A stretch of 64,000 nucleotides of DNA, taken from Gammaproteobacteria bacterium. GTDB taxonomy: Bacteria; Pseudomonadota; Gammaproteobacteria; Eutrophobiales; Eutrophobiaceae. The stretch is taken from contig JAJFKL010000018.1 of the NCBI GenBank assembly GCA_021773235.1, forward strand, positions 62,001-126,000, given 5' to 3'. The position numbers and the translations under genes are program-made. The notes beneath the pieces are model-generated. The model was given only the letters and a program-made list of their open reading frames with translations, was not told where the DNA came from and made no database searches. Shown piece after piece: positions 1 to 64,000 of this stretch (within the stretch, counting starts at the first letter, position 1; each line of letters starts with the position of its first letter).

Positions 1-1662
<1,662 letters not shown>

Positions 1663-1835
1663 TTAGAGGGAGACGTATTGCTCGGTTTAATTAAACCGAT
1701 TTGTAGGGTAAAAAATAGCCTAAATAGCATCATATTCAGGGGAAATAATGCTAACAGAATCAGAGCTAAGACACCATCATAGAAATGCACTAATGACTAT
1801 TCAGAGCATTAAAATCTGGAAATCCTTAGTTCATT

Positions 1836-3554
1836 TTAATGACTAACAACCCGATAATGTTTTTCAATATCTTCCTGAGTAATAATGCCGTAAATACGGT
1901 CGGCGGATGCTCCTAACTTTCGGGTCACATACAAAGCTTCTGCATCGGTATCATTGATTTGCTGTTGAGCGTGCTGCAACGTGGACTCAAGACTCACCTT
2001 GGCTAATTGTCGACGCTTAGCAGGAATCTCCAGTAGTACAATTTCCTCATCATCCGTTTCTTCTATATGCCGAGCCAAATCGGTCGCTGGCATCAACTGG
2101 TTACCCTCTTCACGTCGAATTATTAACCAGTCTGGGGCTTCTTTTAAATGGTTAATCGCAACGTTTCGTTGTATCACCGCCTCGGTCATGACATATGCCT
2201 TATTTAGCACAGACTCGACACCTATTCGCCTTAGGGACTGAGCTACCGGATCATTACGATAATCAAGCCCAATCCCCTTGAATTGAGATAAAAAAATAGA
2301 GTCACTTTTAAATAGTTCACGTGCTGCCAAGTTTGCACTGACTATTACAAGCATGCCCGGGAAGATGATATTTTGGTTTCCAGTTAGCTCCAGTAAGGCC
2401 AATAAAGCGGCTAAAGGGGCCTGCAATGTTGCTCCCATCATGGCCCCCATACCGAGCATGGCATACAGACCGACTTCGGAAAAATTACCAGTGTACATTT
2501 CAACTAATTTACCCACTATGCCACCAGCCAAGGCACCAATAAAAATGGCTGGGCCAATCAATCCCGCAGGGATACTGAAGCCGACACATAACGCTGTTGC
2601 AAACAGTTTGGTAATGATTAATAAGAGTAATGCAACAATGCCAAGCTGGCCTAAGATCACTGCATCAACGGTGTCATAGCCTATCCCCATAATCTCCGGA
2701 CTCACTATAGCTATCACACCTACACCTACACCAGCCAACGTCATTCGCATCCATATATCGATTTTGAGACCCAATCTAGTAAACGCACGAGTAAGCCGGA
2801 TTAAACCAGCAGCAATAGCACCGATTAAAATACCCATTAAGACAATAATAGGTAATTCAAGAAAAGACTCGAGATTAACGGCTTGAACAGTGAAAATAGG
2901 TTCTGCATCGAACACCAATCGGCAAACGACCGTTGCGCTGACCGCCGATAAAATGACCGGCGTAAACCCAGTGATGGTGTATTCCATCAAGATCACTTCC
3001 ATCGCAAAGATCACCCCTGCAAGAGGTGTATTAAAGGATGCAGCGACAGCAGCGGCAGCGCCGCAGCCCACAAGCGTCCGAATACTATTGTTTGGCAGAT
3101 GTAGATACCGACCCAATAAACTGGCACTACCTGCGCCCAGATGAACACAGGGACCTTCACGACCGATAGATTGCCCTGAAACTATAGCAACTCCGGCACC
3201 GATGAACTGCAATACAAGATTCTTTAGCGGCAGATTGCCTTCATGGTAAGACAATCGTTCCAATACATGGATGACTCCGACACGGAGTGGTACTCGTGAA
3301 ACAAAGTTAAATAATAAACCTAAAAACAGCCCTCCCGCAGAAGCCATTAATAAGCGACTCTGCCAGGTAACGGCCTCGTAATTTTCAGGATCAGCGCCTG
3401 GCAAAAATGACATCTGAGTGTATTCAGTACTATAACGAAAAAGAATAATCACTAAGCCGACGACAATGCCTGTCACTAAGCCAAGTAATGAGAGTGCGAA
3501 TAGTGCTTGTTTCCCAGCCAGCAAGACACGGGTACGCACTAGATATTCCATCAA
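1836..3554 (-). CDS. ClC-family chloride channel/transporter with C-terminal CBS-like region
   Basis: 572 aa; GREGPCVHLGAG, GxFxP-like and multiple TM segments typical of ClC. Confidence 0.92.
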   Translation of the reverse strand: MMEYLVRTRVLLAGKQALFALSLLGLVTGIVVGLVIILFRYSTEYTQMSFLPGADPENYEAVTWQSRLLMASAGGLFLGLLFNFVSRVPLRVGVIHVLERLSYHEGNLPLKNLVLQFIGAGVAIVSGQSIGREGPCVHLGAGSASLLGRYLHLPNNSIRTLVGCGAAAAVAASFNTPLAGVIFAMEVILMEYTITGFTPVILSAVSATVVCRLVFDAEPIFTVQAVNLESFLELPIIVLMGILIGAIAAGLIRLTRAFTRLGLKIDIWMRMTLAGVGVGVIAIVSPEIMGIGYDTVDAVILGQLGIVALLLLIITKLFATALCVGFSIPAGLIGPAIFIGALAGGIVGKLVEMYTGNFSEVGLYAMLGMGAMMGATLQAPLAALLALLELTGNQNIIFPGMLVIVSANLAARELFKSDSIFLSQFKGIGLDYRNDPVAQSLRRIGVESVLNKAYVMTEAVIQRNVAINHLKEAPDWLIIRREEGNQLMPATDLARHIEETDDEEIVLLEIPAKRRQLAKVSLESTLQHAQQQINDTDAEALYVTRKLGASADRIYGIITQEDIEKHYRVVSH

Positions 3555-3765
3555 TACGTTAATTTTTTACTCCTCCATTAATGACTGAATTGTGAGCCAC
3601 TAACAAACCTTGAACAAATATACAAATTAGTGAATCACGCTATAACAGGCTAAAATACCCGGAAAAGTTCACAGCTATAAAAATCACAATAATAAGTGAA
3701 CATAACGGTTTCATCACATCTTTAATATAACTTTTTGTATTTTATACTTTTTTTGGGAGGGCGTA

Positions 3766-5439
3766 ATGTCTGATATTGAAATTGCTCAAAAGGCAAAAAT
3801 GAAACGTATTGTTGATCTGGCCGCGGATCAATATGGAATAGAAAGCGAACATCTCGAGCCTTATGGCCACTATAAAGCGAAATTATCACTAAACTATATA
3901 GACAGTCTTAAAGATAAAGAAGATGGCAAGCTCATCTTGGTTACGGCTGTCAGCCCGACGCCTGCTGGCGAAGGCAAAACAACAACAACAGTTGGTCTGG
4001 GCGATGCACTTAATCGCATTGGCAAAAAAGCCATTATGTGTCTCAGAGAGCCTTCTTTAGGCCCTTGCTTTGGTATGAAAGGTGGTGCGGCTGGTGGCGG
4101 TTATTCACAAGTCGTCCCAATGGAAGACATCAATCTGCATTTCACCGGTGATTTCCATGCTATTGGTGTTGCCCATGCCCTGCTCTCTGCAATGATCGAT
4201 AACCATATCAATCATGGCAATGAGCTTGGCATCGACCCACGACGAATCCAATGGAAACGTGTCGTCGATATGAATGATCGTGCTTTACGCAAGATAACAG
4301 TTGGCCAAGGCGGACCTGCGAATGGTTATCTACGTGAAGATGGTTTTGACATTGTCGTTGCCTCAGAAATCATGGCTATACTCTGTCTCGCTACTAGCCG
4401 TAAAGATTTAAAAGAACGTCTTGGTCGTATTCTTATTGGCTATAAACGTGATAATAAAACCGCAATCTACGCACGTGACCTGAATGCTCAAGGCTCTATG
4501 GCTGCACTGTTAAAAGATGCCATCAACCCCAATATGGTTCAAACCCTGGAAAATAATATCGCTATCATCCATGGTGGTCCGTTCGCTAATATCGCTCACG
4601 GTTGTAATACGGTTACCGCAACAAAGACCGGTCTAAAGCTGGCCGATTATGTTGTCACTGAAGGTGGTTTTGGTGCCGATTTAGGTGCTGAAAAATTTAT
4701 CGATATCAAGTCCCGTATGGCGGGTCTTAAACCTGCTGCCATTGTATTGGTTGCTACCATTCGTGCCATGAAATATCACGGTGGCGTAGCAAAGGCAGAT
4801 CTCAATAATGAAAACCTCGAAGCCCTTGATAAGGGTATGGTCAATATGGAACGCCATATTAAAAACATTAATGAAGTCTATGGTTTGCCATGTGTCATTT
4901 GTCTCAACCATTTCACTTTAGATACCGATGCAGAAGTGGATATGCTGATGAAGCGTTGTGAATCGCTAGGCGCAAAGGCCGTTGTCTCCAAGCACTGGGC
5001 CGATGGCGGCGCGGGTGCAGAAGATCTGGCTAATGCAGTAGTAGATATTGTTGATAACAATCCGGGTACACATAAATATGTTTATGAGGACAGTGCCTCT
5101 CTAGAAGAAAAGATCGAAGCTATATCAACCAAGGTTTATGGCGCAGGTTCTGTATCATTTGATCCTAAAGTGAAAAAACAGCTAGCGGACTGGAATGAAG
5201 AATATGGTTCTTACCCGGTTTGTATGGCCAAAACCCAAATGTCTTTCTCAACTGATCCAACAGCGATAGGCGCTCCAACAGGACATAATCTTCATGTCAC
5301 TGAAGTACGTCTGGCGAATGGTGCTGGTTTCGTCGTTGCCATCTGCGGCAATATGATGACCATGCCAGGACTACCAAAAGTACCTGCAGCTGAACGTATT
5401 GATATTGATGACAATGGTAATATCACTGGTTTATTTTAA
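3766..5439 (+). CDS. fhs: Formate--tetrahydrofolate ligase
   Basis: 557 aa; [19 protein letters not shown]-loop, [35 protein letters not shown]. Confidence 0.98.
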
Positions 5440-5462
5440 TAAACTTTAAAAAGCTAAAAATT

Positions 5463-5519
5463 GCCACAAAGGACTCAGAGTTCACAGAGAAAAAACATCT
5501 TCTCTGTGTGCTCTGTGGC
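5463..5519. repeat. Imperfect inverted repeat GCCACAAAGGACTCAGAG...CTCTGTGTGCTCTGTGGC
   Basis: Outer 18-nt arms match at 15/18 positions; intergenic. Confidence 0.75.
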
Positions 5520-5560
5520 TAATATAAAATAATTTCCACTGCAAACTTCATTTTAAATTC

Positions 5561-5830
5561 ATGAAACAAATCAACTGCAAAGTTTATCGTTGCTCTAAAC
5601 AAGATGAAATGTATCTTTATATACATGAAGATAAAACAGTTGAAGATTTACCTGAAGAGCTTATCAAGATCGTAAAAGAACTAACTCATGTAATGGATCT
5701 GGAACTATCTCCTGAAAGAATACTTGCTAGAGAAGATGTATTGCTGGTGATGAAAAATATTGATGAAAAAGGCTTTCACTTGCAAATGCCACCGGATCCA
5801 TTAAAACCCATTTTGCATTACGGAGATTAA
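5561..5830 (+). CDS. YcgL-domain protein
   Basis: 89 aa; CKVYRCSKQDEMYLYI...LARxDVxxVxxxIxEKGFHLQMPPDP resembles YcgL family. Confidence 0.8.
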   Translation: MKQINCKVYRCSKQDEMYLYIHEDKTVEDLPEELIKIVKELTHVMDLELSPERILAREDVLLVMKNIDEKGFHLQMPPDPLKPILHYGD

Positions 5831-7215
5831 ATCGTTCTCATCTTCCCTCTTGCAATGGAAAAGTAAAGTCCAGGGACACACAGCATCGCTGCAATAGTAA
5901 AAGTCAATCGTATCGCCTTTCCCAATGAATCATAAGTTGATGGTTCTATCTCAACAGTTCCAATAACAATTACAAAGATCAACGTTACCAAAACCATGCT
6001 GCTCATTTGCCCAACAATTCGCATAGTTGCCATAACCCCATTCGCACTACCATAAGAACGTTTCTCTACTGAACTCATAATTGCATTCACATTTGGTGAC
6101 GAGAACAGGCTAAAGCCTAACCCTGTTGTTACTAGCGCAAATATCAAGTAAACCAATGTTGACTCAACCTGTAGGTTTGAAAGTAATATCAACCCACAAG
6201 CACTAATAGCCATACCTATTGTGGCAAGGTGCTTAGGCTCAAACCGATCAGACAACCTTCCAGCTAATGGCGAGAAAACCGCCATTGTTAACGGTTGGCA
6301 CATCATAATCATACCGGCTGTTGTAGCAGATAATTGCTTTAAATATTGTAAATATAGGCTAACTTGCACCACATTAGCAAAGGTCGCGGTATAAATTATT
6401 AATGATGCAAGGCAAGAGAATGTGAAGACACGATTTGTAAAGAACAAGCTCACATCAAATATCGGATGCTTATGCACACGCTCAAATAAAAAGAAGAATA
6501 TAAATCCAAACACAGCAATAGTAAGAAAAATGAAACTGGTATATGCCGGTAAAAAGGAAACGCCTATACAAATCATTAGTATCGATAACGCATATAAAAG
6601 CGCACCAAACAAATCAAAACTACCACGTTCATCCGCCGACCAGTCACCTTTAACAAAAAACAACCCGACACACAGAACTATAATAGCCAATGGAATATGC
6701 ACCATAAAACTTGCACGCCAACCGAAACTATCAATGACATACCCACCTATTAATGGTCCAATTGTTAGCCCGAGATAGATTGTGGATACGGTTAAACCAA
6801 TCGCTTGACCGCGTTTGGCTGGTGGAAATACGGAGGAAACAATAGCGACTTGAGTCGCATAAAGCATTGCAGCACTAACGCCCTGTAAAAATCGTGCTGA
6901 AATTAACATTGTGCCATTGACCGCGAAGGCTGCGATTAACGAGGTAACGATGACGCTCGCTGTACCCAGTAGAAAAATTCGTTTCCGCCCTACCATATCG
7001 GCAATGCGCCCGAATATTAAAACAAACATCGCACTCGCCATCAGATAGGCCATGGGTACCCAACTTAACAATACCGCATTCATTGATAAATCAGAGGCAA
7101 TGGCTGGTAATGCCACATTAACAGCAGATAACATCAGCGGTGTTGTAAACGCATTTAGCAATACCATTATTAAAGTAATGCGTTGTAAGAAATGTTCTGG
7201 TTGTGTGTCTTTCAC
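5827..7215 (-). CDS. MFS transporter, DHA2/EmrB-like
   Basis: 462 aa, about 14 TM; FGRIADMVGRKRIFLLG and later G-rich MFS motifs. Confidence 0.88.
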   Translation of the reverse strand: MKDTQPEHFLQRITLIMVLLNAFTTPLMLSAVNVALPAIASDLSMNAVLLSWVPMAYLMASAMFVLIFGRIADMVGRKRIFLLGTASVIVTSLIAAFAVNGTMLISARFLQGVSAAMLYATQVAIVSSVFPPAKRGQAIGLTVSTIYLGLTIGPLIGGYVIDSFGWRASFMVHIPLAIIVLCVGLFFVKGDWSADERGSFDLFGALLYALSILMICIGVSFLPAYTSFIFLTIAVFGFIFFFLFERVHKHPIFDVSLFFTNRVFTFSCLASLIIYTATFANVVQVSLYLQYLKQLSATTAGMIMMCQPLTMAVFSPLAGRLSDRFEPKHLATIGMAISACGLILLSNLQVESTLVYLIFALVTTGLGFSLFSSPNVNAIMSSVEKRSYGSANGVMATMRIVGQMSSMVLVTLIFVIVIGTVEIEPSTYDSLGKAIRLTFTIAAMLCVPGLYFSIARGKMRTI

Positions 7216-7245
7216 TTTTAGATCAATTTTTTTAAATGCATCAAG

Positions 7246-8085
7246 TTATTGATTTATACTCGTAGTGTTTAGCAATTCTGGCCAAGCATCCTCCCAACAA
7301 CATGAATGATTAAAGTTCTTTATAACATTTATCGTTATATTATCTTTAAATTGCATTTTTGATAAATAATGTTCAATAACAGATTCAGGTACAACTTTAT
7401 CTCTCGCACCAACAAAATGATTTTGTTCTATTTTTGACAAAGCATCGCCATATTTCACCGGGTGTAATGAACCTGTCAATGGACTGATACCATGCAATTC
7501 AGTCCAGAATTTATGATCCAGATTACTGGCAATAGTAATAAGAGAAGAGACATCATTACGTCTAGCAGCAATAAGTGCAGCAATTGTACCGCCGCCGGAG
7601 TAACCTACCAAGGTTAAACTTTTAGTCGAAGACATTCCCGCAGCCCGATTAATAGCTTGATTAATGGACGAGATGACTTCTTCAGAATAGCGATGCGATG
7701 ACCAGAATTTATTAGAACAATCTTTCAGGAGTTCTACTTCCAGATACATACATGGCCTTGCAATATATATTATTGAATCAGAACTATCTTTTGCAGCTAA
7801 TTTTAAAGCCAGCGGATTTTTAGGTGTGGGATTTTTCGAAAGTCGATATTTTCTATCCCAGGCACTTCCATCACCTTCTATATAAACCAACAAGTCCTTA
7901 CCTTCGATACCCAGTCCACGGTGAAAAGTTGTCAGTAAAAAATCACTTGTGGGTATTCTGTCTAATTTTAAACCTACTTGTTTGGTAATGGTGTGAATGA
8001 CTTCATATCGTTCGTTTATTGTGTGGGTATTGATACAACCGACCAGACATGAAAACAACGTGAGCGTAAATAATACTTTGTACAC
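7246..8085 (-). CDS. Alpha/beta hydrolase-fold lipoprotein
   Basis: 279 aa; lipobox LVGC, GYSGGG nucleophile elbow. Confidence 0.7.
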   Translation of the reverse strand: MYKVLFTLTLFSCLVGCINTHTINERYEVIHTITKQVGLKLDRIPTSDFLLTTFHRGLGIEGKDLLVYIEGDGSAWDRKYRLSKNPTPKNPLALKLAAKDSSDSIIYIARPCMYLEVELLKDCSNKFWSSHRYSEEVISSINQAINRAAGMSSTKSLTLVGYSGGGTIAALIAARRNDVSSLITIASNLDHKFWTELHGISPLTGSLHPVKYGDALSKIEQNHFVGARDKVVPESVIEHYLSKMQFKDNITINVIKNFNHSCCWEDAWPELLNTTSINQ

Positions 8086-8185
8086 AGTTAAATAAAATAA
8101 CCCTTATATAAAAACATAAAGATTAAGGGTATATGGATGAAGAATGTACTAACACGATCCACCCCTATAGCTACAGCTCATATAG

Positions 8186-9622
8186 TTAAAAGTCAGCTCT
8201 CACAGTCAGACTAATTCTATCTTCATCAAAGTTATCTCGGTCAAAACGTTTACTATATTCAACATTACCGCTAATACCATTTTTATTAAAATACCTGATG
8301 CCAGTCGTTAACAGAATATCATCGTTATCGTTAGTCGGTTGAGGGCCTGTTGTTACTGATATCTTTCTAAATGAAATATCCCTTTGATAAGACAAATTCA
8401 GAAATGGCTCATAATTGTCAAAACTGTATGCCACATCGCCAGCAATGCTCGCTGTCGTTACCTTCGTTCTACTTTCACTAACAACAGTACCATTGCTCTC
8501 TGTAAAACCATCTATAGAGCTACTGGCATACGACCAGCCAATACGGCTACCTAATATCCAGTTATTGTAAAAAGCTATGCCGTTCAGATTAAGAGCACTA
8601 AACCACCGATCGGCATGTGGCGTACTCGTAACCTGAGTTGTTGTTCCCGTTACGGTACGAAATTGATCGTAATCGACTCTTGAATAGCCCACATTAAAAT
8701 CAAGACTAAACGAATCCGTCAATAATGCGCCAAAATAGGGGGCAACCGTGAAGCTATCTGTGTCCTGATTACCACCATTAAAAGTAGTATCGATATCACC
8801 CTTGTCATAACCAAAAGCGACACCTAAAATCGAATCGCCCCAAAAGCTAAAATCAATCCCTCCAAGAAAACTATGATTACTGCCATCAAAGGCAGTACTA
8901 CTTAGATCATTCTCATAATCCGTATAACTGTAATTTCCCCAGACACCGTAAGCAATGGCAGAACCATCACCAGCATTTAGACCCGTTGTCCCACCTATTG
9001 TAAATTGATTGTCTGTAACACGAGGTCCTCCGGAAAACCCTATACCAGCCAAGGCGCCACCAATATGGTTGCTGATACCTGAAATCGTACCTTGCATCTG
9101 AATATTGAATAAGACGGCATCGGTTACTGAGCTACTGGGAGTAACATCAGGTGTAATAACCGTGCTGCTATTTCGTGATATGGAGCCATTGCCTGAATAA
9201 ATACAGCCATCACCTCCGGAATTCATACCAGAAAAACTAAATGAGATTGTATTTCCACTTAACGTACCATTTACAACTGTTGTGTCTGTACCACCACCGT
9301 CGGTATGAGTAACCGTAAATGAGATTGTACTTTCAGAGAGAAAGGTGCCCGTTCCTAAATCTATATCAGTCGTTCCATCGCTTTCGGTAACTGTAACAGA
9401 GACATCAAAATGCCCTGCGCTCTGATTACTGAAGACAACACTTAATTGATCAGTAAATGAGCCATCTAATGAAGCCGGTGTACAACTGCTATCAACACCT
9501 GTGGCACTACCAGCCCAGGTTCCAACAATATCCGGATATGTCGCATGAACTAATGGGCTTACAATAGAGGCACCCAAAAATAATGTGATTAATACAAAAA
9601 CTCTTTGACCATGAAAAATCAT
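8186..9622 (-). CDS. Autotransporter-type outer-membrane beta-barrel protein
   Basis: 478 aa; signal peptide, Ser/Thr/Gly-rich passenger, C-terminal beta-strand pattern ending RISLTVRADF. Confidence 0.75.
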   Translation of the reverse strand: MIFHGQRVFVLITLFLGASIVSPLVHATYPDIVGTWAGSATGVDSSCTPASLDGSFTDQLSVVFSNQSAGHFDVSVTVTESDGTTDIDLGTGTFLSESTISFTVTHTDGGGTDTTVVNGTLSGNTISFSFSGMNSGGDGCIYSGNGSISRNSSTVITPDVTPSSSVTDAVLFNIQMQGTISGISNHIGGALAGIGFSGGPRVTDNQFTIGGTTGLNAGDGSAIAYGVWGNYSYTDYENDLSSTAFDGSNHSFLGGIDFSFWGDSILGVAFGYDKGDIDTTFNGGNQDTDSFTVAPYFGALLTDSFSLDFNVGYSRVDYDQFRTVTGTTTQVTSTPHADRWFSALNLNGIAFYNNWILGSRIGWSYASSSIDGFTESNGTVVSESRTKVTTASIAGDVAYSFDNYEPFLNLSYQRDISFRKISVTTGPQPTNDNDDILLTTGIRYFNKNGISGNVEYSKRFDRDNFDEDRISLTVRADF

Positions 9623-9779
9623 GTGAAATGCTTTCCTGAATACATATATAAAGTCATAATATGTTACTCTTTTCGATTTCTAAAAGGAACTAATTACATA
9701 AATGGGTTACTCAAAAGAATCAGGTTTTATATAAATCTGTTGCTAGCAATGTGCATTAGCTATTGAGCCATATGTTAAT

Positions 9780-10481
9780 ATGAGACTATTCATGAAAAAA
9801 CAACGATATTATTCCTTTATATTCCACCTCTCATTGTGCCTGCTATTTTTCTCGCAAAATACCATTGCCAATACAGAAATAGGGCTTGTCAAAGAACTAT
9901 CCGGGACTGCATTTGCCAAAATCCCTGCTGAGGACAAGAGACAGTTAAGTACAGGGGACCAGATCTACCAGAACGATACCATTACGACAGAAGCAAAATC
10001 ATCGATCACCCTTAAATTGAAGGATGATTCACTATTTGAACTCGGTGAAAATGCCAAATTACTGACAAGCAAATTCGTTTATAAGCAAGGTGTTGAAAAA
10101 GATTCTGTCTCGGTTAAAATTTTGAAGGGAACATTCAGGTTCGTATCTGGACTTATTGCTAAGATCAAACCTGAATCTATGGAAGTAAAGACCTCAGTTG
10201 CAACAATCGGTATTCGCGGAACAAATGTTGTCGGTGAAGCAAATGCCACATCAGCAACCATTATCCTCATGGAACCAGAAGACACCTCCCGTAAAACTGC
10301 GATTGTCGTATCAAACAATTATGGAACCGTTACGGTTGATGAACCTGGTTATGGTACAGAAGTACCAGATGAGTTTAGCCCTCCATCTCCACCACGACGC
10401 ATGCGCTTACAAACCATCAATAATTTAACGCGCTCCATTCAATCTTCACAAAGAGTAAATGTGCCTCGACCACGCTTTTAG
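9780..10481 (+). CDS. FecR-domain secreted protein
   Basis: 233 aa; LSGTAFAKIPAEDKRQLSTGDQIYQNDTITTEAKSSITLKLKDDSLFELGENA, SVATIGIRGT. Confidence 0.82.
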   Translation: MRLFMKKQRYYSFIFHLSLCLLFFSQNTIANTEIGLVKELSGTAFAKIPAEDKRQLSTGDQIYQNDTITTEAKSSITLKLKDDSLFELGENAKLLTSKFVYKQGVEKDSVSVKILKGTFRFVSGLIAKIKPESMEVKTSVATIGIRGTNVVGEANATSATIILMEPEDTSRKTAIVVSNNYGTVTVDEPGYGTEVPDEFSPPSPPRRMRLQTINNLTRSIQSSQRVNVPRPRF

Positions 10482-10592
10482 TTCATATATTGAGAAATAA
10501 GCTGAGATTATTTCAAGCATGAAATAATCTTAATATCGGAATTGGTTGTCATTGGACTGCTAATTACTTAATTAGAAACTGCAACAATTAAC

Positions 10593-11339
10593 CTAATTTT
10601 CCAACCATCCACCCGCAGCCTGAATCGGTGTCATATCATTTTCTTTATTAACCCATGCTGACACTGCCATTCTTGGAGCTGTTTCAATAATATCAGGCAA
10701 CTCCGTCATCACCGAGTAGGTAGCGTTATCCTTATATAAAGGAATCGACTTATAACCTAATACAGTAAAATCATGTTTGAGTTCTTTATTATTATTTTCT
10801 CCTGCTTTCACGTCCGTTTTTATATCAAACCCCAGCACAACAACATTCAATATTAGTGTTTTATCTGTCAGAGCTTCTGTCGGGTTAAATACAGCAGCTA
10901 ATTCCATATCAGAAATCTTAAGACTCAACGGGCCTACTTTTTTATCTGTCTCGGTCGATAATGTTCTTACACCAAAAAATGAACGCCACTCTTCTCCATT
11001 CAATAAAAAACCCGGGGTATAAACTGTCTTTAAATTATTAGAACGGGCATAGCGACGTTGTCGCGCTGAGTATTCTGGAGAAGAAAACCGATCTGCCCAA
11101 CCAATATAATTCCAGTAATCAACATGAAAACCTACGGGAACCAGTGAGTGCCATAGACCTGGATGTGACTTGAGTTTACTAATCCATTTATCAGCAGGCG
11201 GACAACTACTACAACCTTCAGAAGTATAAAGCTCTAATAAACTAACGCGGGTATTGGGACTTGAGATAACGATTTCAGCCGACAATGACACGCTTGCCAT
11301 CATCAAAAACAATATTAATAAAAACATGTATTTATGCAT
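10593..11339 (-). CDS. DUF1223 secreted thioredoxin-like protein
   Basis: 248 aa; LLELYTSEGCSSCPPADKWIS typical of DUF1223. Confidence 0.85.
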   Translation of the reverse strand: MHKYMFLLILFLMMASVSLSAEIVISSPNTRVSLLELYTSEGCSSCPPADKWISKLKSHPGLWHSLVPVGFHVDYWNYIGWADRFSSPEYSARQRRYARSNNLKTVYTPGFLLNGEEWRSFFGVRTLSTETDKKVGPLSLKISDMELAAVFNPTEALTDKTLILNVVVLGFDIKTDVKAGENNNKELKHDFTVLGYKSIPLYKDNATYSVMTELPDIIETAPRMAVSAWVNKENDMTPIQAAGGWLEN

Positions 11340-11366
11340 ATATAGAACTCGTTATTTCATCTAACA

Positions 11367-12551
11367 CTAATAGTTTATTTTTAAAATTTTCTTTGATCCT
11401 AATAATATAAAAGCACCAAAAAGTATAATGCTGGCAGTCAGATATAAAGAATAATCATATGAGCCTGACCAATCCGTTAACACAACAGCATATAGAGGGG
11501 CAATGACTTGCCCTATTCCGTATGCTGCTGATAAAGCACCCATTAAAATAACAGGATGGTCATTAGCTAAACGTCCACCTAAACTCATAAATAGAGCAAC
11601 TAACCCTACAAAAGTTCCACCATAGAGAATTCCCGAGAAAATATTTAAATATAAATTATTTGTAAATGTTGGAATCAATACACCTAACGTTTGCAATAAC
11701 ATAGATATGATTATTATATTTACGTATCCATAAATACTTGCCAATCTCATCCAGATTACACAAGAGAATATTCCTGAAAAGCCAACTATTAACCAAGTAA
11801 GACCACCGTAACCATCAAGCCCCTCAAGAGAGTTAATGATGTCTGGTAAAAATGTTGCTTGAATTACAAAGCCAACACCTTCTGTGAAATAGGCAATTAT
11901 TAGTATTAAGACAAAAGGTGAAAATAATGACTTATCTAGCTTATGTGTTTTTAAATCTGCTTTATTATTCTTATCGACATCTAAAATATATAAAGGATAA
12001 AAAATAATAAACGAACCAAATACCGCTAGATATAACCAGGCTTGCATCCATGAAACATCATTATAAAATGCAAATCGCATTATTAAATCAGGAATGAAAA
12101 TTGAAAAACCGATGCCAGAAAAATGTATTCCCATAGATTTTGTTTTATCTTTAATTTTTAGTTTGCTCATGACTATGGCAGAACCTACAACCAAGCACAT
12201 AGCTGCCGCAAACCCTGCAACCATGCGTGAAATCAACCATACATATTCATTTGTAGTGAAAGCAAGGACATAGGTCGTGAAAACTGCTAAAAAGAGTCCT
12301 GTTCTAAAATAAAATACTTTCTTTTGAATGTCTTTAATAAAAACCGCGAAAATAGAACCTGATAAATAAGCTGCAAAGTTAATTGAAGCTAAAACGCCCG
12401 CAAAGGTGAGACTAAGGTGCTCTATTAACATATATGGAAGCAATGAAGTAAAAGCAAAACGGGCAAGTCCAACACCAATAATTAAGGCAATAATCCCAGC
12501 TAATAAAATATTAGAGTCTTTATTTTTATCAAATAAGTTTATCGATATCAT
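11367..12551 (-). CDS. YbfB/YjiJ-family MFS transporter
   Basis: 394 aa; GVGLARFAFTSLLPYM N-terminus and 12-TM profile. Confidence 0.82.
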   Translation of the reverse strand: MISINLFDKNKDSNILLAGIIALIIGVGLARFAFTSLLPYMLIEHLSLTFAGVLASINFAAYLSGSIFAVFIKDIQKKVFYFRTGLFLAVFTTYVLAFTTNEYVWLISRMVAGFAAAMCLVVGSAIVMSKLKIKDKTKSMGIHFSGIGFSIFIPDLIMRFAFYNDVSWMQAWLYLAVFGSFIIFYPLYILDVDKNNKADLKTHKLDKSLFSPFVLILIIAYFTEGVGFVIQATFLPDIINSLEGLDGYGGLTWLIVGFSGIFSCVIWMRLASIYGYVNIIIISMLLQTLGVLIPTFTNNLYLNIFSGILYGGTFVGLVALFMSLGGRLANDHPVILMGALSAAYGIGQVIAPLYAVVLTDWSGSYDYSLYLTASIILFGAFILLGSKKILKINY

Positions 12552-12705
12552 GGAGAAAAGGTTTTTCTAAAGAATAAAAATCACTTTCGAATGGATTAAG
12601 AACAGAGAATTGCAGGCTCCAATTTGACTAGCCTCATCGACTAATGTTCAATGCAATTAAAAACAATCAGCATGTCAATATTAACTAACACTACAGATAA
12701 GCACC

Positions 12706-14034
12706 ATGAATCAATTTGAGTTGTTCTGGTCTATTGTAGTCGATTTCTTCTGGGGTTTACCACTCGTTGTTTTTATCCTTGCAACTGGATTTTATTTTTC
12801 ATATCTCTCTCGATTTAAACCCTTTATCGGTTTTTTTCATGCCTTTGCCATTTTATCAGGCAAATATGATGATAAAAATGTACCTGGGGAACTATCACAC
12901 TTTCAAGCCTTGACGGTCGCTCTTTCCGGCACAATCGGTATGGGTAATATCGCCGGTGTTGCCATTGCTATTAGTTTGGGTGGCGCTGGCGCAGTGTTCT
13001 GGATGTGGGTTGCGGGTGTGTTTGGCATGATTATAAAATTTTTTACCTGCACATTATCTTGTCTATATCGCAAAAAGGATGAAGATGGTATTGAGCAAGG
13101 TGGCCCAATGTATTTTATTGAATGTGGTTTGGGGAAGCGTTTTAAGCCACTAGCTATCCTTTTTGCAATTGCAGGCTTAATAGGTTGTATACCCATGTTT
13201 CAGGTAAACCAACTAGCGAGTCTGTTAAAAAGCGAATTCTCTATAGCACCAATTTATACCGGTATAGCTGCTTTACTCTTTATCGGATATATCATCATTG
13301 GGGATGTAAAACGCGTTGGTAGTGTCGCTGCACGAATCGTCCCTTTTATGTTTTTGGCCTATGTTTTAAGCAGTCTGTTTGTCATTGTGATCAACATTGA
13401 TGCCGTACCTACAATATTGCTCGACATTTTTCATACAGCATTTGGGTCAGAGGCAATTTATGGTGGCGCTACCGGATTAGCTTTTAAAGAAGTACTTGTT
13501 ACTGGAATAAAGCGTGCAATTTTTTCTAATGAAGCGGGAGTTGGAACAGAAGCAATGGCTCATGGTACGGCGAAAACTAAGGAGCCGGTACGTGAAGGTC
13601 TCGTCGCAATGTTAGGACCCTTCTTTGACACGCATATTGTCTGTACTTGCACAGCATTAGTGATACTAAGCTCTGGCATCTATTCTGGTGAAAGTGGTAT
13701 CGTCATGACGGCATTATCTTTTAATCAAACCTTACCCGGCATAGGGCTCTACATTGTATATACCGTATTCACATTGTTTGCGTTATCGACCATGATTACT
13801 TATTCCTATTACAGCTTGAAATGCGCACGGTACCTTTTTGGGAAAGCCATTGGCAGTAAATTTATTTACGTTTATTTGGCGATTATTCCGATGTGTGCAG
13901 TCTGGTCTCAAGGAACCATCATTAATATTATCGACACGATGTTTGCTTTAATGATATTCCCTACCTTATTAGCAACGATATTACTTTCCAAGAAGGTTAT
14001 AACTGAGATGCACCGTTATTTTGACAAGCTTTGA
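12706..14034 (+). CDS. Sodium:alanine/glycine symporter (AGCS family)
   Basis: 442 aa; GTIGMGNIAGVAIAI, IKRAIFSNEAGVGTEAMAHGTAKTKEPVREGLVAMLGPFFDT. Confidence 0.93.
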   Translation: MNQFELFWSIVVDFFWGLPLVVFILATGFYFSYLSRFKPFIGFFHAFAILSGKYDDKNVPGELSHFQALTVALSGTIGMGNIAGVAIAISLGGAGAVFWMWVAGVFGMIIKFFTCTLSCLYRKKDEDGIEQGGPMYFIECGLGKRFKPLAILFAIAGLIGCIPMFQVNQLASLLKSEFSIAPIYTGIAALLFIGYIIIGDVKRVGSVAARIVPFMFLAYVLSSLFVIVINIDAVPTILLDIFHTAFGSEAIYGGATGLAFKEVLVTGIKRAIFSNEAGVGTEAMAHGTAKTKEPVREGLVAMLGPFFDTHIVCTCTALVILSSGIYSGESGIVMTALSFNQTLPGIGLYIVYTVFTLFALSTMITYSYYSLKCARYLFGKAIGSKFIYVYLAIIPMCAVWSQGTIINIIDTMFALMIFPTLLATILLSKKVITEMHRYFDKL

Positions 14035-14041
14035 TCATCTT

Positions 14042-15427
14042 TTAAAACTCCAGATTCTTTGGTGTTCGTGGAAATGGTATAACATCGCGTATATTCGATA
14101 TTCCAGAAACCAACATTAATAATCGTTCAAACCCCAATCCAAAACCGGCATGAGGTACAGTGCCATACTTGCGTGTATCTAGATACCACCAGTAATCTGC
14201 CTCATCAAAGTTCATATCATTGATACGTTTCTTTAACACGTCATATCGCTCTTCACGTTGCGAACCGCCGATAATCTCACCAATAGCAGGGACAAGAATA
14301 TCCATGGCTGCCACTGTTTTTTCATCATCATTCAAACGCATATAGAATGCCTTGATATCTTTTGGATAATCATAAACGATGACCGGTTGTTTGAAGTGTT
14401 CTTCTGTCAAAAAGCGTTCGTGTTCAGATTGCAGATCTTTCCCCCAAGCAACATCGTATTCAAATTTCTTACCTGATTGCTCAAGGATCGTGATTGCCTG
14501 TGTGTATGGCAAACGAATAAAGTCGTTATTTAAAATATTTTCTAAAGTTGTCATCAAATTCTTATCAACAAACTTTGCAAATAACTCCAGATCTTCCGCA
14601 CATTCTTCCATGGTATATTTAACAAGGTATTGAATAAACTCTTGTCCGAGTTTCATATCATCCTGCAGATCGGCAAATGCCATCTCTGGTTCTATCATCC
14701 AGAACTCTGACATATGGCGACTGGTATTTGAATTCTCGGAGCGAAAGGTTGGCCCGAAAGTATAAACATCTCCTAGGCTTAAGCAAAAAGTCTCTACAGA
14801 TAATTGTCCTGAGACAGTCAAGCTTGCTTCTTTACCAAAAAAATCTTTTTCATAATCAACAGCACCATTTTTTTTGGGAATATCATTCATATCGAGCGTA
14901 GTAACACTAAACATCTCCCCTGCTCCTTCACAGTCTGAACCGGTGATGATCGGTGTGTGTATCCATTGAAAATCACGTTTCTGAAAAAACTGATGGATAG
15001 CAAAAGATAATTTAGATCGCATACGAAAGATCGCGCTGTATTTATTTGAACGCGGCCTTAAATGAGAAATTGTGCGTAAGTACTCATCTGTGTGACGTTT
15101 CTTTTGTAGTGGAAATTCTTCCGGCGCAATCCCTAATATTTCAATCGAGCCTGCTCGTATCTCCCATTGTTGTCCCTTGCCGGGAGACTCAATTAATTCA
15201 CCATGAATTGAAATAGAAGCACCGGTAGTTAGTTTCACTATCTCGGTATAGTTCTCTATATCGCTATCTACAATAACTTGAATATTGGCTAAACATGAAC
15301 CATCGTTAACTTCAATGAAAGAGAAGTCTTTACTTTCTCTTAACGTTCTAATCCATCCTTTTAGTAACACTAAAGGTTTAGCTTCAGTTGAATTTAGTAA
15401 ATCAACGATTTTTATTCTTTCAGACAT
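14042..15427 (-). CDS. asnS: Asparaginyl-tRNA synthetase
   Basis: 461 aa; class II motifs FRSENSNTSRHMSEFWMIEPEMAF and GFGLGFERLLM. Confidence 0.97.
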   Translation of the reverse strand: MSERIKIVDLLNSTEAKPLVLLKGWIRTLRESKDFSFIEVNDGSCLANIQVIVDSDIENYTEIVKLTTGASISIHGELIESPGKGQQWEIRAGSIEILGIAPEEFPLQKKRHTDEYLRTISHLRPRSNKYSAIFRMRSKLSFAIHQFFQKRDFQWIHTPIITGSDCEGAGEMFSVTTLDMNDIPKKNGAVDYEKDFFGKEASLTVSGQLSVETFCLSLGDVYTFGPTFRSENSNTSRHMSEFWMIEPEMAFADLQDDMKLGQEFIQYLVKYTMEECAEDLELFAKFVDKNLMTTLENILNNDFIRLPYTQAITILEQSGKKFEYDVAWGKDLQSEHERFLTEEHFKQPVIVYDYPKDIKAFYMRLNDDEKTVAAMDILVPAIGEIIGGSQREERYDVLKKRINDMNFDEADYWWYLDTRKYGTVPHAGFGLGFERLLMLVSGISNIRDVIPFPRTPKNLEF

Positions 15428-15467
15428 ATTTATCTCTTAACTTATTATATTGCGCTCTCGTTCAGTT

Positions 15468-15851
15468 CTAATTCATAATTTTTTTCAGTATTCCTTCAAC
15501 TTCATCTCCACCCTGCTCTTTCAGGTAAGACATAACTACAGGAAGAAACTTTTTAATCATATCCCCATCCATATCCAGTTTTGAAAACCCTCCTGCTAAC
15601 GCTGCAAGATTTCCTAAATTACCAGCTTTACCACCAAGCATGCCACCCAGTCCTCCGAGCATGTCTCCTAAACCAGAAGCTTGAGGTGCATTTTTCATCA
15701 ATGTATCAGCATTAGGAATAGCACCGGCTATCTTACTGAAATCACCACCGGCCAATTGTTTTTTAGCAAGATCAAGCAGTAAACCCGTTCCGCCTTCTGC
15801 TTGTGAATCTGAGATACCCAGGTTCTGAGTTAACATATTAATTAAATCCAT
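15468..15851 (-). CDS. DUF2780 domain protein
   Basis: 127 aa; Gly/Met/Leu-rich DML..LGGMLGG and FLPVVMSYLKEQGG. Confidence 0.7.
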   Translation of the reverse strand: MDLINMLTQNLGISDSQAEGGTGLLLDLAKKQLAGGDFSKIAGAIPNADTLMKNAPQASGLGDMLGGLGGMLGGKAGNLGNLAALAGGFSKLDMDGDMIKKFLPVVMSYLKEQGGDEVEGILKKIMN

Positions 15852-15924
15852 AACATTCTCCGTGGTTTATCATTTTCGATAATAGTAGTTGCAGTAAATG
15901 TAGTGATATTTATTATTCGATGCT

Positions 15925-16404
15925 ATGAAAAACAAGAAAACAACATCAATCACAACAGTCATTATCGCAATGGCCGTTATTTTTTTCCAATATCTGGAGG
16001 AGAACAAGGCCACGAAATCTGATATATCGATTTCAACAAACGAAAATAAGTCTATAAATAAACAAGGCAATTCAAAAAGGCTTGTAGAGACACTTTATGC
16101 TAAGCAACAGTCAGACACAATCATCGAAATTACCGGTAAAGTTATTAAATTACTCGCTGATGATATTGAGGGTTCCCGGCACCAAAAATTTATTGTGAAA
16201 CTGGCATCTGGCCACACCTTGCTAGTAAGTCACAATATTGATCTGGCTACGAGGATTAATTCACTCAGGCAAAATGATATTGTAAAAATAAAAGGAGAAT
16301 ATGAGTGGACAAAAAGAGGTGGCGTTGTTCATTGGACACATCATGATCCGACTGGACGGCATGAAGATGGATGGATAGAGCACAAAGGAAAACGCTATTA
16401 CTGA
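15925..16404 (+). CDS. DUF3465-type protein
   Basis: 159 aa; GSRHQKFIVKLASGHTLLVSHNIDLA...GVVHWTHHDPTGRHEDGWIEHKGKRYY. Confidence 0.8.
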   Translation: MKNKKTTSITTVIIAMAVIFFQYLEENKATKSDISISTNENKSINKQGNSKRLVETLYAKQQSDTIIEITGKVIKLLADDIEGSRHQKFIVKLASGHTLLVSHNIDLATRINSLRQNDIVKIKGEYEWTKRGGVVHWTHHDPTGRHEDGWIEHKGKRYY

Positions 16405-16677
16405 TTTTTTTGCAAGAAACATGTCTTGTACGACAAAATTTTCCTATAATATTCTTTATATAAATCATCCTAAACATCTGTATTTACAGCTTTTTTAAAT
16501 AGACAACTCGGTAAATCATCACATAATACAAGCGTTACTTTTCAAACGTAGTTAGCTTAATTATTAAAAAACTACATTTGTTTTAGATATATAATAGAGC
16601 TGAAAGATAAAAACTTAAAAATACTATATCCACTCAATCTAGCAGTTAATAACAAGTCTATTTTAGGAGATAAACCG

Positions 16678-17085
16678 ATGTCATATAAAATTGATGAAAT
16701 AGAAGGAATAGGAACAGCTTATGCTGAGAAGCTATTAAAAGCAGGTGTTGAAACTACGGATGATTTACTTAAGTTATGTTGTGACACTAAAGGACGTAAA
16801 GCGGTCAGTGAACTAACAGAGATTAGCACAAAGATGTTACTGGATTGGGCAAACATGGCCGATCTTATGCGTATCTCTGGAGTAGGCAAACAATTTGCTG
16901 AATTATTAGAAGCTACGGGAGTTGATACCGTAAAAGAATTACGAAATCGTAATGCAGCGAATCTGACTGCAGCAATGGCAGAGATGAATGCAGTAAAAAA
17001 TTTGTGTAAGTCAAACCCGGCTGAAACCATGATTGATGAATGGGTTGAACAAGCCAAAAAGTTAAACCCTTTAATTACACATTAA
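16678..17085 (+). CDS. DUF4332 helix-hairpin-helix protein
   Basis: 135 aa; two HhH-like segments IEGIGTAYAEKLLKAGVETTDDLL and ISGVGKQFAELLEATGVDTVKEL. Confidence 0.82.
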   Translation: MSYKIDEIEGIGTAYAEKLLKAGVETTDDLLKLCCDTKGRKAVSELTEISTKMLLDWANMADLMRISGVGKQFAELLEATGVDTVKELRNRNAANLTAAMAEMNAVKNLCKSNPAETMIDEWVEQAKKLNPLITH

Positions 17086-17104
17086 TTTAGAAAACAACTT
17101 CATC

Positions 17105-17135
17105 AATAGTCCCTGCTCAAATAGCAGGGACTATT
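17105..17135. terminator. Bidirectional intrinsic terminator-like hairpin
   Basis: AATAGTCCCTGCT-CAAAT-AGCAGGGACTATT: 13-bp perfect stem between convergent genes. Confidence 0.75.
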
Positions 17136-17150
17136 TAATGTTTATTTATA

Positions 17151-18086
17151 TCAAGCAATAACTCTAATATATTCATTATCGGCTTCTCTACTCGTACCAA
17201 CTAATAATCGCTTCTTACCATCGCCACCCTGCTCTATAAATCCAGCCGCTTCGATCTTTTCTCCTTTTTTTGCCTGTCCTGTATACGTCGCCGTGTAAGA
17301 AACAACTTCATTGAATGCTTCATGATCTATTATATAACGTGATGGGAAATCATAAGCATAGCTATCATCAGTCACAATTGATAAAACCTTCTCCTGAGCA
17401 ATTTTTTTATAAGGCCCATTTTCCTGAAATCGTTCATAATTTTCGGGCATCATACTAATATCAACTTTGCTAGTACCGGACACACATTTATTATATTTCC
17501 TCAACTCATGAAACTTGTATTCATCAAAACTTATTTCACAATCCCGCCGTTGATAAGCATCCCGCCATTGCGACTCGCTTAATGGCTGCAGCTGTCCTGA
17601 CTCAATAAATTTTATTATCAGTTTTCTGGCTTCATAAAAACGGTCACGACCATAAATCACTATATCTACATCAGACTTTTCATTATGTGTGTCTAGCATT
17701 AATGAACCTGTGATACCTATAAACTCTTCCTTAATCCCCGCTTCGAGAAAATGTTTTATTATTTTAATTGCATCTTGCTGCTTGTTATCAAGAGAGGGCT
17801 TCTCTAATAGTCGCACTACAGTTTGTTCAGGGCGATAGACTTTTTCAATTGATGCTAATGAAATACCATGCAACTTTATATCTGCATAATGACTATGAAA
17901 AAGTAATTCCGGATGTGATTTTTTGATTAATTCATTAGCCTGAGATGTATCAAGCTTATGCATTCCATTTTCGTCTTTAACATAACGCAACCAGGTTAAT
18001 ACGCGATCATCTTCCTGGTATTCACTAACGACTGCAAAAAACAGTTTGTTACCTAGAGTGATATAATCTTTCGGACGAATAAACAT
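17151..18086 (-). CDS. Nucleotidyltransferase-domain protein
   Basis: 311 aa; GITGSLMLDTHNEKSDVDIVIYG matches the GS-x(n)-DxD nucleotidyltransferase pattern. Confidence 0.7.
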   Translation of the reverse strand: MFIRPKDYITLGNKLFFAVVSEYQEDDRVLTWLRYVKDENGMHKLDTSQANELIKKSHPELLFHSHYADIKLHGISLASIEKVYRPEQTVVRLLEKPSLDNKQQDAIKIIKHFLEAGIKEEFIGITGSLMLDTHNEKSDVDIVIYGRDRFYEARKLIIKFIESGQLQPLSESQWRDAYQRRDCEISFDEYKFHELRKYNKCVSGTSKVDISMMPENYERFQENGPYKKIAQEKVLSIVTDDSYAYDFPSRYIIDHEAFNEVVSYTATYTGQAKKGEKIEAAGFIEQGGDGKKRLLVGTSREADNEYIRVIA

Positions 18087-18115
18087 TATTATTGAATTTC
18101 AGTATTATTTCGGAT

Positions 18116-18886
18116 TTAATTAAGTAACATTTTATCTTTTATATAGGGTTCCAATAATTTTTTCCAAGACTTGCTCTGTCGATGATAATCATCAATGCAT
18201 AATTCTGCACGATCCTCTGCTATATCTAATTCTTTAATAAGGTATTGGTATTGATCCGGTTCGCTTCCATAAATAAGACAGACCGTATTATAAAAACGCT
18301 GAAAATCTAGACTATGTTCATCCCAAAAATCTTCATCTGTAAATTCCTTAATATCCTCACCTTCAAGATCAAATAGATCTGCCGCACTTAAGGCAACTTC
18401 GCCGCCTTTCTCATTACTTAGTATCACTAGCATTGTTGCCAAATTATCTGCCGCATCTTCTTCTCTCCCGGTAATGGGTATTTGTAATACATCCACCAAC
18501 GCATGACCCAATTCATGATAAAGCGTGTGTTCTATGACATCCATAGTCACCTCAAACAATTCATCTTCTTTCTCTACATACTTCGCATTGATAAATCGTC
18601 CCATCACTTCAAAGGTAAAATCATCAGTCATTAATATTTCATGTTTTTCAGGATCGTAAAGCGGACCATCTTCAGCTCCAAAGACAAAAGAAACATCTTT
18701 AGGTATTTGTAAAAGTTGATTCATCCTTTCGACTAAAACCTTTGACTCCTGTTCGACATAGTTAAGTATGGGCTGCTCTAACTCAATAGGCTGAACTCGA
18801 GAAAATTTAAATTCCCCATCTGCTAAAACCGACAAGCTAGTGAAAAATAAACAGGCAATAATAATTAATCGAAACTGAAAAAACAT
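18116..18886 (-). CDS. DUF4344-type secreted putative metallopeptidase
   Basis: 256 aa; signal peptide, HTLYHELGHALVDVLQIPITGREEDAAD (HExxH). Confidence 0.82.
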   Translation of the reverse strand: MFFQFRLIIIACLFFTSLSVLADGEFKFSRVQPIELEQPILNYVEQESKVLVERMNQLLQIPKDVSFVFGAEDGPLYDPEKHEILMTDDFTFEVMGRFINAKYVEKEDELFEVTMDVIEHTLYHELGHALVDVLQIPITGREEDAADNLATMLVILSNEKGGEVALSAADLFDLEGEDIKEFTDEDFWDEHSLDFQRFYNTVCLIYGSEPDQYQYLIKELDIAEDRAELCIDDYHRQSKSWKKLLEPYIKDKMLLN

Positions 18887-18921
18887 ATTTATACCCTCAT
18901 TGCCTGAGCCAAATAATACGG

Positions 18922-19488
18922 TTAATCACTTTTAATTTCTTTGTATCTAAAACAGTTAATAGTATGATCGTTCACCATGCCTACAGCCTGCATGAATGCA
19001 TAACATATTGTTGATCCAACAAAAGTAAACCCTCGTTTTTTTAAATCTTTTGACATGCGATCTGAGATTATAGTATTGGCAGGAATGTCTTTTAAAGATC
19101 CCCATGAATTCTGAATTGTTTTGTGTTCAGTGAAAGACCAGATATATTTATTGAAAGTGCCGAATTCTTCACGCACTTTTATAAATGCATGTGCATTTTT
19201 GACAGCAGCCCTAACCTTTAGTTTGTTCCTGATAATACCGGGGTTATTCAATAAGGACTGTATTTTTGATTCTTTATACGTAGCAATTATATTGAAATCA
19301 AATTTATCAAATGCAGCACGATATGCAGAACGTTTTTTAAGCACCGTAATCCAGCTCAAGCCTGCCTGGGCACCTTCCAATATTAGAAACTCAAATAACT
19401 TCCTGTCAGAGTGAACTGGCACACCCCACTCCTTGTCATGGTATTTAATATAAAGCAAATCACCTTCACACCATTCACACCGCTTCAT
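18922..19488 (-). CDS. tag: DNA-3-methyladenine glycosylase I
   Basis: 188 aa; RCEWCEGDLLYIKYHDKEWGVPVHSDRKLFEFLILEGAQAGLSW. Confidence 0.96.
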   Translation of the reverse strand: MKRCEWCEGDLLYIKYHDKEWGVPVHSDRKLFEFLILEGAQAGLSWITVLKKRSAYRAAFDKFDFNIIATYKESKIQSLLNNPGIIRNKLKVRAAVKNAHAFIKVREEFGTFNKYIWSFTEHKTIQNSWGSLKDIPANTIISDRMSKDLKKRGFTFVGSTICYAFMQAVGMVNDHTINCFRYKEIKSD

Positions 19489-19496
19489 ATTTATCT

Positions 19497-21194
19497 CTAG
19501 TGCTGAACACTACCTTCAGATCCTAACCCCGTTTGTGAACGCACATATTGGTCTTCAAAAGCTAATGCTTCTTTACGTGCTGACTCAGAATTATCCAGTT
19601 TAGATAAAATAAAGATTGATATAAAAGCAGCACTCATAGAAAACAATGCCGGATGTTTATAGGGAAATATTGCTTCAGCATTACCAAGGATATCTACCCA
19701 GATTGTAGGACCTAATATCATACACAAGACAGCTGTTATTAGACCTAGGCTACCACCATAGAAGGCACCTCTTGTTGTTAATTTTTGCCAGAACATCGAT
19801 AAGAACAATACCGGAAAATTTACACTCGCAGCAATAGCAAATGCAAGTCCCACCATATACGCAACATTCTGTTCCTCGAAAACAATACCGAGGAAAATAG
19901 CAGCAATCCCTAAAGCGATCGTTGCAATTCTAGACACTCGAATTTCATCACCCTCTTGTACCTTTCCATGACGCAATACACTGGCATACAAGTCATGTGA
20001 GATAGCTGAGGCACCAGACAGAGTCAATCCCGATACAACTGCCAGAATAGTTGCAAAGGCAACCGCAGATATGAAGCCCAAGAACATCTCTCCACCAACA
20101 GCATTTGATAAATGAATCGCAGCCATATTATTACCGCCTAAGATGCCTCCTGTTGCAGGATCAAGAAACTCAGGGTTATTCACCAATAATACAATGGCAC
20201 CGAATCCAATAATAAACGTCAATATATAAAAGTAGCCGATAAATCCAGTTGCAAAAATAACTGATTTCCTTGCTTCTTGGGCATCAGGAACAGTAAAGAA
20301 TCTCATCAAGATATGTGGTAAACCCGCGGTACCAAACATCAGTGCCATCCCAAGAGAAATAGCAGACACCGGATCAGAAACAAGACCACCAGGAGACATG
20401 ATATCGATGCCCCTGTCATGCACATCCACAGCTCTGACAAATAATGTCTCAAATGAAAAATCCATTTGATTCATCACAGCAATAGCCATGAAGCTTGCTC
20501 CACACAGTAATAAAACGGCCTTGATGATCTGCACCCATGTTGTCGCCAACATTCCGCCAAAGGTAACGTACAAAATCATGAGTATGCCTACAATCACAAC
20601 GGCATAATGATATTCGAGACCGAATAATATTTGTATCAACTTACCCGCACCGACCATTTGAGCAATCAGGTAAAGCAAGACAACGGTTAAAGTTCCGCAT
20701 GCAGATAGACTTCGAATTGGCAATGGCTTCAAACGATAACTCACTGCATCTGCAAAGGTATACTTACCAAGGTTTCTCAATCGTTCTGCCAGTAAGAAAA
20801 GAATAATCGGCCAGCCGACTAAAAAACCAATGGAATATATAAGACCATCAAAACCACTTGCGAAAACCAATCCAGAAATTCCTAAAAACGATGCGGCAGA
20901 CATATAGTCCCCCGCAATAGCCAGTCCATTTTGAAAACCAGTTATTGAGCCACCTGCGGCATAAAAATCCTTGGTACTTTTAGTGCGTTTTGCAGCCCAG
21001 TAAGTTATCCCTAAAGTCCCAGTCACGAAGATCAGGAACATGGTAATAGCGGTTACATTAACGGGCTGTCGCGTCACCTCACCTTGTATTGCGTCGGCAG
21101 CAAACAGTATTGCAGGCATAAACAACATGACTGCAATGCATAATAAACGAAAACTTGGTCTAATCATCAGTAGCATTCTCGGCATGGTCAACAA
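19497..21194 (-). CDS. actP: Cation/acetate symporter (SSS family)
   Basis: 565 aa; [36 protein letters not shown]. Confidence 0.93.
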
Positions 21195-21489
21195 TATCTT
21201 TCACCAAGCGATCAAACTCCTTATTTGCCCGAAAGACATAAATGCCGGTGAGTAAGAAACTTAAAAGAATAACAAATAATGCTACTGGAATGCCCCATGT
21301 AATGATCTGACCTTCTATAATGGGGATAGCAAAGAGTTCTGGCGCAAATGCGATTATCAAGATGAAACTAAAATAGGTGACCAAAAGTATACTGGCAAGT
21401 AGCCAGCTGAAACGCCCACGTTTTAGTTCAAGTTCATGAAATTCAGGATCAGCATAAATCCGTCGATAGAGATGCTGCATGGTGTACAC
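21160..21489 (-). CDS. yjcH: DUF485 membrane protein YjcH
   Basis: 109 aa, directly upstream of act[18 protein letters not shown]...; two TM. Confidence 0.88.
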
Positions 21490-21813
21490 GTCCCAGATTT
21501 TTATTGTTTTCTTATAGTAACACAGGCTGTTTAGTTATCATTACTAGCTAAAAAGATAGAGCTATCAGGAAAATTAGCAGGAACCCTAAAAATAACAGGA
21601 AATATTGTGAAAACTTCCTATATTTAAAGAGATGATTCCCTTTTACTATTTAGGAACATAGTACAGAAAGTATAGATATGTTCATTTTTGAACTTATATT
21701 ATGTCGCCAATTTAATACATGACTGATATTGTGAATTTTCCGTATAAAAGCTTTAATCAATTTCATATTAGCCAGGCAGGCATAAAATACCACCACCAAT
21801 ACAGAACTTATTA

Positions 21814-23025
21814 ATGACTACAATGATTAAAAATTTATTGACTTGGCCATTAATCATTTTTGTTCTATTACTCATATTATTGCTGAGTAGTTATTACGGT
21901 GCATTTCAGTTATCAAACTCCATAACAAATAGTAACAAGTATCTAGAGACAATTACTATTGCCAATAATATTAGTAGTTTTGTTAAACGCGCTGAAGGTC
22001 ACCTATTCTTGTATTTAACACTTGGCAATAAAAGCGACCGAGATAAATTCTTCAGCCGTATGGATTCATTAAAAATGAATTTATCTAAACTAAAAATAAA
22101 TAATAAATTTGATGCTGATTCTAAACTTGATTCCGCAAACGAAATGTTCTACCTGGGAATGAGCTTAATCGATTATAAAGATGAGTCAATTTCAAAAAAC
22201 TCTGAATTTCTTTTTGAATCACACAAGGAAAAATTACTTTCATTCCATAGCTTAAGTAGTGAAATAAGAATAGCTGGGGTAGACCTGATAAATCAAACTA
22301 CGAGTCACCTTGATATAAGTTCAGAAACAACTCTTGAGCATTCTAAAATAGTTTATCTTCTAATTTTACTTTCAGGAGTAGCGTGTCTTTTATTAATCGT
22401 ATTAGAGATTAAAAAACGCACTGATGATTTAGAATACTCGCAGAAACTTGCTTATGACCTGGATAAAATATCCAACACCGATGAACTTACAAAAATAGGT
22501 AACAGAAGATCATTTAATTCGGTGTTTGTCACAGAATGGCAACGAGCCATACGCAATAAAAAATCAATTGCCTTAATGATAATTGATATAGATTTTTTTA
22601 AGTTATTCAACGATACATATGGTCATATTGAAGGAGACAAGTGTCTGACAATTGTAGCCCAGTCATTACGCTCGTGTATGAAAAGACCCGCAGATTCTAT
22701 TTGGCGCTATGGTGGAGAAGAGTTTGCAATAATATTGCCTGACACTGATAACGCTTATAATCTTGCTGAAATCTGCAGGAAAGCAATTGAAAACTTACAA
22801 ATACCACATAGCTCATCAGCTGTATCAAAGGTTGTCACCATAAGCATCGGTATTTGTATTTGCACCCCTGATCAAGAGACTAATTCAATATCTTTCATAA
22901 TCAATGTCGATAAAGCACTCTATCGCGCTAAAAATTCTGGTCGCAACAGAGTTTGTACAGATAATGATAAAGATGATACGAATGTTGTAGACATTACAAC
23001 GACAAACAACGATACCAAACAATAA
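21814..23025 (+). CDS. Membrane diguanylate cyclase (GGDEF)
   Basis: 403 aa; two TM flanking a sensor, DELTKIGNRRSFN, IDIDFFKLFNDTYGHIEGDKCL, RYGGEEFA. Confidence 0.92.
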   Translation: MTTMIKNLLTWPLIIFVLLLILLLSSYYGAFQLSNSITNSNKYLETITIANNISSFVKRAEGHLFLYLTLGNKSDRDKFFSRMDSLKMNLSKLKINNKFDADSKLDSANEMFYLGMSLIDYKDESISKNSEFLFESHKEKLLSFHSLSSEIRIAGVDLINQTTSHLDISSETTLEHSKIVYLLILLSGVACLLLIVLEIKKRTDDLEYSQKLAYDLDKISNTDELTKIGNRRSFNSVFVTEWQRAIRNKKSIALMIIDIDFFKLFNDTYGHIEGDKCLTIVAQSLRSCMKRPADSIWRYGGEEFAIILPDTDNAYNLAEICRKAIENLQIPHSSSAVSKVVTISIGICICTPDQETNSISFIINVDKALYRAKNSGRNRVCTDNDKDDTNVVDITTTNNDTKQ

Positions 23026-23047
23026 AGTAATTTCCAGCTAGAACGAT

Positions 23048-23461
23048 TTACTTTGGAAATTCATCATGAGTTGGTAGATCGTATGTACTCTCAAACCATA
23101 CCGCCTTTGATTGCCAAAATATATTTGCCGTTGGTCTTAATCCCGGGTCTTCATCCAGTGTACCCGCCGTGACAACTATATTTTTACCTCCTTGTACTGC
23201 CCAAGGTAATGATGACCCACATTGCTTACAAAAAGTAGATGCAAAATATTTTGCGTCAGGGTGTTCATAACGTCCGAGAAGTTCCTCGCCTTTAGTCCAT
23301 TTAAATCGTTCAGGAGGCACGAATAAATTGGATGCATGCGCACTGCCACTAGACTTTCTGCACCGGGAACAATGGCAATACTGAAATATTTTAAATGGCC
23401 CTTCAATCTCATAAGCCACCTCACCACACAAACAACTTCCTTTTATACTCTTATTAGTCAT
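23048..23461 (-). CDS. GFA-family (CENP-V/GFA) zinc-binding protein
   Basis: 137 aa; GSCLCGEVAYEIEGP, YCHCSRCRKSSGSAH, STFCKQCGSSLP. Confidence 0.9.
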   Translation of the reverse strand: MTNKSIKGSCLCGEVAYEIEGPFKIFQYCHCSRCRKSSGSAHASNLFVPPERFKWTKGEELLGRYEHPDAKYFASTFCKQCGSSLPWAVQGGKNIVVTAGTLDEDPGLRPTANIFWQSKAVWFESTYDLPTHDEFPK

Positions 23462-23490
23462 ACAGGCTCCTTAAACTTATAATCACGTAC

Positions 23491-24255
23491 TCATTCATGA
23501 TTCGCGGAATTTTGCCCCGTGTTGGTTAATGATTCTCCACCATCAACAAATAATATTTGCCCACAAACAAAATCATTAGTTAACAAATATAGTAATGCTT
23601 GTGCAATATTCTCAGTCTGCCCTTGTTGCTTTAGCGGAATACCCTCAATACGCCAATCAATATAATCCTGACTACGAACGCTGGCAGGTAAAACTACACC
23701 TGGAGCAATCCCATTGACCCGCACATCTGGAGCTAACTCCACTGCAGCTAAGCGAGTAAATTCAGCCAAGGTTTTTTTCGACAACACGTAGGCTGAATAT
23801 TGATACTGATTAAATGCTATCTTGTTATCAATAATATTAACCACATTTCCGCTTTTACACTGCTGTGCGAAAGCTTGCGTCAGGAAGTATGGCGCCTGGA
23901 AGTTAACCTTGAACTGTCTTTCAAGTATAAGTTCTGGTGTTTCCATCATTGTTGCCTGATCGTATACAGAGGCACTATTTATTAATACATTCAGATCTGG
24001 GAATTTTTTTCGTACATTAGCAATTAAATCACTGACATCATTCTTTCCGCTAAAATCAAACTGAAAAGTCTCACAGTTAACATCCGTTGTTCTTAACTCT
24101 TCTGCTGTTATTTCGGCTTGTTCAGATGACGAGTTGTAATGAATAGCCAGGTTATAACCTGCGTTTGCCAAAGTCGTACAGAAAACCTTCCCTAATCTAA
24201 CAGCGCCTCCTGTGATTAGTGCGGTACCTTTTGACATTTTTTTTGAATGCGGCAT
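23491..24255 (-). CDS. SDR oxidoreductase, FolM/pteridine-reductase-like
   Basis: 254 aa; TGGAVRLGK (Arg-containing TGx3RxG pteridine-reductase-like motif), divergent from folK. Confidence 0.8.
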   Translation of the reverse strand: MPHSKKMSKGTALITGGAVRLGKVFCTTLANAGYNLAIHYNSSSEQAEITAEELRTTDVNCETFQFDFSGKNDVSDLIANVRKKFPDLNVLINSASVYDQATMMETPELILERQFKVNFQAPYFLTQAFAQQCKSGNVVNIIDNKIAFNQYQYSAYVLSKKTLAEFTRLAAVELAPDVRVNGIAPGVVLPASVRSQDYIDWRIEGIPLKQQGQTENIAQALLYLLTNDFVCGQILFVDGGESLTNTGQNSANHE

Positions 24256-24345
24256 ATTAAGTATCTTACCCTGTAACGTATATTTAGAGTTTATCCAGTT
24301 TGAATAAACTTAACGAATTTAATTTTTGTTAGATAATAACAGTTT

Positions 24346-24759
24346 ATGATATCAACTATTATTTCAGTCGGTTCAAACATAGAACCTCATAAAAATTGTG
24401 AGGCCGCTAAAGAAATTTTACTAGCGGAAACGACCTTCAAGGGGAAAGCCAAGTATATCGTTACTAAACCATGGGGTTATGAAGATCAGGCTGATTTTTT
24501 AAATGGTGCATTTTGGCTAGAAACTGAGTCTGACTTTAAAACATTTAATAACTATCTTAAAACTGTTGAAAAACGACTGGATAGAATCAAACATGGTAAT
24601 AAAGCTGGCCCACGTACAATTGATTTGGATATTGTCATCTGGAACAACGAGATAATTGTTGATGATTTTTATGATAAGGATTTTGTTCGAATACCAGTCT
24701 CAGAGTTGATTGAGACTCACTCCCTAATTATCAAGGGATACTCTAATCAAGAGTGCTGA
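24346..24759 (+). CDS. folK: 2-amino-4-hydroxy-6-hydroxymethyldihydropteridine pyrophosphokinase
   Basis: 137 aa; SVGSNIEPHKN, GPRTIDLDIVIW. Confidence 0.88.
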   Translation: MISTIISVGSNIEPHKNCEAAKEILLAETTFKGKAKYIVTKPWGYEDQADFLNGAFWLETESDFKTFNNYLKTVEKRLDRIKHGNKAGPRTIDLDIVIWNNEIIVDDFYDKDFVRIPVSELIETHSLIIKGYSNQEC

Positions 24760-24762
24760 TAA

Positions 24763-25392
24763 TCAGGGTGTATATAGCTCTTTATAGAACCCGCTAGTCG
24801 AAAGATGTACCTCTATTGGTTCTGAACCTTTATTTTGCCAATACCATCCATGCGTTCCATCAAAAGGAGCGATAAAAGTGCCACTAGTTTTAGTTTCGTT
24901 ATCGCCCTCCCAATAACTTGTGAACTCATCTCCTACTGCATCAAGTGCTTCACCATGCATATCAAAGTATGCGACACCACCCTTCACTTCCCAATTAAAA
25001 ACAAAGTTTTCACTTTTATTCATTATCGCTTTTATCTCAGCCCCTTGGTTTGGCAGTAATCTCAATGTCATCGTGTCAGAACGAAAGGGAGTTGTACTTT
25101 TCCGTACTGGCTCAATAACAGAAGCTGATTCAAGCTCTTCGGATTGGCTTGGTGTGTTCACACTCTTAGACTCACTAGCAATACTCATTTGAGTTAACCC
25201 CATCTTGTCTCCAAGACCTGTTGGGTCAACACCATACTCTGCCGGTAATATTATCGTGACAAGTAAAATACACCCTGTAAAAAAGGCAACAAAAGTTGCT
25301 TTGATTAGGCTTTTGCTAGATGGAAGTCCTTCATCATTCAAATCCGATATATCATGCACATTATTTTCCTCAAGCAGTAATAAAGTAACCAC
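24763..25392 (-). CDS. Hypothetical single-TM anchored protein
   Basis: 209 aa; one TM near N-terminus, C-terminal soluble domain; overlaps 3' end of upstream HupE-like gene. Confidence 0.6.
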   Translation of the reverse strand: MVTLLLLEENNVHDISDLNDEGLPSSKSLIKATFVAFFTGCILLVTIILPAEYGVDPTGLGDKMGLTQMSIASESKSVNTPSQSEELESASVIEPVRKSTTPFRSDTMTLRLLPNQGAEIKAIMNKSENFVFNWEVKGGVAYFDMHGEALDAVGDEFTSYWEGDNETKTSGTFIAPFDGTHGWYWQNKGSEPIEVHLSTSGFYKELYTP

Positions 25393-26068
25393 TTAGTTGG
25401 TAACCCATCAGCACAAACCCAGCACACATTAAAACCACATTGGTATTAAATGCCTGCTTTACAAAAACATCGCTACCACGCCAAAAATTCATCCCAATTA
25501 AAATCGCAGCTAAAGCAAGTAATTGACCAATCTCTACGCCAATATTGAAAGCGACTATATTGGCAACCAAGCCTTCTTCTGAAAGAGTAAAGTCTTGTAA
25601 CTTTGTAGCAAGACCAAAGCCATGAAAAAAACCGAAGATAAGTACTGCTGCTTTTGTGTTCGGCTGAAACCCAAGCCAGCGTTTAAATGCACCAAGATTA
25701 TCCAGCGCCTTATAGACAACAGAAAATCCAATTATTGCATCTACGATATAGGGATTAACGTGCGTTCCACTCAACACACCGTAGAGCAAAGTAACACTGT
25801 GCCCAACCGCAAACAACGTGACATAGACTGCAACGTCTTTCATCTTATAGAGAAAGAAAATCACACCTATTAGAAATAACAGGTGATCATATCCAGTCAC
25901 CATATGTTTAGCGCCTAGATAAATGAAAGGAAGAATTTGAGCGCCATTGGCTTGCTCAATAAATGTGGCATCTCCTTCTGCCACACCATGAGCATAAACC
26001 AAAGACGTCAATGCAACGGTGACGGGTAATGCAAAGATAAGATTAAAAAGTATTTTGCGTTGGTTCAC
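25370..26068 (-). CDS. HupE/UreJ-family membrane protein
   Basis: 232 aa; GYDHLLFLIGVIFFL, FAVGHSVTLLYG, FGFFHGFGLA. Confidence 0.88.
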   Translation of the reverse strand: MNQRKILFNLIFALPVTVALTSLVYAHGVAEGDATFIEQANGAQILPFIYLGAKHMVTGYDHLLFLIGVIFFLYKMKDVAVYVTLFAVGHSVTLLYGVLSGTHVNPYIVDAIIGFSVVYKALDNLGAFKRWLGFQPNTKAAVLIFGFFHGFGLATKLQDFTLSEEGLVANIVAFNIGVEIGQLLALAAILIGMNFWRGSDVFVKQAFNTNVVLMCAGFVLMGYQLSGYFITA

Positions 26069-26171
26069 AAAATGTCATCTTGATTTAAAAGATGATTAAC
26101 CAGTAATACTCTCACCTTATGTTAAAACCATTGCACCAATGAAGTAATGACAAGCTAGCTTGCCAACAACA

Positions 26172-26894
26172 TCAATACATATGTTGACCACCATTGATGC
26201 TTAGAGTGGAACCGGTAATAAAACCGGAGTCATCACTTGCCAGAAAACAAACACCTTCAGCGATCTCTTCTGGTTTACCCAGTCTTTTAACCGGAATTTT
26301 TGCGATAATTTTCTCTAGTACATTTTCAGGAACAGCACGCACCATTTCTGTGTCGATATATCCTGGTGCGATCGCATTAACTGTTATTCCCTTGCCCGCA
26401 CCCTCTTGTGCTAATGCCTTGGTAAAACCATGAATGCCTGATTTGGCGGCGGCATAGTTAACCTGACCATACTGACCTGCTTGGCCGTTGATAGAACCAA
26501 TATTGATGATCCTGCCAAAACCTGTTTCGCGCATATGTTCAATAACCAATCGGCTCAAATTAAAACACGAACTAAGATTTGTTCTAATAACATCTTCCCA
26601 TTGATCGACTTCCATTCTATTGATGGTTGTATCTCGTGTGATGCCGGCATTGTTAACCAAGACCTCTACCGGTCCAAGCTCTGCTGTTATTTTTTTAATC
26701 CCTGCTTCACAAGCAGCGAAATCACCAACATCAAATTTATAGGTGGCAATTCCTGTTTGTTTTGTAAATTCCTCTGCCTTTTGGTCGTTACCAGCATAAT
26801 TTGCTGCAACTGTATAACCTCTATCTTTTAATGCAATACTGATCGCTTCACCAATACCACGTGATCCACCTGTTACTAATGCAACTCTTGCCAT
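26172..26894 (-). CDS. phbB: Acetoacetyl-CoA reductase
   Basis: 240 aa SDR; ALVTGGSRGIGEAI, NNAGITRDTTINRM, YAAAKSGIHGFTKALAQEGA. Confidence 0.88.
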   Translation of the reverse strand: MARVALVTGGSRGIGEAISIALKDRGYTVAANYAGNDQKAEEFTKQTGIATYKFDVGDFAACEAGIKKITAELGPVEVLVNNAGITRDTTINRMEVDQWEDVIRTNLSSCFNLSRLVIEHMRETGFGRIINIGSINGQAGQYGQVNYAAAKSGIHGFTKALAQEGAGKGITVNAIAPGYIDTEMVRAVPENVLEKIIAKIPVKRLGKPEEIAEGVCFLASDDSGFITGSTLSINGGQHMY

Positions 26895-27086
26895 TTTCCC
26901 TCTCCTGATTTATTACTGTTTTGATATATTAAATTATGATTATTTCTTATTATATTAGGGGTTTTAGCCCTTTAAAATTGACGCATATAACTTTACTCTC
27001 CTACCACTCAATTTGGTAGAGCCGATTGGATTTAATAGAACCTAACTCACCCAGCTCGAATTCTAAATTGGCATAAGTTTTGGCTA

Positions 27087-27100
27087 TTGATTTAAATCAA
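27087..27100. promoter_or_regulatory. FNR/ANR-type box TTGATTTAAATCAA
   Basis: Perfect TTGAT-N4-ATCAA; TAGAAT at 27060-27065 on the minus strand at class-II distance upstream of phbB. Confidence 0.65.
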
Positions 27101-27138
27101 ACATTAACTCACTTTTATCATTTCTGTCTGGATAAATA

Positions 27139-27567
27139 TCAGGAATCCGCAACTCTCCCTCGTAATGCCTTTGTCCTTCCCCGCTGAGTTTTACTATCCA
27201 TCCTCTTTTTCTTGGCATTCTTACTCGGTTTAGTTGGTCGCCTTACTTTCTGCACGACTGCCGCAGCATCTATCAATTCCTCTAAACGCTCAAACGCATC
27301 AGCCCGATTCTTATCTTGAGTTCGAAACTGTTGCGCCTTGATAATGACAACACCTTCACTACTAATACGCCGATCGCGTAACGCTAAAAGTCGCTTTTTA
27401 ATATTGTTCGGGAGTGAAGAGGCATTAATATCAAATCGCAAATGTATCGCAGAAGAGACTTTATTTACATTCTGACCTCCTGCTCCCTGTGCGCGGATTG
27501 CAGTAAGCTCAACCTCATCATCAGAAATGTTAAAACGATCAGATGAGCCAATTTTGGCTGAGATCAT
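27139..27567 (-). CDS. arfB: Alternative ribosome-rescue peptidyl-tRNA hydrolase
   Basis: RAQGAGGQNVNKVSSAIHLRFD (GGQ) and Lys/Arg-rich tail; start set to MISAKIG rather than the longer ORF call. Confidence 0.9.
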   Translation of the reverse strand: MISAKIGSSDRFNISDDEVELTAIRAQGAGGQNVNKVSSAIHLRFDINASSLPNNIKKRLLALRDRRISSEGVVIIKAQQFRTQDKNRADAFERLEELIDAAAVVQKVRRPTKPSKNAKKKRMDSKTQRGRTKALRGRVADS

Positions 27568-27583
27568 TTCAGCACTAGAACGA

Positions 27584-28393
27584 TCAAACCACCGCCTTTT
27601 TATAAATATGCCATGTGGTATGCCCAAGCACAGGCAAAACAACAAGCAAACCTAAGAATGCTGGAATAAATGATGCCATTACCGCGAGGGTAACGAACAC
27701 ACCCCATGAGAGCATTACTATGGGACTTTTAAATACCGTGCTAACACTGGTAATCATGGCTGTAATAAAATCTATATCACGTTCTAATAATATGGGGAAG
27801 GAAACTACTGTGATCGAAAACAGAAATAGTGCCAAAAACGCACCCACTACATGACCAACTATTACAAAAGTCCAACCCTGCGGTGTAAATGCGACGATCT
27901 CAAAGAATTCAGGCCAAGTAGAAAATGACAATTTTCCAAGGATTAAGGCGATGAGAAGCCGAACCTGATACATCCAAATCCAAAATACGAAGAGCATGAC
28001 AAAGGCCATCCACCGTAATTCACGACTGGCTTGGTTCCACACTACCGCGAGTATTTCATTCCAGAATAATGGTTGTCCCGACTGAAGTCGGCGACTGACT
28101 TCATAAAGACCAACAGCAGCGAATGGTCCAATTAATGGAAAACTAATCATCACCGGATAGATCATCCAGATTTTTTTCCAGACTAGTAAGGATTGGATAA
28201 TAAATATCCCGCCAAGAGCAAAGACACCACCGAAAAATAAACCAAAAGCTGTAGCTTTACGGAAATCAGATATACCGTTGCTAAAACACGCTTTGAGGTC
28301 ATCAAAAGTCAACGCGTTGACGACAGGCATAGGCGTAAGTGGTTCGCGAACCACTGCTTCAACTTTATTATCGTCTATTTTATTGTCTGACAT
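27584..28393 (-). CDS. DUF2189 membrane protein
   Basis: 269 aa; LTFDDLKACFSNGISDFRKATAFGLFFGG, six TM. Confidence 0.85.
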   Translation of the reverse strand: MSDNKIDDNKVEAVVREPLTPMPVVNALTFDDLKACFSNGISDFRKATAFGLFFGGVFALGGIFIIQSLLVWKKIWMIYPVMISFPLIGPFAAVGLYEVSRRLQSGQPLFWNEILAVVWNQASRELRWMAFVMLFVFWIWMYQVRLLIALILGKLSFSTWPEFFEIVAFTPQGWTFVIVGHVVGAFLALFLFSITVVSFPILLERDIDFITAMITSVSTVFKSPIVMLSWGVFVTLAVMASFIPAFLGLLVVLPVLGHTTWHIYKKAVV

Positions 28394-28596
28394 AATTTGA
28401 ATTTATATCTAAACTTATCTATATAGTAATACAACCGTATCAAAATTCAACAGTCACGGTTTTACAGTGTGTGTTTGTCTATTTTAGCGTATTCATTCTA
28501 GATGTTTTCCAATTCTTGGGCATAGATTGAAAGGCTAGATACCTCAGAGATAGCATCAAGTTATTTACAGCGAATAAAGCAATATTCTGCCTGTAA

Positions 28597-29214
28597 TTAC
28601 CATTGTTGTAAGAAATTGCGAATTTTATTCTTGGGAGTTTTAGATAGTTTTTGAATTAGCGTAAATGGAATCGGATCTATAGCGTATTGTTCAGTGATAT
28701 TTTCCAACATCGCCAACCATAGCTTCGTAGTCATTTCTGAATCATATAAAGCTCGGTGAAAAACGCCGTCTGTTGGAATATTTATGTAGTCTACTAAGGT
28801 ACCTAATTTATGATTAGGAGAGCCTTGATATATTCTTCTAGCCGTCAATAGAGAACATGCAAAATGACCCGTGTATGTCCGAGATATTCTAGCCAACTCT
28901 GCATCAAGAAAACGCTTATCAAACGAAGCATTGTGGGCGACCAGATTATAACCATTAATAAAGTCAGCAAATCTATGCATTACCTCTATACAAGGAGGAG
29001 CATCTTTCAACATGCTATTAGTTATACCCGTATAGTCTTCAATGAAACTATCAATACGTCGCCCAGGATTCATTAACTCCTGAAAACGCGCTACTACTTC
29101 TCCATCTTCGATTCGTACAGCCCCAATCTCTATCGCACGATCACCATAGTCAGGAGAAAGACCTGTCGTCTCAAAATCCAGTACGACAACAGTATTTGCC
29201 TTAGTCATAATCAA
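28597..29214 (-). CDS. 3'-5' exonuclease (DnaQ-like)
   Basis: 205 aa; VVLDFETTGLSPDYGDRAIEIGAV, HNASFDKRFL, HRALYDSEMT. Confidence 0.9.
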   Translation of the reverse strand: MIMTKANTVVVLDFETTGLSPDYGDRAIEIGAVRIEDGEVVARFQELMNPGRRIDSFIEDYTGITNSMLKDAPPCIEVMHRFADFINGYNLVAHNASFDKRFLDAELARISRTYTGHFACSLLTARRIYQGSPNHKLGTLVDYINIPTDGVFHRALYDSEMTTKLWLAMLENITEQYAIDPIPFTLIQKLSKTPKNKIRNFLQQW

Positions 29215-29217
29215 TAA

Positions 29218-30207
29218 TTACTTTTTATGGTGTTTTTTAAAAGAAAGACAAGGATCTTCTCTGGTAGCACGAGCAGTAAACCAAACATAATCAAAGGGGA
29301 ATTTCATGTTGTCCCAGTATTTTTGATATGCGGCAATATCAACACTGTCTTGTTCTACTTCAAGCAGTGCAATCGATATAATTTTCTCTTCTTTATCTTG
29401 CGAAGATAGATACACTGGTACACCACGATCATTACGTACATGTCCACGACCAGCAACAAGCACCCTTCTATCTGCATCGGCATTCAACAAACTTAATGCC
29501 ATAGTAACATCACGAATCCGCTGACCCTTCATCATTGGTTCTGCTGATTCTAGATCTATCATCCCACAATGAGATGAGATGATCTCTTTTCGTAAATTGG
29601 CTTCCATCTCCTGTGTTAATGAAACTTCGGTCATTAACTTTTCAGTCTCAATCGGTAAACCGCTCTCGTTATTTTGAATAAACTTATAAAGTTTATGCCG
29701 TTCTATATTTGCTGGCAGCATTTTAAGTCCTGCGTGTAAAACACTATCGAAGAGTTCTTTGTAATAATCTTCGTATTGCCAGGCTGATTTATAATGATTT
29801 AACAACGTAATCAAATCATTAGAGGTTTTGATATCTCTGCCCGCCATTAATTCGGCCTGTGTGTCGTCGATCATTTCAAACGACACGCTGGTGGAAAATG
29901 ATTGCCTTGCTAACTCACCGATTACCCAAGCCTGATTTTCGTGATGCTTAATATTATCGTGTGTTTCCCCCAATAATATATATTTGCTCTCTAAAATACT
30001 GCTTAACAAATTCGCTTTATTGATGAATCGACCATTTTTAATATCATAAATTTTGTCATTCAGGACATGTCCCTGTAAAACCAATGGATATGATTCTATT
30101 TGTTCCTTACTCTCTAGCGGATACGGCAAGCATACAAAAATTAAAATTAATAAAAAAGCACATGACTGTTTCAAGGGTTGATACGAGTTAGTTTTGAACA
30201 TAATCAA
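29218..30207 (-). CDS. ChaN-family (DUF399) protein
   Basis: 329 aa; KYILLGETHDNIKHHENQAWVIGEL, VAGRGHVRNDRGVPVYL. Confidence 0.85.
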   Translation of the reverse strand: MIMFKTNSYQPLKQSCAFLLILIFVCLPYPLESKEQIESYPLVLQGHVLNDKIYDIKNGRFINKANLLSSILESKYILLGETHDNIKHHENQAWVIGELARQSFSTSVSFEMIDDTQAELMAGRDIKTSNDLITLLNHYKSAWQYEDYYKELFDSVLHAGLKMLPANIERHKLYKFIQNNESGLPIETEKLMTEVSLTQEMEANLRKEIISSHCGMIDLESAEPMMKGQRIRDVTMALSLLNADADRRVLVAGRGHVRNDRGVPVYLSSQDKEEKIISIALLEVEQDSVDIAAYQKYWDNMKFPFDYVWFTARATREDPCLSFKKHHKK

Positions 30208-30265
30208 GAGGCGTTTTTTCTAAATATTTATAGTCTTAAGTAAAACTGTACATCTGCTATTGATC

Positions 30266-30700
30266 TTATTTTTGAAATCGCTGTCGAATTCTTTCAATTC
30301 GACATCGATTAACACCAAAATCACTATAACCGACACGGGAAGATGAGCGTATTTGGAACACCCCTTGCTCTGGCTCTAATGTAAACTCAATATCGTCTAC
30401 AAACCTGAATATAAGACTACGTATTTCACCGTGAAGATAGTTCGTCTGCTCCGTAATTATAGTTACCCGTTTTTCTGTCAATAATGCTGCTTTGAGCCTT
30501 TTCATCGCTACTTCGGTTTGATCGTCAAAGGTTAGTGGCGCAATAAAGTGTGCAGCATCACTAGCCAGACTGGACACACAATTTGGTGAATCAGGGCAAT
30601 TCATATCACTCCCATCTAAATCACGTTGACTCGCGCAGGATGTCAAAGTGATTAATAGTCCGCCAGTAATCATTCTTTGCAGTGTCTCTATCATACTCAT
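30266..30700 (-). CDS. DUF1499 lipoprotein
   Basis: 144 aa; CPDSPNCVSSLASD and SSSRVGYSDFGVNRCRIERIR. Confidence 0.88.
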   Translation of the reverse strand: MSMIETLQRMITGGLLITLTSCASQRDLDGSDMNCPDSPNCVSSLASDAAHFIAPLTFDDQTEVAMKRLKAALLTEKRVTIITEQTNYLHGEIRSLIFRFVDDIEFTLEPEQGVFQIRSSSRVGYSDFGVNRCRIERIRQRFQK

Positions 30701-30714
30701 AAATTATCACTAAT

Positions 30715-31281
30715 TTAGGCGCGAGACATGAATTTTCCAGTTCCGGTATTGACCCTGATGATCTCACCAATCTCCATATACTCAGGCACTTGAACTTCTA
30801 CGCCAGTCGTTAGCGTGGCAGGCTTAGTCCTTCCTGCTGCAGTTGCACCTTTAATATTTGGCACAGTATCAACAATCTCCATATCGACATACTGGGGTAA
30901 TTCAATACTTAACAGCACACCATCCATAATTAATGCTGTCAAACCTTCCAGGCCTTCTGTGACGTATACCATCAGGTCTTCTACGTCATCCTCAATAACT
31001 TCATATTGAGAGTAGTCTTCGGAATTCATAAAAATGATATTGTCACCATCTTTATATGAAAACTGTACCGGTACGCGTACACAATCGGCTTCTTTAAGTA
31101 AATCGTCGCTTTTATAAGACTCGTCCAATTTCTGCCCAGACTGGAGATTTTTAAAACGAATTTTATAAAGGGTAGTTGCGCCTCTAGAAGTAGGACTCTT
31201 TGCATCAACATTTTTTACGGCATAGGGGATACCATTAATATCTATTACCATTCCCCGTTTAAGGTCACTTGCTTTAGGCAT
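30715..31281 (-). CDS. Elongation factor P-like protein (YeiP/EfpL)
   Basis: Starting at internal Met: MPKASDLKRGMVIDINGIPYAVKNVDAKSPTSRGATTLYKIRFK; -SPTSRG- loop typical of YeiP. Confidence 0.92.
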   Translation of the reverse strand: MPKASDLKRGMVIDINGIPYAVKNVDAKSPTSRGATTLYKIRFKNLQSGQKLDESYKSDDLLKEADCVRVPVQFSYKDGDNIIFMNSEDYSQYEVIEDDVEDLMVYVTEGLEGLTALIMDGVLLSIELPQYVDMEIVDTVPNIKGATAAGRTKPATLTTGVEVQVPEYMEIGEIIRVNTGTGKFMSRA

Positions 31282-31465
31282 CTGAACTCCTGATTTTATC
31301 TCAAATAAAAAGGTGGTGGTTATAGAAGAAACCTGCACGCTTATCTCATCGTTATTCTGGCTCAATCTATGTAGTATATTTTACAAGTTGGTAATAAGCT
31401 AAATGAATCTAAATATTTAAAATTAGCTTAATTTAATTTGTGCTGAGTATTTTTCTAGACGTCAT

Positions 31466-32053
31466 TTAGTTTATTGGGCGTATATTATAATTTTTCTTAA
31501 TACGGTCTATCTCACCACCAGGTGCCCAGATAACTAATGCGCGACAGTCTTCATCATTCGGCACTTTATGTGAAACAGTATCTTCGGGTCTAACAATTCC
31601 GATCATGCCTGGTTTAAGAAAATGACTATTACCATTAACGATATGCTCTAATTGTCCTGATAAAATATAAAAAATTTCGATAGCACCATGAGAGTGAACA
31701 GCTGAGTTTAGTCCAGCAGGGAGAAATATTTCTCCTATTTCCAGTTCTGAGCTGCCCAGGTTACTTTGCTCAACCAATACCTTGATTATGACATCACTTT
31801 TTTTGTTATCTAAATATTCTGTCCCAATACTTTTCGCATCATATTTAATGCCAGCATCACTTTTACTAACAGCATTATTTTCTAGTACATCATGTGCAAA
31901 AACAAACGTTATATTCATTGAATATAAAACACACAATGAAAATGATAACAAGTATTTATGTACAAGACCTTTAGGACTAATAAGCTGTTTTATATATACG
32001 TCTTTTTCTTTTTTTGTATTATTTTTTTGCATTTTAATGTCCCTCATTCTCAA
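31466..32053 (-). CDS. Secreted cupin-domain protein
   Basis: 195 aa; PAGLNSAVHSHGAIEIFYILSGQLEHIVNG. Confidence 0.78.
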   Translation of the reverse strand: MRMRDIKMQKNNTKKEKDVYIKQLISPKGLVHKYLLSFSLCVLYSMNITFVFAHDVLENNAVSKSDAGIKYDAKSIGTEYLDNKKSDVIIKVLVEQSNLGSSELEIGEIFLPAGLNSAVHSHGAIEIFYILSGQLEHIVNGNSHFLKPGMIGIVRPEDTVSHKVPNDEDCRALVIWAPGGEIDRIKKNYNIRPIN

Positions 32054-32115
32054 TCTTTTGTTGAGTCGTATAATCGAACAATAAATAGTTAATCGTGACT
32101 AACTATTATAGACAG

Positions 32116-33057
32116 TCACTGTACAGTTTCTCTTTCTTTTTTAATAAACCAGCCAATGGTTTCAAGAGCCTTATTTGCATCGGGTAAGTAAGGAGCGAAA
32201 GCCTGAAAAACATGCGGCATGTCAGGATAAACCTCCAAGGTTGCATCGACGCCAACGGCTTGTGCTTTCTCAACCAAGAAAACAGCGTCATCAAGTAAAA
32301 TCTCAGTATCACCCACTTGCAACAAGATAGGTGGCAAGCCATGTAGATCACCAAATAATGGGGATGCATAAGGTGTTTTTGGATCAACTTTTTTCTGTAG
32401 ATAACCGTAAGAAATCATAGGCATTAATTTCGCGTTCAATGCCACATCTGATTTAGCATTTGTTTTTATAGAAGGAGAAGACCAACTCATGTCCGTTGCG
32501 GGTGAAAGCGCAACAGCTGCATCCGGCAAATCAATCTGCCTGTCTTTTAATACGAGCAATGTTGCTAATGTTAGATTACCACCAGCAGAATCACCCATTA
32601 TAAATGTCGAACTTGCAGCGTTATTTTTTTCAGGTCCATTTCGACGCATCCACTCATACGCCGTTACACAATCTTCCAGTCCTTTCGGAAAAGGATTTTC
32701 AGGTGCCAAACGATAATCTATCGCTAACACAACACAACTGGTAGCAGCAGCAATTCTGGCTATGTGCGGACGGTATTTATCAACTCGACCCGCCATCCAA
32801 CTGCCACCATGAAGATACAAAATCCGTCTATCTGGATCGGAGGTTTCGGTACTTACCCATTCACCTTGAAATTTATCAAAAGATACCGGGGTGACTTCAG
32901 CATTCACTTCGAGGATAGATGGGTGGGCAGCAGCATATTCATCAACTAAAGCCCGCTTACTTTCAACTCCGCCTAAGGGATTCAATGCTCGTTTGGCAAT
33001 CTTACGGAGATGTTTATTTACGACGTTTAATTCATCTGATGGCATAGGAGTAATCAA
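32116..33057 (-). CDS. Alpha/beta hydrolase (HSL-type esterase/lipase)
   Basis: 313 aa; LYLHGGSWMAG, FIMGDSAGGNLTL. Confidence 0.92.
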   Translation of the reverse strand: MITPMPSDELNVVNKHLRKIAKRALNPLGGVESKRALVDEYAAAHPSILEVNAEVTPVSFDKFQGEWVSTETSDPDRRILYLHGGSWMAGRVDKYRPHIARIAAATSCVVLAIDYRLAPENPFPKGLEDCVTAYEWMRRNGPEKNNAASSTFIMGDSAGGNLTLATLLVLKDRQIDLPDAAVALSPATDMSWSSPSIKTNAKSDVALNAKLMPMISYGYLQKKVDPKTPYASPLFGDLHGLPPILLQVGDTEILLDDAVFLVEKAQAVGVDATLEVYPDMPHVFQAFAPYLPDANKALETIGWFIKKERETVQ

Positions 33058-33110
33058 TTATTTGTTTTTGTTTTTTATATTTATAATATGCGGTCACTCA
33101 ATTGATAGAA

Positions 33111-33743
33111 TTAGCGCCTGCTAGCAGCTTCCGGAATTGTATCAATGAATTTTAATTGTGGATCAGTATAAAAATCCGAGTTTTGTTGATAATCAAGATA
33201 CATGTCCGTTGCATCATTACCCCAGAACAAATGACCGTCAGCAATAATAGTTGGCACACCAAATAAACCAGCCTCAATTGCCGCTTCGGTATTTTCTCGC
33301 AATTGCTGTTTTATCTCAGCTTGATTGATAAAGTTATCCGGTTCATCAATACCAAGCGAGGAAACGAATTCATACCACGATGTATCGTCATCTACAGAAA
33401 GACCATCATGCCAGATATAGTCAAATATCTTTGCGATCACTTCCATGTCATTTCCCATAGCTATAGCCAAACGCAATGGCCGTAATGGACTAAAGGGATG
33501 CGCTGGCGGCATGCGCAATTGAACGCCCTGTCGCTTTGCCAACCAGACAACATGCTGATATGTAAATAGTCGTTTTGTTGGAATCTCAGCCGGTCCCTTG
33601 TGCTGCCAATGATTCAACAGCCCGGCAAATAAAATGGGATGAGGCTGAATCGTTATATCATCCGGAAATTCCCGTAAACGTATTTGCTGCAAGTAGGCAA
33701 AGGGAGAAATAAAATCAAAGTACCAATTAATAGTATTAGACAT
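33111..33743 (-). CDS. 2-hydroxychromene-2-carboxylate isomerase-like DsbA-family protein
   Basis: 210 aa; WYFDFISPFAYLQ, GVFGVPT-like GLFGVPTIIADGHLFWGNDATDM. Confidence 0.9.
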   Translation of the reverse strand: MSNTINWYFDFISPFAYLQQIRLREFPDDITIQPHPILFAGLLNHWQHKGPAEIPTKRLFTYQHVVWLAKRQGVQLRMPPAHPFSPLRPLRLAIAMGNDMEVIAKIFDYIWHDGLSVDDDTSWYEFVSSLGIDEPDNFINQAEIKQQLRENTEAAIEAGLFGVPTIIADGHLFWGNDATDMYLDYQQNSDFYTDPQLKFIDTIPEAASRR

Positions 33744-33839
33744 TATGAGGATTCGCTGCTTAAAAGAGTGATATACGTTAACACTAAAATGTTAATGTGT
33801 TTTTATTAAAATACATAAGATCCAAACCTTACTATGATT

Positions 33840-34415
33840 CTAGGATTCCGACTTGATCCAATTCCTTAGATAATTAAGTCCGGTCTTGAGGTTCTTTTCA
33901 CCACATTTATCCGTTGCAATTAATTTCTTATCTGGGCCATAGATTTCGACATGGGGGGTACCACAAACAGATAAGCGATATTCAGTATCTGTCTTAACAA
34001 CATGATTGAAATTATATCTAGCAAGGCGTTCATGATAATCGGCAACTTGTTGCATCATTTCTTCCTGTGTACTTCCGCTAAATGATTGACTAACACTACC
34101 TTCAGGAAAATGTACCTTACGGATAATAACGTCTTTACGTTGTTTCAAAAATCCCGGGAAATCAGATTCCAGCTTTTTACAGATTGTGCAGGTATCAATA
34201 TAGCCTTCTATAACCGTGTAATAATCCTTTTTTGCTAGTTTCGAGAAAGTCTTGTTTTGATCAAATAACTCTGTGAACTCATACTTCTTAATGCCGCTAC
34301 CAGTACGTTGTCCTGCCGCGGCAACTGGCGTAACAAAGCCTGCCGCTGGATCATTCCCTTGATAATAAATGGCACCGGCAATGATAACTATTATTATGAT
34401 AATGAGGTTTTTCAT
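33840..34415 (-). CDS. Hypothetical thioredoxin-fold-like protein
   Basis: 191 aa; N-terminal TM, IDTCTICKKLESDF (CxxC), CGTPHVEIYGPD. Confidence 0.6.
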   Translation of the reverse strand: MKNLIIIIIVIIAGAIYYQGNDPAAGFVTPVAAAGQRTGSGIKKYEFTELFDQNKTFSKLAKKDYYTVIEGYIDTCTICKKLESDFPGFLKQRKDVIIRKVHFPEGSVSQSFSGSTQEEMMQQVADYHERLARYNFNHVVKTDTEYRLSVCGTPHVEIYGPDKKLIATDKCGEKNLKTGLNYLRNWIKSES

Positions 34416-34453
34416 TTCAATATGGCACTCTAAACCTTCTCATCCTCGAACGA

Positions 34454-35626
34454 TTATTTATGATTATCTTCAAAGTGTAAGAAATCAATTAGAAATACAG
34501 CGCCCAGCAATAAATACTTCGATGTCTTATCAAGCTCCTTATTAAATTTCACACCGAAAGTATCGGCATCAGTAAAGTACTCCTTTGCCAGCCCACTCCA
34601 CTTCTTGGTGATTTTGCCTATCTCTTTTTCCTGTCGTGTGACAAAGAATGTCCACGGTCTATAGATAGGTCCTTTTATCGCTGTTGTCTGTAACCCTGAT
34701 GCATTTAAGACACGGTATTTCCTGTTGATGATAGAAAACTCTCTAATAACAGTACCTAATTTTTTACCTTTGGCATCCGATATTGTTACTTCATGGAAAT
34801 AGAATCGAAATGGACGTTTCAATCCCAGAACATGATTATTTTTCCAATCCCAAATATTAATTTCAAATGGTCGGTGTGAGGATAAAAACGAGCGCGTCAT
34901 GAGACTTGCAAATCCGTTACTAAATTCATCTGCGTTTAAAGAATAGTCCCCTGCTCTAATAGTATATTTATTCGCTGTCTCAAAACCACTCAATATTTCT
35001 CCCCATTCATGTGCTTGTTTAATCACAAATTCAGTCATACCAGAAATAGCATCATCAATCAGGCCTGTGTCTTTCTCAATTTTTGAATCACGGTTAGCTT
35101 GCTGCCCTGTCTTTGCCAGATACTTTGAAAATATAATCCCACACTTAATACATTCGCTACCTTCAGCTTGTGCGACCCCGCATTTAGGACAATTAAACCC
35201 GTGCTGGTGCGGTTTCTGTGCACTCGGTGAATTCTTTAATTGTTGTGTTTTCTGTTGTTGCGAAGACTTCTTACCTTTATTGATATTATCTTCATACATT
35301 TCATAGGCGACTTGAATATCTTCCAGTTCGCCTTCATCAAGCCAGATGCGCGAACATTGTAGACACTTGTCGATGATCTTCGGACTAAACTTTCCGTATT
35401 TAACCTTCTCCATTTGAACATTACAGGAGGGACATGAGCGCATGCCCTCAAAGGGTTTAGACTTACTGTGCTTTTTTTTTCTCTCGAATATTTCTTCGCG
35501 TGATCCCTCAATCTTATTAAGTTTTTGCTCATCAAGCAGCCTGCCTTTACATCCAGAGCAAAAATGAATATTTACCTCTTCATAAAAGATAGCAGTAAGT
35601 TCATTACTGCAGTCAGGGCATTGCAT
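34454..35626 (-). CDS. Zinc-ribbon (zf-TFIIB-like) protein fused to scramblase/LURP-like domain
   Basis: 390 aa; three CxxC pairs (MQCPDC, CSGCKG; CPSC...CLQC; CPKC...CIKC), then FASLMTRSFLSSHRPFEINIWDWKNNHVLGLKRPFRFYFHEVTISD. Confidence 0.75.
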   Translation of the reverse strand: MQCPDCSNELTAIFYEEVNIHFCSGCKGRLLDEQKLNKIEGSREEIFERKKKHSKSKPFEGMRSCPSCNVQMEKVKYGKFSPKIIDKCLQCSRIWLDEGELEDIQVAYEMYEDNINKGKKSSQQQKTQQLKNSPSAQKPHQHGFNCPKCGVAQAEGSECIKCGIIFSKYLAKTGQQANRDSKIEKDTGLIDDAISGMTEFVIKQAHEWGEILSGFETANKYTIRAGDYSLNADEFSNGFASLMTRSFLSSHRPFEINIWDWKNNHVLGLKRPFRFYFHEVTISDAKGKKLGTVIREFSIINRKYRVLNASGLQTTAIKGPIYRPWTFFVTRQEKEIGKITKKWSGLAKEYFTDADTFGVKFNKELDKTSKYLLLGAVFLIDFLHFEDNHK

Positions 35627-35849
35627 GAAATTCTCCCCGGAATTTTAATATAAACAAATAAGATAGAACATTTCTGAGCTAATAAATAGTAAGTGTTTTA
35701 TATTTATCTACTTTATAATGATATTAAGTTTAGTATCATCAAGTCCTTTATTTGGGCTGCACTATAACTCTTTTGATTCATTAATATTTTTAGAAAGCAG
35801 CTGATTTTAATAATAACGAGGTTGTCCTGAAAATATTTGAGATACTGAC

Positions 35850-36398
35850 ATGAATTCAGATATAGATAACAATACAAAATACGGTACAAAGCATTGGCTT
35901 AAGCAAGTCATTCCACCGTTACTCATGTTATCTGTCTTATTTTCTACAGATAAAGGAACTGCTTTGGTATTCCTGGTGGGAATACTTATCATTCCAGTTT
36001 TAATTAGCGTTCTCTCAGTTTTTATTAAGCTGTTTAACTTAAAAAAAAGAAAATATTATCTTGTTCGTCCCTTGTTAACGATAGGCTTTTTTATTCTGAT
36101 TCTCGGCATATCTCAATGGGCATATAAGATCGCCCTCGAACAGGCAACTAGTGCGGCTCAAGCTATACATGATGAATGTAATTCAAAATCATACTGTCCT
36201 GAAAATCCGTCTGGATGGGTCGTAGATGATTCAAGAATTATAAAACGAGACTTAGGTTTCTGGTTTAAGTATTCAGCATCATATCACTACAACAAAGAAG
36301 ACTTTAATATACGTGTCTATCAAGGACCCGACATAGGCGAAATGATAACTGGCGGCGTTGAGATTCCCTTTAAGGTAGAAAGCTATCGTGAAAATTAA
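35850..36398 (+). CDS. Hypothetical membrane protein
   Basis: 182 aa; two to three TM, soluble C-terminus. Confidence 0.55.
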   Translation: MNSDIDNNTKYGTKHWLKQVIPPLLMLSVLFSTDKGTALVFLVGILIIPVLISVLSVFIKLFNLKKRKYYLVRPLLTIGFFILILGISQWAYKIALEQATSAAQAIHDECNSKSYCPENPSGWVVDDSRIIKRDLGFWFKYSASYHYNKEDFNIRVYQGPDIGEMITGGVEIPFKVESYREN

Positions 36399-36430
36399 TC
36401 ATGCGACATAGCTCACTACGGGCGGATGGC

Positions 36431-38770
36431 TTAAGTAGTTAAAATACGATGAACATCTGCAATTGGAGTATCTCCTTTTCTCGCATTTTTCAACGCACAT
36501 TCTACAAGTGATTGCATTCCCCATGATTCGGCAGTTTGTTTTAACACTAGAGTAGAAGCATCTGATAAAATATTTTGTTGCAAGCTTTCGGAAACTTGTA
36601 AAAATTCATACGCTGGTATTCTTCCAGATATACCCGTGTTGCCACAACTATCACACCCTTGGCCTATAAAGAACTCTTCGTCCGCTCCAAGACCTAACAA
36701 TTGTCTTACAGCCATGGAAACATCTTCTACTGTTCTGCAATCCTCACAGTTTTTGGTAATCAACCTTTGTGCAACTACGCCTAATAGTGATGAAGCAATC
36801 ATATAAGGCTCAACATTCATTTCCTTCAATCTTACAATCGTATCTGCAGCGCTATTGGTGTGTAATGTACTCAAAACCAAGTGGCCTGTCTGAGCAGCCT
36901 TGACAGCAATATTTGCTGTTTCTTCATCTCTTATCTCACCGATCATAATTACATCAGGATCATGTCGTAATATATTTCTCAGGGCACGTCCAAAACCTAA
37001 ATCATATTCTTGTGCTACTTGAATTTGTTCTAGTCCGTCCATGCGAATCTCAACAGGATCTTCAACCGTAATGATATTCACATTCATTTTTTTCAAAATA
37101 TTTAATGCCGAATACAATGTCGTTGATTTACCTGAACCTGTCGGTCCAGTTACTAAAATCATACCTGCGCCACGATGCAACAGTTCTTGCATTGCATTAG
37201 TATCGTTTTCGTTAAACCCTAATTCTTCTATAGGTTTTAACGTCGCTGCATTAGCCAATAATCGTACAACAACGCTTTCGCCTTCAATAGTCGGCATCGT
37301 GGATACACGCATATCGATTTTTTCACCACCTGATTCTATTTGAATCCGTCCATCCTGGGGCAAGCGCCGTTGTGCAATATCCATTCTCGCAATAACTTTT
37401 ATCCTGCTTACAATTGCTGGCAGTAAACTTTTTCCAAAGTTTTTAATTAAGATGAGTTTGCCGTGAATTCTGAAGAGGACTTGCACACCAGTGGACAATG
37501 GACGGATATGAATATCGGAGGCACTACGTTTTATTCCTTCAAGCAATAGATTATGTACCAAGCGAACTATTGGTCGTTCGTTAGCCATTTTTTCAAGATC
37601 ATTTCCGCTTTCTTTTACTTCAACAGCGTTAAATTGCTCTGAAGATTCAATCTGATGAATATTTAGATCAAAATTATCGCCGTAGTATTGATTAATTGCC
37701 CATTCAATATCAGTAGGTGTCGATACTACAACTTCAATTGAATGATTAGTTACAAATCTTAATAGCTGGCGAATATCTGACTTCGTAGGATCAGGGATTG
37801 CTATTACTAGTCGTTTACCACACATCATCAAAGGCATGACATTTTCTTTTTTTGCAATATTCGACGGCAGGTATTGGAGCACCTCTATATTAACGTTGAA
37901 TTCTTTTAATTTAATAAACGGCAAGCCAAGTTTTTTTGCTAGCGCAGAGTGAACCGCTTCTTCTGTCGTCGCTCCAATATCAACGAGTATATCTCCTAGA
38001 CGACGCTCTCTATTGTTAGTTTGTAAACCTAATGCTTCATCTAGTTCTTGATCTGAGATCAACCCTTCGGAGATTAATAATTCACCTAACCTTACTTTTG
38101 GAAATTCGAAATCATTCTTTTGTTTTGCAAGAACCCTTTCCAGATCATCTTCATTAACAATTCCCTTGTCTTTTAAATATTCACCCAAGGGTTTATTGCG
38201 TATGACCTGTTGGGTTTCTAATCCTTGTTGAAGGTCATCATCGGTAACATTTTCTGATTCTTTTAGAATAGTGCCTATTTGTTGGCCTACATCAAAATCA
38301 ACTATGACATCTTTAGGGACAAATAACCTTGTAACATAATTTTCATCCATCACTTTAAAGAGATGGATACCTATGTCGTCAATACTTGTGTAGGCTGAAT
38401 CGCCGACTAGGCTTTCGCCGTCAGTAAAACTAATGGTGTAAGGTTGTTTTTGGGTATGTGAATCAATTTCCATAGGAAACTCGATCGGTGCATCGTCTCC
38501 TATATATAATAGCTCTGATAAAAATAGAACATATTGACACTTATCAAATTCCAGAGTTTCCCTTTTATTGTCTTCGGAAGATATAAAGTGAATTTCCTTT
38601 TGAGCACTATCCAGTGAACTTAATATTCCAAATTTAACATCTCCACTTATTAAATGAAGTTTAATTTCAGCATCTTCTAATACCTCTTTACCGACACCGA
38701 TACAAATAGGTGCATCGGGAATATCAATAACGCTTTTTTCAAGCCATGTTACTTTTTCGCAAGCTGTCAT
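36431..38770 (-). CDS. GspE/PilB-like secretion/pilus ATPase with extra N-terminal domains
   Basis: 779 aa; GPTGSGKSTTLYSAL, DPVEIRMDGLEQIQV, GEIRDEETANIAVKAAQTGHLVLSTLHTNSA; two MshEN-like repeats. Confidence 0.9.
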   Translation of the reverse strand: MTACEKVTWLEKSVIDIPDAPICIGVGKEVLEDAEIKLHLISGDVKFGILSSLDSAQKEIHFISSEDNKRETLEFDKCQYVLFLSELLYIGDDAPIEFPMEIDSHTQKQPYTISFTDGESLVGDSAYTSIDDIGIHLFKVMDENYVTRLFVPKDVIVDFDVGQQIGTILKESENVTDDDLQQGLETQQVIRNKPLGEYLKDKGIVNEDDLERVLAKQKNDFEFPKVRLGELLISEGLISDQELDEALGLQTNNRERRLGDILVDIGATTEEAVHSALAKKLGLPFIKLKEFNVNIEVLQYLPSNIAKKENVMPLMMCGKRLVIAIPDPTKSDIRQLLRFVTNHSIEVVVSTPTDIEWAINQYYGDNFDLNIHQIESSEQFNAVEVKESGNDLEKMANERPIVRLVHNLLLEGIKRSASDIHIRPLSTGVQVLFRIHGKLILIKNFGKSLLPAIVSRIKVIARMDIAQRRLPQDGRIQIESGGEKIDMRVSTMPTIEGESVVVRLLANAATLKPIEELGFNENDTNAMQELLHRGAGMILVTGPTGSGKSTTLYSALNILKKMNVNIITVEDPVEIRMDGLEQIQVAQEYDLGFGRALRNILRHDPDVIMIGEIRDEETANIAVKAAQTGHLVLSTLHTNSAADTIVRLKEMNVEPYMIASSLLGVVAQRLITKNCEDCRTVEDVSMAVRQLLGLGADEEFFIGQGCDSCGNTGISGRIPAYEFLQVSESLQQNILSDASTLVLKQTAESWGMQSLVECALKNARKGDTPIADVHRILTT

Positions 38771-39050
38771 CTTTATACAATCCCATATTTGAATGGTTGA
38801 AAATATCCCTTAGCCAACTAGATCACCTATTATTCAAAGAGATATATCGACCGGAAATGATAATTCTTGACCAAATATGAATACCAGGAATGGTGCGATC
38901 ACACCCCAATAGTGCTATCGTCCATCAGATGTCAGAAGCGTTTATTAGCTGACTGCGTGGAATATAATATTCAATAATTTCAATGTGATAGAGCCAAAAC
39001 GGCAATTCGTTTCTTAATCCTATTCGAAATATCTTTTGTCAGGACTCGAT

Positions 39051-39581
39051 TCATTGATTATTTACGAATTGAGATTCCAAACGTAGTTTAGCCGCATAGA
39101 GAAGTACCACCGAGTAGAGTTTGTGGAATCCGAGCAAGGCTCGATAAACAAAACCAAGAGATGATTCACCTGTCTTAGCATTCACAACAGGAACAACGGC
39201 TGAACCAAAATATAATCGTGTATGCACATGGCTGCCTTCAACAAAAGGGACAATCATTAGCCAGGATCGAGTACGTCTTTTGAAATCACACAGCAGCAAT
39301 TGATTTTCACAGCGGCCTTCCACATACCAAGCAGCAAATTCATTAACTGTGCCTGATGCTAAATGCGCCACCTGTGTATCCGTAGATGGTCGCGAAACCG
39401 CTAATTTAAGAATCAGGCGTTCCAGCTTAAATATCAAAGTCGTATAAAAAGCGATCACATATTGCGAATGTGAGACAGTGCTGAGGATATCTGTCCTATA
39501 GCAATCCGTATAGGTACCATCCTTAATATATTTATCTAATAATGCATCCCTCGGTATGTCACACGATTCAATCGAAAACAT
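39051..39581 (-). CDS. Hypothetical protein
   Basis: 176 aa ORF, no family recognised. Confidence 0.55.
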   Translation of the reverse strand: MFSIESCDIPRDALLDKYIKDGTYTDCYRTDILSTVSHSQYVIAFYTTLIFKLERLILKLAVSRPSTDTQVAHLASGTVNEFAAWYVEGRCENQLLLCDFKRRTRSWLMIVPFVEGSHVHTRLYFGSAVVPVVNAKTGESSLGFVYRALLGFHKLYSVVLLYAAKLRLESQFVNNQ

Positions 39582-39737
39582 GTTTTTGTTCCGCTCTATA
39601 TAAAGGTTAAAGGGATAGCCCTGTAATTTACTATACTGGTTTTTGAGTTATATTAAATAAGCAGCCTTAGCTCACCATTGCTTATTAATACCTCGGTTGC
39701 CTTTTAGCTATAATCACTTTAATTATTCGATAAAACT

Positions 39738-40541
39738 ATGATATCTTGTTTTAGCAAACACAACGGAGCTGAGGACTATTCATTGCGTCATTGCACAATA
39801 CAATATAAGTCTGCGACTCTGTTCTTCTTCCTCTTGGTCTACTACTCCAATAGCTTCGCTGTAAGCTTTCCAGACAAACCACCTGAAACTGATTTTTTTG
39901 TCGACAAGGCTACATTGATCTCAACCGAGAACCGAGCGGAAATCAATTCGATTGCATCGGAGTTATTGTCTGAAGAAGATATCCCGATATTTATTGTTAC
40001 CATAGACTCGCTGGCAAGCTACGAAGCGAGCAGTCAAACAATTGAAACCTACGCGACAGCATTATTCAACGAATGGGGTATTGGTTCTCCAGAGCGGAAT
40101 TACGGTATCCTATTATTAGTGTCCAGAGGTGATCGCAGAGCACGTATCGAACTTGGTGCTGACTGGGGTTATTCGCATGATCGTGCCGCGCAAGACGTCA
40201 TGGACAACCTGATCATCAAGCAATTCAAAAGAGATGAATATTCATTAGGCATACTGGATGGCGTTCGTGGTCTGGATGCAATGGCACGTGGTTTAGCGCT
40301 ACCTAAAGCAACAGCACCATGGTGGTTTATTCCAGCATTCATCCTTGGAGCAATCTTGCTCGTAATGCTGATTATTAATTTATTTAAAACCGGTCGTAGT
40401 GGCTGGGCATGGGCATTAATCGCCGCACTCGGCGCATTATTAATTTTCATGCTATATAGTGCTGCATCAAGTGGTGGTGGCTCAGGCGGCGGCTTCGGCG
40501 GTGGTTCTTCTGGTGGTGGAGGTGCATCAGGGTCATGGTAG
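39738..40541 (+). CDS. TPM-domain membrane protein
   Basis: 267 aa; VDKATLISTENRAEINSIASELLSEEDIPIFIVTID, NYGILLLVSRGDRRARIELGADWG, Gly-rich C-tail. Confidence 0.88.
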   Translation: MISCFSKHNGAEDYSLRHCTIQYKSATLFFFLLVYYSNSFAVSFPDKPPETDFFVDKATLISTENRAEINSIASELLSEEDIPIFIVTIDSLASYEASSQTIETYATALFNEWGIGSPERNYGILLLVSRGDRRARIELGADWGYSHDRAAQDVMDNLIIKQFKRDEYSLGILDGVRGLDAMARGLALPKATAPWWFIPAFILGAILLVMLIINLFKTGRSGWAWALIAALGALLIFMLYSAASSGGGSGGGFGGGSSGGGGASGSW

Positions 40542-41212
40542 GTCTGCTTAAAGCAAGTAATCTTTTCACTGATGCTGATCGTGATGCGATCAAGCAAGCA
40601 ATAGTGCAAGCCGAACAAAACACATCAGGAGAGATCATCCCGGTTATCGCCAGCGCATCTGGTCGTTATGATCGTGCCGAAGATATCTTTGGTTTATTTT
40701 TTTCATTACTCTGTGTTGCCATTGGCTGGTTTCTGTTTCATGACAACGCCCCAATTGATGGATGGAGTAGTTTTAATTTTGACCTGTCAGCGATTCTGTT
40801 AACGATGTTTTTAAGTTTTATTATTGGCGTGCTTCTGACACACCTTTGCCCAGCGCTACGTTCACCTTTCATAACAAATAAAGAGATGGAAGAAGAAGTC
40901 GACCGTGCGGCAGCAGCGGCTTTTCAACACAATCGATTACGTAATACTGAGGATAGCACGGGTATCTTGCTTTATATCTCCCTGTACGAGCATCAAGTCA
41001 AGGTGATTGGTGATGACGGTATCAGTGCAAGACTAACACATCCCGATTGGCAACATATTTGCGACGCAATCATTAAAGACTTTAAAGAAAAAAATTATAC
41101 AAATGGTATTGTTGAAGGCATTAATCTTTCAGGCAAATTACTTGCAGAACATTTTCCGATTAAAGCGGGAGATACTGATGAACTCGCAAACGAATTAATT
41201 ATCATTGATTAA
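40535..41212 (+). CDS. TPM-domain membrane protein (second copy)
   Basis: 225 aa; AIVQAEQNTSGEIIPVIASASGRYDRAEDIFG; overlaps upstream gene by 7 nt. Confidence 0.85.
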   Translation: MVGLLKASNLFTDADRDAIKQAIVQAEQNTSGEIIPVIASASGRYDRAEDIFGLFFSLLCVAIGWFLFHDNAPIDGWSSFNFDLSAILLTMFLSFIIGVLLTHLCPALRSPFITNKEMEEEVDRAAAAAFQHNRLRNTEDSTGILLYISLYEHQVKVIGDDGISARLTHPDWQHICDAIIKDFKEKNYTNGIVEGINLSGKLLAEHFPIKAGDTDELANELIIID

Positions 41213-41297
41213 AACCAGAACTGGTTCATATACAACATCTTCCTCCTTATGATTACCAGTTATTATTTAAAAATAACCGGATCACTTTTCCTATATC

Positions 41298-41942
41298 TTA
41301 CTTATTACATTCGTGCTCTTCACCACCTAGCTGACAGAGTTCAATCGGCATGAATTCCGCTATAAAATCATCAGCATTATCTGGATTAATGGGCGCATTG
41401 TCCTTATCAAACGAATCGCCTCTAATTGACTTATGGATGAGGTAATAATCTTGTTTGCCCTGTATGGCGATATAATAACCAAGCTCACTTTTACCTTTTT
41501 TTGATGAACTATTTTTAGTATCAGAAGAATTTGAACATCCCATGATGGCTGCAAATGCCTTATGTTTTGAAACCGTCAAATGGCCCAATTGCTCATAGAC
41601 AGAATATTGTCCACATGACTCTTTTAAACGCAGTGCTAATCCATCTAATAGATCTATTGGTTTTGTCTTATCCGCTCCTTTTTCAAAACCCTGGATTGCA
41701 AACAAGTTTTGCCAGTTATCGAGCACTTCGCCTTTTGGAATAAATTCGACAAGAAAAGCACCAGCTTGTTCATGTCGATATGCCGACTGCCAATTTGTTG
41801 GGAAACTAAAAGAAACCTTTTGACCAAAAACGGGGATAACCGCAGTAATCGATTCAACGTCTTCAGGAATAGCATCGACAAGTTCAATTTCTGCAGCTGA
41901 TACACTCAGGGTGAACAACATTAATAGACTAACAACTCTCAT
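41298..41942 (-). CDS. Hypothetical secreted protein
   Basis: 214 aa; signal peptide, no family recognised. Confidence 0.6.
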   Translation of the reverse strand: MRVVSLLMLFTLSVSAAEIELVDAIPEDVESITAVIPVFGQKVSFSFPTNWQSAYRHEQAGAFLVEFIPKGEVLDNWQNLFAIQGFEKGADKTKPIDLLDGLALRLKESCGQYSVYEQLGHLTVSKHKAFAAIMGCSNSSDTKNSSSKKGKSELGYYIAIQGKQDYYLIHKSIRGDSFDKDNAPINPDNADDFIAEFMPIELCQLGGEEHECNK

Positions 41943-42133
41943 GACATTCTTGTTCCTATATTAATATTCAAATTTATTGATTATAACTTGTTCGTTATTA
42001 ATTTCTTACAGTAAGTGATAGTAATACTTTGAATAAATCACAGTAGCACCATCACTTGAGTCTTTACTTCTTGCTGATCTTATGAAAAAGTTGTACTTGA
42101 ATTAAATTACTTAAAAGACTGTGGTCAAAATAT

Positions 42134-42520
42134 ATGTATATTCAGAATAGTAAAATATTTACCATTGCTTGTTTTATACTGTTGATTACTGCTTGTAGCA
42201 ATGAGCCATCGATTATATCTGTCACATCTGACAAGGTCATTATTGGCGGTCCTCCAGAAAAATTCACTGCCGCTTATGAATTGGCAAAGAAAGAATGTTT
42301 GAAAAACACGAAAACTGCTGAATACATCCCCGATACCACTGTTAACTTAAAAGAAGTTGCTTTTAATTGCGTGGGTCCAGAGGCGGAAGAGGAAGCTGCC
42401 GCGACAGAAGAAACAATAACAGAAGACGAAGCAGATACAGATGAAACTGAAGAATTACCAGCAGAAACTGAGGAAGCACTAACAGAAACAGAGGCAAGCT
42501 CTACTCAGGAAGTTCAATAG
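42134..42520 (+). CDS. Small lipoprotein with acidic Glu/Thr tail
   Basis: 128 aa; lipobox LITACSN, tail EAEEEAAATEETITEDEADTDETEELPAETEEALTETEAS. Confidence 0.65.
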   Translation: MYIQNSKIFTIACFILLITACSNEPSIISVTSDKVIIGGPPEKFTAAYELAKKECLKNTKTAEYIPDTTVNLKEVAFNCVGPEAEEEAAATEETITEDEADTDETEELPAETEEALTETEASSTQEVQ

Positions 42521-42572
42521 CGACTCTTTAATACTTTATTTTTTCTAACTCTTTAACCTTGAAGGAACACCT

Positions 42573-43097
42573 ATGAGTCATATTTACAGTAACTCACAGA
42601 CAAAACTTGTTAGCTGGCTTAACCGGATCTGTTTTATCACATTAACGTTAACTTTTTTTATCATTATCCCAACAACTGTTTCTGCTGATGACCATGTAGC
42701 AAGTATGAAAGATTATCTGGCCGCATGGAACGAGCACGATGCTGCCAAAGCTGCAAATTTCCTTGCTGAAGATGTCGTGTATTTCGATGCTTCAGTCGGC
42801 AAGCCAGTCAATGGCCGAGTCGAAGCAAAGAAGAATGTCATTGAAGCATTTATCAATGCCGTTCCTGACCTGAAATGGGAGCCTCTCGGCGAACCTGTAG
42901 TGAGTAACAATAACGTCGCATTTGAATGGAAATTTTCTGGTACCAATACAGGTGACTGGTCAGATGGCACTAAAGCAAGCAACAAAACGTTCAGTATTAA
43001 TGGAATGTCTATATTTCGCTTTAATGGCAGCAAAATAATATACCAGGGTGATTACTATGATGCCCTGAGTTTCTATACACAACTTGGGTTAATGTGA
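42573..43097 (+). CDS. Secreted SnoaL/NTF2-like protein
   Basis: 174 aa; DYLAAWNEHDAAKAANFLAEDVVYFDASVGKPVNGRVEAK. Confidence 0.8.
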   Translation: MSHIYSNSQTKLVSWLNRICFITLTLTFFIIIPTTVSADDHVASMKDYLAAWNEHDAAKAANFLAEDVVYFDASVGKPVNGRVEAKKNVIEAFINAVPDLKWEPLGEPVVSNNNVAFEWKFSGTNTGDWSDGTKASNKTFSINGMSIFRFNGSKIIYQGDYYDALSFYTQLGLM

Positions 43098-43248
43098 GCA
43101 TCGGCTCCCATTGTTAGAACTCGAAAGCTAAGTTCTAAAGAATTCCGGGGATTTTAATAGCATATTGAGAAACTAATCACACTTTATATTGTAAAGGCCC
43201 TTCTGAACTTCACCTTTTTTTGAATTCCATGGCTATACTTATAGGTCT

Positions 43249-44100
43249 ATGCTACAAAAAATATTTACTAAACAAGTCGAATTGAATATTGATGATAAAG
43301 TCATCACGTTCAAGACTATTGATGATTTCGAATTTGCCCTTGGTGCTCGTACTACTATTCCCTTGGAAAAAGTTACCGATGCCATCAAATCGACGCCCGG
43401 TGAATTAGATCTGGAATTAAATGCAATTATTATTGCTATTGAGCAGATTTCAGAATTAATAAATCAAACATCAGAATCTGGCGAGGTCACCAAAAGTCTT
43501 AAAGCAATCAATCCAGTTATCTTTTCTAATGATAACGGCTGGCGCGATATCTTTTTTGCGCTCAAAAAAGACCGTTCAACTGAATCGAGTAAATATAAAC
43601 AAATAGCACTACTAGCTTATTTAAAATACCTGTCAAACCGACAGGAAATGATCCAAACGATAAAATCACAATTAGAAAAAGATACTGTTCAGATAGAAAA
43701 TGAGGAAGCAGCTCAATTCAAAACAGGCGAACTGGATCTTGATGAAAAATTTGACTCTAAAGTTCTTGCTAAAGAATTGGGTCTATCGAACATGCCAATA
43801 GGAGAGCCAGTTACCTTTGAAGTTAAAGAAGGAGATGAAATAGCGCTTCTTTTAGCCAGTTACCAATGTAAGTTAGTCATCAAGGATGGTATTAAATTTA
43901 TTGATAGCAATAATGAAGAATACCCAATGTCTATAGGTGAGAATAGAGTTGGCCGAGGCAGCGAATGTAAAGTTCGCTTTATGGACACGATGCAACGAAT
44001 TTCAAGACTGCATATGATGATTAATATTCATGATGACAATAAACTGGAACTAACCGACCTATCCACTTACGGAACGCACTACCTCCAGCGGGTTTCCTGA
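43249..44100 (+). CDS. FHA-domain protein
   Basis: 283 aa; C-terminal GENRVGRGSECKVRFMDTMQRISRLHMMINI...LTDLSTYGTHYL. Confidence 0.82.
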   Translation: MLQKIFTKQVELNIDDKVITFKTIDDFEFALGARTTIPLEKVTDAIKSTPGELDLELNAIIIAIEQISELINQTSESGEVTKSLKAINPVIFSNDNGWRDIFFALKKDRSTESSKYKQIALLAYLKYLSNRQEMIQTIKSQLEKDTVQIENEEAAQFKTGELDLDEKFDSKVLAKELGLSNMPIGEPVTFEVKEGDEIALLLASYQCKLVIKDGIKFIDSNNEEYPMSIGENRVGRGSECKVRFMDTMQRISRLHMMINIHDDNKLELTDLSTYGTHYLQRVS

Positions 44101-44114
44101 ATCAACTTAGTCCT

Positions 44115-44633
44115 TTAGTCTTTGCTCCATTCATTATTTTCGAGAACATCCCAGCAAAAATCATAATCGGCAAATGGAGTTTCTCCACTCTCATTTCTGG
44201 GGCCAGCTTTACTATATTCAAAATCAATTTTATCAAAAAGCAAGGTGATATGTTCTTTAAAAAATTCATCGTCGATACCGCCACCTGAAACGATTGATTT
44301 AATCACGACAGATTCTAATTTTACGTGCAATAGTTTTTTAACAGGTTCTCTTTTACCTCTAATTGGGGTCATGCTTAATTCAACATTCGGGATTTTTTCA
44401 CCTTGTGCAAACAACAATCTAATTCCCGGGCTGTCAATTCCAATAGGCTTAATAACAGACAGCTCGTTTAACGATGTTTTGGTGCCATCCGTCACTTCTA
44501 TAGATTTTCTATTACTTGTCATACCCCAATTCCATGAATGAATTTCTGACCAGCCTTTATGTTCAGAACTTATTGATGTGCCGGTAACACCATCTATCTT
44601 CATGCTCATTTGAAGGTCCATATTTTTCTCCAT
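44115..44633 (-). CDS. Hcp-family (type VI secretion tube-like) protein
   Basis: 172 aa; DLQMSMKIDGVTGTSISSEHKGWSEIHSWNWGMT... typical Hcp1 N-terminus. Confidence 0.82.
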   Translation of the reverse strand: MEKNMDLQMSMKIDGVTGTSISSEHKGWSEIHSWNWGMTSNRKSIEVTDGTKTSLNELSVIKPIGIDSPGIRLLFAQGEKIPNVELSMTPIRGKREPVKKLLHVKLESVVIKSIVSGGGIDDEFFKEHITLLFDKIDFEYSKAGPRNESGETPFADYDFCWDVLENNEWSKD

Positions 44634-44852
44634 TGATTAAATAGTTAATTAAAAATGATCTCTGGAGAAGTCATACAAGCAGCATAGTGAATTCAACGTG
44701 AATCGTTAATGTACATCAAATACTAATTACATCTGATAAGAATCAAGGACGATGCTTAAACTTTTTTTGTTTATTGAAGAGCGAAATATCTATAAACAGA
44801 ATAAGGTTATCTCACAAAATAATATTCAACTATCGGTGGTCCACACCGAATA

Positions 44853-44978
44853 TTATTTATCTGAAGCGATAAAGGATGAGCTAGTATCTTTCTTGGCTTT
44901 TTTTGCTGCACGTTTTTCTTTCAACGAGAGTGCGGGTTTCTTTACGGCTTCTTTTCTGCTATTCCGTTCTTTAGACAT
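44853..44978 (-). CDS. Small basic protein, 41 aa
   Basis: MSKERNSRKEAVKKPALSLKEKRAAKKAKKDTSSSFIASDK*, with GGAGAAC upstream of the ATG. Not in ORF track. Confidence 0.7.
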   Translation of the reverse strand: MSKERNSRKEAVKKPALSLKEKRAAKKAKKDTSSSFIASDK

Positions 44979-45526
44979 GGTTGTTCTCCAAATGGGGGAA
45001 GCATGCATATATAACTGCATAACTGTCCTATCACTCTACTCCAAAGCTATAAAAATGTATTGATTAATAGCAGAACCGAATTGGTTAAAATTGAATTATT
45101 ATGTGTAGACATCGGCCTCTTTTCTCTGCCGGTTCACTAAAAGGCTGTTTAGAACCGCAGGAATTCTAGTTCGCAGATAATTCAGCTTATTTCTAATCTA
45201 TCAAACTAATTAATCAATTTGTTTAATGAAACACCCTATTAATTAGAGTGTTATAACTTAAACCATGAGTTTGAACACACGACAATAGTTTTCCTATCGG
45301 GCAGTTATCGACCTGAATTGAAGGAATAATCAATTACTTTTAAGCAATCACTAAATACTGACAGCTAAAGTCCGGCATTTATGTCATAATAGTCGGCTCG
45401 ACCCAAAGCAGCAGCTTTAAAAAACCGACATTTTAGTCGGTCATTCTGTTTCAGTGTTTGTTAAGTTCTCGTTCCTTATAGACATTCCTTTCCGTCGTCA
45501 ATTTTCTCATCATCACAGGCTCCACT

Positions 45527-46180
45527 ATGTCGACAGACAATGCAGTAACGAAAGAGTTACAACCGACCATTCTTTCCTATGTAAATGATCTCCCTAACTT
45601 ATGCTCTCTTGCAGGCTTGGCCTGCACAATATCAGCGATTTACTTTAGCATTCTAGGTGTTTACTACGCAGCAATGATTGGCATGATCTGGGCTGTCGCT
45701 TTTGACTGGGCAGATGGTCTCATTGCAAGAAGAATGAAAGGACGTACAGGTAATGACCAAATTTTTGGTGGGCAACTTGATGTATTAATAGACATTGTGA
45801 GCTATGGCGTCGCTCCAGCTATTCTTCTACTGAGTTATGGTAAATTTGATCCTGTAATTCTACCAATCGCATTTATAATACTTGCTGCCAGTGCAATACG
45901 CTTGAGTTACTTCAGCACATTCGGTCTATCTGGTGGATCTAAATACACAGGACTAGCGCTCGATAACAACAATATAATTCTCGTTTTCATATTTATTTTT
46001 GAAAGCGTTTTTAGTGCGGGAATATTTTCTGTCATTCTTTATGTCAGCGGTCTAGGTCTCGCTGCCTTGAATGTTTCCCAAATCAAAACACCAAAACTTT
46101 CTGGAAACCCAATCAATGTTTATCTTCTTGCATTTTATACTCTTGGAATGACCTGCATCTATGGCTGGAAACTTTTATAA
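45527..46180 (+). CDS. CDP-alcohol phosphatidyltransferase
   Basis: 217 aa; DWADGLIARRMKGRTGNDQIFGGQLDVLID. Confidence 0.88.
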   Translation: MSTDNAVTKELQPTILSYVNDLPNLCSLAGLACTISAIYFSILGVYYAAMIGMIWAVAFDWADGLIARRMKGRTGNDQIFGGQLDVLIDIVSYGVAPAILLLSYGKFDPVILPIAFIILAASAIRLSYFSTFGLSGGSKYTGLALDNNNIILVFIFIFESVFSAGIFSVILYVSGLGLAALNVSQIKTPKLSGNPINVYLLAFYTLGMTCIYGWKLL

Positions 46181-46244
46181 CAAGTAACGAGATTGAAATA
46201 ACGTAATAACGAAAATCAATTTAACAAAGGAGTTAAATAGCATA

Positions 46245-46691
46245 ATGGTAGTATATACAGTCGGTACATTTGATATGTTACATGTAGGTCACCTTGCTTT
46301 ACTAGAACGTTGTAGATCATTAGGCGCCGTCGTAGCAGTAGGCGTTGCTTCTGATAGTGTGGTGAAATCCTATAAGTTCAATGTGCCGGTAATTCCTCTC
46401 GAACAGCGAATAGAAATGCTAAAGGCACTTCGCTGTGTTGATATTGTTCGTCCTTATCATGAACTTGAATATGTATCTGCATGCAAGGAATTGGATGTCG
46501 ATATTTTCGTTATTGGAGAAGATTGGGGCGACAAACCGCATAATTTAGATGTGGAGTTTTACTTAAAAACTGAAGGAAAAAAAATTGTACAAGTTGATTA
46601 TAACTCCCGGACTTCATCCACGAGAATAAAACAAAATGTTAAAGATCAACCGCATCGAAACACGCATAGAGAACAACTTTTTGTGCATTAG
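46245..46691 (+). CDS. Cytidylyltransferase (glycerol-3-phosphate cytidylyltransferase-like)
   Basis: 148 aa; VGTFDMLHVGHLALLERCRSLG (HxGH), RTSSTRIK. Confidence 0.88.
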   Translation: MVVYTVGTFDMLHVGHLALLERCRSLGAVVAVGVASDSVVKSYKFNVPVIPLEQRIEMLKALRCVDIVRPYHELEYVSACKELDVDIFVIGEDWGDKPHNLDVEFYLKTEGKKIVQVDYNSRTSSTRIKQNVKDQPHRNTHREQLFVH

Positions 46692-46744
46692 TCGCAGTTC
46701 TCCTCACTGTATTGATTAAACGTTAGCTGACACCTTTAATTGCT

Positions 46745-47269
46745 CTACCTTTCATTCAAGTAGTTCATCAGCACCATATAGGTGAATCCCCATAACGGGG
46801 TATCTCCTAACCGTATGTAGGGAAACTCTCGGTTATCATATTCTGGGGCGATCACACCACTATCGTGATTATCCGGATCGATAAGATAAGACAACTCCAG
46901 CCAACATGCCGAAGCGATTTCAGTCTCGTCTGGATTCAGTTCTACTCGCTCAGGGATCTCCCATAGAAATGGCGCAACAATAACCGGGTGTTTTTGCAGG
47001 CGACCAGCCTTGGATATTGGCAACGCACGTTCGTAGTGATCGGCAGACAGATGACAGCCACATTCTTCCAGAACTTCACGTTGACAGGTTGCTAATAAAT
47101 CAGAATCTGATTCATCCACCTTACCTCCCGGAAAGGCCCACTGTCCCGACCATGGATCAGCGGCATGATTCGCTCTGCGTACTAGTAATATGGACGGCGA
47201 CTCACGCGTGACAACAAGTGCCACAGCTGCACTAGGGTGTTCAGTTTCATTATTCTCATTCACAGTCAT
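46745..47269 (-). CDS. NUDIX hydrolase
   Basis: 174 aa; GGKVDESDSDLLATCQREVLEECG matches Nudix box. Confidence 0.9.
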   Translation of the reverse strand: MTVNENNETEHPSAAVALVVTRESPSILLVRRANHAADPWSGQWAFPGGKVDESDSDLLATCQREVLEECGCHLSADHYERALPISKAGRLQKHPVIVAPFLWEIPERVELNPDETEIASACWLELSYLIDPDNHDSGVIAPEYDNREFPYIRLGDTPLWGFTYMVLMNYLNER

Positions 47270-47553
47270 ACTTTATCTAATACTGACAGGAAAGAGTACT
47301 GCTTGTTATTGAAGCAGCAATGATAGTGAAATCATTTATTAGTATAAATATGAATTGTGGGTAACGATATTTTTTCCTAAGGTTAACTAGGCTCGGGATT
47401 AAATGAGTGCATAAGTCGATACCAACCGTAACTCATTGCTAGTGCAAGGTGTGAATTAACAATTTCATATGAATAACCTCAGTATGATTTTGCTAAATAT
47501 GACTGATTGTAACTGTATAAAAAGACTCTTACCTTTAATTACCTTAATTTTTC

Positions 47554-48003
47554 CTAATACATAGGATTACCATTTTTTGATTCGCATGGTACTTCCTGCA
47601 TCGAATCCCAATGCTCGACAATTTTCCCGGCTTCATCAAAACGAAAAAAATCCATCGTCACATACTGTTCATCGCCAGGCCAAGTTTGGTGGGTATGAAG
47701 CGCAACAAGATCACCTTCCGCAATCGCCCGTATGAATTCGATACTTTTACCGGGGTAATCTTTTGCCATCTCGTCAAAATAGTTGATAAAGGCCTGTTTC
47801 CCATCGGCAACCAATGGATTGTGCTGAATGTATTCAGCACCGACATAAAGGTCAACTGCTTTGGATGGGTCACCCAAATAGGACATTCGATAAAATTTAA
47901 TCGCGTTTTGTTTATTAGATTCCATATCGTATTCCATTCTTAATCTCTCCATAATAATGGGTGCAGGTTCAAATAAACCCGCTTTTATTGCCTCAAGATT
48001 CAT
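47554..48003 (-). CDS. SnoaL/NTF2-like protein
   Basis: 149 aa; YVGAEYIQHNPLVADGKQAFINYFDEMA, RFDEAGKIVEHWD. Confidence 0.85.
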   Translation of the reverse strand: MNLEAIKAGLFEPAPIIMERLRMEYDMESNKQNAIKFYRMSYLGDPSKAVDLYVGAEYIQHNPLVADGKQAFINYFDEMAKDYPGKSIEFIRAIAEGDLVALHTHQTWPGDEQYVTMDFFRFDEAGKIVEHWDSMQEVPCESKNGNPMY

Positions 48004-48539
48004 TCATTTTCGAAAATATAATTTCCATTTTCATCTGAAATTATAACTAGGTTTGTTGAACCATAATCTGTGGATGTTATTCGCCAACCGCTTTGATTTT
48101 GAAAAACTCTAAAATAATGAACAATACTATTATCTTTTAAATTAACGCCTTCATCATAACTCTCAATACTTTCTATTCTATTCGAATCAACATTATAATT
48201 AATAATAAGTAACGAACTTAATACAGGCATTTCGACAACAATATTAAACTCTATTTTTATTATTTTATTTTCCTCCATGTCTTCCTTCAATATCTTTACA
48301 GATGTTGATGTTGATTTTGATTCAAGTCCATTATCTGGTGAATTAATATTGAAGCTTGCTTTAGGAATTTTTCCAATACTCTCATCTACTGTATTTAAGA
48401 AATAATTAATAACCTTATAAGTAGATTCAAAATGATTATCTTTTTTATTGAGTGTTGTTTCTGAAAAAACAACTTGGGAGAATAAAAGTAAATATATCGA
48501 AATTGAAATATATTTCATTTTACGTATTGGTTTATGCAC
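48000..48539 (-). CDS. Hypothetical secreted protein
   Basis: 179 aa; signal peptide; overlaps neighbours on both sides by a few nt. Confidence 0.55.
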   Translation of the reverse strand: MHKPIRKMKYISISIYLLLFSQVVFSETTLNKKDNHFESTYKVINYFLNTVDESIGKIPKASFNINSPDNGLESKSTSTSVKILKEDMEENKIIKIEFNIVVEMPVLSSLLIINYNVDSNRIESIESYDEGVNLKDNSIVHYFRVFQNQSGWRITSTDYGSTNLVIISDENGNYIFENE

Positions 48540-49257
48540 GGTTATAAATTACCGGCATTTTTCCTTTCCATGTGTTCCATAAATCCGAGTTCACAACTAA
48601 ATTTGACATGAAATTTGCGACGTTAATCCGGCTGGTTTGTCCGGCATCAAAGATAGCATTTCTAGTCGGTGAGGAATGAATATCATATTCAGTAACATTC
48701 TCTTCATCTGTAAGACCATCCGGACGGACAGCCACCCATTCAATAGATTTGTGTGATTGACCGACATGCAGACGAAGAAAATCAGCCGCCTTTTCATTAT
48801 CGACATGTGGCGGTAATAATAATCGCAATAGCGATATAACATATCGTTGCGAAAGTGGTGGCTGCTCAGGGATATCGCGATTACTGTTGCCTGTTGTATT
48901 CATGAGAATAATTTTAACTTTCTTATCTGCGTTAATAGATTCAAGAGTGCGTGATATTTTTTCAATCGTATCGGTCACTAATAGCCTGGGTTTACCAAAA
49001 ATACCTTTGAAAGTTAAATTATGTCCTAAGCAAGAAAATACAGCATCACAGTCTTCGAGGTGGGAAGCGAGCTCATTCTCTGACATATCAGATATGTTTG
49101 CCCTAATTATGTCCAAATTTGACTGGACATCATTTGTTTGTGTGAATGTACTTGCAGTGCGAACAATAGCAACAACGTTAATTTCCTGCTGGAGCAATTG
49201 TTGCACCAGTAATTTACCCGTGGCTCCACTTGCGCCGATGACTAACACTTTTTTCAT
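48532..49257 (-). CDS. NAD(P)H-binding SDR-like protein
   Basis: 241 aa; VLVIGASGATGKLLVQQLL. Confidence 0.88.
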   Translation of the reverse strand: MKKVLVIGASGATGKLLVQQLLQQEINVVAIVRTASTFTQTNDVQSNLDIIRANISDMSENELASHLEDCDAVFSCLGHNLTFKGIFGKPRLLVTDTIEKISRTLESINADKKVKIILMNTTGNSNRDIPEQPPLSQRYVISLLRLLLPPHVDNEKAADFLRLHVGQSHKSIEWVAVRPDGLTDEENVTEYDIHSSPTRNAIFDAGQTSRINVANFMSNLVVNSDLWNTWKGKMPVIYNRA

Positions 49258-49296
49258 AATATTCCCGTGATAATTTAGTGAATAGAGCTAGAGGGG

Positions 49297-49836
49297 TTAA
49301 TAGGCTTCCATCATAGTCAGTAACTTTTCTGGGCTATCCTCAGCCAGTAGCATTTCGCGATGGTGTGATTTTACAAATTGTTCTTCTACAGCATGATCTA
49401 AAAAAGAGCATAACATATCGTAGTACCCTTCAACGTTAAGCAATCCACATGGTTTTTTGTGAAACCCAAGTTGCGTCCAGGTAAGTACTTCGAACAACTC
49501 TTCCTGAGTACCCAAGCCACCGGGAAGAGCAATAAACCCATCCGAAAGATCCATCATGACTTGCTTTCTTTCGTGCATCGAAGCAACGACGTTTAATTCT
49601 GTTAACCCGTTATGAGAGACCTCTTTATCGACCAACGCTTGCGGTATAACACCAATCACTTCACCGCCACCAGCCAAAACCGCATCTGCAATCTCGCCCA
49701 TAATACCGACACTGGCACCGCCATAAACCAGTCCAATGCCCCGCAATGTTAGCGCTTTAGCAAGGCTACGCGCTGCGTAACCATACTCAGGGCGTCTTCC
49801 TGAACTAGAACCGCAATAAACACATACTTTTTTCAT
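49297..49836 (-). CDS. LOG-family protein (putative lysine decarboxylase-like)
   Basis: From internal Met: MKKVCVYCGSSSGRRPEYG; ALPGGLGTQEELFEVLTW (PGGxGTxxE). Confidence 0.93.
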   Translation of the reverse strand: MKKVCVYCGSSSGRRPEYGYAARSLAKALTLRGIGLVYGGASVGIMGEIADAVLAGGGEVIGVIPQALVDKEVSHNGLTELNVVASMHERKQVMMDLSDGFIALPGGLGTQEELFEVLTWTQLGFHKKPCGLLNVEGYYDMLCSFLDHAVEEQFVKSHHREMLLAEDSPEKLLTMMEAY

Positions 49837-50134
49837 GAAGAAATCATTAAAACTGTTGAAATTCACCTCCTAGAATAGCATTGCTAATAACCGAACATCG
49901 CCCAGGAATTAAGCAATTCAAGGGCGATCACACATTTAATCATTTTTTTTCAGATTATTACGGTAAAAAGATAGTTTTTCTGGCCGGAAAGCTATATGGT
50001 GCGGTCATTAGTAAAAAATTTGTAGCGGTTCCCGGTAGTTAAACGCAATGTAAAAAGCAGCCTCTTCCGTAACAGTTCCACAACAATTTGCATGCTAATA
50101 CATTGTTTTTTAATAATTTAAGGGGTATCCAAAA

Positions 50135-50338
50135 ATGGCTACAGGTACAGTAAAATGGTTCAACGATAGTAAAGGTTTCGGATTTATTTCACCAGCTGAT
50201 GGCAGCGCAGACGTGTTTGTTCATCATAGTTCTATCCAGGCTGATGGATTCAAGTCACTTGCCGAAGGACAAAGCGTAAGCTTTGATACTGAGCAGGGTG
50301 AAAAAGGACCTAGTGCAATCAACGTAGTTGCACAATAG
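50135..50338 (+). CDS. Cold-shock domain protein
   Basis: 67 aa; [32 protein letters not shown]. Confidence 0.97.
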
Positions 50339-50357
50339 TCCAGATTAGACTTTTTTG

Positions 50358-50373
50358 CCTACATGGATGTAGG
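50358..50373. repeat. Hairpin CCTACAT-GG-ATGTAGG in csp 3' region
   Basis: Perfect 7-bp inverted repeat, followed by GAGCGACGCAGGAAGCC. Confidence 0.7.
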
Positions 50374-50413
50374 TAGTAGAGCGACGCAGGAAGCCAAAGC
50401 CGAAAATAGTCTT

Positions 50414-50443
50414 AAAAAGCCTCGCTAAAGCGAGGCTTTTTTT
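50414..50443 (+). terminator. Intrinsic terminator after csp gene
   Basis: AAAAAGCCTCGC-TAAA-GCGAGGCTTTTTTT. Confidence 0.92.
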
Positions 50444-50571
50444 ATTCCTGTAACATAAAAACACCCTGTCCTTTTTTTAGTCTTCTTTTAGCCTCCAGTC
50501 TGTTTAAAACTCTTACATTGGCAATAAGAAAAAAAGCATCTATAGTTATAGATATATGATATCAATTCTAT

Positions 50572-51270
50572 TTGATGCTTATGGCAGTCAACAGAGAGCC
50601 TGTTGATAATCAGCCAGTCGTTATTGACTATCTGGGAAGAAACCCAAATTTCTTTCTAGACAACCCTACTCTACTTTCAGAATTAAACCTCCCGCATGTG
50701 AACGGGAGAAACATCAGTTCATTAATCGAATATCAAGTTGACTATTTAAGGAAAAATGAGCAGTTGCTGAAATCGCAGATAGCGTCTTTAAGCAAAAACC
50801 AGGAGCAAAGTGACAGGTTGGCAGAAGAAGCCTATAAACACTCCTTTGCATTAATGGATGCGACATCTATAGAATCGCTTTATGACTCTTTGTTTCTATT
50901 CCTAAAGCACGAATATCAATGTAGCCATTTAATGATTTTTTTCTTTGTAGAAAAACGACCATATAAAGATTATCGCAATCTACGATTCAAACCAATTCAT
51001 TCAAAATTACGCTATTTATTCTCGGGACTGTATAACGTCAACAAACCCCTGTGCGATAGCCTTCCATCAGAATACATAGATGAATTGTTTGGGGAAGAGT
51101 CGAACAAAATAAAATCCACAGTCTCTCTACCAATAAATAATGATGAACCACTAGGTTTATTTATATTAGGCAGCCAGGAATACAATACATACCAACAAGG
51201 ATCTTCAATTACCCTATTAAATCATTTAAAAAACGTATTCGTAAAACAGTGTAATACGCTACTTAGGTAA
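50572..51270 (+). CDS. DUF484 family protein
   Basis: 232 aa; VIDYLGRNPNFFLDNPTLLSELNLPHVNGRNISSLIEYQVDYLR. Confidence 0.85.
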   Translation: MMLMAVNREPVDNQPVVIDYLGRNPNFFLDNPTLLSELNLPHVNGRNISSLIEYQVDYLRKNEQLLKSQIASLSKNQEQSDRLAEEAYKHSFALMDATSIESLYDSLFLFLKHEYQCSHLMIFFFVEKRPYKDYRNLRFKPIHSKLRYLFSGLYNVNKPLCDSLPSEYIDELFGEESNKIKSTVSLPINNDEPLGLFILGSQEYNTYQQGSSITLLNHLKNVFVKQCNTLLR

Positions 51271-51334
51271 TTTAGTAAAAACGATGAAAGGACGCTGTAA
51301 AATATTGCGTCTCTATAGCGCTGCCAAGAGAAAG

Positions 51335-52243
51335 TTATTTAGCGGCAAAAACCCTTGCGACTTCAAAGGCCTTCTCATGATCAATATAGAGAGGTTTATC
51401 TGTTTCCCGCATTATTTCAAATAAGCGGTGGTGTACTTTGTTTTTTATATGACCAATCTTTAAAGCACCGATACCAACGGCCTTTTTCGGAGTGAAATCG
51501 AGTTCCTTGCCCATATCATTGATATCAACACCTTCAATGCCCGCGGGGGGAACTGCGTTTGCATCGGTCGCAACTATCAATTCTGGAGCTTGTTCCAATT
51601 GAGATCTCGAAATAACCTGAAGTCCCGCCTTTGCTGCATTGATTATGATATCTGATGTCTGTAATAAATTTTCGATGGCCTTATCCGAACCAATATTCTC
51701 ACCCTGCATATTTACATCAAAGCGCGAATTATATTCATCGGCTATAGATTGACCGACCTTCTTCCCTCGAGTGCTACCAAGAAATACCTCCGCACCACAT
51801 TTTGATGCCAAGATACCGGAACACACCCCAACAGGTCCGGTTCCACCTAGTATATGGATTGACTTACCTTCCAGTGATTCGCCTGTTATGTTTTTTACCC
51901 ATACTTCTACGCAGGCCACCATTGCTGCTGCCGTTGTAATTGCGCCACTTGGATCAGCAAATATTGAGACTTCGAAAGGTGAAAACATGGCGGCCTTTGC
52001 CCGGTAAAACATGTCTATGGCCAAACCATAATCACGCCCACCAATAAAAATACCGGTACGTTGCGAGCCTTGTGAGTAAATAAGATCTTGAGTCAGATAG
52101 TGGATGTCATCAAGACCAACCTCTGTATAAGGAATCACCCCTTCAATCTGGGCACTATGCGCCATATTAACGTCAAATGGGCTGACATTGTTTGTCGGGG
52201 TAAATATATGTACAAAATAACGTTCGTCCATGATTTTCATCAT
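51335..52243 (-). CDS. mtdB: NAD(P)-dependent methylene-tetrahydromethanopterin dehydrogenase
   Basis: HIFTPTNNVSPFDVNMAHSA, FADPSGAITTAAAMVACVE, HILGGTGPVGVCSGILASKCGAEVFLGSTR. Start uncertain (MMKIMDERYF chosen). Confidence 0.88.
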   Translation of the reverse strand: MMKIMDERYFVHIFTPTNNVSPFDVNMAHSAQIEGVIPYTEVGLDDIHYLTQDLIYSQGSQRTGIFIGGRDYGLAIDMFYRAKAAMFSPFEVSIFADPSGAITTAAAMVACVEVWVKNITGESLEGKSIHILGGTGPVGVCSGILASKCGAEVFLGSTRGKKVGQSIADEYNSRFDVNMQGENIGSDKAIENLLQTSDIIINAAKAGLQVISRSQLEQAPELIVATDANAVPPAGIEGVDINDMGKELDFTPKKAVGIGALKIGHIKNKVHHRLFEIMRETDKPLYIDHEKAFEVARVFAAK

Positions 52244-52327
52244 AGCATGGCAAAAAATAATTATGTAACCCAAGCGGGCAACAAATTAATGATACCGAGC
52301 CCTGACTCCTTTATTTTTATTAATAAT

Positions 52328-52657
52328 TTATTGAAAGCTTACATTTTTATAATATGGGGAATCCATACCCTTGCTTCCTTCTTCTACTACATTGCCATTA
52401 AATAGCTTTACCGACAAATTGCCATTAATCTGCTTTGTGAATGGTATCAGAAGTTCATCAATATACTTTTGAGCACAATCGAGCGATGTGAATTCATAAA
52501 AACCACCGACAGAATGGTTATTGATTCCGCTCAGCCAAGTCTTAGACTTCAGTCCTTCAAACTTCTTCATTTCAGGATTGATCGATTGCCAATCGATCTG
52601 ATCAAATGGAACTGAGACCTGATACTCAGCATAAAGAAATATTTTTTCCTCACTCAT
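52328..52657 (-). CDS. Small YdhR/monooxygenase-like (ferredoxin-fold) hypothetical
   Basis: 109 aa; FEGLKSKTWLSGINNHSVGGFYEFTSLDCAQKYID. Confidence 0.6.
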   Translation of the reverse strand: MSEEKIFLYAEYQVSVPFDQIDWQSINPEMKKFEGLKSKTWLSGINNHSVGGFYEFTSLDCAQKYIDELLIPFTKQINGNLSVKLFNGNVVEEGSKGMDSPYYKNVSFQ

Positions 52658-52697
52658 TTTTCAACTCCTAAAAAAGAAAATTCTCATTAGACCCCAC

Positions 52698-53069
52698 TTA
52701 TTTCATATTAGAGGGGTCTGCCCCCTTAAATTCCGATATTTCTACTGGACTCCAAAGATATCCACTTAAAAAGAAATAAACCATCGCAACAACAAGAATC
52801 AGATAAAGCACCAGCAACAAGGATGAAATGATTTTAGTGGGAATAATTTCTGAATAAACCCAACATTTATAACTACTAAATATCCCTAGCAGAAATAAAA
52901 TAAAAACCAACGAAAACCCAAGCACAAGCTTGTAATAGGTTTCATCATTATCAATTGTTTCAGAAAAACTAATACCAAGATAAGGCGATAAATTAAGTAA
53001 CACAATAGGGACGAGAGTGACTACCCAATAAATAACCTTAATTCGTGATACATCCTCTGCCACTTCCAT
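52698..53069 (-). CDS. Hypothetical membrane protein
   Basis: 123 aa, three TM. Confidence 0.55.
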   Translation of the reverse strand: MEVAEDVSRIKVIYWVVTLVPIVLLNLSPYLGISFSETIDNDETYYKLVLGFSLVFILFLLGIFSSYKCWVYSEIIPTKIISSLLLVLYLILVVAMVYFFLSGYLWSPVEISEFKGADPSNMK

Positions 53070-53163
53070 AGGAACCCCACCTGTTTAGTTATTCAATTTA
53101 TAAACAATCTTAGGGTACAGACAAATTCAAATCTATAGAACGGATGAATTCTACCCAAATTTC

Positions 53164-53265
53164 TTAAAGTGATGAAGTCTCGACGTCTTGTTGGATATTC
53201 ATCAGTTTACCAATGTGCATTGGTAGTTTTGATAGAAAATTATTTCTTCCATATTGGTAACCGCC
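53164..53265 (-). pseudogene. C-terminal remnant ...YGRNNFLSKLPMHIGKLMNIQQDVETSSL*
   Basis: Paralogous to 57988-58080 with synonymous codon differences; upstream frame closed by TAA. Confidence 0.5.
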
Positions 53266-53417
53266 TTAGCTATACCCCTTGGAATTGAGGTGTCTGTCAC
53301 ATTGCATTAAAAATAATGTGACTCAGTTGACAAATACCATGCTCAATTTAACCAATCCAATAAATTGGCACCTCTGTTGCAATAGATTATTTAATACTAA
53401 TTTATGGAGATAAGAAA

Positions 53418-53624
53418 ATGAATTATTTAAATATTAATTTTCCAGTGTCAGTTTTTTCATTTGGTGCCTTTATATTCCTATCTGCACCTTTAGAAATATT
53501 TTCCTCTTATACTATTAAAGAAATATCTATGACCGGTTTATTGATCGAATTGGTTGGGATAATAATAGGGGCACTCGTGATTTATAGAAATAAAGTAACT
53601 CAAGAGTGTCTGGAAGATATCTAG
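53418..53624 (+). CDS. Small membrane protein, 68 aa
   Basis: Two hydrophobic helices; GGAG-like RBS (ttatggagataagaaaATG). Confidence 0.45.
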   Translation: MNYLNINFPVSVFSFGAFIFLSAPLEIFSSYTIKEISMTGLLIELVGIIIGALVIYRNKVTQECLEDI

Positions 53625-53702
53625 ACTAAAATGCGGCTATGCCCAGAGACCATGAACCTCAGCATCTTTGTTTAAAGATTAATTCTGTTGTGACCCACTT
53701 AT

Positions 53703-54221
53703 TTAAGCTTGGTTAAATAAGTCTTGCTCAAGATTCAATAGTTTTTCTTTAGCGCTTAGTCCGCCAGCATAACCAACCAGTTGTCCATTGCTACCAATGA
53801 TTCGGTGACAAGGAATAATAATCGAAATGGCATTCGCGCCATTTGCAGAGGCAACCGCCCGAACTGCTTTTTTATTACCTATTTTTTCTGCTAACTGTAA
53901 ATAACTGGATGTAGTACCGAATCTAACGTTTAGCAATTCTGACCAAACACTTTTTTGAAAAACCGTACCTGCCATTAACAGCGGAATTGTGAATATTTGT
54001 CTTTTATAATTGAAGTACTCGTCCAATTGCTCATTGGTATCATCTATTATTTCATTTCTAGCTTCGACAAAGTTCGCATTCAGACACTTACTCAACCGAG
54101 CATCTACCTCCGCTCTCATTTTTCGGTAGCGCCAATCACATAAGCACAGCTTGTTATCAAAAGTTCCTAATACCAGTTCGCCATAAGGCGAGTTGAAATA
54201 TTGATAATGAACTTCATTCAT
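53703..54221 (-). CDS. ogt: Methylated-DNA--protein-cysteine methyltransferase
   Basis: 172 aa; SIIIPCHRIIGSNGQLVGYAGGLSAKEKLLNLE. Confidence 0.93.
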   Translation of the reverse strand: MNEVHYQYFNSPYGELVLGTFDNKLCLCDWRYRKMRAEVDARLSKCLNANFVEARNEIIDDTNEQLDEYFNYKRQIFTIPLLMAGTVFQKSVWSELLNVRFGTTSSYLQLAEKIGNKKAVRAVASANGANAISIIIPCHRIIGSNGQLVGYAGGLSAKEKLLNLEQDLFNQA

Positions 54222-54874
54222 TATTTAGTGACAGATTTATTAATACCTAAAAATTCTGAATTTACGCTTAAGGCGCGATCGTATTCCATTAGCTTAGCTG
54301 TCTTTTGGCTAATATCGCTACTACAAAAACGTTCTAATAAATAAAACATCATATCGATCGCCAAAGTAACACCACCACCAGTGATGATGTTGCCAGAATC
54401 AACTAATGCAGCAACAACAGGTTTAACAGTTGCTGCATAATCATTAATCATTTCTATCGGTGCTGTCTCACCGGGTGCAGCTAATCTTCGTGTCGTTACT
54501 TCAAGCCCGCTTACTATGCCAGATGCTGCGAGGATCATGCCGCCAGTACAAACAGAAACTATGACTGAATTATCCTTGGCCGCTCGAATGAAATTTAATG
54601 TGTTTTCATTTTGACATTGCTCTTTCCAACCGGGACCACCCGTCACAATTAAAATATCAAATTCGGGACAATTGCTATAGTCGTAATCAGCAATGGTACG
54701 AACATTACTAGCAAGGACAACCTCGCCAGCGTGTTCAGCGACGGATAAAATGTCAATATCAGGGTGAAAACGTCTTGCCATTGACAGGACGCCGGTCGTT
54801 GCACCAACGTCGATCGGTTCTACATCGGAATAAATTAAGATCGCGAATTTCATCTGGTAATTATTTTTAGACAA
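54221..54874 (-). CDS. DJ-1/PfpI-family protein
   Basis: 217 aa; VTGGPGWKEQCQNE, VSVCTGGMILAASGIVSG, GNIITGGGVTLAIDM. Confidence 0.88.
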   Translation of the reverse strand: MSKNNYQMKFAILIYSDVEPIDVGATTGVLSMARRFHPDIDILSVAEHAGEVVLASNVRTIADYDYSNCPEFDILIVTGGPGWKEQCQNENTLNFIRAAKDNSVIVSVCTGGMILAASGIVSGLEVTTRRLAAPGETAPIEMINDYAATVKPVVAALVDSGNIITGGGVTLAIDMMFYLLERFCSSDISQKTAKLMEYDRALSVNSEFLGINKSVTK

Positions 54875-55004
54875 TTATTAATTGGAGAATAATGTTGCCT
54901 TAAAGTATCCTGTTGGTCAACTTAGTGTTAACTTAAGCATGACAGGATAAAGGAAGAATTAATCGAGTTAAGATATAAAAAGGAAAACAATAAATATTAA
55001 AAAT

Positions 55005-55589
55005 ATGACTACAGAAACAATCGAAAAAACCATCAGCCGCAGACTTAAAGATCTCCGAAAAATACGCGGTATTACTTTGGAGACATTAGCGTCACAAACA
55101 GGATTTACCAAAGGCTACCTATCAAAGATAGAGAATGCTAAAAAACTCCCGCCCATAGAAACGCTCGCAAAAATCTCTACCGCATTAAACACAGAGATAG
55201 CATATTTTTTCCAACAAGATGATGAGTTACAAACGACAGATGATGGATATTCAATCGTACGAGCACAAGAAAGGAAGCGTGTAGTCCGTGGCGGTTCATC
55301 TTTTGGTTATGACTATGAAAGTATTGCCTATAAAAAAGTAAAAAAATCTATTGAGCCTTTTATATTTACCTTTCCGGAAAATCTTAAAAACGATGAGTAC
55401 TTTTCTCATGCAGGTGAAGAAATGATATTTATCCTAAGCGGCACCGTTGAATTTGATATCGAAGGTAAGATCGTCATTCTTTCTCCTGGTGATTGCGTCT
55501 ACATGGATTCCATTAATCGTCATCGTGGTAAGGCTATCGGTGGTGAAGCAAAGGCACTCGTGGCTATTTACCAAGCTGATAGTGAATAA
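55005..55589 (+). CDS. XRE-cupin transcriptional regulator
   Basis: 194 aa; HTH LKDLRKIRGITLETLASQTGFTKGYLSKIENAKKLPPIETL plus cupin. Confidence 0.93.
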   Translation: MTTETIEKTISRRLKDLRKIRGITLETLASQTGFTKGYLSKIENAKKLPPIETLAKISTALNTEIAYFFQQDDELQTTDDGYSIVRAQERKRVVRGGSSFGYDYESIAYKKVKKSIEPFIFTFPENLKNDEYFSHAGEEMIFILSGTVEFDIEGKIVILSPGDCVYMDSINRHRGKAIGGEAKALVAIYQADSE

Positions 55590-55732
55590 AATACTTCCCA
55601 AGTCTCAGCCCTACAAATAAAACAAAGCATCTATCGTCTGCTGTCACATGAATATTGTTGACAGGTAATAAATTGACCGCTAATCTCCTGCTAGGAAACA
55701 TTGTTTCCCAATAACGAAACAGGAGATATTGA

Positions 55733-56146
55733 ATGGTTGCTACAAAACGTCCTAGCATAGAGCCGACAATTGGTGGTTCTACCTATGTACTACCTCAAGA
55801 AATGGATTGGCGACCAAGCCAATTTGAAGGGATTCAAATCAAGGTGCTTTATGAGGATAGGGATAAGGGTGAGATGACCTGTCTTTTAAAATGGGAACCG
55901 GGCGCTACCTTACCGTTTCACAAACATCCTGAAATTGAGCAATCCTATGTTATAGAAGGATCATTTTACGATCATGATGGTATTGCGCGAGCGGGTGAAT
56001 TTACTTGGCGTAAAGCAGGTTCATTTCATGAAACTAAAACAGATGAGGGTTGCATCATACTTGCAGTGTATCGTAAGCCAAATATCTTTAAGAACACTGC
56101 CGGTTTTTATAACGAACCAGATAAAAAAGGTTTTGATGACGAGTAA
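55733..56146 (+). CDS. ChrR-like cupin protein
   Basis: 137 aa; WEPGATLPFHKHPEIEQSYVIEGSFYDHDGIARAGEFTWRKAGSFHE. Confidence 0.85.
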   Translation: MVATKRPSIEPTIGGSTYVLPQEMDWRPSQFEGIQIKVLYEDRDKGEMTCLLKWEPGATLPFHKHPEIEQSYVIEGSFYDHDGIARAGEFTWRKAGSFHETKTDEGCIILAVYRKPNIFKNTAGFYNEPDKKGFDDE

Positions 56147-56219
56147 TAAGACCACAATAGTTCTAGTCCAGCATTTAAAACAAGCAATCAATGGGATGAA
56201 TAATTCGGAGAAAATAAAA

Positions 56220-56630
56220 TTAATTAAAATTATCAATTAAGCGAAAGCGTTCACAGACAAGCAACATTTCAGGACTGAAACCACTATTACGTTCAAAGTA
56301 AGCTCGGTGATCATGCTGCCAACCCGCCAAGGAATCATTCTCCCCTTCCGCTAGTGCAAATGCTTCTTCAACATCAATGAACTTTATAATAGCGATATTA
56401 ATAGTCTCTATCACGAGTGCCGGTGAACCATCCCAATTCAATACAATATCCTGTCTACCCAAAACGGGCATCGCTTCATTCCCAGATTCAAAATCTCGAA
56501 GTGCGCCACAAGTGGCCGTTTTTTTCCCTTCGAGAACTAAATTAATCAGTTGTTCAGACAATGCTTTACTATCACCAAATGTAAACGTTTCCGCATTCGG
56601 GTATTCGTGTAAAACTGCATCTAATTGCAA
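56220..56630 (-). CDS. ASCH-domain protein
   Basis: 136 aa; FTFGDSKALSEQLINLVLEGKKTATCGAL. Confidence 0.88.
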   Translation of the reverse strand: MQLDAVLHEYPNAETFTFGDSKALSEQLINLVLEGKKTATCGALRDFESGNEAMPVLGRQDIVLNWDGSPALVIETINIAIIKFIDVEEAFALAEGENDSLAGWQHDHRAYFERNSGFSPEMLLVCERFRLIDNFN

Positions 56631-56860
56631 AATTTCATCCCATAATAATTTTTTCTAAAATTCAAGATTTATAATGGCAATAATACAACAGGTTCCGGTA
56701 TCCATGCAGGTAACACTAAATCTTGAAAGAGAGTATTATAAATTAAGAAATTATTGAACCTGATTTGACTATGTTTGCAGATATTAATCAATACATGCTA
56801 ACCCAGTCATATGTGCATTAGTTTAACCTTAATAATTATTATAAATTTTTAAAAACCATA

Positions 56861-57475
56861 ATGGATAATACGATAACACTAGATAAGCATCATGATGCGA
56901 AAGACCTGTCCGATCGTATTGCCTATGCTTTCACTAAATTCCTTCGATTTTTTGCCGATACATTTTTCGCAAAGCGATACGGACATCGAGCAGTCGTTTT
57001 AGAAACAGTTGCCGCAGTTCCAGGCATGGTTGCTGGCTCATTACGGCATCTACGCGCACTACGCCGCATGGAAAGCGATCAGGGATGGATACGTATCCTA
57101 CTCGAAGAAGCAGAAAACGAACGCATGCACTTAATGACATTCGTAAATATTGCACAACCATCAGTGTTTGAACGCGTACTGATATTGCTTGCACAAGGTA
57201 TCTTCTACAATTTGTTCTTTCTGGTTTATATATGCTCAGCAAAAACAGCACATCGTATAGTCGGTTATTTTGAAGAAGAAGCGGTATACAGCTATACCGA
57301 GTATTTAGCTGGCATAGATGATGGAACTCATGAGAATGTACCCGCTCCTGAAATCGCGATTGAATATTGGAACTTACCAGCAGATGCGCGTTTACGTGAA
57401 GTTGTTATTGCCGTGAGAGATGATGAAGCACATCACCGTGATGTAAATCATGATTTTGCTAACAAACTTGCTTGA
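56861..57475 (+). CDS. aox: Alternative oxidase (cyanide-insensitive quinol oxidase)
   Basis: 204 aa; [62 protein letters not shown]: all diiron ligand motifs. Confidence 0.95.
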
Positions 57476-57537
57476 GTTAACACAGAGCCTAAATACAGTT
57501 TCAATATAAAGTCTGCTCGAAGAGTAAGAAAGAGAAA

Positions 57538-57945
57538 ATGAGTGACTTCGAAACAGTGAAAGAGAGTTTTGAACGATGTGGCACTTCCGATGGGTTTTAC
57601 GATACGTTTTATGAACTATTTCTATCAAAGTCAGATGAGATCGCGCCATTTTTTTCTGGAACTGATTTTAAAAAACAGAAAAAATTATTAAAGGCAACGA
57701 TTACCACCATGATACGTTTCCCACTCGATCACAGAGGGACACAAACAACCTTAGCCATGGTCGCAAAAACTCACAGCCCTAATAATTACAATAGCTACAA
57801 TATCAAACCTGAACTACACGCACTATGGCTAGATAGCCTTTGCGAAACGGTTAAAAAACATGACCCTGATATTACTGTAGAACTTGAAGATAAATGGAGG
57901 AATTACATACAAGAAGCAATTAATACTATTCTTTCGAAATATTAG
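57538..57945 (+). CDS. Single-domain globin
   Basis: 135 aa; FYDTFYELFLSKSDEIAPFFSGTDFKKQKKLLKATITTMI, HSPNNYNI-like proximal region. Confidence 0.85.
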   Translation: MSDFETVKESFERCGTSDGFYDTFYELFLSKSDEIAPFFSGTDFKKQKKLLKATITTMIRFPLDHRGTQTTLAMVAKTHSPNNYNSYNIKPELHALWLDSLCETVKKHDPDITVELEDKWRNYIQEAINTILSKY

Positions 57946-57987
57946 TAAAATGAGAGCTGACTACTTTAATAGAACCAGCCAAATTTC

Positions 57988-58080
57988 TTAAAATAATGAA
58001 TTTTCGACATCCTGTTGAATATTTAACAGATTACTTAAGTGTAATTAATTCTTGGATAAAGTACTGAGATGGGTTTGGAA
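57988..58080 (-). pseudogene. C-terminal remnant ...LHLSNLLNIQQDVENSLF*
   Basis: Paralogous to 53164-53265; internal TAA. Confidence 0.5.
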
Positions 58081-58165
58081 GAATTCTAAATTAGAAAAGG
58101 ACCTGATCCTTTTTATTTTATCCATGAACTTTACCCTAAATTTTTTATTTTGAAATAAGTAAAAA

Positions 58166-58179
58166 TTGATCTTGATCAA
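58166..58179. promoter_or_regulatory. FNR/ANR-type box TTGATCTTGATCAA
   Basis: Perfect TTGAT-N4-ATCAA; TAATTT at 58201 at class-II spacing; DUF3149 ORF starts 58243. Confidence 0.75.
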
Positions 58180-58242
58180 TAATATATTTTAACAGTGTTT
58201 TAATTTGTACATAGTTACCTGGAAAATACTGGAGATTAGAGA

Positions 58243-58374
58243 ATGGAACTATGGTTGAACCTACTGTTCGGCAACCCTATTGGGTTGATGTCGATGATTG
58301 TCGTGTTTGTAACCTTTGTGATTATCAGTTATTTCTTATATATGCTTTATGATAAGTCAAAACCTAAGTCCTGA
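58243..58374 (+). CDS. DUF3149-type single-TM micro-protein, 43 aa
   Basis: MELWLNLLFGNPIGLMSMIVVFVTFVIISYFLYMLYDKSKPKS*; below ORF-track length cutoff. Confidence 0.85.
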   Translation: MELWLNLLFGNPIGLMSMIVVFVTFVIISYFLYMLYDKSKPKS

Positions 58375-58554
58375 TTTAGGTGGGCATTGATAATTTACAA
58401 TAATTACCGGAATGTAGATCTATTCTTACTCCGTCAATAATATTGGTCGTCCCTACCCATAATTGACTGGGTAGCTTTCCAACTTATATACAAAAAATGA
58501 TTACCTTATTGAGTAAGAATCTTTACTTAATTAATTTTAATAAAGGAAACATCA

Positions 58555-59226
58555 ATGATAGTCGAGAGAACTAAACTGGTTGCCGAGAGAGATGAGGTTC
58601 GTTCAAAAATAATGGTCATGGGTCAGGACTCGGTCAATCTATTAAACCAGTTCATGGAATCATTGGTTCATCTTGATATCGAACGTGCGGATAATATTAC
58701 AAATGGAGATGAACATTTTAATCATCTTTATCAGAGCATCCATGATGAATGCTTAATCATGATCGCCCGCCAACAACCAGTCGCCTCCGATTTGAGAGAA
58801 GTTATATCTGATCTTCAGATAGCAATCGAACTTGAACGCATTGCAGATCACATTGCTTCAGTAGCCCAGATCGTACATACCTTGTCTGTGGCAGCCATTC
58901 CTCCAGTCTGGGATGAGATCATACACATGGTCAGACATACTTCAGACATGATGAGTAATATGCTGATCGCTTACCATGAAATGGACGTGGAAAAAGCAGA
59001 AGCAATCGCTACTAGCGACGATGATATAGACAGAATGGACCAACAAATAGTCACTGAAATTATTGATTACATGAAATCAAACACAGCAGCTATCGAAAAC
59101 GGCACCCATCTCATTTGGCTAGTACATGATATAGAACGTATCGCGGATCGTGTCACTAATATCGGCGAACAGATTGTCTTTAATGCCTCCGGGAAAATAG
59201 CCGATTGGAATACCTCTAAAGCTTAA
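58555..59226 (+). CDS. phoU: Phosphate transport system regulator PhoU
   Basis: 223 aa; RQQPVASDLREVISDLQIAIELERIADHIASVA, LVHDIERIADRVTNIGEQIVF. Confidence 0.93.
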   Translation: MIVERTKLVAERDEVRSKIMVMGQDSVNLLNQFMESLVHLDIERADNITNGDEHFNHLYQSIHDECLIMIARQQPVASDLREVISDLQIAIELERIADHIASVAQIVHTLSVAAIPPVWDEIIHMVRHTSDMMSNMLIAYHEMDVEKAEAIATSDDDIDRMDQQIVTEIIDYMKSNTAAIENGTHLIWLVHDIERIADRVTNIGEQIVFNASGKIADWNTSKA

Positions 59227-59256
59227 GCAACGAAAGTGAGGTCTAATATCACTTAC

Positions 59257-60084
59257 TCATAATCCTTGTCTATGTGGTACTAGCTCAGCTAATACCTCTT
59301 CGATAACACGTACAACTTCTTCCTGTTTCAAGTAATCGAGTGCATCAGCATGAGGCGATGCAAACTGACCTGCATCATTATCAAAATATTTTCCAGAAGC
59401 AGTAGAGAATTCATCTGATAGTGCTGCACGGATGATTATATCTGCACCAATATTGATATCTTTACCATCCACACCAAAGACTTCTTTCACCATCTTACTG
59501 GCAAGCAAGGAACCCGGATTAATTGCAACAATCATCGGGCCACGATCATTAAGCAAAAGTGCTATATGCCGAGACCACATCGTTAACGCCAGCTTACTTT
59601 GTGCATAAGCGCTCATCTCATCCGACAATTTAACTTGCCCTGCTAATGCTTTTAGATCAATTGGGGACTGAGCAGCAGACGATAGATTAATTACCCTGCC
59701 AAAGTTCCCAAGCAACGGTAGTAATCGTTGTGTTAATAAGTACGGTGCAAATGTATTCACAACAAACCTTAAATCCAGTCCTTCTTTCGTTGAGGGTTCT
59801 GCAACCTTGAAGACACCCGCATTATTAATCAGCACATCAAGTTTATCGTGTTTGTTTATGATGGTCTTCGCCATCGCCTTGACATCAACCAGACGAGAGA
59901 AGTCAGCCATGAAGGTTTCAACATGGCCGTTGCCCGATAATTGAGAAAGTATTTTTGCTGTTTTGGATAACTTTTCAGCATTTCGCCCGTGCAGTAAAAC
60001 ATGATGCCCCTGTTCGACTAATTTTTTAGCGGTTACTAGACCAATGCCATCAGTTGAACCCGTTATTAATATAATTTTTTTAAT
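59257..60084 (-). CDS. SDR oxidoreductase with putative ATT start
   Basis: Frame extends upstream of the 217-aa ORF: (ATT)KKIILITGSTDGIGLVTAKKLVEQGHHVLLHGRNAEKLSKTAKILSQLSGNGHVETFMADFSRL...; NNAG, YAQSKLA motifs. Confidence 0.8.
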   Translation of the reverse strand: MKKIILITGSTDGIGLVTAKKLVEQGHHVLLHGRNAEKLSKTAKILSQLSGNGHVETFMADFSRLVDVKAMAKTIINKHDKLDVLINNAGVFKVAEPSTKEGLDLRFVVNTFAPYLLTQRLLPLLGNFGRVINLSSAAQSPIDLKALAGQVKLSDEMSAYAQSKLALTMWSRHIALLLNDRGPMIVAINPGSLLASKMVKEVFGVDGKDINIGADIIIRAALSDEFSTASGKYFDNDAGQFASPHADALDYLKQEEVVRVIEEVLAELVPHRQGL

Positions 60085-60263
60085 AAACTTATTTCCTTTT
60101 GCTGTGGACTGTTAAAAGGGTTCGGATATCTTTAATTTAATTAAAAATAAACTGATACGCAATAATAGAAAGGTCAGCCCCTCATATTTATTTTTATACC
60201 ATAAAAACAATAGGCACTGTCTTTCGTTATCATACGTTTTTTAACGTTTTGGACATACAAGCC

Positions 60264-60277
60264 TTGATCTAGATCAA
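60264..60277. promoter_or_regulatory. FNR/ANR-type box TTGATCTAGATCAA
   Basis: Perfect palindrome; TATTAT at 60299-60304 at class-II spacing; USP gene starts 60380. Confidence 0.8.
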
Positions 60278-60379
60278 AGCATCTCTAGAACATTGTTCTA
60301 TTATTTAATTGAAGGGTTGATGGCAATGCTTATATAGCAAACCCGGTTATTTAGAAACAATTTTATTGCAGAGTAAAAT

Positions 60380-61285
60380 ATGAATAAAAAAATACTTGTT
60401 GCGGTACATTCTGGATTTACTGACGCACCAGCTATTCAACGTGCTCTCGAATTAGCCAGTACTACTGATGTGGACATTTTGCTCTATAGCGCTGTATATG
60501 ATGAATATATTCCAAATATAAGCGTCGTTACAGAGCAAATTCAAAAATTGCATCAAAAGATGCTTGATTCAGAAATCGCAAAACTTAAAGAAATCAAAAA
60601 TCACTTGGTACAGACTGCAAAATCAGTAGAAATTGAGGCGCAATGGGAACCCTCCGTAACCGATGGCATCACTAAAGCGGCTGAAAAGTTTAATGCTGAC
60701 TTTATTTTAGTTTCGAGTACCCGCCATTCATCACTGTCTCGACTATTTTTGTCCAACACAGATTGGGAAATATTGCGTCATGTCTATATGCCGATACTCT
60801 TCGCCCATCAGCATGAGAAAAAATCTTATAAAAATGTGGTCATTGCTGTCGAATCTGCCTATAACAATGACGATACAATAAAATTAGAAGATCAGATGAT
60901 CGCTATAGGCAAATGGTTCTGCGAAACATTTAATGGTGAGCTACATATAGCACATGCTCACCCATCTCAGCATACAGTAGCAAGTATGGATTATATGATA
61001 CCTGCTGATTTAAATGAAAAATTGAAACAGCAACATAAAGATTCCTTATATCAATTAAGCTCCAGACATAATATCAATGAGCAAAACACTCATTTTCTTG
61101 AAGATTATCCACGCATAGCAATTCCAAAGCTTGCCAATGACATAGATGCCGATTTAGTTATCATGGGACTAGTCTCTCGTAGTTTTATAGACCGGTTTTT
61201 AATCGGTTCTACGACAGAGTATCTTTTAGACCATTTGGCATGTGATGTTTTAACAGTTCATGCAAACTACAAAGCTGGCACATAA
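60380..61285 (+). CDS. Tandem universal stress protein (UspE-like)
   Basis: 301 aa; two Usp halves, VSSTRHSSLSRLFLSNTDWEILRHVYMPILFAH and MGLVSRSFIDRFLIGSTTEYLLDHLACDVLTV. Confidence 0.92.
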   Translation: MNKKILVAVHSGFTDAPAIQRALELASTTDVDILLYSAVYDEYIPNISVVTEQIQKLHQKMLDSEIAKLKEIKNHLVQTAKSVEIEAQWEPSVTDGITKAAEKFNADFILVSSTRHSSLSRLFLSNTDWEILRHVYMPILFAHQHEKKSYKNVVIAVESAYNNDDTIKLEDQMIAIGKWFCETFNGELHIAHAHPSQHTVASMDYMIPADLNEKLKQQHKDSLYQLSSRHNINEQNTHFLEDYPRIAIPKLANDIDADLVIMGLVSRSFIDRFLIGSTTEYLLDHLACDVLTVHANYKAGT

Positions 61286-61346
61286 AATTGAAGAGGCGTG
61301 CCCTTTTCATTTTATCTCTAAAAATGTTTTTTTGACCCTTTCGATC

Positions 61347-61808
61347 TTACCGAAATGTATCATGACAACCATTACAGGTTACATTTAAACGTGTGTATGC
61401 CGGTTCAATAAGCTCGTAATTATCACCGTCAAGAACATTTTTAAAATTCTGTGTTTCTGCATAGAGGTTATTAGCCAAAGACCTAAATCCTATTTGTTTA
61501 TATTTTTCTAACTTAGTATCAGGTGGTTCTTTTGTCATTGCCTCTGCAGTTAACAGCAGGTCATCTACAGTTTTTATTAGTACAGACATCTGACCTTTTT
61601 CAATTATATTTTTTTCTATATCTGCATGCTTACTGCCTTGCAGAGCTGAATTTAAATTCAGCATAATGCCACGTAATTTTTCACTGGGAATGGCGTGAGG
61701 AGCTCGTGAGCGCGCTTCTGGTTCTGTAGTTGTTTTCATTTTGCCTTCATCGCTCATACACGTGCCGGCATTCAGATAAAATATCAATAGAATCAGCATC
61801 TTTTTCAT
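61347..61808 (-). CDS. Class II-like cytochrome c (C-terminal CNGCH)
   Basis: 153 aa; signal peptide, VTCNGCHDTFR at C-terminus. Confidence 0.85.
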   Translation of the reverse strand: MKKMLILLIFYLNAGTCMSDEGKMKTTTEPEARSRAPHAIPSEKLRGIMLNLNSALQGSKHADIEKNIIEKGQMSVLIKTVDDLLLTAEAMTKEPPDTKLEKYKQIGFRSLANNLYAETQNFKNVLDGDNYELIEPAYTRLNVTCNGCHDTFR

Positions 61809-61900
61809 AACAAATGATCCTCGTTATTTTTAATTAGATTTACCTAAGTATGTTTCATCGCATTTGATGATAATTATAGTTCTTGGTATGAATGCGAGAA

Positions 61901-61914
61901 TTGATCTAAATCAA
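61901..61914. promoter_or_regulatory. FNR/ANR-type box TTGATCTAAATCAA
   Basis: Perfect TTGAT-N4-ATCAA; perfect TATAAT at 61873-61878 (minus) at class-II spacing; cytochrome gene starts 61808. Confidence 0.82.
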
Positions 61915-61999
61915 CATAAGAAGCACTTTAATTGTGGCGAGAATTACTAATAAGCAGAGTCAGATCAGGCGTTTTTAATTCTAAATATCGTACCTGTCC

Positions 62000-62767
62000 T
62001 TACTTATTTATAAACTCATACGAACAAGTATCAATCACCTGTCCTTCTTTATCAAAAGAACGCTCAGAAAAGAATACTTCCCCTTGCTTGTCTATTAATA
62101 ACACAGTCGAACTGCGCGTACCGTAGCCATCAAAATGTACAAATAGTGGTGAAAGTTTGCGTTCCCATTCAAGGCTAACTCCCGTTGATGGCAACTCGCT
62201 GTCTGCGGCTATGGTCTCATCAGCAAGTAATTCAAATAATTTCTCTGGTTCAGGTTTTTCGCTCTCCGGTGTAACTTTCTCCAACGCAGCCTTACCCTTT
62301 TCCACTTTAGGCCAAGGACTATCTAACTTACCGTTACTTATACCGTACAAACCGGGCTTTAATGCCTGATAATCTTCTTCAACACTGCAATAAAACAATA
62401 ATGATTGTTTATCTCCAACCAGCAAATTAAATTCATCGTAAGTATGCCTTTGTAACATAACTTTTTGAATATAGTATTCGGCGGAGTCGTTACCTTTCAG
62501 ATAATCACTGACCAAAGAGCCTCTGGAAGTTGCACTCGTTTTATTCTGTGATGGCTCACGGTAATTGGTGACGGCGGCGATGCGACCATCTTTACTAACC
62601 CCCATCCACGACCCACCTTTGCGTAGGTCTCTCCCGGCAAGGATTGAGGGGCAATCATCCCAAAATGATGCTGCTTCTGTGGGACGTTCGAAAAACTCAT
62701 CTCGATTCGCTGCCAAAATAACCGGGTAATCAGAGTGTTTATTAAAACTAAATAGAAGTAAGCACAT
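62000..62767 (-). CDS. NRDE/TANGO2-family protein
   Basis: 255 aa; MCLLLFSFNKHSDYPVILAANRDEFFERPTEAASFW. Confidence 0.93.
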   Translation of the reverse strand: MCLLLFSFNKHSDYPVILAANRDEFFERPTEAASFWDDCPSILAGRDLRKGGSWMGVSKDGRIAAVTNYREPSQNKTSATSRGSLVSDYLKGNDSAEYYIQKVMLQRHTYDEFNLLVGDKQSLLFYCSVEEDYQALKPGLYGISNGKLDSPWPKVEKGKAALEKVTPESEKPEPEKLFELLADETIAADSELPSTGVSLEWERKLSPLFVHFDGYGTRSSTVLLIDKQGEVFFSERSFDKEGQVIDTCSYEFINK

Positions 62768-62913
62768 AGTGTCATTGTTACTAAAAGAGTCGGCATATGA
62801 TATACCGCTATTAATTAATCACTTACTAATTTTTCGGAAAATAATTCTACAGAACTACACATGACTCGACAGACTTTTCCTTCGTGCGGGTCATCTATTT
62901 TACTTTTTAAATG

Positions 62914-63285
62914 TTAGTTATTAAGAGTGATCCGACCTTTCTTTTCAACGACGCCTTCCATAACCAAAACATCCTCTAAAAAATTCTGCACGACTCTGCC
63001 TATCATCAACTCAGTATGTTTTAGTCTAAAGTTTGCATCTAATGAATAATCACCTTTTTCCTTGGCATATTTTTTCATTTCAATATCAAACTCACCAACC
63101 TCTTTATTCTTATCGTTATAAAAGTTTGCTTCAAACTCCCACTTTTTATAAATACGCTTACCAAAGAGAATGGCGAGCACGAAGAGTAAAATGATAAAGC
63201 CTATCAATCCGAGAGCGAAATTTATAAAAAAATTGAATGCTGTTTCGATTATTTTAAATATTGATTCCATATCATCAACTACCAA
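62914..63285 (-). CDS. Hypothetical single-TM protein
   Basis: 123 aa; N-terminal TM, soluble domain. Confidence 0.55.
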   Translation of the reverse strand: MVVDDMESIFKIIETAFNFFINFALGLIGFIILLFVLAILFGKRIYKKWEFEANFYNDKNKEVGEFDIEMKKYAKEKGDYSLDANFRLKHTELMIGRVVQNFLEDVLVMEGVVEKKGRITLNN

Positions 63286-63470
63286 CGAGTTTATTGATTA
63301 AAGGGTAACGTCTCTTTATTTTTCTACAGAGTCCACTTCTTCCATATTAAAAATATATGCCCCTATTATCAGAGATTATATGGAAACTATTGCATTGTAA
63401 AAAACGTTTAAATCCCAGTGAATTTAAGTTATAACAAAACAATAAATAACCTGCTTATTGGAGTGATGTA

Positions 63471-64000
63471 ATGAAGCTACAACTAATTGTTTTATTATCG
63501 ACATCTCTTTTCATAAGCTCATGTAGTGATTCTGGCAGCAACAGCCAAAGTGCTGGGAAGTTACAGGTAAAGATAGATAATCAGGTTAGTCAGCAAATTA
63601 AGATCATATCTGCTACTGGCACGCTAAAAGGTAAAGTAAATCCCATTGAAGCCCAGATAAGCCTGAAGAATATCAGCGCATCACCTCAACAGATTTTATT
63701 GAAGGGTCAGTGGCTAGATTTCAAGGGTGGGTTTAATGGCGGTGGCCAACGTATCCTGACGTTGGCGGCAGATGAGTCACAAACTATAAATGAAGGCACA
63801 CGATCCAGTCGTGTCACAAGCTATCAGGTCACGCTCGAAGCCACTCAACAAACGCAGGAGCAGTTGTTGTCTGAGACATTGGCTAGTAATAAGCTTGCTA
63901 TTGCGACAGGTTATGGAATGACCTTTTCTGAGACGCCCTCTACGGAGAAAATCCCTGCCTTGCCTATTCGCGGAGTCGCTAATGGGCAAGCATTTGAGGG
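63471..64000 (+). CDS. Secreted lipoprotein (3' truncated by window edge), YcfL-like N-terminal half
   Basis: MKLQLIVLLSTSLFISSCSDSGSNSQSAG... lipobox; open to the window end. Confidence 0.6.
   Translation, partial: MKLQLIVLLSTSLFISSCSDSGSNSQSAGKLQVKIDNQVSQQIKIISATGTLKGKVNPIEAQISLKNISASPQQILLKGQWLDFKGGFNGGGQRILTLAADESQTINEGTRSSRVTSYQVTLEATQQTQEQLLSETLASNKLAIATGYGMTFSETPSTEKIPALPIRGVANGQAFE

Follow-up and report, generated by a model that had tools for sequence, protein, structure and literature searches.

Three exact copies of the FNR/ANR palindrome TTGAT-N4-ATCAA lie within 3.8 kb of a 64,000-nucleotide stretch of gammaproteobacterial DNA (the window), and they raise two questions: whether they mark promoters of an oxygen-responsive regulon, and what the DUF3149 micro-protein encoded behind the first of them would do. 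The first-pass annotation had described each box as intergenic, pointing at a gene and followed by a -10-like hexamer placed as in a class-II FNR promoter, and had proposed a compact oxygen-limitation regulon next to alternative oxidase (AOX) and globin genes. The positions were confirmed, all three boxes are intergenic, and each faces a gene, encoding DUF3149, a tandem universal stress protein (USP) and a cytochrome c', respectively (Table 1). Counted from the middle of the box to where the hexamer begins, toward the nearest gene, the spacings have class-II geometry, that at the cytochrome c' gene being the ideal one; the hexamer in front of DUF3149 is a weak -10. The three boxes belong to three separate transcription units. 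A fourth exact box is located 192 bp upstream of an SDR/3-oxoacyl-ACP reductase-like gene (26172-26894, minus strand).

Table 1. Boxes, -10-like hexamers and genes in the window, by position
Feature	Position	Strand	Remarks
Fourth FNR box TTGATTTAAATCAA	27087..27100	.	exact, intergenic; not in the first-pass annotation
Alternative oxidase (AOX)	56861..57475	+	PF01786 E=5e-84
Globin	57538..57945	+	related to Pseudomonas aeruginosa PA3967 (PDB 1TU9), E=6e-20
FNR box TTGATCTTGATCAA	58166..58179	.	exact, 77 bp 5' of DUF3149 start codon
-10-like hexamer TAATTT	58201..58206	+	28.5 bp from centre of box 58166
DUF3149 micro-protein, 43 aa	58243..58374	+	PF11346 E=6e-13
PhoU-domain protein	58555..59226	+	3' of DUF3149; same order in G003
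FNR box TTGATCTAGATCAA	60264..60277	.	exact, upstream of tandem USP gene
-10-like hexamer TATTAT	60299..60304	+	28.5 bp from centre of box 60264
Tandem universal stress protein, 301 aa	60380..61285	+	PF00582 E=1e-35
Cytochrome c'-like secreted protein, 153 aa	61347..61808	-	C-terminal CNGCH haem motif; PF01322 26.4 bits
-10-like hexamer TATAAT	61873..61878	-	29.5 bp from centre of box 61901
FNR box TTGATCTAAATCAA (minus strand TTGATTTAGATCAA)	61901..61914	.	exact, upstream of cytochrome c' gene

The genome, an assembly of 50 contigs that totals 2.87 Mb and is 81% complete, was examined through pattern matches and the regions around them. The pattern search returned 40 exact boxes, whereas about 17 would be expected genome-wide under a first-order Markov model of the window, and control patterns yielded 3 matches (reversed pattern), 7 (the palindrome TTAGT-N4-ACTAA) and 13 (its reverse). 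Intergenic boxes account for 24 of the 40, a minimum given by a simple longest-ORF caller, against about 15% non-coding DNA in the window (P ~1.5e-10). Boxes within ORFs, 16 in all, are about as frequent as background predicts, which places the whole excess in intergenic DNA; the similar density in coding DNA that the first-pass annotation had named as contrary evidence was not seen. In 32 box-to-gene directions, -10-like hexamers occur 10 times at 28.5 and 29.5 bp, where about 1.6 are expected (P ~7e-6), with an additional peak at 26.5 bp from the box centre. A chance grouping of AT-rich palindromes might be suspected from the modest window-wide excess at two mismatches (113 against 79), but this is contradicted by the enrichment of exact matches, their intergenic bias, the promoter spacing and the cross-genus conservation described below, and its probability is negligible. 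The cluster itself is mildly unusual: random scatter of 40 boxes would give about 0.05 clusters with three boxes in 3.8 kb. Comparable clusters are found on contigs C34 and C43 of the same genome, and by itself such a cluster would be ordinary.

The presence of an fnr/anr gene, which the first-pass annotation had left to be checked, was established. Two FNR proteins (P0001 and P0002) are encoded, with a CX2CX5C motif, a fourth cysteine and an ETVSR recognition helix. The one on C34 exceeds the NCBIfam FNR cut-off, and the second cysteine-bearing paralogue, on C18 (L033, 3237-3962), has a TTGATCTAGATCAA box 166 bp upstream. A third member of the CRP/FNR family is CRP-like and lacks the cluster cysteines. 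Further box-bearing genes include hemN, adenosylcobalamin-dependent nrdJ, napF, the copper ATPase gene ccoI, UbiM, acs, two PAS chemoreceptors and a second USP. To judge from their sequences, the hemN, nrdJ, napF, ccoI and USP targets form an ordinary FNR/ANR regulon; these targets, the boxes, the class-II promoters and the cysteine-bearing FNR are shared with the regulon of other gammaproteobacteria, from which the present one differs in including DUF3149 and in having a box in front of the gene for the second FNR paralogue as well. It is also conceivable that the boxes serve mainly a different member of the CRP/FNR family whose consensus is identical (a DNR/NO sensor, or CRP in Shewanella), the signal then being NO or carbon state instead of oxygen. 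The half-site is common to the whole family and several DUF3149 carriers have many CRP/FNR paralogues, but here there are only the two cysteine-bearing FNR proteins and the CRP-like one without those cysteines, and hemN, nrdJ and ccoI are classic FNR/ANR genes, which makes such a regulator rather unlikely.

Other boxes of this genome have varied surroundings. A 20-kb part of contig C43 (L047/L048) holds six exact boxes; nearby are hemN, nrdJ, UbiM and genes for a protein resembling hemerythrin, a DUF3095 protein and an FHA/cyclase protein. The exact box at C11:181336 (L029) lies 59 bp before the gene of a macrodomain protein that resembles the DarG antitoxin N-terminus (under the NCBIfam cut-off) and adjoins a DUF2147 protein gene. 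At C23:1941 (L034), an exact box separates the gene for polyphosphate kinase 1 from that for a TIGR00153/PhoU-like protein, and a box is likewise present at a further PhoU-like gene (L023); in the window, phoU comes after DUF3149.

Regarding the window genes other than DUF3149, the USP box is kept 104-138 bp 5' of the orthologue in G003, G006 and G011 (1 mismatch). A USP paralogue on C36 (L042) is 84% identical to the window copy on C10 (L025), and the two share the box together with some 27 bp of the promoter, as a gene that was duplicated along with its promoter. The cytochrome c'-like protein, whose CNGCH motif was read in the translation, scores just under the 26.5-bit PF01322 cut-off. Its box is conserved in G006, where the USP and cytochrome c' genes are divergent neighbours with a box each. 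The boxes, the class-II spacing and the FNR homologues thus uphold part of the proposed compact regulon, but its extension to AOX and globin was overstated, because AOX has no upstream box with up to one mismatch and neither the globin gene nor phoU has a box of its own; AOX and globin are mere positional neighbours. The globin gives a Pfam globin match of only E=0.003.

The most notable point had been missed in the first-pass annotation: the box accompanies DUF3149 across most of its family, and the gene is linked to the cbb3 oxidase. A pattern scan of named genomes identified 80 DUF3149 loci, mostly in Shewanella, plus Ferrimonas, Motilimonas, Parashewanella and several uncultured Gammaproteobacteria; the degenerate pattern was based on a closer sequence set, the first alignment being too diverse. 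A box with at most one mismatch is found within 250 bp upstream in 74 of these loci, the commonest distance being exactly 75 bp before the start codon, with 71-90 bp in most of the 74. The 250 bp downstream contain such a box in 2/80 loci, and 19 permutations of the half-site reach at most 5/80. Two samples provided 60 further loci, 41 with a box of up to one mismatch and 10 with two mismatches, in the same place (for 7 of the 60, box counts are from the original sample scans). The box is the main invariant block 5' of the ORF in an eight-genus alignment, and box and spacing in G003 are as in this genome. The same oxygen-shortage switch is found at DUF3149 in dozens of bacterial genera. Loci without their own box include G169 and G281, inside the cco operon, and G345, beside fnr and ccoN; copies inside the operon have no box of their own, as would be expected if the ccoN promoter drives them. 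A copy in G001 (L055) still has its boxes, but its C-terminus is abnormal and suggests a frameshift or decay.

The window ORF matches PF11346 at 48.6 bits (Pfam gathering score 23.2), and the family has a conserved N-terminal LFGN..GL.S motif. The AlphaFold2 model (mean pLDDT 87) yields just a kinked single helix, composed of a helix at residues 2-9, a GNP kink, one long transmembrane (TM) helix at 12-39 and a basic tail. The pN/pS ratio is 0.08 against G003 and 0.04-0.16 across comparisons (pooled pS 0.58, pN 0.11), by which the ORF is under strong purifying selection and evolves as a protein. This bears on whether the transcript might be mainly a regulatory small RNA with an incidental ORF, like SicX (PA1414) of Pseudomonas aeruginosa, which acts as an sRNA and whose original annotation was that of a small ORF (PMC10247376). 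Both transcripts are short and associated with low oxygen, that of SicX being Anr-dependent and that of DUF3149 predicted to be monocistronic and FNR-driven. Nevertheless, selection at DUF3149 acts on the amino-acid sequence, and it is the protein that is conserved and not the nucleotides outside box and ORF, so that an sRNA function is very improbable. Profile and single-sequence searches of the PDB with DUF3149 gave no meaningful match and no convincing oxidase subunit, and an NCBIfam scan of 23 members gave sub-cut-off noise only, one weak CydP match included. A literature search for DUF3149, PF11346 and IPR021494, with subscription literature outside its scope, found no report.

The cbb3 oxidases are high-affinity enzymes that serve respiration at very low oxygen in many environmental and host-associated bacteria. 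Among 369 genomes of the class, ccoN is over the cut-off in 38 of the 39 with DUF3149 and in 152 of the 330 others (Fisher P=3e-11 with kinship ignored, an optimistic value because the genomes are related), and the sole exception is a 55% complete assembly. The bd oxidase was rejected as a partner: cydA occurs in only 19/39 carriers and is absent from this genome assembly. In eight genomes DUF3149 is in or beside the cco cluster, directly after ccoP in six of them: between ccoP and ccoG in G169, G281, G159 and G182, and by position also in G388 and G293. In G166 it comes after ccoH and has a box of its own, and in G345 it lies upstream of ccoN, between fnr and ccoN. These cases represent five or six independent lineages, since G182, G388 and G293 are of one genus. 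Most copies are not near cco, and those standing alone have no conserved neighbours. In samples of 369 genomes from the class, 399 from the phylum and 58 relatives, the gene has a patchy distribution; DUF3149 occurs in 5/58 relatives from the host's own family although ccoN is common there, and it is thus accessory and not essential to cbb3.

In this genome DUF3149, on C10, is not linked to ccoNOQP. On contig C34 (L173, 9718-19873), fnr is grouped with a sulfite-exporter-like gene, ccoS, ccoI and ccoNOQP-94aa-ccoG-ccoH; boxes lie at 9342 and 13959. The ccoP-ccoG slot is occupied by a 94-aa protein unrelated to DUF3149 and with no Pfam match. A similar ORF of 82-96 aa is found in the cco clusters of G281 and G166. 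Like DUF3149, CcoQ, CcoS and CcoH are small membrane proteins encoded with ccoNOP, as DUF3149 is in some genomes, but each is separately present in the same operons (here ccoQ, 57 aa, ccoS, 58 aa, and ccoH), DUF3149 being an extra gene. A further parallel is CcoM, a 36-aa protein of the cbb3 oxidase from Pseudomonas stutzeri (chain N of PDB 5DJQ; described via PMC8267372 and PMC10433244). Both are single-TM micro-proteins associated with cbb3 and low oxygen, by genomic context in the case of DUF3149, which differs in its LFGN..GL.S motif and in lying inside the cco operon in some genomes. DUF3149 was rejected as a CcoM homologue, with an hhalign probability of 4% against 5DJQ chain N and no detectable homology.

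These observations suggest the following mechanism. At low oxygen, FNR, an ANR-type oxygen sensor, would bind the boxes at about -41.5 and activate three separate promoters, those of DUF3149, the tandem USP and cytochrome c'. DUF3149 would be a conserved core gene of the FNR regulon, made together with the cbb3 oxidase, on which it may act as an accessory subunit or as an assembly/stability factor, much as CcoM does in P. stutzeri. In this genome it would be supplied in trans from C10, with fnr, ccoSI and ccoNOQP-94aa-ccoGH on C34 under their own boxes. We give this account as a whole a probability of about 0.6; the sequence data strongly support its regulatory part, whereas a physical link with the oxidase is inferred from genomic context. 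The co-occurrence with cbb3 could be indirect, because both depend on a low-oxygen lifestyle and on FNR. DUF3149 may then be a true regulon member that serves another low-oxygen membrane system, such as the bc1 complex, cytochrome c maturation, copper delivery or the quinone pool: many membrane enzymes are under FNR, cbb3, bc1 and c-type cytochromes go together, and in most genomes the gene stands alone without conserved neighbours. Against this possibility, which we consider unlikely, speak the insertion of the gene directly after ccoP and before ccoG in several families and the presence of bd oxidase in only about half of the carriers.

The occurrence of the same switch in dozens of genera, together with the position of the gene sometimes within the cbb3 operon, indicates that DUF3149 is probably an overlooked accessory part of the cbb3 oxidase. 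It is rather likely an unrecognised, widespread micro-subunit, or a dedicated assembly/stability factor. Across Gammaproteobacteria (in the GTDB sense) it would also rank among the best-conserved genes of the FNR/ANR regulon; most species would carry it in trans, behind an FNR promoter of its own, and others within their cco operons. Small subunits of cbb3 oxidases readily escape notice. An uncharacterised family that occurs in Shewanella and numerous further genera would thereby gain a regulator, an expression condition and a candidate partner, all of them testable in genetically tractable Shewanella.
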